Assembly: GCA_002221725.1 (NCBI GenBank)
Contig: NJFT01000096.1
Span: 62,001-126,000 of the forward strand
Length of the DNA: 64,000 bases
Direction: 5' to 3'
DNA from: Scedosporium boydii
Lineage: Eukaryota > Ascomycota > Sordariomycetes > Microascales > Microascaceae
The translations under genes and the position numbers were made by a program. Under the pieces are notes generated by a model. That model had not been told where the DNA came from. It saw only the letters and a list, made by a program, of their open reading frames with translations, and made no database searches. Shown here in pieces: positions 1 to 64,000 of this stretch. Positions within the stretch are counted from its first letter, which is position 1; every line of letters starts with the position of its first letter.

Positions 1-304
1 ATTTGTCGGGTTTGGGGAGTGCTCGGGAACGATTATGGAGGCAATCAAGCAGCCATTTTAGAAATAGAGACACACACATGTAGTCAGGAAAAGGGGTACT
101 GAGGTGGTATATATCTCCAAGAATATACAATTTTATTCCGTATTTCTGCGGACTGGTGCCTCCCTCTGATTGCTAATTCTATCCTTTTCTGGTTCTCTAC
201 ACCAAACCGACTCGAAAGAAATCTAATATGTATGCCAAGTATAATAGATTAACTTCTAACAACTCGACTGAGAGATCCCGATACCTCTAAATATCTATTC
301 CTAC
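1..304. other. window start, no gene seen
   Basis: AT-rich flank downstream of the first minus-strand gene. No supported coding frame, RNA gene or repeat was found; it probably includes that gene's 3' untranslated region. Confidence 0.5.
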
Positions 305-625
305 TTATAGAACGTTCTGAAAGTAAACCATCATAGCTCCCTGGTGTATCGTCCTGGCCAGCTTCTTAATCTCCCCATGCGCGGAACATTGCTCGTCATA
401 GTACTTCCAATCTTCCAGTGTTGCAAAAGTGGTAGAGGCAGCGAGGGTGTAGCCTTGGTTTCGCGCATCTTCAAAAGTTGGCCCTGCTGAGGCGGATACG
501 ATGTAGGGCTTTCCGTCCTTGAGTGCCTTGGTGGGCAATGTGCGGTATAGATCGAGGAGGCGCTGTCGGTCCTCTGCGGAAGGGATCTTGAAGAGGGTGA
601 CGCGGGTGACGGGTTGTGTAGACAT
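305..625 (-). CDS. Dabb (stress-responsive A/B barrel) family protein
   Basis: A single-exon protein of 106 residues. The length, the first beta strand (VTRVTLFKI, residues 6-14), the central helix region and the final strand (AMMVYFQN) fit the small dimeric alpha+beta barrel (Dabb) fold. Fungal members range from stress proteins to small enzymes, including cyclases and decarboxylases encoded in metabolic clusters, so the substrate cannot be read from the sequence. There is no signal peptide and the protein should be cytosolic. It is divergent from the NmrA-like reductase gene across about 640 bp, so the two may share control. The start is the first ATG after an in-frame stop. The family is fairly secure and the function is not. 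Confidence 0.72.
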   Translation of the reverse strand: MSTQPVTRVTLFKIPSAEDRQRLLDLYRTLPTKALKDGKPYIVSASAGPTFEDARNQGYTLAASTTFATLEDWKYYDEQCSAHGEIKKLARTIHQGAMMVYFQNVL

Positions 626-1266
626 CTTGGATGAGTGATATTGGTGCGGTTGGGTGTGCGACTGGGGCCTGAATGAAATCTTGAGTGGAATCTTGAGTGG
701 AATCTCTGTGGTATCTCGAGTGGTATCTGGATATGGGAGACGGTGAAATGTCGTGGTTTTGCAAGAGAGTACCGAGAGAGGATTAAACGAGATGGAAATG
801 GGGTTTGGTAGTGACTGGTAGGCGATGTTCGTAAGATGGTAACGGGGGAGGCGGGTCTTTTGGATGATGGCCAGGCAATATATTGATCACTTAAAACTCG
901 AGGAATCCGGGACCGTGATGGGCAGCGGTAAGTGTCTCTCCCTCCGGAATAGATCAATGAATTAGCTTCCGTGTTAATCCCGTAGCCAATTGGGAGATGA
1001 TCCATAAGCGTTGACCCCAGTTCAAACGTATGGAGCTAGTGCCGTCTAGGTAGCGCACCCAGGTCATTGACACAATACATGTACTGCATAAACTCCCTGG
1101 ATACCCCGAGGCTGGAGGTTATTGTGTCACCGACGGTTCCCAGCTATACACACAGCTTGTACAAATATTCCGTGCTCCATTCAAACTATAGTGTTTCATT
1201 CTGTTGCCAATCTCTCATCAATACAACCAAGACTACCTCTTTAAACAGGTTTTCTCTATCATAGTC
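626..1266. other. divergent intergenic region
   Basis: Promoter space shared by the Dabb gene and the NmrA-like gene. An imperfect direct repeat built on TCTTGAGTGGAATC lies at about 675-725. No coding frame here is convincing. Confidence 0.5.
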
Positions 1267-2372
1267 ATGGCTGTCGTCCTCGTTGCTGGTGGCCTTGGTG
1301 ATATGGGCAAGCTCATTACCGAGGCCATTCATGATATTGGCAAATATGAGGTGTATGTCACGTCTCGCAGGGTAAGTCAGATCGTAGTCCAACATTCATG
1401 CCATTCATGCAACCACTTTTCAGTATTTTCCCGCATCTGGACCATCCCCCAAGATGGAAAACGCAATTAACGAATATTCTTCAGGCCCCGAAAGACTATC
1501 CATCACGCCCCTCACCCTTGACAGGAAAGGAATATATGCCAATTATTCAGACGGATTACAGCTCCGAGGACTCCCTGGTTGAGCTTCTAGACAAGCACAA
1601 AATCAACACCGTCGTTTGCACGTTCGCCCTGGATTTCCCAGCAGCCAGTGATTCCCAACTGACCCTCATCAAGGCCGCCGAGAGAGCAACCAGTGTCAAG
1701 CGGTTCATTCCCTCCGAATTCAATGTCGATTACGATCAGGGTGACGATCTTCTCCCGTACCCGGACAAAAAATACCATACTGTTGCCAGGCGTGAGCTAG
1801 AGAAGACGACTACTCTTGAGTACAGTTACATCTACCCCGGCATGTTCATGGACTATTTCGGAATGCCGAATATATCCACCCACCTCAGGGAACTGTGTCT
1901 CTTCGTTGATCCAACAAATGGTGTCGCGCTTGTACCTGGAGATGGAGAGACAAAGATGGCCACGTCTTACACCAAGGATATCGCCAGGTATACCGCCCTT
2001 GCCCTCGGCCTGGACAAGTGGCCTCGGGTTATGATCACGGCATCAAGTACCGTCACGATCAACGAGCTAGTAGCCTTGGTCAACAGGAATCTGGATACTC
2101 CTCTCAAAATTACATATCAGCCTCTTTCTTCCCTGCTGAAACACCAGGATCGTACAATGCTGCCTCGGAACGTGCCGATCGCCGAGCACTTCCCTGAAGG
2201 CGTGGAGCAGCTTAGCGCGCTCCTAGCGGATCTGGGTGCTTCTGTAGCCCTTGGAGCGTACGACTTTTCGCGCCTCCCGGATCATCTTGATCTGGTAAAG
2301 CACTTCGCAGAGGAAACAACCCCGCCCATGAGGATTGAAGAGCTGCTAGACAGCGCCTGGGGAAACAAATGA
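1267..2372 (+). CDS. NmrA-like / isoflavone-reductase-like NAD(P)-binding protein
   Basis: Two exons, 1267-1371 and 1485-2372, give 330 residues. The intron (GTAAGT..CAG, 113 nt, phase 0) has a TTAACGAA branch-like site. The N-terminus is a Rossmann beta-alpha-beta unit with the glycine pattern GGLGDMG at about residues 8-14. The later SVKRFIPSEFNVDY segment is typical of the phenylcoumaran-benzylic-ether / isoflavone reductase branch, and the adjacent DKKYHTVARRE carries the lysine found at the active-site position of that branch. Fungal members are usually NADPH-dependent reductases or redox-sensing regulators. The gene is divergent from the Dabb gene and convergent with a Zn2Cys6 regulator, with about 120 bp between stops. 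The substrate is unknown; the amine oxidase and P450 nearby suggest, but do not prove, a shared pathway. Confidence 0.8.
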
Positions 2373-2492
2373 CCAGATCAGGGATGGGAGTGTAAGTCGC
2401 AGGGATTCACAGCTGCCTGGGCGAAAGTGGAAAGTGGCCTTGCTACAGGTAACGAAACGGATAATACATTGTTATTTCGATAGCTACTAGTA

Positions 2493-4342
2493 TCAAACTA
2501 ATATTTGTGACTGGCCGATCCGCTGCATTATGTCTTGCCACCGCTCCGGGGTCGCTTGTCCCTGGGCCACGAGGTCACGGTGCGCCCAAACCTCTTCCAG
2601 GATTTTCTGCCCATTCTTCGTGTTGTGTAATCCCAAGAGGTGAAGGCCCTCCAATTTTGATTGCACGTAATTCCGCTCGTCGACTAAATCCATCTCGGCC
2701 CCGAGCACCACCAAGCACCACCCCAAGTTAGCTCCCGGACCAAGCGCATCGGGAACCATGGTAAGAAGCTCCTGCGCAGTGCCGAGGCTTGATTGCATTT
2801 CCTCGGTAAGGGGTACTTCCGGACCATTAGCAATGCGATATACGTAGATATGGGATGCGTGTCGGAAGATCTCGGCGGTGGCGACGATTCGGCGTCGGAG
2901 CTCCTCTTGGGCCATACCGACGGTGATGAGGGACGGTGCGGTACTCTGACATGAAATGCTGACGAGAGGATTGGAATTGAGGATGATTTCGGTCGACCGA
3001 ATCTGTTTTTGCAAGTCGTCCACCTTCTCCTGAAGCTCTTCCGTCGTCATGTGGCCGTCTCTGGAAGATGCATACAAACGGGACGCAGCCCACTGTACAT
3101 CACTAACGTTAGCACTACCGAGCACGGGACATGCCTCAAAGGCGCGACTGAGGGAGGGGATAGGGCGAGGAGGAGGGTAAGGAGGAGGGCGCCGTTCAAT
3201 ATCATCGGGCATCCTGCTCTGGGACTCACCATCAACTTTAGCAATCTGGATGAGCAACCAAATAGAGCATCTACATAATTCCCTTGACCCGTGGCTTCGT
3301 TTTGCAGGTCCAGCCAAGACTCCAACTCAGGCATCGCTGGTTTGCCCATATTTAGTGAGCTTTGCGTGTCTAGCAGACAGACCCAGGTTTTGATAAAGGG
3401 ATCGAGGTCTGAGCAGTCACCTCGACAGTGAATCCAGCCTCGGATCGCATCGTAGTGCCCCTTCCAACGGTCTGATCCCGAGAATACCTGGATAGAAAGA
3501 TGGGAGTGTTAGTAGACAATTTCAATATCTAAGGGCGTGAGCGAGGAGGGAATGAGGCCATACTTCAAAAGACACTAGCAGCAGCATTGCAGCCAGCGTG
3601 ACCTGGCTGTGGATATGGTCTGGTATCAAGAAGCGATCTCGTAACGCCTTGGAGGCCGCGCGAAGATACTTCCGAGATATGTTATCGGCTGTATGTTGCC
3701 AGCGGCTATGATGAGATGCAGCAACGGCGAGAGCGGCGTTCAATACAGCCGGCTCCCGAAGGGCCATGGGTAGTAGTGAACGATATCCGTTTCCGGTGTA
3801 GTCGACTGCGAGAGCTATCCTCGCGATGTTTTCTAACGAACAGGGGCGTGATAGATGAGCAACCAGTTCTCGGAGACGTTGATGGGGGAGGCTGGTATGG
3901 AAAAACCAAGCATGAAATCAAACCACTTACGAATATAATGTTGCATGAAGAAGCTTTCCTCAGAGGGGAGACCAAGGGCCGACATTTCTCCCGGTAATGC
4001 GACTCCAGTGCCGGACGGGGAGCTTCCATCCGACGATGTCGATTTGCTTCGGCGTCTTGACATCTTCCGTTTCTTCAACCCTTCGATTCCGGCCGGCCAA
4101 TGAAGGCGAAGGCCATATCCACTGCAACGAACACCGACCTGTGTGCATGTTTTGCATTCTAAAATGAATGCAAAAGCAAAAAATATGAAACCAAAGGTCA
4201 GCAACAGCTGTCAATGTTTTGCGGGGATTCGGGATTGCTACGCACGGGGAAGGCCACCATCACACGTCCTCTTTTTGTTCAAGCACGTCCAACAAGATCC
4301 GGTGTCGTTCCGCCGCTCGGCAGGGGGAAGATTCCGTTCCAT
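2493..4342 (-). CDS. Zn2Cys6 fungal transcription factor (483 aa)
   Basis: Five exons (4342-4246, 4158-3931, 3832-3564, 3487-3230, 3092-2493) join in frame to 483 residues. The zinc cluster is split by the first intron: Cys17, Cys20 and Cys27 lie in exon 1 and Cys34, Cys37 and Cys44 in exon 2, giving C-x2-C-x6-C-x6-C-x2-C-x6-C. It is followed by CSGYGLRLHWP and a basic KKRKMSRRRSK stretch. The rest is a helical fungal-specific TF domain (FFMQHYIQNIARIALAV, LPMALREPAVLNAALAVAASH). The coding sequence begins at the ATG 16 codons before Cys17. It is a nuclear DNA-binding regulator of unknown targets, and could control the neighbouring reductase, amine oxidase and P450. All four introns have GT..AG ends; the last one is 137 nt. 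Confidence 0.85.
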
Positions 4343-4996
4343 CTTGGTACCGGGCTCGGTTCGAGATGAGAGCTCTTATTTACAAATATCACAAGAGATT
4401 GTGCATCCGTCAAACAGCTTCCGTGTCATCAGCACTGGTAGGAAAACCCCCCAATTGCCGCAGATGCAAGAGAACCCCAAGAATGCAGGAATGATAGATA
4501 GGAAGGGATGGAGGGGCGCCGGGGGTGCTGGACGCGCTGGGACGTTTTGGTTATCAGTCCTCATTCAGCCATTGTCCATGCACCTGACCACCTTTGACTT
4601 CGCAAGGAGCACACCCACATCCTACCTATATCCCATTTAGGTTTAGCTGGGACTGACAGTGAGATAAGAACTGCGGGGAGCTAACCCAGGAAAGTCCACT
4701 ATCCCTGTTCGGTGGGAGATACGCAGGGGTGGAATGCGGGGTAAAAAGGATTGGCGTATGCATCTACCGAGGGATCCGTGCAGTTGGCTTTCCAAAGATA
4801 AGCGGGAAGTTCCGAACACTGCATGTACGAAGTACTTGTCGTCTATCATGACGATGTATCCGCGGAAAAGATTTAGGGTTAGGGTTACGTAGCAATCGGT
4901 CACATTATCTTTGTTGTACGTACTCTTATTGTCCTATGTTTCGTTCGCCCCAAGAGCTCCCTCACTTCCTAATAACTAGGCAGGATTTCAACATTA
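4343..4996. other. intergenic region upstream of the 483-aa regulator
   Basis: Promoter of the minus-strand regulator and 3' flank of the next gene. It contains an interstitial telomere-like motif, listed separately. No other coding sequence is supported. Confidence 0.5.
4873..4887 (+). repeat. interstitial telomere-type repeat / telobox
   Basis: Two and a half perfect TTAGGG units (TTAGGGTTAGGGTTA). TTAGGG is the telomere repeat of most filamentous ascomycetes. At this length it may be a telobox-type protein-binding site, a relic of break repair, or chance. Confidence 0.6.
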
Positions 4997-7820
4997 CTAC
5001 TTAAACACATCCTGAGGAAATATATCAGGCCAAAGATCTGGTCCACCAACACTTGGCCCTAGACCAAGAAATATAGACATCTCCGAGTTAAATAGTGGAT
5101 CGTCCGCAAAAGCGGGAGGCTGCCCGAGGCCAAAGAGGCTTGAAAAGGTGTCGCCGATGTCAACAGGGATTGAATCTCCGAGCTCATCCGGGCGAGGCTG
5201 GCGCGAGTAGATGCCTTGCAAGTACGTCGCCGGATCTGGCATCTGCCCTGACATGGAAGTGAGAATTGCGCCCGCCATGTGCACTGGTGATTGCGGCTCC
5301 ATCATATTGGTGTCTGTCGTCATCATGGCTGTTCTCTGGGAGTGTTGCTCTTCCGCACTCAAGATTGGGTGTTGCTGGGTTTCTAGGCTCTCTTGAACCA
5401 GTCCTCCCTGCACTGCCGAGACGTTGTCGCTTTCCGCGGCGGTAGATTCCAAGTCCTCGCTTGCGTCAATATCCCCCGAGAGATGGCCAGCATAAGCATG
5501 TAACCATCCCGGGCCATTGCTGGAAGTCTCTTGGCGAATCTGTTCCGTGTTTTCTTTTTCGGGAGGGTTCTGAGGAGACTGGACCGCACGCGATCCATTA
5601 TATCTGTTATCCGCTTCTTCCTCCTCATCTTCATCTGTGGTTTCGGTATCCTTCGGGCCGAGAGGCATGAAGGTTGGCTCCTCAATGTCGACGAACCGAC
5701 TAAAATAACTCCCAAATGCGGCCTCAACACTATCCAGCGGATGTCTCAGTCCCATGTTCGTTTCATGAACTTTAAATAACACGCTCATCTAAAAGAAGAA
5801 TATTGAGTCAGCGATGGAACCCATCAAAGTGAGCTTCATGGTGATCATCATACCCAATCCTCTGCTGGCTTATAAAACGTTTTTAAAGCGCCGAGCACTA
5901 TGAATGCGAGCTTTAGATTTTCCACGATTCCATCATCATATGGTTTTGAGGACCTGTGGAGTCGATTTATAGACACGAAGGCGCTCTGAGCGCATGCGAA
6001 ACCGACCCATATCGCGTGCTATTTATTCTTCGTCAAGTCTTCGTTTTTCGTCCGATTCAACGAGTGGGAGGAATTGGCTTACGGAGTAAAATCCTCCACC
6101 TTTTATCACATCTCGGGTTATTTCACAGATGGCGTCTGCGCTGGATACGCAGCGGTAAACCCTTTCTTTTAAAAACAGTGGTGGCGCTTGGGGAAACTCG
6201 ATACACCTAACAGCCGCTACCTCACCAGTTGGTGGAGGGCGTTCTGGGATAGGTAGGAAAGTTCGATTTAGGGTGATGACGCCGCAGTGCCATACCAAGG
6301 ACGCCATGACACTCCCATCAAAATTCGATTTCGGCGAGTGGTACAGAGGGGGACCACCACCAAATCGAAAGGTATTCGGATGACGTAGTAGGTAATCTTC
6401 TAGCTCACCTTGAAGTTCTCTAAAGCGCGATTGCGGTGCCCAAGGGAGTGGATTCTGCTCGCCAAGGGGCGTGGAACACAGCTGATGGACACATACAAGT
6501 AGCTGGAGAAGTTCTACTAGATGCGAGCAATCTTCGGGGCATGAAGGGCGTGCAGAGTCTAAGCTGGGTTTCTTGGAGAGCCTCTCACAAGATGACCTAA
6601 GGACAGCGTAACCCAGACAATGGGATGTCTTTGCAACGGCCAGATATTCCGCAGCGACGTTTAGGGCCTCGATTTGTTCACCGTCCAGATCACAAGCTGC
6701 CCTAGCTAGTTCAATAAGACTGAATCCTGTCGCTTCTGTATCGTTAGTAAAGAGGCACTGCTCCCCGCGCAAAAGAGAAAAAAAAGAGATGCCAACTCAC
6801 CAATATCCACCCACGCCTGTCGCCCGTGTGCTCTGCTCGCCTCGTAATCCACAAGTATACAAGCTGCGTTGACGTTGTTAACCTGTTTCCAGCTATCGGA
6901 AGACACCTGTATGGAATTCCGAGCTTCACGAGAGATGGAAGCTGCGAGCCGTCTTGTCTTCGGCCCTCGTACGGCCCTGTGGATGGTGAATCTTATGCTC
7001 GAAGCACATATCGCAAGGATCAGGCCACGGGTCATGGTTCCCCGTGCGAGGTACTGGCGGATTTGGGAGGGAGGGAGGAGCAATTTCAAATGTGCGTTCG
7101 AACGGGCACAAAATATCTCCATGAGATGACATACCACAGATATATCAAGTGCGGGAAGCCTGCAATTCTGGTTAGCATAGGGTTGCTTTTTGGGGGATTC
7201 GAGAGGCGTCTTCGTCGTAGTGCTGTCCTACACATGCAAAATGGAGTCTTTCTCATAGAGAAGCTTCTCTAAATAGGGTTTCCAGAGTGACTGATCAGAA
7301 AACTCGTTCACATCATCATCATCATCATCGTCGTCGTTGCCATCATCTCCATCGTCATTGTGGCCCCCTTCCTGCTCTTCGGTATTAACCACTATTTGAT
7401 CGAGCTCGACGATTTTCGGCAAAGTTTGCGGGGACTTGATAGACGCGACCTGGACCTCAACGTCTGAAACTACCCTCTGTGCAGGAGACGGATGTCGAGG
7501 GGCTAGCTGGTGAATTATCCTCGGGGTCTGCTCAGCGGGCTGTCTCGGTCTTGGACCACGCCGGGAGCGATTGTTGTTGTGGAACTCGCATTGTCGCCCA
7601 CTCTCTAAACACAGCGTGCATGGTTGTGTACCGCTGCATTTGACCTTTCGTATTGGTTGACATCGTTAGTAACTTAGTAGTGATCTCTCGTCGCAAAATG
7701 CAGCCAAGGCGTGGGAGATCTGCTTCTCCTGCTTACCCTTCTTTTTCGGCAAGAACCACAGGCTATAGTAACTTTCCTTCTGTAGGGGCCGTGGATAGCT
7801 GGGAAATTGACGTCCGCCAT
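4997..7820 (-). CDS. Zn2Cys6 fungal transcription factor (810 aa)
   Basis: Six exons (7820-7737, 7644-7232, 7159-6801, 6735-6083, 5985-5854, 5788-4997) join in frame to 810 residues. The zinc cluster has Cys21, Cys24, Cys31, Cys37, Cys40 and Cys47 and is again split by intron 1, after CRKRR. An acidic run of about seven Asp encoded by a GAT/GAC microsatellite (7308-7338) follows in the linker. The middle homology region includes LLLPPSQIRQYLARG and MTRGLILAICASSIRF. The C-terminal third is acidic and low in complexity (TTDEDEEEEAD) and may be an activation domain. It is divergent from the amine oxidase gene, a common layout for a pathway-specific activator and its target. The 5986 acceptor was chosen because it alone keeps the frame; an AG two bases further on would break it. 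Confidence 0.82.
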
Positions 7821-8426
7821 CGTGATCTCGAATTATGAAGATTTGTTTCTTAGGTCTTGACGATGCCGTTTCCAATACCGCGACCAGGGGTTCTGTGACC
7901 TTCCCACCTCCAAGCTCGCCCCTGTGGAGCCATCGCTGTATCCAATCTCCAATAGGCCCCGTATTATGCATAACTCCCTTTGTGTTATTCCTTTGGAGCG
8001 GACGGAGAGTAAGTCTCTGATTGGGCAAAGTTTTTCCGGCTTGGCAACCACGCTTATCGGGTCGGTCCCAATCCCGAGGTACCCTTGTACCACATCGCAT
8101 CGAGAAGCATGCTCAGACAAGGGACGGACGAGATGCATTGCGAAGTGGAATGACCCGTGCCTGGGAGGCGGGTGTCAATGTGCCTCTGTAGTAGACGGAA
8201 CGATGTGTGAATGCTTTGCAACCAGACCACCTGGTCTGACCATTTTTCCAATTCCTTTTATGGGGCTGGGCTTGAATATCTTAAACAGCCTCTGATCGCC
8301 CTTGGAAGCCGTGAAGCTGTCTTTGAAGAGACTCACCATCTACAGTCTATTTCATTCTTGGACAATTGCATTCTCCATTCAAAATTCATACATCATCTTT
8401 GAAAAAAAAAAGAAAAAAAAAAAAAA
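7821..8426. other. shared promoter of regulator and amine oxidase
   Basis: About 600 bp between two divergent start codons, with no coding sequence of its own. The right end is an A-tract leader, listed separately. Confidence 0.55.
8402..8426 (+). promoter_or_regulatory. poly(A) leader directly before the amine oxidase ATG
   Basis: Ten A, one G and fourteen A run straight into the ATG at 8427. This is an unusually pure A leader; in yeasts such leaders can favour initiation and bind poly(A)-binding protein. Whether it is part of the mature 5' UTR is inferred. Confidence 0.5.
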
Positions 8427-10187
8427 ATGGTCTACTCTACTGAGGGTTTTACCTGGACTCCTTCCGGGGGTCGCCGTGATGGTCTCCCAACGATCGGTGC
8501 CATTGTCCCTCCGACACATGTTGCCGAGTCTCAACCCGAGGACGGTGTGCACGATGTCATCGTAATTGGTGCTGGATATGCGGGCCTGGTTGCTGCTCGC
8601 GACCTAGCTACCCAGGGTACGTTACCCAGTGTCTTCCAAATTCAAGCCATAGCTGACATGGAGTACATTCAGGCAAGAAGACATTGCTTCTCGAAGCTCG
8701 CGACCGAATCGGCGGGCGCACGTGGCACGCTACCATTAACGGATTCAACTATGAGATGGGTGGAACATGGATCCATTGGCACATGCCTCACATCTACCGT
8801 GAGGTATCCTACTATGGGCTTCACGATGACTGGATCGTCACCCAGAATCCCGGTGGTAAAGAAGATTACTTCACGGCCACGACTGGCTCCGAGCAACGGA
8901 CCCTGACCCACGAGGAAGAGGTAAGCTTCAACCCCTAGGATCTCCCCCCTCCCGAAGAAACATTGGCTCATAAAAGTAAACGTGTAGGCTGAGGAGACCG
9001 GCCGAGTGTTCCGCGATTTCTGCAACGTCGACGGCGACGATCTGAAACATGCTTGGAAATACGCCTTCGGTACGGGTCAGTCTCCCGAGAAAATGGCTGA
9101 GTGGGACAAGCTCTCTTGCCAGGACCGACTGGATCAGATCCGGGACAAGTTCACACCGGAGGAGCTTACGATGCTGGAAGGCCAGCTACTCCAGATGGGC
9201 GGTAATACTCTTGATAAGATCGGCCTTCTCAGTACTCTGCGCTGGTGGTCGTTGGGTTCGCATACTCCTACTGGGCTCAATGACATTGCTCTTCACACTC
9301 GGCTTAGCAGCGGCCAGAGTGAGCTGCACAGGCGTATTTTTGGCCACACCCTGTCGACTGGCAACTTGTCTTACAGCTTCCGCACCCCCGTCGAGCGGGT
9401 TGAGGATGCGGCTGGCGTCGTCACAGTGACTGCCAGAGACGGCAAAATATACAAGGCCAAGTCTGTTATCTGCACTATCCCTCTCAACGTCCTCTCGTCC
9501 GTTGAGTTCCTCCCACCACTTCCCGCAGACAAACAAGAGGCTTTGCAGTATAAGTCCGTCAACAGGTGCAACAAGATCCATGTCGACCTTCTCGGGCCCG
9601 ACTATCTCTCCTGGGCCTCTATGGGCACCCCAGGAAAGGGTTTGATATCTGCGTTTGGAGATCACCTTACCAACGCGGATAACTCCCATCTCGTCTGCTT
9701 TGGCCCTGACCCAGAGAGTCCTCTCGGTCTTTCCCTCAACGATATCGACGCAGTCAAGGCTGCCCTGGTCCATCTTCTGCCCAAGAAAAAGCAGAGCGAG
9801 GCCATCATTACCCGAATTGTCAGTACTCAGGACATTCATTCTTTCGTTTCCGTTTTCCTCTTTCCGTGTCTCCCTTGGGCAAAGTTCTAGATCTATACTA
9901 ACTTGTATAACCAGGTTTCTCACGATTGGAATAATGATGAGTTCGCTAATGGAACCTGGTGCTTCATGCCCCCCGAAGCTACCGCTAAATACCTTACCGT
10001 CCTTCAGAGACCCCATGGTAATGTCTATTTTGCCAGTGCAGACTGGTCGGACGGCTGGTGCGGATGGATCGATGGGGCGGTTCAGAGCGGTATGGAAATG
10101 GCCAGGGACGTTATTCAGCATCAGAAGAAGGCTTCGAAACTCGAGAAGGCAGCCTTGTTGAAGCCCATTATTCCCAATGGTATTTGA
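8427..10187 (+). CDS. flavin monoamine oxidase (MAO-N-like)
   Basis: Four exons (8427-8616, 8673-8920, 8988-9818, 9915-10187) give 513 residues. The N-terminal dinucleotide-binding fold VIVIGAGYAG (residues 44-53) is followed by LLLEARDRIGGRTW and YEMGGTWIHWH, the FAD-contacting pattern of the amine oxidase family. The C-terminal VYFASADWSDGWCGWIDGA is the second FAD-binding segment. The whole reads like Aspergillus MAO-N, which oxidises primary amines to aldehyde, ammonia and hydrogen peroxide. No signal peptide is seen. The C-terminus (LLKPIIPNGI) is not a clear PTS1, so peroxisomal location is uncertain. It lies between a divergent Zn2Cys6 gene and a P450, suggesting amine catabolism or tailoring of a metabolite. 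Intron 3 uses a GTCAGT donor. Confidence 0.9.
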
Positions 10188-11179
10188 GTACGTTTCTGAG
10201 GTACTCTCATACTCTTTCATTAGATCAGTTCCACTCCAATTATTAGACTGCAGAGCGTTGGAGCTTATTTAATCGCTATCATTGATTCATCATAGTATTT
10301 ACAGTATTATTGTTTAGCCAACTAGAGCAAGCCTATTGCAAACTTCCATCATCGCCTGTATGACGAGGAAAGCTCATGTGAGCCATAGAACTAACTTGAT
10401 TCCATACTAGCTACCAACTGACAGCGTAAATGGAGGCTCAAACGAGAACTAGACCTCGGTTGAAGGGATCGTATGACAACCCCTGTTTGGCCGTCCCTTT
10501 GAATAGTAGATTCGGGGTCTAGATTGAGTTTGTAACGAAGTTTCAAGGTTCTAAACCGAAACTGGTAATCGGACGTTATCTACGACCTTACCGGAACCCG
10601 CGTACCGCGAACAAGACCAGCTTAAGGTAAGGTAGCACTGTGCTGAACCCCTCACACCAATCCTCACCAATGACCAGCCATTTGAACTAACAATTCCGAC
10701 CCGGCGACCTGCATTACCGTTCCAAGGTTACAGTAAGAGATGGCCCCCAGAGCGGAAGAATCGAGGGACGCCTCTTGATTCCATAACTCTGAATAGTCAT
10801 TGGCCAGGTCTACTCTAATCGGTTGACGCAGGGTCATCTCCATTGGGCGACTCATGCGCCAACTGGGTGGCGCTAAGACTTTTGGAAAACGCTGAGTGTG
10901 GGCACCAGTCGCAGAATGTTCCGAGATCCTGTTGGAAGTGACTGGTCGCATCTTAACACCTTCGTCCGCTACACGTCTTCCCTTCGACGGACTTTGCTAT
11001 GTCCGAATCTCCTCGCAGGCCAGGGAGTCTCGCTCCAGTTATCATATCACGATAATGGACTAGATTCTATATAATGGGACTTCTATCACGAAGGAGTTGA
11101 AATGCAATGTTGACGGCGTAACACGGACATTTCCTGTTCTTCAAATACCATCACCAGTAGAGGCCCTCCATTGCCCATC
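10188..11179. other. intergenic region before the P450
   Basis: About 1 kb without a convincing reading frame. It should hold the 3' UTR of the amine oxidase and the promoter of the P450. Confidence 0.5.
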
Positions 11180-12842
11180 ATGTTCAACGAACACGTCAAT
11201 ACATTGGTCGCGAGTGTCGCAAATCACTACTGGTTTGTCCTCGCTGTCGGAGGTATCTCGTGGATCTTGTCCGCGAAGTATCTCACGCCTTTACGAAAAC
11301 TTCCTGGGCCTTTTTTTGCGTCGTTCTCGAAATTGCCGAGGTTCTTCTCTGTCCTACGAGGCCGCCCCCAAGAATGGGAATTGGAAGCACACCGCAAGTA
11401 CGGCAGGATCGTCCGAACTGGACCGGAGCAGGTGTCAGTCGGCGATCCGGCGGCGATTAATCTCATATATAACGCTTCCGATAAGTTCGTAAAGGTACGT
11501 CATACGAAAAGGCGAGCCGCAAGAGTTTCCAGGACCTACTGACGACGGCCCAGTCGCAATTTTACCTTCCGTTTCATATCTACGACGAAGAAGGCATGCT
11601 CCCAGACCCTCTCGTATTGACAGACAAGGCAATGCATACGCGAATGAAACGGAATGCGTATAATGCCTACTCTATGGGCGCCTGGTTGCAGGTGGAGCCT
11701 CTCCTGGATGGGGTCACTGACCGGTTTTTCACCATCCTCGACAAAGTAGCTGAATCTGAGGGCGAACCTTGTGATTTGGGAACGTGGCTACGATTCTACG
11801 CGACTGATGTTATTTTCACGGTTACCTTCGGTGAAGACCTGAATTTCATGGAGAAGGGAGATCCGATTGGCATGATGCCCATGCTAGAGTACATCATTGG
11901 TGACTACGTAGCCATTGCAAGTCCATCCCGAAATCCCAGTCTCTAGATATTGAGGCATTGACGAATCCATTTGCTGACTCCAGTTAAAAAAAATTGCAGG
12001 TCGGTCAATTCCCGTTGTTACACAGATTTCTGCTGGGGAACCGTCTCGTCGAAAAGTTGCTCCTCGGAAACAACGCGCTGAATGGCGCTGCGCTGGACTT
12101 GGCCCAGGCCCAGGTTGCGAAGTTCCGAGAACGAGCGGACGAGGATACGGAAAAACACTCGACCTTTGTACACAGGCTATTGGAGCAGCAGAGGAAGCAC
12201 CCGGAATCTATCACGGATCGGGAACTCAACACGCACGCCTTTGGCAATATCACTGCTGGTGCTGACACGACCACCATTGCCATGCGAACCATCGTGTTTC
12301 ACGTACTGAAGAACGCCGAGGTTTACCGCACTCTATGTCGGGAGATCCGCGAGGAGGCGAAGTTGACTCTTCCGGTTTCATATCAAGTTGCGAGTGAGCT
12401 TCCGTACCTCGACGCCGTGATCAAGGAAGCGCTTCGGATTCATCCACCAAACGGTGTCATGTATCCTCGAACGACACCGGAACAAGGCGCTACAATCTGC
12501 GGTTATTACATACCCCCCGGTACCGAAGTGGGCATAAGTCCATGGGTTTTACACCACGATCCCGAGTTATTCCCCCAGCCCGAGAAATTCCAACCGGAGC
12601 GCTGGCTGACCCCCGACGCGGAGCTTCTGGCGCGTAGGAAACGCTCGTTGTTCGCGTTCAGTGCCGGTTCTCATACTTGCCTGGGGAAGAATCTCAGCCA
12701 ACTGGAGATTACAAAGATCATCGCGTCGTTGATAGTGCGATACGACATGGCTCTCGCAGACCCAGCAGCAGAGCTGTCGTTTAAATGTCGCTGGTTCGCC
12801 CCCCAGAAGGGCGTGTTGGTCAAGCTCAGCAGACGATCTTAG
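11180..12842 (+). CDS. cytochrome P450 monooxygenase
   Basis: Three exons (11180-11494, 11554-11916, 12000-12842) give 506 residues. An N-terminal membrane anchor (about residues 16-32) and the LRKLPGPFF hinge place it in the endoplasmic reticulum membrane. The I-helix AGADTT (about 312-317), the ExxR motif in VIKEALRIHP, PERW, and the haem loop FSAGSHTCLGKN with ligand Cys at about 453 are all present. The loop lacks the usual Arg, as in pisatin-demethylase-like fungal P450s. Intron 2 is best read as a GC-AG intron (GCAAGT donor at 11917), joining YVAI to VGQFPLLH; a GT donor at 11908 would also stay in frame but drops three residues. The substrate is unknown. Confidence 0.9.
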
Positions 12843-13736
12843 CGGTAGCGGCCACTACCTCCTAGAAGACGGTATCTGTTAAGAATACTGGCTCTGTCCC
12901 AGCTTGGCTGAGCCACTCTCGGTTTGGCGAGGAAGTGGCGGGAAAGGATCCGCAACTAGGGGGTTTAGAGGCGGGGGTTAGGCGAGGGTCTTGTATTTTA
13001 TGCTTGGTCCATTTCGGCGGTCAACCGAGCGAAAAAGAATAATACCTGTATTACGATTGATAGCCATCAAATATTTTGTTTGAAATCATGTGCTCTTCCT
13101 TTGCAAATATACCAGAGTGTATCTGGCATCTTTAGCGACCTCACGGAGCCTGGACTCCTCGGTTTTGAGGTCTTTGAACTTCGGCCTAATAAGGGGATGA
13201 TAATGGCCTTTTTCAGTGTGTGAAAATTGCAGATGGATTGCCCGGAATGGGATCTATGATGGTTGGTTTGGAAGTTGTCAATGATCATGATGCATTTGAT
13301 TGTGTGGAAGACATCTCGATGTTTGTCATCCTAAAAAATGCTTATGTAAGAGAATTTTGATGCTTTCTTGGTCTCAGCTCGCTGGTGGTGGGGTTGTCGC
13401 CATTCTGATGGAAGCTCCTCACCGCGTCGAGGAGCTCCTACGCGACTTCCTGACTCAGCGACTCGGCGACTTGATGCGAGAAGGCACCTACGATTGTACG
13501 ATTGGAGCCTGTCCTTTTTCATCTTGACGTCGCCAAACCCATACCGTCCATGCCCACGACCCGAGGACCGAACTTAGCTTCGAGCGATCGATCCCCAATC
13601 CGACGAGTCCCCACCGTCCCGCTATTGGTGAAACCAAACGGTGTTGATTCCCAAGAGAGAACGGTGCTGAGCTTGGTTTCAGCTTCGGCAGCTTCAGGTC
13701 GGCTAGGCCACCGGCACCTCCAGCCAACCCGCAAAC
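12843..13736. other. intergenic region before the Myb gene
   Basis: About 900 bp. Short overlapping frames in 13.3-13.7 kb look like chance opens in GC-rich leader sequence. Nothing else was identified. Confidence 0.5.
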
Positions 13737-16700
13737 ATGAATAGAGGCCCGAAACACCCGCGCCTAGCCGCGCCTATCGACTTTTCCCACTTGACGTACC
13801 GACACGATCCCCCTTTCCTCAAGAAGCACAAGCGAGACGATGGCCAACCAAGCAGGCGGTCGTCGGTCAGTCAGAATCCCTCCAGCTCCATCGCCGGCGA
13901 CGATGATAGCTTCGGCATGCTACCCCCATTGCGGACCGAGACGCCTTCCAAACCACCCGCGAGAAGGCAGAAGGCTAGTGATTTGGAGGCAAATGCGAAC
14001 GATGCCGCAGATGCACTGCGCGGTTCCCGAGAGATGAGCTTTCTGTCGGTCGAGAGCTCTGGTCGACTGGAGTCTGGTTCGGATACTCGGAAGGGAAAGA
14101 AGGCGAAGAAGACAAAGAAGAAGAGGAAGAAGAAGGGGGACAACATCCCCTTTCTTTCTACGGATGAGATCGAAGAGGTGGAAGATTACGGAGAAGAGAG
14201 AGATGAGGCACCCGAACCACCACGGTCTTCAATGCCGCCGCCTCCACCGAAGAATGCGACGCCTAGGAAATTCACTCCAGCCAACAAGCCCGCTTCGGCT
14301 GAGAAATCCGCTACACCCAAAAGCTCAGCGCCTCCCAGGAAATCTGCCACCCCGACGAACTCATCCAAGACCGATTCTGCGAAACCTACCCCCAGTCGGG
14401 CAGCCGCTGAGCCTAGTCCCGCACAGACAAGTATTCGCTCAGAGCCTAGGAGTATGCTGGTAGACGCTGCGTCCCGATCGCTGGTCATGATCCATTCACT
14501 GAACGGGGCGACTCAGCCTTCGAACAAACGCTTCTCACTGAGCCAGCCGACACCGTCGCGGAACAGGTGGAGGAGGCGAAGAGAGACGAGTTCCGCCGTG
14601 CCGGATAGCGATGAATCCGACCGAGAACCCGAGGAACAGGAGCAGCGATTTGCTGCTTCTCAAATGGAAGCCACGACAGCAGCATCCAGACGGCAGGCGC
14701 CAGTGGTCCCCCCATCAAGACAAGTATTTGATTCGTCCATTTGGGCCGGCCCCTTGGTGGATTCAAATCGTGACGAGTATGAAGAAGCGGGACCGGGCTC
14801 CGAGAGCCTGGGCGAAGACGGTGTTGAGCGTGATGACCTTAATGGGGAGGATGCTTCCTCTACGGATACGCCCAACATTGAAGACACAGCACCAGATTCT
14901 AAACCGCGGTCACCAGTTATCCCGCCGTTCAGGGAAATGTTTGACTCGTCGATGTGGAGCGATCCTGCTGCAACCTCGTTCAATCCCGATGATTTTGAAG
15001 AAGTGGGCTCGGGATCCGAGAGCGAAGGCGATAGCGATGTCGAGGACGAAGAGTCTGATGGGGACGACGTATCATCCATGGATGTAGACGAGAAATCTCC
15101 AGAATCGTCTCGCGAGCCATCTTCACAAGCCAAGACTTCCACGCCTTCCGCATCCCATTCCCTCAAGGAAGCCAGACTCCATCAGCCCGACATAGCCGCG
15201 AGCGAGACTTCTGAAGAGGAATCCGAGGGACTCGTGAAACCGACGCTAGAGAGTTCTTCCGACGAGGAAGAAGCGAGTGATAGTGAGCAAGAGGAACAAG
15301 ACTTGGAGTTGGAGGAAGAGTCGGGAAGTGAGGAGGAGCCGGAGGAAGGAGGAAGAGTTATCAAAATTCATGCGAGGTCAAGAGGAGTTCGGACCAACGC
15401 TTACGAAACGAATTCCGAATGGGATTCTGACATCTCACAAATCCCTGCGAAGCTTCCGCGTGGTAACGAAGCTCCACAGTCGCCCCTGAAACTTGAGGCA
15501 AGGGAGGAAGAGAGCGCTTCCGGAGACGAAGAAACGGAAGAAGAACCGGGTGCTGTTGAGCAAGAAGAGCGAGAATCCGGATCCGGGGAGGATGAGGAGG
15601 AAAGTGAGGAGGAGCCGGAGGAGCGAGGAAGAGTCATCAAGATTCCTTCGAGGCCAAGAGACAAGGCTCATCCCCCCTTACAACTCGAGACAAGGGAAGA
15701 CGAGATCCGTCCGGGAGACGAACAAGCGGATGACACTGATGAAATTGACGCCAACGTCGAGGAATCAATTACCGACAACGACAAGATGAAACATACTTCT
15801 TTCGATGACGGTGATATTAGCACTCAGCTAAACGAGCAGCTAACTCAAGAGAGCCAGGCCAGCGCTCTGCGGGGCCGGGCGAAGCGCACACTGAGGAGCG
15901 AGAAAGCCCCGGTACAGTCCCAAAGTTCTTTTTCGACGAGTCGCTTCCAATTGGAGGAGAAAGAAGATGAAGAAGCGGAGGTTGTCCAGCGCTCGAAGCC
16001 TCCCACGCCTAGCAAAAGACGCAAGGTCACGGCTACTGTGCCCGCTTCTACAGCCAGCCGGCCCCAGGAGGCTGGAGAGGGCGAAGACGAGGAAACTGGG
16101 GTCGTTTCTACGGACTCTAATGTCAAGAAAAGAAAACGAGCTACGGCCGCGACAACCAAGCCCACCCCCAAGCCACGCCGGGCTGCAACAAACAGGCCGT
16201 CTGCGAGCACGTCGAGCCGACCTAGGCGGATAGCACGCCGGACGTTGGACCCCTCGAAAAGAAAGCAAGGGCCGTTTGACTCAGAAGAAGAGGCGCGCCT
16301 CATTGCAGCCATTACGGAATTTATCCACTCCCATAACATCACAGAGCACCGCATGGAACAAATTGTCACAAGGAAGGATCCTAGCGACGACAGCCTCACG
16401 CTCCTAGGGGAATTCTGGAATGCTGTGGCACCGGTCTTCCCCGAACGCCGCGCGAAGGATCTTAAAGAAATGATTGAGAGGAAGTTCCAAATTTACAAGT
16501 CAAATAAGAAGTGGACGCCCGAGGACGATGAACGACTGTGCGAGCTTGCGGAACAGCATATGGGGGACAGGCGGTGGATTGAGATCGGTGCTATCATGGA
16601 CCGGTATGCCGACGCGTGCCGAGATAGGTACCGAAACTATGCTAGCTGTGGTCCAAATCGGCGACGAGGGTTTTGGACGGATAAGGAGCTCGGCAAGATG

Positions 16701-17366
16701 TTTGATGCGCTGGCCTCATTTGTGCCCTCGGGCTTGGTGGAAGCGGTTAAAGTCGAGATGTCGCCGGAGGAGGAAACTGTAAATTTCACGTTCGCGCCGG
16801 ACTGGATGAAGATCAGCCAGATGATGGACGGCATGCGCTCGCGGCAGCAGTGCCTTTTCAAATGGAATAACCTCAACGTCGACATCCAGCGGCCGAAAGT
16901 CCTCCGCCTCCTCTGCGGATGGCAACCCGAGCTGACCCCGTCACTCCGCGCCTGCAGGATGCAGATCTATAGCATGCGCGACGTGGACGTCCTCCACATC
17001 ATCCGCGCTGTGGCGAACCACGTGCCGGGCAAGCGTGAGAGAACTCGGATTCACTGGAAGAAGGTGGAGGAGGGGACGCTGACGGATCAGTGGCCCGTTA
17101 GTACGCTGCGGATCGTGTGGAGGCGGTTGAGGCGCTCCCTACTACCCGGTTCGCCGAGCCTGTTGAATCGGGATGCGGCGGCGAGGATGGTGGATATTGC
17201 GGATTTGGAAGGGTTGGGTAAATTTTGGGGTGACGGGGGCGATAAAAGTGCTGAGCAGAGGATTGTTGAAGGGGAGGATGTGGAGGTGGAGGGCGCTGAG
17301 CCGAGGCGGCGCGGCCGGCCCAAGAAGGAGAGGGCCAGTTTGAAGGTAGAGGAAGTGAGTGATTAA
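13737..17366 (+). CDS. Reb1/TTF-1-like Myb-domain DNA-binding protein
   Basis: One uninterrupted frame of 1209 residues. The first two thirds are disordered, charged and repetitive: a lysine-rich block (KKAKKTKKKRKKK, about 125-137), then long Glu/Asp/Ser tracts. The C-terminal third (about 841-1100) holds Myb/SANT repeats: GPFDSEEEARLIAAI, KKWTPEDDERLCELAEQ with RWIEIGAIM, and RGFWTDKELGKMFDAL with MKISQMMDGMRSRQQC. This array, with a repeat interrupted by an insert, is the layout of Reb1 and TTF-1 proteins, which bind rDNA terminators and arrest RNA polymerase I, and in yeast also act at Pol II promoters. A final RRRGRPKK is AT-hook-like. It should be nuclear. Two pairs of internal repeats lie in the acidic region. 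The match is by architecture, so orthology to Reb1 is inferred. Confidence 0.8.
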   Translation: MNRGPKHPRLAAPIDFSHLTYRHDPPFLKKHKRDDGQPSRRSSVSQNPSSSIAGDDDSFGMLPPLRTETPSKPPARRQKASDLEANANDAADALRGSREMSFLSVESSGRLESGSDTRKGKKAKKTKKKRKKKGDNIPFLSTDEIEEVEDYGEERDEAPEPPRSSMPPPPPKNATPRKFTPANKPASAEKSATPKSSAPPRKSATPTNSSKTDSAKPTPSRAAAEPSPAQTSIRSEPRSMLVDAASRSLVMIHSLNGATQPSNKRFSLSQPTPSRNRWRRRRETSSAVPDSDESDREPEEQEQRFAASQMEATTAASRRQAPVVPPSRQVFDSSIWAGPLVDSNRDEYEEAGPGSESLGEDGVERDDLNGEDASSTDTPNIEDTAPDSKPRSPVIPPFREMFDSSMWSDPAATSFNPDDFEEVGSGSESEGDSDVEDEESDGDDVSSMDVDEKSPESSREPSSQAKTSTPSASHSLKEARLHQPDIAASETSEEESEGLVKPTLESSSDEEEASDSEQEEQDLELEEESGSEEEPEEGGRVIKIHARSRGVRTNAYETNSEWDSDISQIPAKLPRGNEAPQSPLKLEAREEESASGDEETEEEPGAVEQEERESGSGEDEEESEEEPEERGRVIKIPSRPRDKAHPPLQLETREDEIRPGDEQADDTDEIDANVEESITDNDKMKHTSFDDGDISTQLNEQLTQESQASALRGRAKRTLRSEKAPVQSQSSFSTSRFQLEEKEDEEAEVVQRSKPPTPSKRRKVTATVPASTASRPQEAGEGEDEETGVVSTDSNVKKRKRATAATTKPTPKPRRAATNRPSASTSSRPRRIARRTLDPSKRKQGPFDSEEEARLIAAITEFIHSHNITEHRMEQIVTRKDPSDDSLTLLGEFWNAVAPVFPERRAKDLKEMIERKFQIYKSNKKWTPEDDERLCELAEQHMGDRRWIEIGAIMDRYADACRDRYRNYASCGPNRRRGFWTDKELGKMFDALASFVPSGLVEAVKVEMSPEEETVNFTFAPDWMKISQMMDGMRSRQQCLFKWNNLNVDIQRPKVLRLLCGWQPELTPSLRACRMQIYSMRDVDVLHIIRAVANHVPGKRERTRIHWKKVEEGTLTDQWPVSTLRIVWRRLRRSLLPGSPSLLNRDAAARMVDIADLEGLGKFWGDGGDKSAEQRIVEGEDVEVEGAEPRRRGRPKKERASLKVEEVSD

Positions 17367-18568
17367 GGGGGATTTGTTTGGGTGTGAGGGGCATTTCGGT
17401 CGATGTTTTACTCGCTTTATTGTATTTCTATGGGTTGTACTCTATTTGAGGAAGCAAGCGGATGTTTATGTCCTCCTCCCTGCCTTGGGAGCTGAGAGGG
17501 TCTTTCGACCCTTGGCCGCGTTGCAAGTGGGCGTTGAAGTGGATGAGAGAGGAGGCTGTCGGCTGTTTGCTCCAGCTTGAGGCTTGAGGTGCCAGCGTGT
17601 AGAACATAGCACTAACAGCTAGGCTATATCATCATGATCACGAACGCAAAGAAATGTTACAATTACCCCCGGCTGTATTTAGTAGATGACGGGCATCGTG
17701 CTTGAGCAAAGTCAATTAAACTGTACGAAGAGAGCAGTAGAGGATTATTTTGCATTCTCGCTCAAGAGTCGCTCTTTTCTCCACCAAGAAGAGGGTCCAG
17801 GATGACAGCTACTTCGCGTAAGTACGAAGTAGGAAGAGATGGAAGGAAGATGGAGTTTCAGATCTTGGTCTGTTCTTGTCGAGCCGCGAAGACTGTACGA
17901 GGTAGTCCGTCTTGCCTTGAGCGTCTGTTATGATTGTTATGATGAAGGAGTTCAATTCAGGCTAGGAATTGGAATCGATTGGCTACAAGTCGTCGAGAGC
18001 TGGAATGCTGAAGCCGCGGCGTCAGGTGGTTCTGGAGTGGTGGAGCTGCTTCGACGCGGTCTTGTCAAATGAAGCTTTCGAGATTGTGCCAATGAAGTCT
18101 TGGTGGGGCAGGCACCACCCGCCACCACTGCTCATCCCTGCTTGACCCCTGTTCTCAATTGCGTCGGCCCGCCACGCTAAACCGAAACAGGAAGAAAGTA
18201 AACAAAGGCCTGCTGCCTCCAGATTTCTTGATCCATCTTCACCACATCTTGTACCATTCCCCTCTACCATCAACGCACGGGTACATGGGCAGCGTGCAAA
18301 GTGGAATTTTGTATTCTTGACACACTGCAGACGCGACTTGATGGTTTCTCCCGAGACGAGCTTCGTTTGTTTACTTCGTACCTGGATCAGCGCTCCCTTT
18401 TGGATTTGACCACCTGCATCTGCAAGCTTATAACATCACTCGCCTCGACCTGCGGCCTACTCTTCTGGCCCTGACCATTCATCGCATTTTCTCCTTTCTC
18501 ATCCTCTGCCTAACTAACATCCTCCACTTACATCCAGAGCTGTTTATACCCTCTCGTTCTCGTTCACA
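17367..18568. other. intergenic region
   Basis: About 1.2 kb between two same-strand genes. No supported coding sequence. The last 150 bp are pyrimidine-rich, as expected just before a fungal start codon. Confidence 0.5.
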
Positions 18569-20830
18569 ATGGCAGACGACATGCCCATCGCTCTCCGCCG
18601 AACGCGTCGGACGACGGCTACCAACTCGAACCACCCACCCGATGCTTCGATAGAGGTCCTCCCTTTCCCGGAGGCCATCACGCCCCGACGGCAAAGGAAA
18701 CGCCGTGTCCGCTTCTCCGACCCCGGGCCGTCTACCTCCTCGCGGAATGACCCCGACCAGGACGAGCTCGCAACGGGATTAACGCCCATGGTGCGCCGCA
18801 CATCTCTCAAGTCTCCCGCCGCAAAACGCCGCCGGGTATCCACCCCGGCTCGACTCAACAACATTAAAACCACGACCTTCGAAAGCCCTTCGAAGACGGA
18901 GGTTGTCAGGTTCGAACCCATTCGCCAGATCCTCGACGATCGCTCCAAGAGGCGCATTCGCCGGAACGGTCTTAGCGAGGAGATGAACTCGATCGAGTCG
19001 GAGAATCGGCGACGGGCGAGGGAGAGCCGGGCTGAGATTGAGCGTCTCAAGGCTGAGCTTAATGCCAGGGACCTGGAGATATACCAGTTGCAGAACGCGA
19101 CGGTGATTATCGATACTGAGAGGATATGGGACCTCGAGAGGCAGGTCGCTGATTTGAAGAGGGAACTCGACGAACGCTCTCGCGCCGAGGAGACTACGCG
19201 GCGCCATGACGTTACGGTGGCTGGTTATGACTGGACCGTCATGGCGAGGGATCCTTTTGCTCCCGATTACTCCTCCGTTGCGGGTGATGACGACGATGAG
19301 GTCTTTGGGGATACCACCATGGCCGACATCCAGTGTAGCACTCCCTCCCGCGTGAGGGCGTCGTTCCCGAGTCCACCGCTGACTAGTCCCGCGGCGCCGG
19401 CCACGCCTGCTCGCCGATTCGTGCCACCGACGCCGCAGTCACACGTCGGTGTCCAAGTCTCCTTCCCCGATCCCAAGAACAAGTATCTTGAGGACGAGCT
19501 GGCGTCTATGAGAATGGAGATGCGCAAGCTTAACGCGACGCTGGAATCTTACTCTGCTTTGACAAGCAGACTCAATGAGCGCCTCGTCACTCAACACGCC
19601 GCAGAAGCTCAAGAAGCTCAGACTCCCGAACAAGAGCTAGAGTCGAGAATTGACGAGCTTCTACGAGCCTTCTCTGACAGGACCGCCGCGTTGCTACAAA
19701 TCACCTCGTCTCTAAGCGAGCTCGGCTTCCCGGGAGACGATGCATCCGCCATCATCGCCTCCCTCGCAGCTGGCTTCCGCACCGCCAGACTCGAGCTCGA
19801 ATACCTCAGCCCCGGCGAGATCGCCCTTCCCCTGACGTCGCGCGGCGCCGAGGTGCTTGATCTCCTCTTGACGCGCCTCCGCGATCTCGCCAAGCGCACG
19901 CAGGAGGACGAGAACACCATCGACGAGTATCATGAGCTCGAGTTGTCGCTGCGCAAGCAGCTCTCTGCGCGCGTCGAGGTCATGGATGAGCTCAAGGCCG
20001 CCCTCACTGAAGCCCAAGCTACCGTTTCCGAAAAGGATGGTCGCATCCAGGAGCTTGAGGTTGGCGTTAGTCGCTTGCGGGGTGCCGTCGACGGATACGT
20101 CAGGGATATTCATGAGCTTGAACGCCTCGTCGAGGACATGGAAGCCCAAGGCCACGAGAAGGACGTCACTTATGCTGCCGAGCTCGAAAGCAAGAAGCGG
20201 ATCCTCGTCAGCAAGGAGAACCGCATCGCCGAGCTGGAAGTCGTGCTCGACTCGTCCAACGCCCGCGCTAACACCCTCACCGAGCGCGTCGCGGAGCTCG
20301 AGGACAAACTCGCCTCCTCAGTCACCCAGACCGAGAAGCTGCGCACCGAACTGGCCGAATTGACCGCGTCCAAGGCAGACATGGGTAAGAGGCACGGAGA
20401 AGTTCTCGCGGTGCGGGATGCCAGGGTCGCAGAGCTCAAGGAGGAGATTGAACGGGTGAACGGGTGTCTGAGGGCCGCGTACGGAACTGTGCAGACGTTG
20501 CGTGTGGGGAGCGCCGAGCTGGAGACCAAGATGGGGGAGGAGAGGGAGAGGGCGAAGGCGGTTATTGATTCTATGAGGGACGAGTTGCAGAGGGTTGTTA
20601 AGATGAGCCAGGAGTTCCTTGAGGCCTCGGAGCCGCGGGATGCGGATGATGGGAGCGCTGCTGCGGAACCACTCGAGGGAGGAGAGCAAGGAGATGCGGA
20701 GGAGGGAGGGGCGACCGCCATGGGGAGGTTCCTCGCCGCGTGTAAGGCGAGGCGGTGGAGTGGTATGCAGAAGAGGAAGAGGCCTGATAGTGGCTTGGGG
20801 TTGCTGGAGGAGGATGAGGTCGATTGTTAG
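18569..20830 (+). CDS. large coiled-coil protein of unknown function
   Basis: One exon, 753 residues, not recognised as a named family. Residues 1-120 are basic and disordered, with RKRRVRFSDPG and AKRRR that could act as nuclear localisation signals. A heptad-rich helix spans about 135-215. A Pro/Ser/Thr linker follows (about 240-305), then a long run of coiled coil from about 310 to 690, for example ELEDKLASSVTQTEKLRTEL. The tail is acidic, then basic. Such proteins often scaffold spindle pole, kinetochore or microtubule structures, but no signature supports one choice. Codon usage is strongly GC3, which opens long antisense frames that are not genes. The start is the first ATG after a pyrimidine-rich leader. 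Confidence 0.8.
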   Translation: MADDMPIALRRTRRTTATNSNHPPDASIEVLPFPEAITPRRQRKRRVRFSDPGPSTSSRNDPDQDELATGLTPMVRRTSLKSPAAKRRRVSTPARLNNIKTTTFESPSKTEVVRFEPIRQILDDRSKRRIRRNGLSEEMNSIESENRRRARESRAEIERLKAELNARDLEIYQLQNATVIIDTERIWDLERQVADLKRELDERSRAEETTRRHDVTVAGYDWTVMARDPFAPDYSSVAGDDDDEVFGDTTMADIQCSTPSRVRASFPSPPLTSPAAPATPARRFVPPTPQSHVGVQVSFPDPKNKYLEDELASMRMEMRKLNATLESYSALTSRLNERLVTQHAAEAQEAQTPEQELESRIDELLRAFSDRTAALLQITSSLSELGFPGDDASAIIASLAAGFRTARLELEYLSPGEIALPLTSRGAEVLDLLLTRLRDLAKRTQEDENTIDEYHELELSLRKQLSARVEVMDELKAALTEAQATVSEKDGRIQELEVGVSRLRGAVDGYVRDIHELERLVEDMEAQGHEKDVTYAAELESKKRILVSKENRIAELEVVLDSSNARANTLTERVAELEDKLASSVTQTEKLRTELAELTASKADMGKRHGEVLAVRDARVAELKEEIERVNGCLRAAYGTVQTLRVGSAELETKMGEERERAKAVIDSMRDELQRVVKMSQEFLEASEPRDADDGSAAAEPLEGGEQGDAEEGGATAMGRFLAACKARRWSGMQKRKRPDSGLGLLEEDEVDC

Positions 20831-21345
20831 AGGGCTCTAATGGTGGCGTTTTTGGTTGGCGTTTGTGGGTTGATGTCTTGGGGTGTTCTTTTGGAGTAAC
20901 TGTACGCTCGCTGTCACTCGCTGTCATAGATTTCTTTTGTCTCTGTTACTTGCATTCATCACGTCGTTTCCCTCATGTCGCGCCTACGCTCGCATCTACT
21001 GCAGCGTCCAATTGCCGTATGACCTTTCTTATTTGTCTCGACACAACCTTGATTTCGGAACAGAGTTTAATTCAAGGCACAGCCCGACTCTCCCTTTCGT
21101 CCCCTTGTCACTGACGCCATCTAGATTCACATCTACCTCTTTCATCTCAATCATCGATTGGTTTTGGAGTCAAGGTAATCAAACGAATAATTCACCTCTC
21201 TTTTTCTTCACCAGGGTATCTAAAAGGCCTCTTTCCGTTTGTACAAGTACAAAGAAAAGATAGAAAAAAAAGAGAAAAAAAAAAGGCAAGAAAAGAAAAA
21301 GATCGGATGTGGCTCATTCGTTTCCCACACCTCAATCGCCTCACA
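20831..21345. other. convergent intergenic region
   Basis: 3' flanks of two converging genes. It holds an A/G-rich low-complexity stretch at about 21253-21302 and no gene. Confidence 0.5.
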
Positions 21346-22811
21346 TTATACAATATGCCGTATACTGTCCATCTCATACCCGTCACTTTCATTCCTTCTC
21401 CTGTGACCCAAATCCACCACCCTCACATCACAACCCTTCTGAGATTTATTACTCAATCCGTCATGGAACCTTTCCGAGTTAACGGCGGACGCCTCCTCCC
21501 CAGGCATCACACTCCCCTGCAGGATGAAATCCTCGCTCGCTCCACGCCACATCGCCGGAGCCCGCCATCGACCCGACCTCTCTGTAGACGTCGGTGAGAC
21601 CAAGGTTTGGCCCGTGTTCCTCCGTAATAATAAGTCGCGCCATTTCCTATGGGAGGGAGCTGACGAGGTCGGGTCGTAGAGGGAGGAGGATGCGGGGTAG
21701 CTCCCACCGGTCGCGTCGCGGATGAGGACGCGGAGGACGGGGATGGAAGCGGCCATTATTGTTGTGGCGACTTCGGCGTTGCCCCAGATTACGAGGGGGA
21801 CGATGTCGACTGCGCTGCGTTAGTTTTTGGGTCCTTGGCCCTTAGAATATGAAGAAGAAAGAGAACGGGGGAAAGAAAAGAAGAAGAGGGGGGAGAATCA
21901 CAGGTAAAGTCTCCGTTGGCAAGGGCCGGAATGGCTGTGCATTTCATGATTGCCATAGCGCACGCTCTACAAATCCGAGTTAGTGAAATCGAAGCATGAA
22001 AAAGCCCAATGCCATCCGCACTCACGAAACACCCAGACTCATAGCCGCCGTAATCCCCAACTTCTCCCGAACATCCATCCTCATCCCCCAAATCAGATAC
22101 CACGGCAGCAGAGCCAGCACCAAATCCATGGCCCCCGAATACGCCCCGGCGAATATGCTATACGAGATGTACACCTTCGTCTCAACGCAGACATTCATCT
22201 GCCCAGGAGAATCACACCTTATCCACGTCATGAGGGCGATGATCCCCATAAAGATGTTGACCGACGCGATGGCGAACCAGACGATCGTGCGGGGCCACTC
22301 GCTCGTGAGGCGCAGCATCGTGACGCCGAAGGAAGTCTTAGACCACATGGCCCCTGTGATGGCGAAGGTCGCGGCGAGATTGCCTAGTAGACCGAGGGCG
22401 GCAAGGTTGGCGGGGTCGACGGTGGAGAGGTGGCGGCCGAGGCCGTGGCGGGTGCTGATGGATACACATATCGAGTCGGCGAGGAGGAGGAACTGCGGGA
22501 GGAAACCGATAAAGTCATCATGAGGTTAATACGGTGGGTTCTTCTCTCGAGGGCTAGTATCTCATCTGGATAGTGAAAGGGTGAATGAGGAGGACCTCGA
22601 TGTCTCTTACCCATCCGAGGATCAAAATGTAGTCATCCCACCAGAGACCGCGATGCCTCAACCACTTGCAATACAAGCGTAGTCCCATGAGAAATCCCGC
22701 CATGCTTGTTAACACCCAGACCGAAACCTGAGTCTTGGCGCTGATATCCTCGGCGGCTTCGGCGCTCGGGGCCATCGGGAAGCCGAGAGCTCCCCCGCTG
22801 GATTCAGCCAT
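21346..22811 (-). CDS. SAT4/rhodopsin-domain integral membrane protein
   Basis: Four exons (22811-22611, 22492-22026, 21966-21902, 21809-21346) give 398 residues with total length divisible by three. The protein has about seven hydrophobic segments. Family hallmarks are LWWDDYILILGW (first loop, about 55-66), MWSKTSFGVTMLRLT, ALLPWYLIWGM followed by KLGITAAMSLGV, and AEVATTIMAASIPVLRVLIRD at the end of the membrane part. A soluble Ser/Arg-rich tail of about 110 residues follows. This fungal family (rhodopsin domain, SAT4-like) is large and plasma-membrane or vacuolar in location; no retinal binding or transport function is established for most members. Exon 3 is 65 nt. The start gives MAESSGG; nothing nearby explains its role. 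Confidence 0.83.
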
Positions 22812-24429
22812 GGTGATCACTCCCCCGAAGCGGCCTTGCTTTAGGGAACTTCAAACCCTCGACGGTGAAAGCCCGAGCCTATAACATGGGCGTGATGTGA
22901 AGGTTGAACCTACGGGCGATTCCTGATGGCGGTGAACTCAAGGGTCAAGTCCTCATCCAAGGTGAGGATGGAAGCCGGTTCGTTTGAATCGAACAAAATC
23001 ACAGACACGAGTGCGGAAGGCGCGGCGTCAACAGAAGTACCTAATTATCTCAGAACTCCAATTAAAGCTGGATAATAACACTGACTTCCGAGATTCGTCC
23101 AAGAGGGCGAACGAGACAAGAAGGAAGGTAGAAAAAAGTAAGGAAAGTCGTTGATAGTAGGGGGCGACCCCGACAAGTTCGGTATAATAATAATGTCATT
23201 CCAAGCCAACATTTGGAGCCAACAAGCGCCACATGAATCAGTGGCAGGGGATATAATAATAGACATTGTCTCAGAGGAGAGTGATCTGTCTGCATGTCGT
23301 TCCATCACCAATCACCCCATCACATCTTCGTGGATGGGTGGCTAGAGACGCCTCCCTCCCCCGTGCAGTAGTGGCTTTTTCGCACGAACTACAATGTGTT
23401 TAAGGGAGCCGGGGGTGCGGTGCCGCTGTTGGGGTCCAAACTCAGAGCAGTCTGAGAAAAGGAAACCAGGCGTTAGTGATGAGGATGTGCTCCCGATCCC
23501 CCGTAGCTTGCTTCTTCTGGGGGTTTGGCTGGCTGTGTGGAGCTTCAGCTGCCCCAAGTTGGGCTTAGTCGAAAGAGTCCGCGAGCCCGTGCTCTCTTTA
23601 ACTTCACTGAGCTGTGCTGTAATTGGGAGAATATTAATAATAATGACGGACTTTCAAGGTTGTGAGTGAGGCCGGATCGGCGGATGCTGAGCCGCGGGCC
23701 GCGATGCCTGTCGCTTTCCAGGGGCTTTGTTTGCTCTCACGGGCAGCCCCAAGTCATTTTTTCACAGGAAGCTCACAACAAAGAGTAATTTCTCCCTCTC
23801 TCCTCTCCCATCGATGGACTACGAGTACTATAAATTATAATTCTGAGACTTGTTCGAGCAAGGTCGCCCTAGTGAGCCGTCCCGTCAGGACGTTGGCTCT
23901 GGTTGAAGTCTGAGAGCCACAGTTAGATATGCACACCACTGCAAGAATCGGTCGACTTGAACCGGGGTCAAGGAGTCAGTGCGCGACTCACGCGCTGATC
24001 CATCATTGTCACCAAGGTCATGATTGGCACGGGGATTTTTGATGCCGTTCTGGCCTCCGACTGAATCGACCGCGCTCAGATAACTCTACTTTGGTCAGAG
24101 AAGTAATACCAGCAGAGAACAACAGACTGGTCCATCGCATATTACTCTCTTACGAAGTTACGAGCCGCTAATAGGCTCCGCCGATCTGAGTACAATTACT
24201 ACTAGCCGGACATCTCTCCAAGACTAAGCATCCACAGATTGCAGCCAAGGATAAAGATAGACGGTGCGCGAGGGACAAAGATATGGTCTGCGAGACACAA
24301 TAATTCACAATCTAAAAACTATTACTCAAGTGGAGATGGTCCCAAGCGTGCTATCAGTGGCTGTGGTTCAGGCTCTAACCCGGTTCCGAATTTCCAACGA
24401 CCGCGTTTCGTTTATTGGATGCCGGCTCC
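22812..24429. other. gene-poor stretch
   Basis: About 1.6 kb with only short, unsupported frames. The left part is the promoter of the rhodopsin-domain gene and the right part is the 3' flank of the MFS gene. Confidence 0.5.
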
Positions 24430-26128
24430 TCAATTGCTCGAGTCGTCGAGTTTCTCCTTCTCCCTCTTTTCACCAAGGCCAGTTCCCGACTCTCCACCAT
24501 CCGCAACAGACCTGGATTCGAATACCTCATCAGGCAAGCCAGTTGTATTCTCGACACCAGGACTAGCAAAAGAGTCAGCATTGCCAATTCTCGAAGATAC
24601 AAGGAGCGGGTAGGAACTCTAGTGGGAGAGAGAAAAAAAGAACAACTTACTCGCTTCGCCGAAGATGGAGCCTCAGGGAATGTGAGGTGATGACCAGTAA
24701 AATGGAGCAAGCAAGCGAGAACGGGAATCCCTTGGGGAACCTCGGTGCTTCGACTGTCCGGTACAAAAGCAGAGGCGTCCAAGCCGTGGTGGACTGTGCA
24801 AAGGAGTTGATAAGCACGATCGTGAAGGCGCGCTCAGCTGGCGCCGCCCGAAGCTGCGTATTAACCCAACCATAGAGCGCACTTGACATGGCATAAGACG
24901 AGTATATCGTCGCATAGGCAAACCAGAGGGCTGACTCCGGTACCTTCCAGACTGTCAGGATGATAAGGCCGATAATGTTCCAAGTGTGGGAGACCGTAAT
25001 AGCCCACGCCGGGCCGAGGACGAGGTCAGACGCAAAGCCTATGAACACAGTATAGAAGATTCCAAGGCCGGGAGCAATACTGCCGAGCTCATTCACACGG
25101 GCTTGGCTATATCGGCCTAAGCTCTTAATCCACAGAAGGAAAGTACCGGCGCTTGTATGGACTCCAGAATTCCAGAAAAGGAAACAGAGGAGCAGGCATG
25201 TCCAGAATTGTGGTCGGGCGAGTAGGATCTTTAAGTTGGGGAACTTATTCTTTCCATGGGAAACATGGCCAGCGCGTGCTAACCGATCAGAAGCCCGATC
25301 AATGTTTTCCTGTGACAGAATTATGCGGTTCGGCTGTTGGGGCGTTCCAGGGATGACGAAATATCCCAAAATGCCAACGGGAATAGTAATTACGGCGCAG
25401 ATGATATACATCCATCGCCAGCCAGCAAGGCCATTAACGCCATCCAACCTTGCGGTTGCTCCAGCTTGGATAAGGCTAGAGGTGAGGGTTCCAAGGGAGA
25501 GTCCAATATAGAAGATGCCCCCTCGCCGAGCAATCTCATCACCTCGATACCATGACCCTAGAGCAAGTCAGAAAACAATCCGTAAAATAGAGTCTGAAGA
25601 TAAATCATACCAAGGATATAGTGCATAGCTGGGTAGAACGGAGCCTCAAACCAGCCGACGAGGAATCGATAGGCAGCAAGCTCGGCATAGCCAGTAACCC
25701 TATACTGTAATAGCGTAAAGATACCCCACAGGATATCTAGAGCCGGTATAGTCCAATGCATCGGACAGTAGGTACACAGGAACATGAATGGAATTTGCCC
25801 CACTACGGCGCCGATGATATAAAATGTCTGGAGTTGGACTAGCTCGTTGCCGTGAAAGCCAAGGTCTTCCTTAAGGCCAGCAACGTAGGCATTATCTAAA
25901 GAGAAAAGAGAGGTTAGCTCAGCCCTATCGACTCTAGCTTTGGGAAGATATCTTACTGAGGTTAGACTGATCGAGGTATTTCACCCAGTATGAAAGCACG
26001 GCGTACGGCACAATAAGCAAGTCGAGTTTGTTGATCAGCCTGCGGTCCGCTGGCGAATCCACATCGGCGTACCATTGGATCTGGTACCACTTCTTCCGTG
26101 GGCGAGTTTGGATGGCCTCGGTGGCCAT
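24430..26128 (-). CDS. MFS carrier, allantoate permease (Dal5) family
   Basis: Four exons (26128-25957, 25895-25611, 25557-24651, 24616-24430) give 516 residues. The joins restore family motifs: KYLDQSNLNNAYVAG, LVQLQTFYIIGAVVGQIP, and GWFEAPFYPAMHYILGSWYRGDE. Twelve membrane segments can be drawn. The Dal5/anion:cation symporter family imports carboxylated nitrogenous or vitamin-like anions (allantoate, ureidosuccinate, nicotinate, pantothenate) across the plasma membrane with protons; the substrate here is open. The last join is less certain. The acceptor at 24617 gives an acidic hydrophilic tail ending at 24430, while the AG two bases earlier leads into a less likely hydrophobic frame. The gene has no close neighbour. 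Confidence 0.85.
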
Positions 26129-28252
26129 GGTGGGGACGTATTAAGAGTGGTACAGGGCGGACTTGTTGATGTGCAGACGATCTCTATCTCGCGCGGCTCA
26201 AAAGGCTAATTTACGAGATGGGTACAATGCCGTGGGAATGGAAAATCCTCTTCCACAGTCGCGGGTCGTCACTATGGTTTAATACTTGCGCAGAAGGAAG
26301 GCAAACGCTCCTTTTGATACCCTTTTTGGACAGAATATCACCTTGATCCACTCCATAACAGCGATGGTAGTATAGAGTGTAGATTGTAAGAGTTCGCAGG
26401 CAAGAAAATTAAAACGGCACCATGATGAATCCACTTTACCCTGCATATTCCTTTACCTGTTACACTACACTCGTACGCCGAGTTTTCTCCCCAGGCGGGT
26501 CTAGATCTCGCCTTCAAGATGAGATGGATCATAACACCACACCCTGGACGGTTGATCTGCAAAACACTTCTAAAAATCGTGTTAACTCGAACGATATATC
26601 TACAGGACCCACTGCGTATTAAGATAGGAGATACTGGGTTCGGCTTCCTTTAACCTGGATAACAGTCCCTGATAGAGCTCGTGGGCGCGTGGCACGCCGG
26701 AGCAGACCCCGAGTTGGACGGGGCCGAGCCTCTATGTAAGAAGTGGAGGAGATGGCGTGCTCGTCCATGGACCTACAGGCTGAGCTTCAATTGGAGCCTT
26801 GGTTGGGGGTTAACCATAACCAGTGGCCAGGGTGCCATTTTTCGTCCTGCTCATACGAAATACGTGTGGGGCACGGGTAAGAGTGGACTTTTTTTAGGCG
26901 TATTCTTTCTTTCTTTTACACTATAATTTGCTTCTTTCGGAGACGTTGGCGCGTACCGGATTGGTAGCACGAGCACGGCATCCAAGATGGAGCCATGTGG
27001 CATGGACCAAGCGTCTCTTCCATCTCAGGCTCTCGTTGGGTTCCCGCCCTGTTGGGCTGTTAGCCGAGGCTCTAAACGGTAGTGCACCACACTAGGCAGT
27101 AAAGTGTAGATGATTACATCTAGATTACTATTTCGCCATCGATCCTGGTTTCATAGATCCGCTATTAGATATAGTTATGGGTAATATAATGCATTTCATT
27201 GTGAACGGCTGCTCCGAGGTAATCTTGTCTGGTGACATCCTCAATGAGGATCCAGGCCTAATTTTTTCACACGCACAAATGAGCTCTCCCCCTCTCTTGC
27301 AAGTCTTTGATATCTCCCCTCCCCAAGGTATCGTAAGACTAGACTTACCACTGTCAGTCTCCAATGCCATCACTCTCCCCCATCCGCCCCTTATTCGCCT
27401 CTGCCAAGGAGCAAACCAAGCCGGAACATCTCGAAATAGTCAAAGCTCACCCCGGCACTCAACGGGCTGGCAGATCAAATCGACCAGGGGTTTGAGCCTA
27501 GTGGTACTTTTAAGCCTCCGTATCCACCCCCTACTTAGAACACCACGGCCCCTATCAATAGATGGCCCCCCCCTCCCCCACGCCACCACACCCCACATCA
27601 TGTCCGCTTCCAATAACCTTCCATTGAAGTTAGCGCATCCGTTACGCCGATGAGGGCAGAGAGCTGAGAGCAGCCGTGGAGGAGTGAATTCCTGGGCCAT
27701 CATTTTTGACAAGCCACAACTCACGACAGCCACAACAGACTACACAATGTAGTACTGTGGCTAGAACGCATCCCCGTTTCCACTACGAACGAGCCATGCA
27801 GAAGAGCTGTAGTTCCTACAGATATGAGTAGGGAGGGCCGATGAACATTCTTACGATGGTGACTTTTAATTGCTCCTTTATCGTGCTGGCGGTGATATCT
27901 GATAATCGCCAGCGCTGACGAATGCGCTTCCAGCCACCAGTGCTGTCCTCGTTAAGGGGATGATAAGAGATAGCCGGATCTCTGAATGAGAGGAGGCAAT
28001 AAGCTAGGAGCGGTCTTAGTACGAAGCGAGGACGGGGATAGGACTCACTACACTGCTCGGTTCTCCTCTGTAGGTATGTGCGTGTTTATGTCTTGGATTT
28101 AACGCCACCTCGAAGCACAGCGGCATGACCGCCGTGTTCTATTTCTCAATCTAGGTTATGGCTGCACCAGTCTAATAATACAAAAGAAATATCAATACAA
28201 TGAGAGAAGCTGGGGTAATGTGTGTGGAAAAAGTGGAAAAAAAAAATGTAAA
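26129..28252. other. gene-poor stretch
   Basis: About 2.1 kb. It holds the MFS promoter and otherwise only short frames with no family resemblance. The right end contains the Pol III terminator of the tRNA. Confidence 0.5.
28237..28246 (-). terminator. Pol III terminator of tRNA-Gly
   Basis: A run of ten T on the minus strand, six bases beyond the tRNA 3' end, is the standard Pol III stop signal. Confidence 0.85.
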
Positions 28253-28323
28253 TGCACGAACCGAGACTCGAACTCGGATCACTTGCTTGGGAAGCAAGTA
28301 TTCTACCCCTGAACCATTCGTGC
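28253..28323 (-). tRNA. tRNA-Gly (anticodon CCC)
   Basis: Seventy-one bases fold as a complete tRNA. The acceptor stem GCACGAA pairs with TTCGTGC and the discriminator base is A. The D arm has the A-box-like TGGTTCAGGGG. The anticodon stem CTTGC/GCAAG closes the loop TTCCCAA with anticodon CCC, and the T arm CCGAGTTCGAGTCTCGG carries the B box. There is no intron and CCA is not encoded. It reads GGG glycine codons. Confidence 0.95.
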
Positions 28324-31300
28324 TTACTGCTTGAGTTTTGTCCGAGGATGTTTTGCAGCGACCCCTCTATATAGTCATCGCGTACTCTCACAAGACCCCT
28401 CCCCTCTCTTGTGATCTTAGAAGCTACACGGCCGTGGGGCCTAGCATAGTTCTAAAGGGGTTGCTTTCCCTTCCTTGGTGTCCTCCGTCTTCTCTCAGGC
28501 CTCGGGCCATAGCATACTCGCATCTCTCGGGGCGGGCCTGCTCCTCGGGTCTGCAAATATTAGCTTTCACCGTTGCATTGCCGACCCCCGGACATAGACC
28601 CGCCCCAGTGTCTATTACTTAGAACCCAAGGAAGGGAATGTATTGTTCAACGGCTTTTAAAACGCCAGAAATGAAGGAAGAAAACAAGCAAACAAATAAA
28701 GACAGCCAAAAACAAGAAAAAAATGCTGAGCATCAGTCGCAGTCTCAGTTGAGCAACTTGAGCAAAAAGCAGCATCCAGTTCCCCGCGATGGTAATTATC
28801 CTCCCTTTAGCACATAGACCTAGGATGGAAGATCAGACCTGGCGGATCAGCCAAGTAGAAATAGGAGGTTCCTAAACCTAGCCCTTAAAATGCTCCTCAA
28901 TCCATGCGCTTATCAACAATGTCTCGCTTTCCCGCCCCCAACGGATCGCCGTTCTCTACCGGCGGAGTGTACGACTCCTCTATTCTTACCCAACACGAGT
29001 CATACCTGCGTAGACATGCAGGAAAAGAAACGTCTCTGCGGGGTAAACGCAAGACGATTCATGCATCGCATAAATATCAATTGCTCGTTGACCTACAGCA
29101 CACCAGTAGGGGAGGGGCAAAAAACCATCGAAGGCAAGGACAGATCGATAGCACGAAGTAGGCTGGTTCAACCAAGCAAAGCACGCGGCGTCCCGTGCCT
29201 CAGAGCCCCCGGGCTTTTGTGTCGGGACTGGCTCACAGACATTGACAGTCCGGGGAAGCGGCCTGGAACCTGCGAAGAAGCTAGCTAGCTGTTTCCTCAC
29301 TGTCACTAACACTAGCGCCATCAGTAGGTTTCTGGGGCTAGCTCTCCGTGCTCATTGCTGTGTCAAAGCCCTCGATAAAAGCTGTCCGCTCGTCAAGCTG
29401 ATATAATCCCCGCGCTTCGTCATGAGAAGGCAGGCGGAATAAGTGCGCCAGGGGCGTCGGCTTGAGAAGGTGGATTAAGACCTGCGAGAGCCAAGTTGAC
29501 TAAAATATTCACTCAATATGTTTTTAGGACGGGGGTTCGAGTGGGATTGCCATCATTGATTAAGGAAGGGGACTTGGATGAAGGCTCAAACCAAACAGAA
29601 CTACGAGTATTACCGGCAGGAGAGCATTCCTCAACTCCATGACCCCTTGCAAGTACACTTGTAGTGTGGAATCTGCTAGCTGATCTGCTAGTTCTGAGGC
29701 CATCCTCCCGGAGTCCCTGGAGCCTTGCCCTAGGTATTGATAGAAACCCAGCTCCTTCTCAGTTCATGTTAGACGATATTAAAGGCTGAATCTTGTCGAA
29801 ACCACGACCCTGCTCTCTTTCTAAGCCGGCGAATGTCCCAAGTAGGAGCAGATTTCGCACATCAGTACCCCATGGCTCTTCTTAATTTAAAGCAGATGGA
29901 CACGACGATAGTCGGAAGCTACTCGCCCTGCGCCATTCATCATTTTAGTTCAGCCAAAGACCTTGAAGCCCCAGCCCCGTCTTGCATCGTGATGTGAAAG
30001 TTATGGGAATTATAACCCCGAAGAAGCCTGGGAAGGACCTTTGACCTCCTCTGCGCTTAGACATCTTTTAGCCATTTTCTGGTCAACCGCCAAAAGCCTT
30101 CATTATAACTATCACCCATTGATTGGCCTTGCCTCAATGCTGCACGGATTGGATACGGTTGGAGTTGATCCCTCCAATGCCCCTGGGGAGGATTTGTAAA
30201 CCGTTCGTAGCCGTTTTCATTTATCATAATACGGAAAAGACGGCAGGCGTAAATGCCATAGAGAGGTCAGGAAACTCAAGAAGGACCCCATGCAAGGTTG
30301 CGTCAAACGTCAAGACCCTCTCAAGTCCCCATTTATATCGAAAGTGTCGACACAAGGAGCAACCATGGGAACATAGGACGCTAAAATAAAAGAAATAAAA
30401 CTGCTTAAAAAGAAGATAAATAAGAAAAAAAGAAAGAAAAAAAATATCGGGACCCGTCGTTGCCAGCTTACTGGGAAAAACCCATTACATCCTGACCCAA
30501 CCTGCGGTCGAACCAGGAACACCTCTAGCGCTTTCACCAGCTGCCTAGAGGATGAAGGCTTAACTGTTCAGCTTTGCTGGTAGATCCCTTGATGTCACCT
30601 GCGATTAATCACTGCTATATAGTTTTACTCTTTGCTTGGTAGAAGGTAGCGTGGGCCAGGTGGTTCCTTCCCTTCCCTCAGAGGTTGGGCCCCAGAGGAT
30701 CACGCCTCTTGAGGAGAGCGATACCGAGTAGACGAAATGGAATCGAAGGAAAGCTAAAGTTGATTGAAGAATGCTAGAATATTTCCCATATGAGGTACTG
30801 ATTCTGGCTTCTTGTACTCCGTACTCCGTATGTGATGTCATTTCTCGTGCTGCCAACGCATAACTTTGCTGGGAAGGGCTCCAGGATCTCCGTCGCGGTT
30901 GCGCATTACTTGCCGTCGTTGGGAGAAGGACCATCACGAGCTCACGTGGCCCCCCCCAAAGTACCTGCTTCTTCGCCAGCATAATTTCACGTGACGTTGT
31001 GGGGCCTCGCTCTGATGAAGGCAGGTACAGGGGGGTCGACGTCACATATCCTAATTTTGGGCACGAATTGCAACACCGTCATTCTCCACTGGTTTGAGTC
31101 AATTTGCGTTCAAAGACAAAGAGGTGCTTTTCGCCGCGGCAAACCTTCACTTCCGTTCATACCGGCCCCCATCAAGGTGTCTGTCAATGCATCCCTGGCC
31201 AGCGAGACTCTACGAGTAGCTAGAAACGTGAGACGGCGAAACTCCAGATGCCCATAATCTAAGCTTTAGCTGCAGCCAGGTCGAGCTGAATGCAAGCTCC

Positions 31301-31391
31301 GACGACCCCGCCATCAAAACCTCGACCGAATCTCGAATCCCACGACGTCTCACCCCCGATAATGCTTCAATAACCTTCGCTGTCATATACT
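28324..31391. other. gene-poor stretch
   Basis: About 3 kb between the tRNA and Atm1 with no supported protein gene. It contains a degenerate tRNA-like element at 30.41-30.56 kb, listed separately. Confidence 0.5.
30412..30560 (-). repeat. tRNA-like / SINE-like remnant
   Basis: On the minus strand an A-box-like TAGGCAGCTGG and AAGCGCTAGAGG are followed about 20 bp later by GGTTCGACCGC (B-box-like, inside an imperfect CCTG/CAGG stem). A T-rich tract (30412-30442 as A on the plus strand) lies further downstream. No acceptor stem can be drawn, so this is not a functional tRNA. It may be a short tRNA-derived retroelement or a decayed tRNA. Confidence 0.35.
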
Positions 31392-33602
31392 ATGTTACGG
31401 ACCTCCCTATTGCGGCTGAGCGCCTTCCCGGCGACCTCTGCCGGCCCGGTACGCGTTATTCCTCCGTCTCAATGGGTCTTTACATCCTACTCGACCCGAG
31501 CCTTCCACATCTCTCGAAGCTTCCGAACCACTCCCAAAAAACCTCTTCTTCCCTCCGAAACCCCCCCAATCCGACCCGCGACCATCGGCAATGATGCCGC
31601 CAAGCCGCCGCCCGCCGTCTCCGCGAAACCAAAGGTCGCGAAGCCCGCAAGCGATCCGCTAGCAGCCATCGACAAGTCCGCGCAGGAGCAGCGAAAGGCA
31701 GACTGGGCCATTATGAAGGAGATGTCGCACTACCTGTGGCCAAAGGGAAATTTGGATACCAAGTTCCGGGTAGCTCTGGCTGTATCCCTGCTGATTGGGG
31801 CCAAGGTCCTCAACGTGCAGGTGCCTTTCTACTTCAAGTCCATCGTGGACGCCATGAACGTAGATGTCGGCGCTATGGGTGGTAACGCCGTCGTTGTAGC
31901 GGGAAGCATGATCCTGGCGTACGGCGCAACGAGGATAGGCGCTTCGCTTTTCCAGGAACTCCGAAATGCCGTTTTCGCCTCGGTTGCGCAGAAGGCTATT
32001 CGACGCGTTGCGCGCAACGTCTTTGATCACCTTCTCCGACTCGACCTTAGCTTTCATCTCTCCAAGCAGACCGGCGGCCTGACTCGTGCGATTGACCGAG
32101 GAACGAAGGGCATTAGCTTCCTGTTGACAAGCATGGTTTTCCACATCTTGCCGACGGCGCTCGAGATCAGCATGGTCTGTGGTATCCTCACGTGGCAATA
32201 CGGAGCAAAGTTTGCCGCTATTACCGTGCTCACCATGGTGGGCTACACGGCTTTCACGATATGGACTACGGCGTGGCGGACGAAGTTCCGGCGACAGGCC
32301 AATGCGGCGGACAATAGGGCGTCTACCGTGGCTGTCGATTCCTTGATCAACTACGAGGCCGTGAAATACTTTAACAACGAACCCTTTGAGGTCGCCCGCT
32401 ACGACAAGGCTCTGAAAGAATACGAAAAGAGCTCGATCAAGGTGGCCACTTCCCTGGCTTTCCTCAACGGTGGCCAGAACATTATTTTCTCGACGGCGCT
32501 CACGACCATGATGTACCTCGCCTGCAACGGCGTCGCGCAGGGCTCCCTTACGGTCGGCGACCTCGTCATGGTCAACCAGCTGGTGTTCCAACTCTCCGTC
32601 CCCCTAAACTTCCTCGGCTCGGTCTACAGAGAACTTCGGCAGTCTCTTCTGGACATGGAGACTCTGTTCAACCTCCAAAAGGTCAACGTCACCGTTACAG
32701 ATGCGCCAAATGCGAAGCCCTTGGCGTTGCCGAAGGGTGGCGAGATCAAATTCGAGAATGTTTCCTTCGGATACCACCCGAACAGGCCAATCCTACGCCA
32801 TCTCAACCTCACCATTCCCGCCGGCAAGAAAGTGGCCATCGTCGGCCCTAGCGGATGCGGAAAATCTACGCTGCTGAAGTTACTCTTCCGGTTTTACGAC
32901 GTGCCGTCGGGTCGCATCCTCATCGACGACCAAGACATTCGCGACGTGACGATGGAATCCCTGCGCAAGTCCATCGGTGTCGTGCCGCAAGACACGCCTC
33001 TCTTCAACGACACGATCGAGCACAACATCCGATACGGCAGCATCAACGCCACGCACGAGCAGATCGTATCCGTGGCGCAGCGCGCACACATCCACGAAAT
33101 CATCCAGAAGTTCCCCGACGGGTACAACACCAAGGTCGGCGAGCGCGGCATGATGATCTCGGGCGGCGAGAAGCAGCGCCTCGCCGTCAGCAGGCTCATA
33201 CTCAAGGACCCGCCGCTGCTGTTCTTCGACGAGGCGACGAGCGCGCTAGATACGCATACGGAACAGGCGCTCATGGCGAACATTAACAGTATTCTTCGCG
33301 AGAAGGGCCGGACGAGCGTGTTTGTGGCGCATCGGCTGAGGACCATTTTCGATGCCGATCTGATTATTGTGTTGAGGGAGGGAAGTGTTGCGGAGATGGG
33401 GACTCATCAGCAGCTTATTGATAGTGGCGGATTGTACTCGGAGCTATGGAGTGGTAAGTATAAAGCGTTCAATCCTTTCCCGCCTACCCGGCGATGCGAT
33501 GCCATCAGCCGCTAACTTGTGACCTTTACAGCTCAAGAGACAATGTTCAGCGCTACTGGGGAGGAGGACCTAGGAGAGCCCCGCGAGACCGAGGAGAAAT
33601 AA
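31392..33602 (+). CDS. ATM1: mitochondrial ABC transporter Atm1
   Basis: Two exons (31392-33453, 33532-33602) give 710 residues. The N-terminus is rich in Arg and Ser and nearly free of acids ([18 protein letters not shown]), a mitochondrial targeting sequence. A six-helix ABC exporter domain follows (about 110-410) with the family signature [10 protein letters not shown]. The nucleotide-binding domain has Walker [10 protein letters not shown] (about 485), the Q loop, ABC signature ISGGEKQR (about 589) and Walker [11 protein letters not shown] (Asp at about 613). Atm1 is a half-transporter that works as a dimer in the inner membrane and exports a glutathione-linked sulfur compound needed for cytosolic Fe-S assembly. 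The small last exon encodes an acidic tail. Reading straight through the intron would also give an open but unrelated tail. The gene is expected to be essential. Confidence 0.95.
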
Positions 33603-35392
33603 GGCAATTCCGAATGGGGTCTGCGAGATGGACGTGGTGTCTTTTGGGCTTGGTGTATTTCGATGGAAAGTATGTGAGGAATCATTTGCGTATCGGCGCA
33701 TCGAAAAACAAAAATCATAGAGAAATGGTGTGTATAAGCATTCTAGAGCCGAGCCTACAATGGATTAAATGGTATTTCTATGCCCCTCCGGGTGTCCTTG
33801 TGGGCTGGTGAAGGTGTCTGATGGGCGCAGATCATCTGAGTCGGCAGACGGGTGTTTGGTTGTTCCAAGCCCCCGGAACCAACCCAGATCTCTTGTTCCT
33901 GGTTCGGTCGAGGAGGACTTGGGCCTTTCGATACTCGGTGAGGGATCCATGATCATGATTAATTGTGCGTACTTATGAGATGGTAGCTTATTGCCAGAGG
34001 CCGCATCCTCTTGTCTTTCATCATCACGTACAATTGCATTCTTGCCCAAAGTGGAAACGAAGACGACAAGCGAAGCCGCCAAGTCGCGCAAGCTGCACGC
34101 CCCAATCTGTGGAGTATTATGCCCGGTCCGAGACAATAGAAGTGAGACCCATGAATGCATCAATCAATCCTTTCCTGTCATTTTACGGCACCATTGGGGT
34201 TCTTCGAGCGCGACAGGTGGGCAGTTCGTGGCTTCAATGTTGGATAAAAGCAGGGCAGAATCTCGAAGCTAAACCACGGTTCTGGGTAATTGGAACCCGG
34301 CGCCCGCAGACGCTCTCCTGTCGAGCGAGTCTCAATCCGGCGAACCCTGATGATGGCCGATCAAGGCCTGCCTCATCCGTCGCGCTCATTTGCGAGGACC
34401 AGCAAGAATGATCAATTGATCCCTTCCAGACTGTTTCTAGCGTTCCCCGCTCCAACTGGCTTCCAATTCTGTCCCACGACCAACGAACCGAGATCTCAAT
34501 TCAATTGCCCTCAGATCAAGGACATACCTCGCCGATCGAGACAGTGGAATCTGTGCTGGAACCTGCCATTGCCCAATCCGCGACATTCTTTTTAAACCAT
34601 TGGATTCTTCCATTGGGTTCGGACCTTGCAGGCGTTCTTCAGGAGCATGCATTTGTCTACCACGCGTCCTGCTGTCAATCACCACCCTCTTCCCTCCTCT
34701 CCGCTCTGCTCGGACGGGGGATCGCTCGTACCTGCGGGGAATGCGGGCGAGAGATTGATTGATGCCCGGAAATAAACGACAGGACGCGGCCAAGCCGGCA
34801 AAATGTCCTTCTCCCATGTGCCTGCATGACAAGGAAACGCTGCGATGCCACCCTCCGTTCAAAATGCTCCCTTTTTCGTTGCTCGGACAGCTGAAGATCC
34901 CAATGTATCATCTGTCGTCCCCATTTCTGATTTTATCCGATGAACTCTTATTGGGCCTTTTCTTCAGACCTCCATATCCAAGATTGCACTCGAAGTTGAC
35001 GAAGCACGAAGTAGGGACGGGCTTCTCTTCTTTAACCACTCACTCGGTGTGCAACCAAACCGACCCAGCAATGGCAGCATCATTTGATGCATTGTTATTA
35101 TTTATCAACGGGAAGACCGCCCATTGATCAATTGGCCACTGGAGTGAGGGTAATTGAGCTTGTTCATGTCGGGAATCCCGTGCTCGAAGAAAATAGAATT
35201 GGCTCTGTTGGTTCTCCCGGAACGTCCCTCCGATTAATCCGTCCTGGGATGCCCCGGGTATGAGACGCAGGGAAAGCCTAGCAAGGGGACTCGGAACATC
35301 CTCATTGACCGGGCCCGGCTGCCCAATTTCCAACCATCAGTACCCCCGTCTACCTGAACTGCATACTGGTTTCCCAGATCAAATCGAGTTTA

Positions 35393-35415
35393 TTAGCCGC
35401 CGCTCAGGTTTAGCC
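35393..35415 (-). promoter_or_regulatory. paired XlnR-type sites
   Basis: Two GGCTAA cores on the minus strand (35393-35398 and 35410-35415, the second extending to GGCTAAA) lie 16 bp apart and about 385-400 bp before the xylanase ATG. GGCTAA/R is the site of the xylanase regulator XlnR/Xyr1. Function is inferred from position. Confidence 0.5.
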
Positions 35416-35448
35416 CAAGGAATCCTCAAATGGAAACACGGGCGACGG

Positions 35449-35454
35449 CCCCGC
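35449..35454 (-). promoter_or_regulatory. CreA-type site
   Basis: CCCCGC on the plus strand is SYGGRG on the minus strand, the core bound by the carbon-repression factor CreA. It lies between the XlnR-type pair and the TATA box. A lone six-base match is weak. Confidence 0.3.
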
Positions 35455-35627
35455 CACTGGACCAGGTTCTCCTCAAAGTGGACATGTGTAGTACTACCCT
35501 GGCAGCCAAGCCGGTCCCATCTGTCGATGCGGGAGCCTCTCGCGAACAATGGGACCGGATAATGAAAGGTAACACCGGGAGAGGGGAGTGCTCGTCCCGT
35601 CAGTTCAAGCTTGGATTGTCACTGATC

Positions 35628-35633
35628 TATAAA
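35628..35633 (+). promoter_or_regulatory. TATA box of the xylanase gene
   Basis: TATAAA, 165 bp before the xylanase ATG, followed by a pyrimidine-rich leader, which suits a strongly inducible secreted enzyme. Confidence 0.5.
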
Positions 35634-35797
35634 TGGCTATTCCCAACGTTCCTGCCTCTCTGTTTGGTCTCTCCTGTGCTCTCCAATCTGCCACCTGCAA
35701 TTCCCTTGGGACCCTCTCATCGAACCTCTTTCAGGTTCAGTTACACTCGTTTTCTTCTCATCTTCAAGTTCTCCAGCCGGTTCGACTAATACGCATC

Positions 35798-37044
35798 ATG
35801 CATCTCTCTACTTTGACCCTTCCCCTGTTGGCGGCTTCATTGCCCGGTGCCAATGCCCAACTCAACAAGCTCGCCAAGAAGGCCGGTCTCAAATACTTCG
35901 GCGCTGCCACCGACAGCCCCGGACAGCGTGAGCGTGCCGGTTTCGAGGCTGCATACGACCAGTACGATGCCATCCTCGACGACATTGACGAGTTCGGCCA
36001 GACCACCCCCACCAACGGCCAGAAGGTGTGCTTTCCCACCTCCTCAATTGGTTCCGCTACCCCGCTTGTCCTTTCTTCATCATGACTGACAACCCGTGTA
36101 GTGGCTCTTCGTCGAACCCGAACAGGGCGTCTTCAACTTCACCGAAGGCGACATCACCGCCAACATCGCCAAGGAAAACGGCCAGCTCCTCCGCTGCCAC
36201 ACTCTCGTCTGGCACAGCCAGCTCGCACCTTGGGTTGAGGAGACCGAGTGGACCGCCGAGGAACTCCGCGAGATCATCGTGAACCACATCACCGAGGTTG
36301 CCGGCCATTACAAGGGCCAATGCTATGCCTGGGACGTCGTCAATGAGGCCCTCAACGAGGACGGAACCTACCGCGAGTCCATCTTCTACAATACCCTTGG
36401 CGAGGATTACATTAAGCTCGCTTTCCAGGTCGCTTCCGAGGTCGATCCCGACGCGAAGCTCTACTACAATGATTACAACCTCGAGTCTGTCGGTCCCAAG
36501 TCGGAGGCCGCCGTCCGGATTGTCAAGATGCTCCAGGACGAGGGCATCAAGATTGATGGTGTTGGCATGCAGGCTCACCTTATTGCCCACCAGGCTCCGG
36601 ACCTCAAGGCCCAGCTTGCCGTCATCGAGTCTTATGCCGCTACTGGTGTGGAGGTCGCTTACACGGAGCTCGACGTTCGGTTGCAGACTCCCACCAACGA
36701 GACTAACCTCGAGTGGCAGGCCAAGGTCTACAGCGATGTAAGCTTGCCTCCCTTTCCCACTACAATCATTTTCTTTTTGAAAGAGTAAAAGCTAACTTGT
36801 TCCAAACTAGTCCGTCGCCGCCTGTGTCCAGTCCGAAGCCTGCGTCGGCCTAACCCTCTGGGACTTTTACGATCCCTTCAGCTGGGTCCCCTTCGTCTTC
36901 GAGGGCGAAGGCGCCGCCCTCCTCTGGTTCGAGGACTTTGAGAAGCACCCCGCCTACGACTCCATCGTCGACGTTCTCAAGAAGGCCGCCTCCCCCGGTG
37001 CCGGCAGCTGCAAGCCCAAGAAGAAGGCCAGGAGGAATAACTAG
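35798..37044 (+). CDS. secreted GH10 endo-1,4-beta-xylanase
   Basis: Three exons (35798-36025, 36102-36737, 36811-37044) give 365 residues. The signal peptide is MHLSTLTLPLLAASLPGANA. The GH10 barrel follows directly, with TPTNGQKWLFVEPEQGVF, HTLVWHSQLAPW, the acid/base Glu158 in WDVVNEALNE and the nucleophile Glu265 in YTELDVR. A typical GH10 catalytic domain fills the length; no cellulose-binding module is seen. The last ten residues are strongly basic (KPKKKARRNN), which is unusual and might promote binding to acidic wall material. The enzyme cleaves internal xylosidic bonds of plant xylan. XlnR-type sites upstream fit induction by xylose. Confidence 0.95.
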
Positions 37045-37531
37045 GATTTCTGAGACATGGAAATATTCAATGACTGGGTCGACGCGAGATGTGTCGGAGG
37101 TAGATGTGGTGTACGCTACTTAGGATGACGATGACTGTTTATAATACGATAATAATGTACATAAAACCTCATTCTCTTTCCTTTTCACAATTCTTTGGTC
37201 GAGAATCCCCGCGCAAGAGGACGCGTCATGCTTGTTGATACTTCGTAGTGTAGCATCCGCATAACCCCTTCATTTGAGCGAGATCTGCTTCGTGCATGGT
37301 AGAAGTCTGGGACTGTATTAAAACTATCCGTACATTTCAGAGATCGGCAGTCCAAGTGGTCAAGCCCAAGAGATTGATGCAAGTTACGATTATTCTCCGT
37401 TCACGATTTATTTCAATACCGGCCTCCCGTCGCCAAACGATTTGTTTTCTCAACACTGCTATTCCAAAAACACTCGCCTTCTCTCACCCACAGCCTCGAA
37501 ACCGTTGACAATAAAAGTTTCAATCCATCGC
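37045..37531. other. convergent intergenic region
   Basis: 3' flanks of the xylanase and of the next MFS gene. No gene is seen. Confidence 0.55.
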
Positions 37532-39397
37532 TCAAACAACATAGCGAAAATACGGCGCATCATCTCCCATCTCCCTATCCCGAACCATCTCCGCCACCGT
37601 ATACTCTTCAGGCTTCTTATACTCTCGATCCCTCCTGGCATTCTCCCTTATCAAATAACTCCTCATAAAAATACAAAGTACCATACTCATCGTCACCAAG
37701 CCCAGTAGAAGTCCGTGACCGGAGAGGAACCTTGGACCGTCGTCACGATAAACGAAGCTAGCGAGAATACCCCCGAGGTTACCGAAGCCTACGTGCATGG
37801 CGATCCCGACGCCGCGCTTGATGGAGCCGCCGATATTGTTGCCGTTCCAGGCGACACCTTGAGGCACGTTGGGGTAGATGCCGGCGGCGACGACGAAGCA
37901 GGCGAAGTATTTGACATGATTGTTTTGTGAAATCATTAGAATCGCATAGCCGACGATGCTTTTTTTCGGAGGTCGCCACGTCAACGTTGGATCAAAAAAG
38001 CAACCGGGCGAGATATTCCCGAAGAGAGACAAAAGGACTTACGCAAGAGCACAGGTGCAAATAATGTAGATCCCTCGCTGGCCATGCCGATCCGCGAAGT
38101 ACCCGCAGATGATACAGAAGAAGCAGGCCACCACGTAGGGTGGCGCCGACATTAGTTGGGCGTGCTCGTTCGTGTACCCGAGATTCTTGACGACGGTGGG
38201 CGTGAATAAGGCGTAGGAGTAAACGGCCGTGTAGATTCCGAAAGTGATGAACATGTGGACCCAGATCTTCCAGTCCTTTAGGGCGTGCTTGACGTATTTG
38301 AGGTCGAATTCATCTGGAAGGATGGAACGGTCGTGTTTTAGGCGGCGGACGACTTCATTCCTTTCTTTTGGTGTGAGGAATCGCGCAGTTGAAGGATAAT
38401 CGTGGAGTAGGAAGAACGCGAAAACAGCTACGCAATATGTGAGTAGTCGCATAAAACGGGGATGGTAAAATTGAGGATGATTCACGGCCCATACCGATGA
38501 CGACAGTTGCGATTCCCTCGAGGATGAAAATCCACGACCATCCCGACAACCCACCCACTCCATCCATTTCGACCAAGGCTCGTGCCAATAGCCCGCCGAA
38601 GGCGCCGGCAGCAGTCGCAGCAGAGAAGAAGAGAGCCATACGCAAACCGCACTCTTTTCGGCGATACCACAGGGTGATGCTATGCAATGTCAGCTCAGCT
38701 TCACAGCCAGGTGAAGGGATAGAGACGCGACGCTCAAGCCTGGCGCTCATACTAGTAATTGATCCCAGGAAAGACTCCCGCCTCGGCAATGCCCATGGCG
38801 CAGCGGGCAATGAGCAATCCAGGAAAGTCCTTAACAATACCCATGAGCGTGCAGACGACGCCCCAGGCGATCATGAGGGAAGGAATCCAGATTGATGGCC
38901 GCCATCGCTTTAGGGCCAGGTTCGATGGGATTTCGGCGAGGATATACAAGGGGTAGAAAACGGCCAAGGCGATCTAGAGCAGACAAGTCAGCATATAAGC
39001 AGGGAATACGGCGTCCAGGGGGAAAGATAGAGATTCTCATGTTACATTGTAGTCCAGACCTTTCATCCCGAGGTCTTCTTCAAGGTCCGCTAGGCGGGCG
39101 TTGCCGATGTTGGTGCGGTCGAGGAAATTCAAGCTGCGGTTGGAGTCATTGGAATAAGTTCACCAAGCTTACGCTGTAGAGAGTTTGTCATAGATGTGAA
39201 TTGCCATACAGGTATAATAGCGTGATAAGTGGGAGTAGATTTCGATCAATCTTCCAAAGGAGGCGTTTCGTAGCTTGTAAATCGAACCCGCCGGTCTCTA
39301 TCTCTTCCGTGGCCAATGTAGTCTCCTCATCTTTGATCGAACCGTCCAGCGGGTTGCTGGGGTCAGAAACTTTGTCAATCTTATCCGAAGAGGTCAT
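37532..39397 (-). CDS. MFS carrier, allantoate permease (Dal5) family
   Basis: Six exons (39397-39210, 39133-39046, 38973-38753, 38679-38495, 38427-38043, 37958-37532) give 497 residues. Joined motifs include LLYLLNFLDRTNIGNARL, LDYNIALAVFYPLYILAEIPSNL, GIAEAGVFPGINYYITLWYRRKE and the late LAIVGYAILMISQNN. Twelve membrane segments are expected. LNFLDRTNIGNA and EAGVFPG mark the Dal5-type family of organic-anion/vitamin importers. The last intron ends at AAAAAAAG, an acceptor without a pyrimidine tract, but only this join continues the family pattern. It is convergent with the xylanase. The substrate is unknown. The ATG at 39397 was preferred because the frame has no ATG further upstream. Confidence 0.87.
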
Positions 39398-40364
39398 GGT
39401 CACAGCTCCGAATATCGTCTTTGAGTATCTGAGGCAGAGATCGGCCTTTGTAAGGCTCGGTGACCTGCACTACGATCTTTGGGGAGGAAGGTTGTGTCTG
39501 AGAAGGCACCCTGGTTGTGTCCAACGCATCGTCTGCCGTCTCCATTATATCCACGGGTAACCATGGCTTGCCGTGCGACAAAGACATCTTATCTGTCAGG
39601 ATCCAGGCTGCGAAGGTCACAGAAGCGTCATTTTATCTGCAAACACACCGAGAAAGCAAGACATCACCGGTAGTTCAATACTTTATTCCGGAACCACTAC
39701 ATCTATGCAGGAAAGCTGACGAGGTTTGAAGTGTGACAGGAAAAGAGTTCTGAAAGATAAACTTAGTTTTTCCACGATGATCGTCAGCCGTTCTCAGAAT
39801 AGCAATTGCTTAGTCTATGCCGTGCTTGCCATTCCGAAATCCGGCCCTTTTACTCAGGTATTGTAGCGCCAGGTAGCTTATCCCAGAGAGTAACACCGGC
39901 GGGTGGGCGGGTCGGATTTGCCAAATGGGCCTCCCATCTGGGAATCATCCTATCCACAATAAAGGCGCGCAGGCATCGAACAGAGTCCCAAGGTGTGGAA
40001 CGCCCTCCCTATTCTGGTTAGAAGTACTCAAAGACGCCCCGGGAGTGTCGATCAGCTTCTGTACCATGCTGTCTCTATTCTGGAAGAGGTGACAAGTCTC
40101 TCGACGGGCGGCGGCAGCCCAACAGGAAGAGATGTACGAAGCAGCAACGTAAACCTCAGTAATGTTACTCGCTATACAATTCCTGAAATGTGACATATCA
40201 TGGGACTAGTCTACCTTCTACTAGGGAGAGACTAAGAACCGGGCTAGAAGAAGTCAAAGTGTGGGCAGAGGAGCTAGCTCAATTCCCCGGATGAGCCGCC
40301 TATCTTGGGTGTCACGCATGTGCCAACACACGGCGGCCGGTGGAAATACTTCGCCCAAGGCCTC

Positions 40365-40365
<1 letters not shown>

Positions 40366-40395
<30 letters not shown>

Positions 40396-40403
40396 AAGAA
40401 GAA
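40366..40403 (+). repeat. (AAG)n microsatellite
   Basis: About twelve perfect AAG units. Twenty-eight bases later a run of 21 A (40432-40452) follows. Confidence 0.9.
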
Positions 40404-40431
40404 ATGCCTGTTGGGGGGTTGTCAAGAAAAG

Positions 40432-40560
40432 AAAAAAAAAAAAAAAAAAAAAGGAAAAAAAAAGAGGTTCTTGATCGCGATGCGGATCGAACCCAGATAG
40501 TCCCCTTGGAGATCCCAGAAGTTCAAGCGATGACGACTACAGACCTCCTCAGGTTCCTTT
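40432..40560 (-). repeat. tRNA-like B box with T tract
   Basis: On the minus strand GGGTTCGATCCGC (about 40482-40494) matches the Pol III B box. About 17 bases later comes TCTTTTTTTTT and a long T run. Upstream, GTAGTCGTCATCG is only weakly A-box-like, the T stem pairs at three of five positions and no acceptor stem exists. It is best called a decayed tRNA or SINE-like fragment. Confidence 0.3.
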
Positions 40561-40959
40561 CTTAGAAATCTTGACCCCAGGTTTGGTATATAAGGCTTGT
40601 TTTGGGTTTCGAGGATCGAGCTCGGAAGACTGGAAGGCGCCACTACGTCAACCAGGCTCCTTCCCCATTCTTTCCCGACTCTTTCAGGGATACAAGACGA
40701 CGCGGAACTGATACCATCTCCACCAACATCCTCTGGTCGCCTCTGGCACGGACCTATCTATACCACTCTCGTGGAGAAGCAGGACCAGCGAGCACGAAAA
40801 TAGGTACCTATCATGAAATTAACTCTTCCTACCTAGAGACACCATTTTGTCTTGCTCAAAATGCTTTCATGACTAGTGCGAGTATTACAATCCGCATTTC
40901 GGCCAGGATAAGTTTTGAGCATCTAATCCTTCCTGCCTTTGATGGAGCTTGACGCAGCC

Positions 40960-41160
40960 GTGTTTCGGCCAAATCCCACGACTCATACACCAGTAAGCCC
41001 TATTCTTAGCCTGGGAAGTAAGCCAGCAGTGCGACCAATGACGTGTATTTCTGCGTGGCCTAGCGATGATATCGTCCTGCTGCTGACTCCCTCAAGTGCT
41101 GTTCATATGTCGGTGAGACATATCGACATAAGCTTAATGCCGTGATATCTGGCGGAGTAA
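40960..41160 (+). repeat. dispersed repeat, copy A
   Basis: Aligns in the same orientation with 52857-53050. Shared blocks include GTGTTTCGGC, AAATCCCACGA, GACCAATGAC, GTCGGTGAGACA, ATCGACA and AATGCCGTG. Many differences are C/T or G/A transitions, as expected after RIP. No coding capacity is evident in either copy. Confidence 0.6.
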
Positions 41161-42319
41161 GCCTCGGAAGCAAATGCTAATCTCTGGGTGGCTAAATGCT
41201 GTGCTTTTTCTTCGGCACGCTTGGTTTTGCTTCTTTCCAGCCATAGCCATTTCTTGTGCCTTGTGATATGCGAACCGTTATCGTCTTCAGATGGTGCTCG
41301 GCGGGCGGGGTTTGCATGGCTGCCAACTTTTCTCGTATCTCATCTCTATGGCTCTCTATCCACTTGAGGATGGCATCCACCTTGGTCAGCAGGTTGTTTG
41401 TGCTGGACTCTATTGTGAAGGGATGGCGGGATCTATTCGTTCAAAGACAGAAGACGGAGTTTCAAAGAGAACGGGGGAAAAAGGCTTCGTCCATTCCTAG
41501 ATGTTGGAATCCAGAAACAGGTCAGCTCCGGGCAAAATTTGTGCCATATATTCTTGTCCATACAGAGGCCATATTAACCCGTGGGAAATTGCAATTAATG
41601 ATGATGTGATGAATCAAACGGGAATCCGTTTGCTCGTGTGTGCATGTGTGAGTGGAAGAGGGTTCGGTTCCCCAGTGCTTCTTCCTCCGCCAATCGAATG
41701 AGTCACCAACATTTTACCATCTTTGGACGGGGTGATACCGACTGCACAACGGATGAAGTGCGGGAAGAGACCAAAAACAACAAGCTATGGAATGCCCCCG
41801 ACAACGGCTTCTTAGGTTCCTGTCTCGTGCGGCAACGCTGCGGAAAGGCTATCCTTTTCCTAGATCTAAGCTCTTTTTCTGAAGGCGACTTCTTGTCATC
41901 CGGGAAACCCTTTTTGGGTATACTTCTTCCTCATACAGCCTCAATATTGAAATGCAAGACGAGGTTATCACGCCAATGGGAAAGGCTTTCACCCCAAGAC
42001 AAGGCTTGGGTGAGAACAACTCCTCGACATCTATCAAACAATTACAATAACTCTCGAAGATGAAACCTAACACTTGGCTTGCATCCTAGTCCCGCCACCT
42101 CTTCTAGCTAAGAAGTGTTAAAATGTTCGAGGCCGAGAAAGTTGAAGACCTTGAATTTCAACCCTTCCCCCCTCCTTGAAAAGCTGCAAAGGATGGGAAG
42201 TCCCTGCTTCTCCCACCTCCGACTCTTCAGAGTAGAGCATCAATCCGCTCGGCAATCGCCATTGCAAACCACGGAACTTCCCTAGGGGAGGTCAGTAAAC
42301 ATTCTTAGTGCCACCGAGT

Positions 42320-43745
42320 TCATGCCGCGTGGGTCTGCTTACTCCACCAGACGAGAATGAAGTCGATAGCCACAGGCGTCCAAGCGATGACGGCTACGAT
42401 TTGACCAAATCCCCATTCATCTTGCTCCAGCAAATCCCCAATCGCCTGGGAGTAGTATCGCCTGAGTATGAGGAACGAGGAGAATGCCCACCACATCATC
42501 ACAAAGGCCACGCCCAGGAGAGTACCGCGACCCCACCGGCGCTCTGCCATCGGTGCCGCACCAAGCCTCCCTCGCTTGCACCAGAAGAGTGAAGCTAGAC
42601 GTTGTCCGCAAGACTGTTTCTGCCGCCGGGGGATTTCGATAAAAGGTCCGCCAAAGTCTTCTATGACTGCGGCTGCAACCGGCCAGAGGGAGTTGACAAC
42701 TGTTCCTATTACCACCGACATCTTTGCCGGCTGGGCCCCCAAGGCGTCGTAACACCAGTCATTGACCCCGAACACCTCCACAGTCTCCAGTCGAACAACA
42801 AAGGAAACCAAGAATTTCACGCCGAAGGCGATATTGAGCCCCGCGAACATGTATATCAGGGCGCGACGATATGTCGGGTGCTGGCGTGTCAGTTCGAAGA
42901 ACGGCCAGAGGAGCACAGGGACAGTCACTACTATGTTGGCACTCGTGGCTGAGAATGGGATGTCGTAGGGCTCCTCCCGTCGTTTCTGAGGAAGGATATG
43001 GTGACTGCAGCAATGATGACTCCCAGCGCGAAAAATAAGGAAGTGTCGAAAAACACGCCGAAGCTGGATTGTATGGCCGCCCAGAGTGGCGTCTCAGTGA
43101 AGCTTTTCGTCGTCAAGGGCCCAGCATAGCGCTTTCGGACGACGGCGAAGAAGAGGAAGGCAAGCATGTAAAACGTGGCCAGAACCACTTCCTCGCAATA
43201 CGATATGAAAACCTTTTGCCCTCATGGTTAGAGTTATATTCAACAATGAAGGGGTGGAAGAGGAGCGTCTATATCATACCCCAATCCCGGCCAAATCCGA
43301 GTTCCCTTGGATGCCTGCTGCTTCACAAACTTGCGGTAGGCATGCGTCGAGAACATCATCTTCAATGTCTCGTAAACCCCAATTTAAAATAGCAGAGTGG
43401 TCGTACCATGCCCTAATACCGCTAACCTTCGCGTTCAATAGAACTCCGGGAAAGGTCTCATTGAGGAGTGATGCGATATCCCATATCCAGGCATCTCCGT
43501 CTGGATCGGATTTGTAATTCGTGACTGCCCTAGCTAGGTACGCACAGCTTTCTGGGAAGTCGAAGTCTCTCAGCGTCACGGCTGGGATGGTGTCTAAGGT
43601 GTAGGGGTCGTTGGGCACTGGACTGGGCTATTCCATTTGTCTTCATGCACTGGGCGCTGTCTGGCATCCGAGTTATGGGTGTAAATATGAAGGCAAATGA
43701 CTGATGTAAACAAACTCACCGATTTGTGTAGAGTAGTTTTACCAT
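42320..43745 (-). pseudogene. fungal polytopic membrane protein with apparent frameshift
   Basis: Exons 43745-43720, 43622-43280 and 43212-42320 join cleanly (phase 2, then phase 0) to about 420 residues. A soluble N-terminal part with Cys and Trp (DAWIWDIASLLNETFPG, then NSDLAGIGVFISYCEEVVL) precedes seven or so hydrophobic segments. This resembles an uncharacterised fungal membrane family. Within exon 3 the frame that encodes FFALGVIIAAVTISFLRND stops at 42931, while the frame that encodes PYDIPFSATSANIVVTVP continues to the stop at 42320. The switch near 42965-42995 equals the loss of one base. No normal intron fits; the GT..AG options of 35 or 71 nt have poor donors and would cut or delete a membrane helix. 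It may be a real pseudogene or a sequence error. Confidence 0.6.
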
Positions 43746-44615
43746 TGTTATAACGAGGATAAGAAGCAGTACTTGCTGCCTCTAAAAGTGATATATATTC
43801 TCTTTATCAGTGTTGGTGGAAGTGAAGCCTGCTTCTGGAGGTGTTTCATCGTGCCGCTAACACGGAACTGTGGTTGGTGGCAGGTGTGTACCGTCTTTCA
43901 TCAAGGCGGCAACTGAAGCAAGCACATCAATGCAATGCCAACAGGAGTGAGCTTACTGGTGTGAGATTCCCTCGTCTTTTCTGGCACAGCCAAACGCGTT
44001 GTAATATTGACATACAACTCGTAGCAGCAGCGCTGCAAAGAGAATTCCCACTTTCCTAATGAGAAATATAGCGGCAAGCTCTGCAGGAAATATTTTCGGG
44101 GCGAGGTAGGTACCTTTTAAGTTTTGACCACAAAAATCCGGGCTGGGTACTGACATATACTCCGCGTCCGCATCCTGTAAGTGGCAAGTTAGGGCACCCA
44201 ATTCACTTTTGCCTGTTTTACAAAGAGTCGACCTAATAAAACTAAGCTCAGTCTTCAGGGTCAGAGCCTAGATTGAGCAGAAGAGTACATTCAAGATTGT
44301 AAGCGCGATCTTTTTCCATATGGCTACTCAACATAGATATCTCCTCCACGCCAAACCGCCCGGCCCTGTTGCAAAATACCTACCTTACAAGGATAATTAA
44401 AACGCTTCATGTTCCTTCTTTTCTGAATTAGACTACTCCGAGCTAGGACCAAATCAGTCGGGGAGGACTCGCTGAATTCCCTCCCGCTTATAGACACGAG
44501 ACTCGGCCTCCTGTACCCCGGGCATCAATCCTCAGAGATCGCGGATAAATTCAGTAGAGCTGGCCGGGGGACCACCGGCGGTGACCAGGACGGCCCATAT
44601 CCTTTTATTCCCGTT
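43746..44615. other. intergenic region
   Basis: About 870 bp between the start of the membrane-protein gene and the stop of the zinc-finger gene. No supported feature. Confidence 0.5.
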
Positions 44616-47600
44616 TTATTCCCGCTGCGTGTTGCTTGATGCTCTTTCTTCGGTAGTGTCTGCGACGGCCTTTCTCGTAGCCACCAGCTCCTTGACGGTG
44701 CTTTTCAATGGTACAACAAGTTCCCATTTATCGGTGCCGACCTGACGAATGACGTTAACGGCAGCGCTTGAGGCCCACTCAGTCAGGGCCTCATCGTGGT
44801 CTCCACCGGGGGTAGCGCGTGGTTCACCGGGATTGTCGAGATGCCTTGCCACATGCTCCATGCGGTCATCCCACGCGTTAGGGCCGCTAAACTCACTTGT
44901 GCAGCCTTCCGCAGGGCACCGCATATATTGAGGCATGGCACACCTCCTGCGCTGTGCCCTCTCCTGCATCTGCCGGAGAACTGCATCCCACTCCGGGCTC
45001 TTATTATGAGCATACTCGTCCGGAGTATGCATTCGCCTAACATGTTGGGTGTAGAGATCCTTGCGGTTGAATATAGCTCCTCCAGACTCCGGATTAGCCT
45101 GAAAGCATACAGGGTCCGTGCAAATCCAATAATTAAGAACAACATGTTGTGAAATTGCATGGCGCTTCCACTCGTTCTTACTAATGAAAGTTGCGGTGCA
45201 GCCTGCAAAGGCGAAGACACAGATGAAAGGCCTTGAATGGATCCGTTGGATGTGATCCTGGAGATCACTGTGAGTTCTAAAAGACTCTGTACAGGTCCCG
45301 CAATGTAATTGTCTAGAGAGACTCGAGGCTGCTCGCCGAGGCTTTCGTCCTGCTTGGGATCGCCAAGGCTTTCGTCCTGCTTGGGACCTCTGTGAAGCAG
45401 GATGGAACTCTGAGGTAGTGGAACCATCTTTGGCACCTAATGGTGCGAAGGTGATACTGTCGGCAATGTTGTCAAAGCCAGATAGATAGTTAAGAAGAGA
45501 GAAAACGTTCGGCTCATCATCTTCAATCTGGTCCTGACCTGGAGACGCGATCGTGTGAGAGACAGGATCCTCTGACGGCTGAGATGCTCCAGTTGGTACA
45601 GTCCTCGTACCGGAGTTATCATCTAGGGGCTCCCCATCTTCCGGTGATTGAGGCTGACAAAGCTCATCGGTATCGATGGTTGAGGGAGGTCCTTTCTCAA
45701 CGCGACAAGAGTCGTCTGACTCTTCAGCGAAATATTCGCTCCTCACAAAAGGACGGGCAAGCAGCGTGGGGTTTGTCTCGACGTGTATAAACCTTGGCTT
45801 GTGGCTCTCATCTGCCACTGGCTCGTCCATACCGTTGAGCCATTTAAAAACACTCTGGTCAAGCTCCGGATGTCTCTTAGACTCTATAGTGTCACCTAAT
45901 TCTGCCCAAGGTAACGCTCTAAGGGAAAAGTCATGAATGCAGTCTCCAATATGTTCAAGCCGGCTTCCTGCATCCAAGAGGCGCCATTCTGTCTGAAACG
46001 GACAACCGAGTGGGCATGATGGTATTAGCGGAGGCGCGATTCTGCAACCCAACTCCTGAAGAGCGGGAATTTGCTCTTGGGTAATTGTCTTCGGATGGTG
46101 TGTTTTAATATGGACGGCGAGGTCTTCGGCACTCGGAAAGGCGCCACCATTTTCCGTCCCTACACAGGACAAGCACTCCCAATATTGGGTTCCACCGTGC
46201 TTATCATTGATGTGGCTTTTCCAACTCTGCCTCGTAGGGTATAGCATGCTTCCTTCTGCACAATCACGGAATGGGCATGTATATGGGCATAGATCCTCAG
46301 AGATGTGTTTTCTGTAACTGTTAGCATGACGTACTAAAGATCCAGGGGAATGGGTCAGATGTACCTCCATCGAGCCTTCTCTGTGAACATCTTTGGCAAC
46401 GTCTGACAGCAGCAAGGGCACTTGAAACCTCTGGCATCCACTGGAACCGGGGGTGGCAATGGATAGTTCAACTTCACTGTAGTTACGGAAGCCTGGCTTG
46501 CAGCCTGCGAAGGTGTCGGTACTGTTGCTAGAGTGTCTTCCTCAATTGCGGAAGCCGCGGTGGTCGCCGCCTTGTGAGAGCGGCCGGCACTTTTGATGAC
46601 GGCAAGTTTCTCTTCGCTTGCAGACGGATGATTCTGATTCTGTCCCACTGTTGCCTGAGAACGGCCGTGACCAGCGGCCCATTCAGTCTCTTGTGCAATT
46701 CCGATATGTAGAGCCTCTTCCAGCTTCTTTTGATGGAGTTCTGCGTACACGAATCGATGGCGACGCCGAAGGTTGGCTATGACAAGATGTCTCTGCTCAG
46801 AGCTCAGTTGGGTGTAGCTCGAATTAACGTCTAGATTTCTCATATGAGCATCCAGACACGCTTGACCTTGTCGCTCGCCAGAGACGACGAGCAAAACCAA
46901 AGAGAGGTATCGCTGGAGATCTTCGTAGCTACTTTGGTTAAATGAGGTGTCAGCCCTCTGGAGCCTTGACATTGTTCCGGCTTTCCGAATACGATGACCT
47001 AACCAGATCAGCTCATCCAGTATCTCTTCTGTGGATTTTATGGCCTTGCCTAGAAGCGAAGACACGTTATTGTCTGTTTCTTCATTGTATTCCGAAACGG
47101 AGGACTCTTCCTCCGTCGATTCGCCATCTAATGCGTCAAACCAGGCGGTTGCAGTTTCTGATGGGAGACGTCTATCCTGGTTCGACCATGAGCTTGCAAC
47201 TTTTTCTCCATTTAGTTCCACAACAAGCTCGCCACGCTCACTTCTGAGGCCTACGAAATACGTAAGTAAAGAATGCTATAGCTATGGCCGAGGCAATTCT
47301 TGCAACCCCGACTCAAGAGACTAACCAAGCCTCAAGATCAGGGGAAACAGCCAACGTAATCCTGATGATAACTCACCTACGTCTTTGCATCGCTCGATAA
47401 ACTTCCTGAGAGTGACTAAAAGGCCCGCTATAACTATTCGCGTTTGGGGTTGGAAGTGCAGCCTCCAGTCCAAAGACGCCCGTGTTCTTGCGGACGCTCC
47501 AACGCCCGCAGCCCAGAGTTTGAAGTCGCCAAGCCGGTTTTCAGCCCATCCGCCCTCCATCAAAGGAGTGATGGATTGACACTCCTCTAGGCTTCGACGG

Positions 47601-47659
47601 CATGCTTCAGTCGCATGATAAAGGTCGCGAGGGATCGAGTCAGCACGGTCGGCTGCCAT
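44616..47659 (-). CDS. multi-C2H2 zinc-finger protein with fungal N-terminal helical domain (acuF-like)
   Basis: Three exons (47659-47377, 47250-46365, 46311-44616) give 954 residues. Residues 1-95 are a helical domain (ACRRSLEECQSI, WAENRLGDFKLWAAGVGA) common at the start of fungal NLR-like and zinc-finger proteins. A second helical part follows (IWLGHRIRKAGTMSRLQRAD). A Cys-rich segment begins at KCPCCCQTLP (about 377) and leads into C2H2 fingers: CPYTCPFRDC..HINDKH, CLSC..HIKTHH, then after an acidic linker CGTCTESF..HIQRIH, CVFAFAGC..HAISQH, CTDPVC..HVRRMH and CPAEGC..HVARHL. Similar fungal proteins are labelled acuF-like C2H2 zinc-finger; their function is unknown. It is divergent from the protease gene across 543 bp. 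A role in controlling the neighbouring cell-death genes is inference. Confidence 0.75.
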
Positions 47660-48202
47660 GTTGCATGTCTGTCGCCTGTGAAGGTGATCCACCGTCGAAT
47701 AGATCCGCGCAATCCATCGTGAACATAATGGCAGCCCGAGGTGACCCCACGATGCTCACGTGAGGCATATGCAGACGCCAAGGGACTGCATGAGTCGATG
47801 TGAGAGCCCGAGTTACTTCACTGGCTGGAGATCACTAACAGTATCACTCGCAGAAATCCGCCTTCAAAGTTAGTCCACGGAGGCAGATGAAGTCCAATTT
47901 CTGACCAGGCTGCGAATCCCTCGCGAGAGCGAATAAAAACAGGTCGTGAATGCCCAATCCACCGAGCCCAATCTTTCAAGATGCGGGGCTTCCTGGTTTT
48001 GTGCGGCTTCCCTCTGTGTTCAAATGACCACACGAATGAGGTCAGGCGTATAGTCCTCCGACGATCGAAGGAAGGGCCCGGGCTTTGACTACGCTATTGC
48101 GCTTGGGTCTGGGCCAGGGCTGAGTTACAGCGACAGAATGTTATCGAAGAGGTTTTGATTGGGCTGTTGAAGATCACTTGCCGTCCACCAACTTTGCCAA
48201 CG
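47660..48202. promoter_or_regulatory. bidirectional promoter region
   Basis: 543 bp between the divergent start codons of the zinc-finger gene and the DUF7580-protease gene. No independent gene is seen, so the two genes may be co-regulated. Confidence 0.5.
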
Positions 48203-51200
48203 ATGGCTTCCAGCATAGATTGCGCGGAGTTGTCGGAGCTCGCCCATAACTCGGCTACGCAGGTAGCTGCCGTTGCAGCTCAACTAGGAATAAAGGAAGC
48301 AAGATCGTTGTCGCCAAATTCCCCGAAAATGAAATTGGCTAAGGACCTCGTGACCCTAGCCGGTCATCTCTTACGCGGTTCCTTTGCCTTCGGGTCTGAG
48401 GTTCAGGGCCATGCTGCTACAAATACCACGAAGTTCCTAGAAGGACTGGAGCTATTGTGCACAGTAAGTTCACGCACTTTCTCATAGCGAACCCACGGCT
48501 TGAGGGGCGGGACTGATCTGATTATAGTGGCCAGAAGGAAATCCGTGTCTCCGGAGCGGGAGCATATCAATCCGGTTCCCCATGGTCTACGCCATTGGGT
48601 CAAAAACTCTTGAACAACTATCAGATGACGGTCTTCGAGATAGGCTGGAAAGCAGCCTAAAAGTATTTATATTCACAGGCAACCGTAGGCACAAACGTCG
48701 CTACTTCTCGTTTCTAGAAACCTTTACATCTTTCGAAGGCCAGCCATGGGACGATGAACAAGCAACCAAGGCGTATCTCGCCAGCCGATCCACAAAAGAC
48801 GTTGACACCCCAGATGACTATCCATTCCACGTCCGTGAAACGTTCTGGAAAGTGTTGAAGCGCTACTCGCAGTGCGGTTGCACTGGCCCTGTACAGTCGC
48901 AGGTCTCATCAAACCGACATGATGGCAGGTTGAGGCTGATGGAAAAGTTCGAGAGTAACGATGAGGATGTCATTTTCGATACGGTCTTCTCTAGAACTCC
49001 GGGCGTTGGACCGGAGAATGATGTTGAATGGCAGCATCTGCAATTTCACATTTCTAGGTATCCTCTCCGTCCTTGCAAGTTTCTGTTTGGTTTAATTGCT
49101 GACACAGGCGTCTCTCAAAGAAAACAGCAGCGTTTAGGAAAAGTGGGATTTGCTCTCCCCGAAGCGCAGTCTCATCAGTCAATGAACCTTTCCTTAAATA
49201 TCCCGTGCGCGGCAACGATCAAGTCCGCTACCCAGTTCTGCCAAATCCTCCAAAAACGGATCGGCCCCGTCAAAATATGCCTAAAGGTCCGAGACTCTAA
49301 GTTGGAACAGATGCGTGATCTCAAAGCAGTGGATGACGATATTGCTCACGAGCAAAGCGTTTCGCTCGCAGATGTGCTTGAACGCCGCTTCCTAGCAGCC
49401 AAAGAGAAGCTGCTACTCGCCTACATTCTTACAAGGTCATTTTGGCAGTTTTACGACTCGGAATGGATGAGTAGCCAGTGGACCACCGAGGCTGTCCATT
49501 TTTTCTGGCGGTGCCCTGACGAAAGCGATTCGAAGCACGATAGTAGCTACTGTTTACTCAAAAGGAGTCCGTACTTTACCTTGACTCTCCAGAAAGGTCA
49601 TTCACTACTCGCGGCAGAACATCTTCCCACAGAAGAGGTAATCCACCGCTATCCTCGAGTTCTTTCGTTGGGTATTATGCTGCTCGAAATTGGGCAGGGT
49701 AAAGGGCATGGGAAAGCCGCAGAATATATTAGTACTCAGGGAATGACTTTCGAGGCGAAGATCAACAACTTCGTTCACGACATAACGAAGACATTGCATA
49801 AGAAGACCTGGCCCTGTTTTGACTTGCAAGAGGAGGTGCGACAAGCATACAGATTCATTGTCCGTAATTGCTCGGACTCGAAGCTTTTCGAAGCGAACTT
49901 AAAGGAATCCTCGTCACAGAATAACGGGGTGCTCACTGTCGAGGAAAGGCGTGCTATCCTCTACAAGGCCATCGTTTATCCCTTGAAAGAGCTACTACAG
50001 AAGTTAGGATGGCTTGACAAGTCTGGTAATATACAGAACAAGGATTACGACGAAGACGACAAAATGGACATTGATAACAAAAGCGATATCTCCGAAGACT
50101 CCCCAAGGCCGGCCGCCTGTCTCAACGCTGCAAAAGATTCCAGCTTATCGCAATCACGGTTCGTATTTCCAGCTATTTCAAGCTCCAAATCGTCAGACTG
50201 ACTTGCATTGACTGGCCAATACAGGCTCGAAGCGGAGAGGTGGTTACTTAGGCTCCAGACGTCAGAAGTCACCAAATGCCTTGTCGATCGATTCTTACAG
50301 GATCCGCCTCTTAAAAGAATTCGGATTGCAATCCTTGATACGGGATACGACCCAGATGTGGCTTTCTTCAGAAATAAGGACCGAAGGCGTCGTATCAAGG
50401 AATGGAAAGACTTTTCATCCCACGACCTAATACGTCAGGACGAGGATGGACACGGGACGCATGTCTTGTCCCTCCTGATGAGAGTGGTCCCCACCGCGGA
50501 CTTTTATGTTGCCAGGATAGCATGCGGCACGAGGGATCTTCCCGATTCAACCGCAAACGTCGCTGAGGTGGATAACAGCCCCGTATAGCCTTTCGAAGAT
50601 AGGTGTTTCTCTTCTGTTCACTAACTTGTTCATTAGGCAATCACTTGGGCTACGAAAGAACATGAAGTCGATATAATATCTATGTCATTTGGATTTGAAA
50701 GAGAATGCTGTATTGGAGGCAATCGGGTGATTAGCAACGCTATCTCCGAGGCACTGAAAACTCGAAACCAGCATCTCCTGCTCTTCGCGGCCGCGGCAAA
50801 CCAAGGAGGTAACCAACCGGAGATGTTTCCAGCCAACCATCCACAAGTTATTTCAGTACGAGGGACCGATGATAAGGGATGGCTTCAGCGCTTCAATCCT
50901 CCGAGAGGCTACGTGAGCTTTGATTGTATTATGACGCTTGGCCAGGACGTCCCTGGAGCTGGACTAAGCAAGGACGGTGGGGCGGAAGTCGCTAGGTCCG
51001 GAACTTCGGTAAGCACACCAATAGCCGCTGGAATCGCCGCGATGACGCTTGGCTATGCTCGTATTTACCAAAGGGAACTGAGTGAACTTCTCGGTCAAGA
51101 ATTTGGGGGCGTGAGCTCTGAACTATGCACCGTCACGGTAATGCGTACAATGCTAAGGACGATGTCGACGGAAATGTTACATTCTGACAGGTGGTATTAC

Positions 51201-51278
51201 TTGTCTGGCGATGAATTTATAAGGCAGACTCACCAGATGAGGTTGAGTATGATTGCACAAGCTATTTCGCGGAGGTAG
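48203..51278 (+). CDS. DUF7580 - subtilisin-like serine protease (S8) fusion, HET-Q2-like
   Basis: Four exons (48203-48463, 48528-50158, 50225-50567, 50637-51278) give 958 residues. Residues 1-90 are helical. About 150-600 resemble the fungal DUF7580 region (YPRVLSLGIMLLEIGQGKG near 480 and a C-terminal helical part), ending in an acidic linker. The S8 domain (about 640-958) has an intact catalytic set: Asp669 in IAILDTGYDP, His707 in DGHGTHV, Asn800 in AAAANQGGN and Ser869 in SGTSVSTP. There is no signal peptide and no inhibitor_I9 propeptide, so it should be intracellular. No NACHT/NB-ARC or repeat domain is present, unlike NLR-type proteases. It is tail-to-tail with a gasdermin-like gene, as het-Q2 is near het-Q1 in Podospora. 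The donor of intron 3 could instead be 50583, adding five residues. Confidence 0.82.
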
Positions 51279-51409
51279 CTGTGATACCGATGATGGGTTA
51301 GAAATTGATCCGCATCATTGAAAGTTATAGAAATATACATCTTCGTGTAATAAGACCTAGGTCTATGTGTAGCCCTTCTTCCCGTCGCCCTGGTCTACCA
51401 ATATATTAT

Positions 51410-52240
51410 TTACTCCTCCCTGAACGCGACGCAGGCACATAAGCCACTTCCATCCAGCGCATGCGACACTTCAATAGGCATCTCGTCATCGAAGGAACGG
51501 AGATCCGCCTCTGTCGCAGTATGGACACTCACCCGCTCATCCCCAGCCCCACCGGTACCATCATGTTCATTCAAGAAAGCGGCCTTGGTTTTATACACGC
51601 CGATATCGACATCAATGTCCCGCCATCCTTTGCAGGTGATGACGTGGAGCTGATAGGCGAAAACAATGTCCCGATCAGAGCGATAGGATTGCCGGGTATT
51701 GCTCGTACTGCTGGCAGAGATATCAGAGCCAAAGCTGAGGGCCCAGGAGGCTGGACACCCAAAAGTAGTATTTGTGGACGATCTCGACATGTTCCCGCTT
51801 TCAAGTCGGAATCCTCTGGCCACTTTCAGTCCTGTAATCATGTAGACGGGCCTCTTTCCAAATATGCCCGAGTTCATGGCAGCCTGGACTTTCTCGTTCT
51901 TGATCCGTTCGGCCGCTTCTTCGTCCGTTGGCTGCTTTTTGAAGTAGATGGTCTCAAGGCGATCAATGGCATACTTGTCCAGCAAGCCACCACCAACTTC
52001 GCCGCCAATCTTCTCCCTGGCCATCGCGAGAAATTTGGCCCAGACGGTACCTTGGAGCGAATGGCTTTTCTCATCGCAGAATTCGACATCGTAATCGAAA
52101 TGGGCCTCTGTGAGCGGGAAAGAGCTGCTTAGAGGTTTAGTTGGATCACTGGGGTCTTGGATGATGTCGCCCATGCAAATCGACGTATTGGGATGGTACG
52201 TGAAGTTTGGAGCCAAGATGTAGGTTTTGATAGGCGCCAT
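51410..52240 (-). CDS. gasdermin-like protein (HET-Q1/RCD-1 type), putative pore-forming cell-death effector
   Basis: A single exon of 276 residues, the size of fungal gasdermins, with no signal peptide or hydrophobic helix. Visible features are an N-terminal beta-rich part with MGDIIQDPSDPTKPLS (23-38), a helical middle (about 66-122), the strand PVYMITGLKVARGF (131-144), a low-complexity Ser/Thr loop (150-186), and the strand IVFAYQLHVI (192-201) followed by GVYKTKAAF (214-222). A Gly-rich hinge (226-233) then separates a C-terminal tail of about 43 residues. In fungal gasdermins a subtilisin- or caspase-like protease removes about 5 kDa from the C-terminus and frees the pore-forming part; the hinge sits where such a cut would be expected. 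Its tail-to-tail neighbour, 131 bp away, is a subtilisin-like protease. The family call rests on layout, size and context rather than a database match. Confidence 0.66.
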   Translation of the reverse strand: MAPIKTYILAPNFTYHPNTSICMGDIIQDPSDPTKPLSSSFPLTEAHFDYDVEFCDEKSHSLQGTVWAKFLAMAREKIGGEVGGGLLDKYAIDRLETIYFKKQPTDEEAAERIKNEKVQAAMNSGIFGKRPVYMITGLKVARGFRLESGNMSRSSTNTTFGCPASWALSFGSDISASSTSNTRQSYRSDRDIVFAYQLHVITCKGWRDIDVDIGVYKTKAAFLNEHDGTGGAGDERVSVHTATEADLRSFDDEMPIEVSHALDGSGLCACVAFREE

Positions 52241-53299
52241 ATTTAGTCTCTGGCAAAGGTAGTTCCTTGATGTTTCCAGTTCTTGAAAGACCGAAAGAGG
52301 GTCGAATCAGGCATTGGCTCGATTTTGGGTACCGACGAGACGGGTTGATGGGCCAGGCTGCGGAGAGGGGTTTCGGCTTGCGATTCCCGTGCATTAATGA
52401 GCTTGGCTTGTCAAATGACGGCACGTGCAGCCACAGAGAGTCGGCCTGTTTGGGCATCCCCTGATGAGGCCTCTTCATCGTGGCGTCCGGGAATCGGAAG
52501 TTTTGGAATCTGAGATGAGCTGAAGACGCTGATCAATCCAGACGGCAATCTTGACCCATCGCCCAGACAAGCAAAGTATCCCTGCGCGAGTTTACAGTAG
52601 GCAAGAGGCAAAATATGTGTATGATTCTTCCCAGGCAGATCGGGACACTCATTCTTATTTATTCATATATCCTCGAAATTTTGCAGATTGTTGTACCTTT
52701 CTATCATAGCAGGGGAGAATTTTCACTCTAGGGTGAGAGGTCTTCACTGTCGATCCAACGTCAAAATGTAGTGCTCTCGTGCATGATCTCTATCTCGACC
52801 ATCAGTAAATTAATCCCAACGATTTGATACTTCCTATAGGACGGTTTGATGTACGTGTGTTTCGGCGAAATCCCACGATTCGTGCACGCGTGGTCCTGCC
52901 TAGTAGTCTTGACCTGTGAAATAAGACAAGACAACCATAAGACCAATGACATGCGATTAGGAGAGTCTGGAGGCGTATTCCTGCTGGCGTCCAGAGGTCG
53001 GTGAGACACATCGACAGCTCAACTGAATGCCGTGCTATCTGGGACACTGTGTCTCGGTGGGGACTTCGTTCGGAGTCATTGATGAATGAACCTCGAAAAC
53101 GAGTGCTGATCGACGGGTTGCTAATGGGTATCCTACTCAAGGACCGGTGCCTGCACCAAGGGAGTAGCCTCAATGATGTTACTCCCCACGCTCGCATATA
53201 GCCTTTCACGCTCCAATATAAAATATGTCCAAGATTGTGAATTTTCTAGAATTTTCTACTTTTATTTCTATTTTTTATTTACCTTGGGGCTGTGTTTCT
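52241..53299. other. intergenic region with dispersed repeat
   Basis: About 1 kb upstream of the gasdermin-like gene and downstream of the deformylase gene. It holds copy B of the dispersed repeat. A 135-codon minus-strand frame over the repeat (52802-53209) shows no family features. Confidence 0.5.
52857..53050 (+). repeat. dispersed repeat, copy B
   Basis: Direct-orientation partner of 40960-41160, about 11.9 kb away. The best-kept blocks are at 52857-52887 and 52993-53040. Differences are mostly transitions. The two copies bracket the 42.3-52.2 kb genes. Confidence 0.6.
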
Positions 53300-54148
53300 C
53301 TAATTGAATACAACCGTCTTCGTCTCGTTGAGGAATACACGCCTCTGGGCATACCACCCAACCGCCGCAGCGAGAACCTGGCTCTCGATATTCGAGCCCT
53401 CCCTGGTCAACTCGACCGGTCCCATACTGTGGTCGACCCTAACGACCCTCTGCTCAATGATCGGACCCTCGTCGAGATCAGCGGTGACAAAGTGCGCAGT
53501 GGCGCCGATAATCTTGACACCGCGCTCGTAGGCCTGGTGATAGGGCTTGGCTCCCTTGAAAGACGGAAGGAAGCTGTGGTGGATGTTGATGATACGTCCG
53601 GACATGGCCTGGCAGAGCGTCGGTGAGAGGACCTGCATGTACCGGGCGAGGATGACGAGCTCGATGCCGTACTCCTTGATAAGCTCCAGCACGCGGCCTT
53701 CCTGCTGCGCCTTGGTGTCCTTGGTCACGGGCAGGTGCTGGAAGGGGATGCCGTAGCTCTTAGCTAGCGGCTCGAATTCGGGGTGGTTGGACACGATGAG
53801 GCAGATATCAATGGGGAGCTGGCCAGCCTTGGCGCGGAAGAGGAGATCGTTGAGGCAGTGGCCGATCTTGGACACCATGATAAGCACACGTGTCTTTTGC
53901 GCCGCCGTGCGAATGTCGTACGTCATTTGGAGATCATCGACCAGCGCGTCAAATGGCGCGCGCAGTTCCTCCACGGGCAGGTCGGTAGGGCCGAAGTGCA
54001 CGCGCATGAAGAATCGGTTCGAGGTAGGGTCACTGAATTGGCGAAGATCCAGGATGTTGACCCCTCGCGAGGAGAGCACGCCGGTGATGGCGTGGACGAT
54101 GCCGGGCTTGTCCGGGCAGGACAGCGTGAGAATGTAATCGACAGCCAT
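53300..54148 (-). CDS. purU: formyltetrahydrofolate deformylase
   Basis: A single exon of 282 residues from the ATG at 54148 (MAVDYILTL). An N-terminal ACT domain (about 5-80, SCPDKPGIVHAITG) precedes a formyl-transferase domain (about 88-282) with KIGHCLNDLLF. The catalytic Asn-His pair lies in RIINIHHSFLPSFKGAKPYHQA and the Asp in TADLDEGPIIEQ. The enzyme hydrolyses 10-formyltetrahydrofolate to tetrahydrofolate and formate, balancing one-carbon pools. In bacteria the ACT domain senses methionine and glycine. There is no targeting sequence, so it should be cytosolic. PurU-type proteins are patchy in fungi, and the intron-free gene invites a check for bacterial origin, though codon use looks like its neighbours. 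Confidence 0.93.
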   Translation of the reverse strand: MAVDYILTLSCPDKPGIVHAITGVLSSRGVNILDLRQFSDPTSNRFFMRVHFGPTDLPVEELRAPFDALVDDLQMTYDIRTAAQKTRVLIMVSKIGHCLNDLLFRAKAGQLPIDICLIVSNHPEFEPLAKSYGIPFQHLPVTKDTKAQQEGRVLELIKEYGIELVILARYMQVLSPTLCQAMSGRIINIHHSFLPSFKGAKPYHQAYERGVKIIGATAHFVTADLDEGPIIEQRVVRVDHSMGPVELTREGSNIESQVLAAAVGWYAQRRVFLNETKTVVFN

Positions 54149-54714
54149 GGTGTTTTTGGCGATGATAATTTTTGTGTTGAACAATTATCAGGTCGAATTG
54201 GAAGGTTGGGGATCGTTGACTCCCCTGGCAAAGTGTGAGAGATGGTGTTGAGTCACACGTTTTGAGTGGACAATTCGTCATGCATATATTAACTTTTTTT
54301 GACTGGGATTTCTGATTTCTTCATGGCGGGGTTCAAAACATCAAATTGTTGTGGTCACAATCGCAGGGGTCAAGGTGGGATCAATGTGGGGTCCTTGCCC
54401 TGTTCAATCGTCTCTGGGACACTCTGTCCCGCCCGTCGGTTCTCTCCGATCTTCGGCAGATTCCACCTGCCCCGTTGATTGCATCACCACTTTTGATGTG
54501 GCCGATGTTCATGTTGTCTGTCTCCTAACGACAGGACACCGGAAGCCAAGTTCAAAAGTAGCAAGCAACCAAGCTTTCATTTTCTTTTTGAACATATTAT
54601 AATAAACCCCGCATAAAATCCGGTAATAATTCTAGAATTATTTAATAGTTTTGGAGGAACTTGAAGTAAAACACCGAGATAGACCTTCAGCTTGGGAATG
54701 GCGAAGCAAGCAAC
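54149..54714. other. intergenic region
   Basis: About 570 bp. It contains the deformylase promoter, and no other feature could be supported. Confidence 0.5.
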
Positions 54715-55170
54715 TCAGCACAGAATAGGTCCTTCCGCGTCCTTATAGTATATCAACCCCTCGTACTTCTCCACCGCTTCCTGGCTCATATTCGTGATGA
54801 CCAAGATATCCCCTATAACCGTCAAATTTCCGTGCTTCTCCACCCACCCATACGCCCTCCTTCCATCAGCAGTCCTAGCGAGCTCTTCCGCAATGATATC
54901 CGCACAGTAGGTCGAAATTCCGTAAATCACGGCGAGTCCATGGTCGGCGTCGAGCAGCATCTCGGTGCCCTCCCTAATGTATGGGCAGCAGCCAGTGTCT
55001 TGGTCTTGCCAGCAGGCTACGGGTGGGAGATAGCCGTGGTAGAATTCTTCATCGTACCAGGGGGAGCAACGCTTGTTGTGGAGGTGGAGGTTGGATGGTT
55101 CAGGCGTTGCGGTGGTGAGAAGGGGGAAGGCGAGGAAAGCCACGAGTGGAGAGAGGACCGAGCGGAACAT
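54715..55170 (-). CDS. small secreted cysteine-containing protein
   Basis: A single exon of 151 residues. The N-terminus is a signal peptide (MFRSVLSPLVAFLAFPLLTTATP) with likely cleavage near residue 22. The mature part has six cysteines (RCSPW, VACWQ, GCCPY, YCADI and the final Cys), two N-glycosylation sequons (NLT and NMS) and an aromatic-rich start. No known enzyme motif is present. Size, secretion and even cysteine count fit the broad class of effector-like secreted proteins, but host interaction is speculation. The last residue being Cys suggests a disulfide that pins the C-terminus. The family was not recognised. Confidence 0.7.
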   Translation of the reverse strand: MFRSVLSPLVAFLAFPLLTTATPEPSNLHLHNKRCSPWYDEEFYHGYLPPVACWQDQDTGCCPYIREGTEMLLDADHGLAVIYGISTYCADIIAEELARTADGRRAYGWVEKHGNLTVIGDILVITNMSQEAVEKYEGLIYYKDAEGPILC

Positions 55171-55895
55171 TGTTAGCTGTTTAGCAATTCTGTCGGGTCC
55201 GGCGCTTGGGAGGTAGACGGAGACGGTATTTGTTCCTGGATGGTTGTCATCGCGGAACGGGAGACTCGGAGGGTTGTTTGATTATATATTCGATATCCTG
55301 GTCATCGAGAAAGGACGTGTGGAAAGCTTCTGTCCGTCCTGGCAGATACGAACCTCAGACGGATTCCAGGACCGAAATCTCGCAGGGGAATCTATTTTTA
55401 GGGACTCATTGATTATTATCAGCGAACACGACTGTGTGAAGCGGGTATATGTACGTAGCAATATGGATCCCCTATTGCTGGGATTCTTGGGCGGAGTTTC
55501 TCCCGGCTATTAACTCGAGAGTCTTATCTCGGTGACAACATTCTGCATTAGCTCGCCCGGACGAGAAAACCCGTCAATCAGCGAGACAATTTCGATGTGC
55601 TTGGGGCTGAGTCGTACCTTTGTCTCACCGTCGGTGACCTCCCTCGAGAGAGGCAAGACTTTTATGTGCCAAGACGATAGATATTAATGGTTTTTTTTTT
55701 TTTTTTTGGCCTATAATAGTAATGTCTCTCTTGCTTTTCTTGGCCATTATTCCTCGATCTCCACCTCGATCTCTTTCAGCCATGAGACTGAGCACGAGTA
55801 ATACCAGAGCTTCGGATACTCAGACACTCAGATATGAGCTGAAAAGACTTCTATACGAGCTCTTACGCTTCACCTGCATACATACTTCGTAGACC
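55171..55895. other. intergenic region
   Basis: About 725 bp between two minus-strand genes. It has a run of 17 T at 55691-55707 and no supported gene. Confidence 0.5.
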
Positions 55896-57296
55896 TCAAC
55901 GGTACGTTCCCATGCGCATTAAAAACCTATTGTGAGGCCCCCGAACCCATCCTCCCGGAGTAATCTCACGAATTGGCTCGAGAGAAAGATACTCCTCGTC
56001 ACCCGCCCTCACCTCAGCCTGAAACAGTTTTCTTCCACACATATTCTCGTTCAGCCAATGAGTTACAAACTGCCCCGGGTTTTCCTGAAGCCACTTATGA
56101 GACGGCTTCAGGTACGACGGCATAGAAACGCACCCGGTCGCGATAGACCGCCTCCCTCTCATTTCATCCTCGGCAATAGCCCGAGGCAGCCTCGAGCCTC
56201 CGTACAAAGGCACCCAGTTGTAGTCCTCCGCGAGAGGCTCGATGTTAATCGCCGACGTAAGGAGGTCCGTGGGTCCAGGGATGCGTACGAGCCACGGGTC
56301 TGCGATATCCTTTTCGCAGACTAGGCGACGTGGGAGGAGATGTGATTCCTTGGCCACGATGTTGGCGCGGATATAAGCCTGCCAAATGGCCATGTCGGTG
56401 TTGTCGTGGTGTACCGTGTGTCCCATCACCGTGATATTAGCGTCCTGGCGGATGGCTCCTTCAGTTTCAACGAGACGCTCGAGTGCCGCTGTGATAGATA
56501 GCCAGGATGACCGAGGGGATCCGGGGTTGAGATGGGTATGGTTCCAATCTGAGGCGGAGCAGCGTTGGAGGGCGTACCAGTTTTCCGAGACACAGTTGAC
56601 GAGCAATGACCGCATGTTTGCGAGAGAAATGTGCTGAAACCGTGCATCTTCATCCTCGTCCTCGGACGCATCGGGAAAGTCATTAATTATGTGGGGATCG
56701 GGCCCAACTCCAAACATGGCACTGCACATGGTGCTTACCCGGATACGTGCATAGCGCATGCGAGGTAAAACGGCCCTAAGGGCGTCGCAGATGTGGGCTT
56801 CGTCATCGTTGCGATCAGAATGTCGCCCATCGTAGCCAGCGGTGTCGAGTTCGAGACTCGTGCAACTGGAAGGGAGAGCTTCCAAGAGGGAGATTATAGC
56901 GCCGCGGCTTATCGAAGCCGCCTGCCTGAATGGGGAATATAGGGAAAATGAGGAGAGATTAACCAACTCTCTTATCTTTGTTGCGAGACGGGTTATATCC
57001 AAGTCTCTCTGGTGGATGTCGTTTGCACTGAAGGTCCCATCCTGGTGGATCACCCCTCGAGTTATTATCAAGGTTAAGGATCGGACAAGAGGGCCGTTGA
57101 TACGCCAAGGGAAACGCTCGAGAAATAGGGCCAGATTCCGGCTGCAAAGGGCTACATTTCTGTAGAGTAGATGTGTGCCGGTCTCATGCCAAGTTCTATC
57201 TACTAGTAAACAGGCTCTTAGATCTGTAGTCCTCGCTGATGAGCGCTTGACTGCAACTAAGACGTGATAGAGGATATCAGTTGGGAGTTCGTTCAT
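55896..57296 (-). CDS. F-box-like domain protein
   Basis: A single exon of 466 residues from the ATG at 57296. The start MNELPTDILYHVLVAVKRSS followed by LRACLLVDRTWHETGTHLLYRNV is an F-box-like helix bundle (residues 1-45), which in fungi links substrates to SCF ubiquitin ligases through Skp1. The rest is a fungal F-box-type scaffold without clear leucine-rich or WD repeats. It has a short acidic segment (DASEDEDEDA) at about residue 235. The frame stays open 41 codons upstream of this ATG but has no other ATG there. The substrate is unknown. Confidence 0.68.
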   Translation of the reverse strand: MNELPTDILYHVLVAVKRSSARTTDLRACLLVDRTWHETGTHLLYRNVALCSRNLALFLERFPWRINGPLVRSLTLIITRGVIHQDGTFSANDIHQRDLDITRLATKIRELVNLSSFSLYSPFRQAASISRGAIISLLEALPSSCTSLELDTAGYDGRHSDRNDDEAHICDALRAVLPRMRYARIRVSTMCSAMFGVGPDPHIINDFPDASEDEDEDARFQHISLANMRSLLVNCVSENWYALQRCSASDWNHTHLNPGSPRSSWLSITAALERLVETEGAIRQDANITVMGHTVHHDNTDMAIWQAYIRANIVAKESHLLPRRLVCEKDIADPWLVRIPGPTDLLTSAINIEPLAEDYNWVPLYGGSRLPRAIAEDEMRGRRSIATGCVSMPSYLKPSHKWLQENPGQFVTHWLNENMCGRKLFQAEVRAGDEEYLSLEPIREITPGGWVRGPHNRFLMRMGTYR

Positions 57297-57935
57297 AATG
57301 GCGAGTCTAGAATCCACGGCGGCTAGCGTCCTTGAGTGCTGGAGCGGGAGGCGCTTTATCACTGTTCGTTTCCAAGAAAATGACGTCGAGTCGTCGAATT
57401 TGCAAGAGCTTCCATGCACCTGGCTTTTGAGGGGTAAGGGCCAGCTTAGTCAGGCAAGTATCACTGGCATAATGTATTGTTGCATCATGATGGAAGCTTC
57501 TTGTTTTGCGGAACCAATTCGAAGCCGAATGATAGGTGGTTACTGATTTTCTTGGAATATGGAACAAGTCTAGTTCTGAAGGTGTGGCAACTCTCCGTAC
57601 TCTACAGCATCTCTCCATCAATCTGTGTAACAATAAGTATCAGGCTACAGGGGTTTGGTACTGGGAAGAATGTTAGCTCTGCAAACCATTTAGGAACGGC
57701 ACACCTAATAGGTAGCAGATTTTCCGGGGGTCTCTTTGGCTTTGCTTGGCTCAATTCTGGAAAACTTCAATTTTGGAGTAGTAACCGACAGCTTACTATA
57801 TATCTGGACATGAATGAAACAGTAAAAAGCCACAAGGGCAAATCATTGTTCTTACAGCAGGCACTGGGGAATCCTCTCACTGCAACCCAGAGACTTAATT
57901 ACTCGCCTACAACATAGGAAATCCTCACCCAAGAA
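57297..57935. other. intergenic region
   Basis: About 640 bp. Promoter of the F-box-like gene and 3' flank of the MFS gene. No gene is supported. Confidence 0.5.
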
Positions 57936-59989
57936 TCAAACCAAGTATCTGAACCCCTTCTGCCGCTCTCTAGCGGTAGCGACATCGACCCCGGTGATAT
58001 CAGCCATCGCCTGCAGCTTCTTCAAGTCCTTCGCGTCCAGGACAGCGTCTTCATCTTCAAGTTTCTCCAGTCGCCTATTTTCGCGAACCAAGATTTGTCG
58101 CTGCAAGGTACCGCCGATACCGGAAATGACCATGAGGGCAATGACGATACCAAGGGCAACTGGGTACCTGTTTCCCTGGCTACCGAAATACGTGTAGGAT
58201 GTCCAGATACTGGCGGCGTTACCGACAGCGTTCATGAATCCCAGGGCCGCGGCACGTTTAGCAGGGGGCCGTGAAGCGCAGGTTGACATCCAGGCATAAG
58301 TTGTGCCATTCATCGTGAAGACGAAATTGAGAAGGAAGAGAGAGAAGTAGCGAGGGCCAAAGGAGGTCGTTGTCATGAAGATTACACATCCCGTGATAAC
58401 GACAGGGATGGGATCTATTCATCAACACGTTAGTAGATATCCCAAACGAGAAGTGGCCCACGGGGTGCGGTGAAAGACTTGCACATGAAGAACCAGAATC
58501 TATTCTGGACCCTATCCGACATCCACGAGTGGAAGGCGCAGTAAAACGCCATGAACACGTACGGCGGTGCGACTAGCAACAGGGAGATGGTGTTGTTGAA
58601 CCCTAGGGTTCTCGTCAACGTCGGGAAGAAGTTTTGGAAGCCACCAGCGCCGATGAAGGCATGTTGAGCCAGGGTTAAGACCCAAATTTTGGGGTCCGTG
58701 AGAGCCATTTTGAGCCCCTTGAATGCTGTCTTGCTGCCGCCAGTATCGACGTCGGCTTCAGCCGCGTCCATAGCCAGTCTTCGCTTCGCAATATCGCGCA
58801 TCTCCGGGCTGAGACTTTTCCACGATTCAGGGAAGTCTGGGAGGACTAAGCAGATAGTGACTCCCGAGGCCACGGTTATGACACCTTCGAGAATGTACAG
58901 CCATCTCCAGGCGGAGATGCCCCTGGCTCCGTCCAGGCCGCGGAGAATACCGGCTGCAATGAGATTGCCAAAGGCACCGGCAATGAGGGAGCCGTTGTAG
59001 AAGAGAGCCATACGGAGCGACAACTCCTTTTTCGTGTACCACTTAGAGAGGTAGAAAATGACCTAAGAAATTTTAGTTGAAGGGTCAGATAATATTGGGA
59101 AAATTTGATTGATCTCGGCGAGGGAGGTTGAAATAGAGACCGCTCCGATTGATTGATATACTTACGCCAGGGAAGAATGGGGCCTCTGAAAGAGACTGTT
59201 AGCACCGCCTCAGAGGATACATTATGGAATGGCAACAACTAACCAACGAGACCGAGGACTAGTCTGCAAATGACGATGCCGGTAAAATTCTGCACCAAGG
59301 ATGTCAGGGCCGAGACTAGACCCCAAGCAATAGTGAAGAATCCGATATAATAAGCCGGCTTGCCGAAGTAGTTTAGCATTATGTTCGAGGGGAGTTGACC
59401 TAGGACCTAGAACGGTAGCATCTTTAGTATGAAGTGCCTAAGAGACAAATGGTTTGAATTCATTTCAACTAACATAGGTAATGAATAGAACCGAAAGCCC
59501 GACTTGATCTGTTTACGAAGATATCAGTATTGATGGTCCCAGATTTGGCGACGATATCTACGTCAGTAATATCCTTTGCCAGAATGGAAAGTGGTTCAAG
59601 GTGGCACTCCATCTGGGGATATTAAGATTATCTTACATTGGGTATCGGTTAGCTTGAGATCAGCTTCAAGGCCCTGAAGTCGGGCGGCAGCGTAGTTGTT
59701 TCTGCACAAGGTCAGCATGTGGTCTTGGAAAACTCCTCGGGAAATACACCACTAACCGATCGATATAGTTCATTAAATAGGTCCAGATTATGAGAGGCAT
59801 GATTCTGAGATCAATCTTCCGCCGCAACTTCTTTTCTAGAGCAAGCTCGTCTTCGGTGAGGGGGGCCGGCCGAGTATGTTCGGCAGTGTCGCGTTTCTCC
59901 TCCGTCATGCTGACAGGAACATCATGGTCGTGGACTTTGGAAGAAGAGACCTCGTCAGGATTATCGGGCTTGTTAGTAGGAGCGTCCAT
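57936..59989 (-). CDS. MFS carrier, allantoate permease (Dal5) family, seven exons
   Basis: Seven exons (59989-59757, 59701-59637, 59508-59474, 59406-59244, 59185-59166, 59062-58483, 58414-57936) give 524 residues with every phase consistent. Restored motifs include YLMNYIDRNNYAAARLQGLE, YQVGLSVLFITYVLGQLPSN and VEAPFFPGVIFYLSKWY. Exons 3 and 5 are microexons of 35 and 20 nt. The last intron is GC-AG (GCAAGT donor at 58482); the only alternative, a GTGGGC donor, would insert about six residues where the family has none. Twelve membrane segments are expected. The family imports organic anions and nitrogenous compounds. The gene is divergent from a Zn2Cys6 regulator, with an amidase further on, suggesting uptake of an amide or its acid. 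Confidence 0.87.
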
Positions 59990-60452
59990 TTCAATGACTA
60001 AGTCCAAGGTATTTCGACGGCTGTGATGATTGCTATGATCTGTGAAGATCCTTCAAGACCTTCGAGATGAACGGGGTTTGGTCGATGCTTTTAAGTGCTT
60101 CAACCGGATTCCCAGGCACGAATATCATTTATCTGGAAAACATGGGGCCCCGGTCTGGGGAAGCATGACACCCCAGGATTGGGCGGCCAATGTTATCGAA
60201 CGTTCAGCGTAATGATGCAGACCATCCCATCCGGCTGGGAGCAAGATAAGGTTCTTTGCCATCGGACAAACAATTTCCGCACGCGGACAACATCTGCCCG
60301 CTTCTTGTTGAAAATCTGGCACAGCGCTAGTGGCTCGGCGTTGTTGCGGGGAGCGTTAGCGCGATTTTTTAGCTCCATCATGCTAATCATAAAAAACGGG
60401 ATTCAATTCCCACCCATGGGGCACGCGGAGTTTCCTCCAACCCTTCCGCATC
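59990..60452. promoter_or_regulatory. shared promoter of MFS carrier and Zn2Cys6 regulator
   Basis: 463 bp between divergent starts. Three HGATAR cores (AreA/NIT2-type nitrogen control) are visible: 60129-60134 and 60193-60198 on the minus strand and 60244-60249 on the plus strand. One or two would be expected by chance. Confidence 0.45.
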
Positions 60453-63011
60453 ATGCGCAGAATGGCATCCCTACACCAGAGCCAACTCACAACTCACGCG
60501 AGTCCATCGGCGGCACAAATCGGCCCGTCCGAGTCCGACAACTTGGATGAGACCACCAGGAGGCCATCCCATGGCCGACGAAAGCGGTTAGCGTGCAGGA
60601 GGTGCCAAGCTAGAAAGATTAAGGTAGCATCTCTCTCTTACAGCAGCAGTATTCACAGAAAAGGCTAATGCTAGTTTGGCTGGAAGTGTGATGGCGTATT
60701 GCCAAAGTGTTCTGCCTGCCAACGGGCGCGTACTGACTGTGTGGATGGTAAAACGACGTGGCAGGGTCCCAGCATACCCCGGAGGTTTGTGATCCTACAC
60801 GAGAGGGTGCGGTAATGGTCGGATCGTTGGTGCTAAAATTGTAGAAAGAAAATATAGGGAAGTTATACGGTTGCAGGAGCAAAACAGGCGCCTACTTAAA
60901 TTTCTGCGCGAACGATGCCCAGACATCGACGTTACGGATCTGGGTGATGAACATGCGGGAGTGTTAAGAAATCCTGATGGACCTGCCGAACAAGAGACTC
61001 TGCAGTCCTCGGTGGCAACGCCAGCTCCAGGGGCACATACGCGACCATCTAGTTCTGATGGCGGAGGAGGCGGTCCTCTATTACCACTGACACCGGATAC
61101 CTCGTCGACGCCTCACGGAGGGTCGATGGGCCGACAGATTTCTGGCGATATTGCGCACGAGATGGGGATGATACCTTTGTCTGCCGGGGTAAACAAGTAT
61201 GTTGGACCATCAAGCGGGTTTTCAATTGCAAAACTGGTTCTCGATCGTGCGGATCGGGCCGGTAACCGTTATAGCCCTGGGGGCACGAGTCACTCTGATG
61301 AGACGACGGCAGAGACGAGGTGTCGGTCGATGTTCGTGATCGGACCGTCTGCCCTACCTGAGTCTAAGGAGCAAGCAGTTCAGCTCTCCTTGATTTATTT
61401 TGAACAGGTACACCCTCGATATCCGTTCCTGCATCAGCATAGTCACTTCCGTGCGCTTGAGAAAGTGTATGATGGTGACACGCTATCAGTGAGCAAAGCC
61501 GTCAAGTTCCAAGTGATGATGGTTTTGGCTATCTCGGCCATCATCTTATCACGACGCCTAAGAATTCCATTTAGTGGAGAGGGCCTTTGTGCTGCGGCCA
61601 TGGAATATACGGACGAGATTGACTTCCAGAGCTCGACTGAGGGAGTTCAATGTTTACTACTGATATCTATGCTCACCTTGCACAGTCGCTTCTTGGGAAT
61701 CAATCCTTGGTATCTCAATTACCAGTGCCTGGCCGCTGTGCTAGATCTAGGCTTGCAACAGGACCTGGCAACCGGCCAACCGGTCGACGCTTTTGAACGT
61801 GAGATGCGGACCAGGGTATTCTGGGTCGTGTTTTCTATGGATAGAATCATTGCCACCACATTAGGAAGACCGGTCGGCTTGAGGGATGAAGCCTGTGACC
61901 TCAGGGTAGGTATTACTGAAAATCACCGACCTTTCCTTTCTCCATAACTAGAGCCGTGAACCATAATATGCTAAGTCTACACCAGCTGCCGCAAGGCCTC
62001 GAAGACCACCAACTTGACGCATTAAGAAAATACGGCCACAATCAATCACCGCCGCACGCTACTGATAACAGTCCGGGAGCCATCGCATGCGCTGTAGTTC
62101 ATTTCAAGCTCGCCCTAGTGAACTCAGAAATAATGTACACGCTGCACAGCATTTCGCCCAACGCGCCGCAGCACACGTACCCTCGAATTCCAGACGTGGA
62201 AGCTTGGCAAAACGGCCTCTACGATCGTCTGGTAGCTATTCGCTGCTCCTTCCCAACTTTCGGAGATGAAAGCAAACATCTATCGGCTCTCTGCGAAATC
62301 AGATACCATGAGATGGTCATGCTCCTGTTCCGCCCGACGCCGCGGATCCGGTCGCCGAGCAAAGACTCGCTGACGCACTGCTACCAGAGCGCCGAGGCTA
62401 CCATTCGCCTGTGGAAGGAGCTGTACAACTCCGATAGGATGTCGTATTCGTGGACAAGCATCCACTCGATCTGTCTTAGCGCCATCATCATCCTCTACTG
62501 CACCTGGATGGTGCGCAAGCTGGCGCTAAGGACCGAGATTGATTCTCTCACGAAAACCATGGTGGCGGCGTCCAATCTGCTTAGTGCCGCCGGGGAGCAT
62601 TGGGTGGACGCGAGGCGCTGTCGCGACTCTCTTAACAATTTGACCGCCGCCACCATTCGCTGGCTAGTTACCTTGCGGTCGACACAACAACAGACTCAGA
62701 CCAGGGTAGCAGCGGATTCCAGCGCTCAGACGGATCCATATGCACCATCAACGACAGTAATTGATGATCCCACGATGCATACTGGGTATCAGGAACAGCA
62801 GGCTCTTTCTGGGGGCCATGACGAGATGGGAGCGCCGACCGTTAACTCCGATTTCCCGTGGGTTGATACGTATATCAACGGAGAGGATCTAGCGTCGCTC
62901 TTCAGGGCACCTAATCCCTTCAACTCCGACCTTTCCCAGACAATGGAGGGCATGTTTAGTGACTATCAGCCACTATTCGATTTTTATCAAGGGAACGATT
63001 TTAGCATGTAA
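60453..63011 (+). CDS. Zn2Cys6 fungal transcription factor (783 aa)
   Basis: Four exons (60453-60623, 60687-60784, 60849-61905, 61986-63011) give 783 residues. The zinc cluster Cys48, Cys51, Cys58, Cys65, Cys68, Cys75 is interrupted by intron 1 after ARKIK. A short coiled coil follows (YREVIRLQEQNRRLLKFL). The fungal_trans domain starts near VQLSLIYFEQVHPRYPFLH, with the typical RVFWVVFSMDRIIATTLGRP and then CDLRLPQGLED across the last intron. The C-terminus is acidic with aromatic residues (FSDYQPLFDFYQ), a possible activation domain. Intron 2 ends at the AG at 60848, because the earlier AG at 60844 breaks the frame. The divergent MFS carrier and downstream amidase are the likely targets. 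Confidence 0.88.
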
Positions 63012-63518
63012 ATTAGAGGTCACTAGATCAAGCAGCTCGCTAAGCAATTGAAACCGAAATCAAATCCCAACTACCAAGATGCGTATACTCCCTTGTTTCC
63101 AAACCTCGGCCGATTAATCCGTTTCTCATCCTTAGCTTAATGATTATAATTAGCGGATCCAGCAGCGCGGTTTGGTTGACGACTGGGGCTATGTGGAGGC
63201 GCCGTCGGCTGACTCGGCTCCCCGCTCTTCGGGACTAAATGTCCGCAGCTACACTGGAACGGAATCTTAAGTCCGTTGCATTAACGAGGTTAACAGAAAG
63301 CCCACCCCCACAAATCTTGAAGCCGATGGCTGGGCTCCATTCGGCAGAGTATCCAATCTCAAGTGCACTTAAGCGGAAGGATAGTTCAAATAGGGATGCC
63401 GCGATTCGAATCATCATTGACTATTTAGCTGTAGCTAGATTGCCATAGCTTACTATACGTACAGGACAAGCTTCTAGTCCAAAGTTAAGGCCGTAGAAGG
63501 CCTCATTATCTGGAAACG
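63012..63518. other. intergenic region
   Basis: About 500 bp between the regulator and the amidase start. No gene is seen. It should contain the amidase promoter. Confidence 0.5.
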
Positions 63519-64000
63519 ATGTCTCTCGTAGCATTGAAGAGAGGTTGCGAGTGAGTGGTCGTCTTCCAGCCTACAGATGAAAGACGGAAAAAGACTGACG
63601 GCCAAAACAGGACGAGCATCGACGTTGAATTGCTTCGACGTGTGGCAGCTAAGAATAACATCACAATCCCCGACCATGATATTGAAGGCTATTTAGCAGT
63701 TCTGCAATCGGCAGAACTCACGGCTACAACAGTTGAAGCCTTGCCCGATTATATTGACGAGAGATTGTTGCCTACACCCACAATTGGAGGGACTCGAGCA
63801 TACGCTCGGCCTCGCCCACAAAACAATGACATGAACGCATGGAGCCACAGAACAAATCTTGTCTCTGTAAATCCATCCTCGACTTTACTCAAGGGCAGAA
63901 GGGTCTTGGTCAAGGATAACATGTCTGTCGGGGGCGTTCCTTACACTTGCGGTACTTTCCCTCAGTTGATTAGGAAAGGCAACAACAAGTACCCCCTTTC
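63519..64000 (+). CDS. amidase-signature family protein, 5' part only
   Basis: Exon 1 (63519-63550) encodes MSLVALKRGC plus two bases. After a 60-nt intron (GTGAGT..CAG) exon 2 runs from 63611 to the window edge. The visible protein ends in LLKGRRVLVKDNMSVGGVPYTCGT, the start of the amidase-signature fold with the catalytic cis-Ser/Lys lysine in VKDN. The Gly/Ser-rich loop and Ser nucleophile lie beyond the window. Amidases hydrolyse amides to acid and ammonia; which amide cannot be told. The position beside a Dal5-type carrier and a Zn2Cys6 regulator fits a nitrogen-scavenging group. Confidence 0.85.

Follow-up and report, generated by a model that had tools for sequence, protein, structure and literature searches.

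A fungal gasdermin gene beside a DUF7580-subtilisin gene in Scedosporium boydii, a putative protease-gated cell-death module

A stretch of 64,000 nucleotides from the Scedosporium boydii genome (the window) carries a fungal gasdermin gene side by side with the gene of a subtilisin-like (S8) protease whose catalytic motifs are intact. The pairing of gasdermin and protease genes exceeds chance: it recurs in the same genome and in other fungi. We consider it very probable that the two genes constitute a two-gene, protease-gated lytic cell-death module. A preliminary description of this DNA had interpreted the locus as a cell-death module, and that interpretation is supported. The locus adds a well-supported member to the fungal gasdermin-protease modules, and the same genome supplies another. 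The two-gene gasdermin-protease death switch is itself already known; what has been described less fully is the kinase-like part that may act as its sensor.

The gasdermin gene

The gasdermin ORF (51410-52240, minus strand) encodes 276 amino acids without an intron. The protease gene runs on the plus strand from an ATG at 48203 to 51278, and the stop codons of the two genes face each other (tail-to-tail) across an intergenic gap of 131 bp (51279-51409). The preliminary description had given this spacing and had called the protein gasdermin-like; both statements hold.

When a profile of 71 gasdermin family sequences was compared with solved structures, it matched RCD-1-1 (E 4e-17), RCD-1-2 (E 4.1e-13), the HET-Q1 pore (E 1.5e-6) and the bacterial gasdermin 7n50 (E 0.01). 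The 276-residue sequence used by itself gave no significant match among the solved structures (RCD-1-1 appeared at E 0.083), so that the identification rests on the family profile together with the fold. Structure prediction, proposed earlier as a check that a fold unrelated to gasdermin would have failed, returned the gasdermin N-domain fold with RCD-1 as best match. The bacterial gasdermins 8sl0, 9a84, 7n50 and 7n51 were among the fold matches in the VIA structure search, and residues 3-226 of the model are spanned by at least a fifth of the VIA rows. The protein is a fungal gasdermin. In Pfam it matches no family: PF04598 (Gasdermin) has no match above the cut-off in this protein or anywhere in the genome, and is absent from the best 25 of the 29 Pfam families listed for the 71 family sequences. 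The Pfam gasdermin model is blind to the gasdermin in the window.

The pore-forming domain (residues 1-223; 51572-52240, minus strand) was delimited by the span of the VIA rows and ends in a conserved [FLMY]222-L223: residue 222 is F in 51, L in 15, M in 4 and Y in 1 of the 71 sequences, and 68 of the 71 have Leu at position 223. It is followed by a linker (residues 224-243; 51512-51571, minus strand) that varies in composition and is disordered in the predicted structure (pLDDT under 50 at residues 223-239). Beyond the linker, a short helix and a beta hairpin form a conserved C-terminal tail (residues 244-276; 51413-51511, minus strand), a block modelled with pLDDT 71-89. The tail includes a Cys-x-Cys near the C-terminus, with C268 found in 46 of 67 sequences and C270 in 56 of 71. 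A Gly-rich hinge before a tail of about 43 residues had been described earlier. The Gly-rich stretch is present (residues 228-233) and is followed by 43 residues (234-276, 4.7 kDa), but it is not a feature of the family: in the 71-sequence alignment the stretch is not conserved, the linker of the relatives is rich in Glu and Asp, that of the window protein alone is rich in Gly, and residues 228 and 229 are an insertion occupied in two and one of the 71 sequences, respectively.

HET-Q1 is reported to lose about 5 kDa and to be cut probably at F238 (PMC12881547, PMC10989679). In the window protein, residues 223-276 amount to 5.7 kDa. A profile alignment places window position 205 opposite HET-Q1 chain position 211; if chain numbering is assumed to equal protein numbering, the F238 site maps about ten residues past F222, within the linker, at a spot where the window gasdermin has no Phe. 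Given this alignment, the window protein could be cut either at F222-L223 or in the linker. The linker (residues 224-243) taken together with F222-L223 is the candidate cleavage zone, and residues 244-276 are a candidate autoinhibitory piece.

The protease and its DUF7580 domain

After re-splicing, the protease gene has four exons and encodes 958 amino acids. Exon 1 (48203-48463) encodes the N-terminal part, exon 2 (48528-50158) is an open frame for a helical region and DUF7580, exon 3 (50225-50567) carries the part of the S8 domain with Asp669 and His707, and exon 4 (50637-51278) the part with Asn800 and Ser869, followed by the C-terminus. The predicted introns (48464-48527, with GT-AG borders, 50159-50224 and 50568-50636) keep the frame. 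The third donor was placed by homology, in preference to one 15 bp further downstream, because relatives run an NVAE/NIAE-like sequence straight into AI-WA.

Pfam finds Peptidase_S8 in the protease exons (E 8.1e-7 in exon 4). A profile of 59 protease family sequences matched intracellular subtilisins best (7xr8, E 5.2e-37), and no signal peptide was seen by eye. Asp669, His707, Asn800 and Ser869 lie within the usual subtilisin motifs when aligned to subtilisins, and the catalytic residues are complete, as had been noted before. An S8 domain with complete catalytic motifs and a location beside a gasdermin gene that exceeds chance, the two properties looked for in a HET-Q2-like protease, were both found. 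Across 16 paired proteases compared, the catalytic Asp and Asn columns are invariant. P0105 has Asn in place of the catalytic His, and both P0105 and P0093 show a gap at the Ser position; these two, which belong to the 14 partners from other fungi described below, represent either bad gene models or decayed partners.

DUF7580 (PF24476) was matched at residues 102-491 of the exon-2 translation (48831-50000, plus strand; E about 3.6e-22). The AF2 model of exon 2 has a pLDDT of 79 and a pTM of 0.76, and all of the best 50 Foldseek rows and the best 50 VIA rows listed are kinases or pseudokinases. At the equivalents of the kinase catalytic loop and DFG, places set by judgement and not by structural superposition, no Asp is conserved in 45 sequences; the commonest Asp, at position 312, occurs in 24 of the 45. 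The domain looks kinase-like in its predicted fold and is probably inactive as a kinase. The results point to this unnamed domain as a likely regulatory module of such proteases, kinase-like in nature. Fusions of predicted kinase-like domains with proteases that neighbour gasdermins are already on record (PMC12881547). Among the 120 protease relatives listed, 104 carry both DUF7580 and S8 according to precomputed Pfam columns, in a listing biased by the query. The DUF7580-subtilisin is therefore a common architecture, which weakens the earlier suggestion that DUF7580 here replaces the usual sensor part.

Recurrence of the gasdermin-protease pair

Another contig of the same genome (C89) carries a second gene for a gasdermin, of 281 aa and 29-32% identity, which lies tail-to-tail, at 72 bp, with a second DUF7580-S8 gene (G000:C89:94000-103000, at 2476-5841 of that segment). 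DUF7580 and S8 are separated by a long, Ser/Thr-rich stretch in the second protease and by a shorter, acidic one in the window protein. Throughout the genome, Pfam finds DUF7580 in at least 13 places (at least 14 matches) and S8 in at least 19 places (at least 26 matches); among the matches listed, the two occur together only at the two gasdermin loci. Apart from the two gasdermin genes, three different gasdermin queries turned up only a brief stretch of weak similarity to the C89-type gasdermin, on a third contig (G000:C90:84279-84365; 29 residues, 59% identity, E 0.002). The surrounding DNA showed no intact gasdermin gene, and the match is probably a gasdermin relic.

In other fungi, identical lengths of the records that hold a gasdermin and a protease relative were taken as indirect evidence that the two share a contig. 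The protease search scored 7992 candidates, and the best 120 of 128 relatives were listed. By this measure, at least 14 of 89 gasdermin relatives lie on the contig of a protease relative. All 14 belong to the 33 that have a database name; the other 19 of these 33 have no same-contig protease among the best 120 of 128 protease relatives. The same comparison for 17 relatives of the second (C89) gasdermin found no contig shared with the listed proteases. The preliminary description had named, as evidence against its claim, relatives never found near proteases; relatives do adjoin proteases, both in this genome and in other fungi. Several pairs have consecutive locus tags (CEP51_011411/011412, CEP53_012504/012505, QBC43DRAFT_306850/306849 and Asppvi_010197/010196).

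Thirteen of the 14 partner proteases carry DUF7580 and S8. The remaining one, of the last-named pair, has ankyrin repeats and S8 (P0125) and adjoins a gasdermin of the same clade (P0053) in Aspergillus pseudoviridinutans; here the sensor part seems to have been exchanged, with the association of gasdermin and S8 preserved. In three of the 120 protease relatives listed, the gasdermin follows the protease within one gene model: P0097 of Fusarium austroafricanum (with about 200 more residues after the gasdermin), P0121 of Trichoglossum hirsutum and P0141 of Cudoniella acicularis. Whether they are genuine fusions or separate genes joined by the annotation, they are contiguous on one strand, so that the tail-to-tail layout is not universal. 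The divergence of the partners is correlated across 16 pairs (r 0.81 for gasdermin and S8, 0.72 for gasdermin and the N-terminal part; 0 of 5000 permutations each), a correlation that species history alone could explain.

Proposed mechanism, known systems and alternatives

In the mechanism that we favour, the gasdermin would be made as an inactive precursor, its last 33-54 residues keeping the pore-former off, and the subtilisin would stay off until its N-terminal part (the helical region and the kinase-like DUF7580) meets some cue. Once activated, the subtilisin would cut the gasdermin somewhere from about residue 222 to residue 243, releasing an N-terminal piece whose plasma-membrane pores would kill the cell or hyphal compartment. 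Such a module may serve non-self recognition (allorecognition) or defence. Several observations weigh against this mechanism: the window gasdermin has no Phe where the HET-Q1 site maps, RCD-1 works without being cleaved, 19 of the 33 named gasdermin relatives and all 17 relatives of the C89 gasdermin have no same-contig partner among the listed proteases, and two partner proteases have incomplete catalytic columns. A more tentative suggestion, to which we give somewhat less than even weight, is that DUF7580 is a degenerate kinase fold acting as a pseudokinase-like sensor after the helical bundle, which would make the protease a necroptosis-style (MLKL/RIPK-like) sensor on a pyroptosis-style gasdermin effector. 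If true, a helical bundle and a pseudokinase gate the subtilisin and the subtilisin fires the gasdermin; if the kinase reading holds, what a pseudokinase-like domain senses to unleash a fungal pore-former becomes a testable question.

A published review puts the share of fungal gasdermin genes that are near protease genes at about 80%, and near S8 proteases at about 63% (PMC10197012). The window pair resembles HET-Q1/HET-Q2 of Podospora anserina in gasdermin length (276 aa here, 278 aa for HET-Q1; PMC10989679), the S8 protease and the short C-terminal tail, and its gasdermin matches the pore chain of HET-Q1 in sequence. The proteases differ in size: HET-Q2 is reported to have 388 aa (PMC10989679), whereas the window protease has 958 aa and begins with a helical region and DUF7580. 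HET-Q1/HET-Q2 is moreover a proven allorecognition system, a role that is putative for the window pair. The fungal clusters of gasdermin and Q2-like (Q2L) genes likewise have the pair within 10 kb and S8 in a multidomain protein (PMC10197012, PMC12881547); nothing differs in kind, the N-terminal module in the window being DUF7580. Bacterial gasdermin operons share the gasdermin fold and reported protease neighbours (PMC12881547, PMC10989679), but their gasdermins are distant in sequence, as the 7n50 match indicates. Among solved gasdermins, RCD-1 of Neurospora crassa comes closest in both sequence profile and fold. It is described as free of cleavage control (PMC12881547), whereas the window gasdermin possesses a tail and is encoded beside a protease.

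The kinship with RCD-1 raises an improbable alternative, in which two antagonistic alleles meet after hyphal fusion and form a pore without cleavage, the protease being unrelated or a modifier. The same source attributes the control of RCD-1 to co-existing alleles and not to proteolysis (PMC12881547). Against such action here, the window gasdermin retains a conserved C-terminal tail past a disordered linker, and the protease partner recurs, also inside single gene models. With so many S8 genes in the genome, one for an unrelated protease might have come to lie beside a solitary gasdermin-like gene by chance; this is hardly credible in view of the second, diverged pair, which is arranged likewise in this genome, the 14 same-contig relatives and the three one-model cases.

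A decaying pair that no longer works is slightly less probable still than the RCD-1-like alternative: the relic-like match on C90 suggests that S. boydii may lose genes of this type, but both window genes have open frames, the catalytic motifs are complete and the introns keep the frame. The mechanism that we favour could also operate as a working switch for controlled release, secretion or development instead of non-self recognition or defence. This reading, whose odds overlap with those of the preferred explanation, differs from it in role only, and we regard it as rather unlikely. Secretion has been named among the processes in which cluster roles merit exploring (PMC12881547); the known fungal cases, HET-Q1/HET-Q2 and RCD-1, are however those of allorecognition cell death.

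Two other regions of the window flank the pair. Upstream of the protease gene, ORFs that run in the opposite direction, away from it (44616-47221, minus strand), have weak C2H2 zinc-finger matches, all below the Pfam cut-offs. The region 53300-54184 encodes ACT and formyl transferase domains, which we take to be the domain make-up of formyltetrahydrofolate deformylase.
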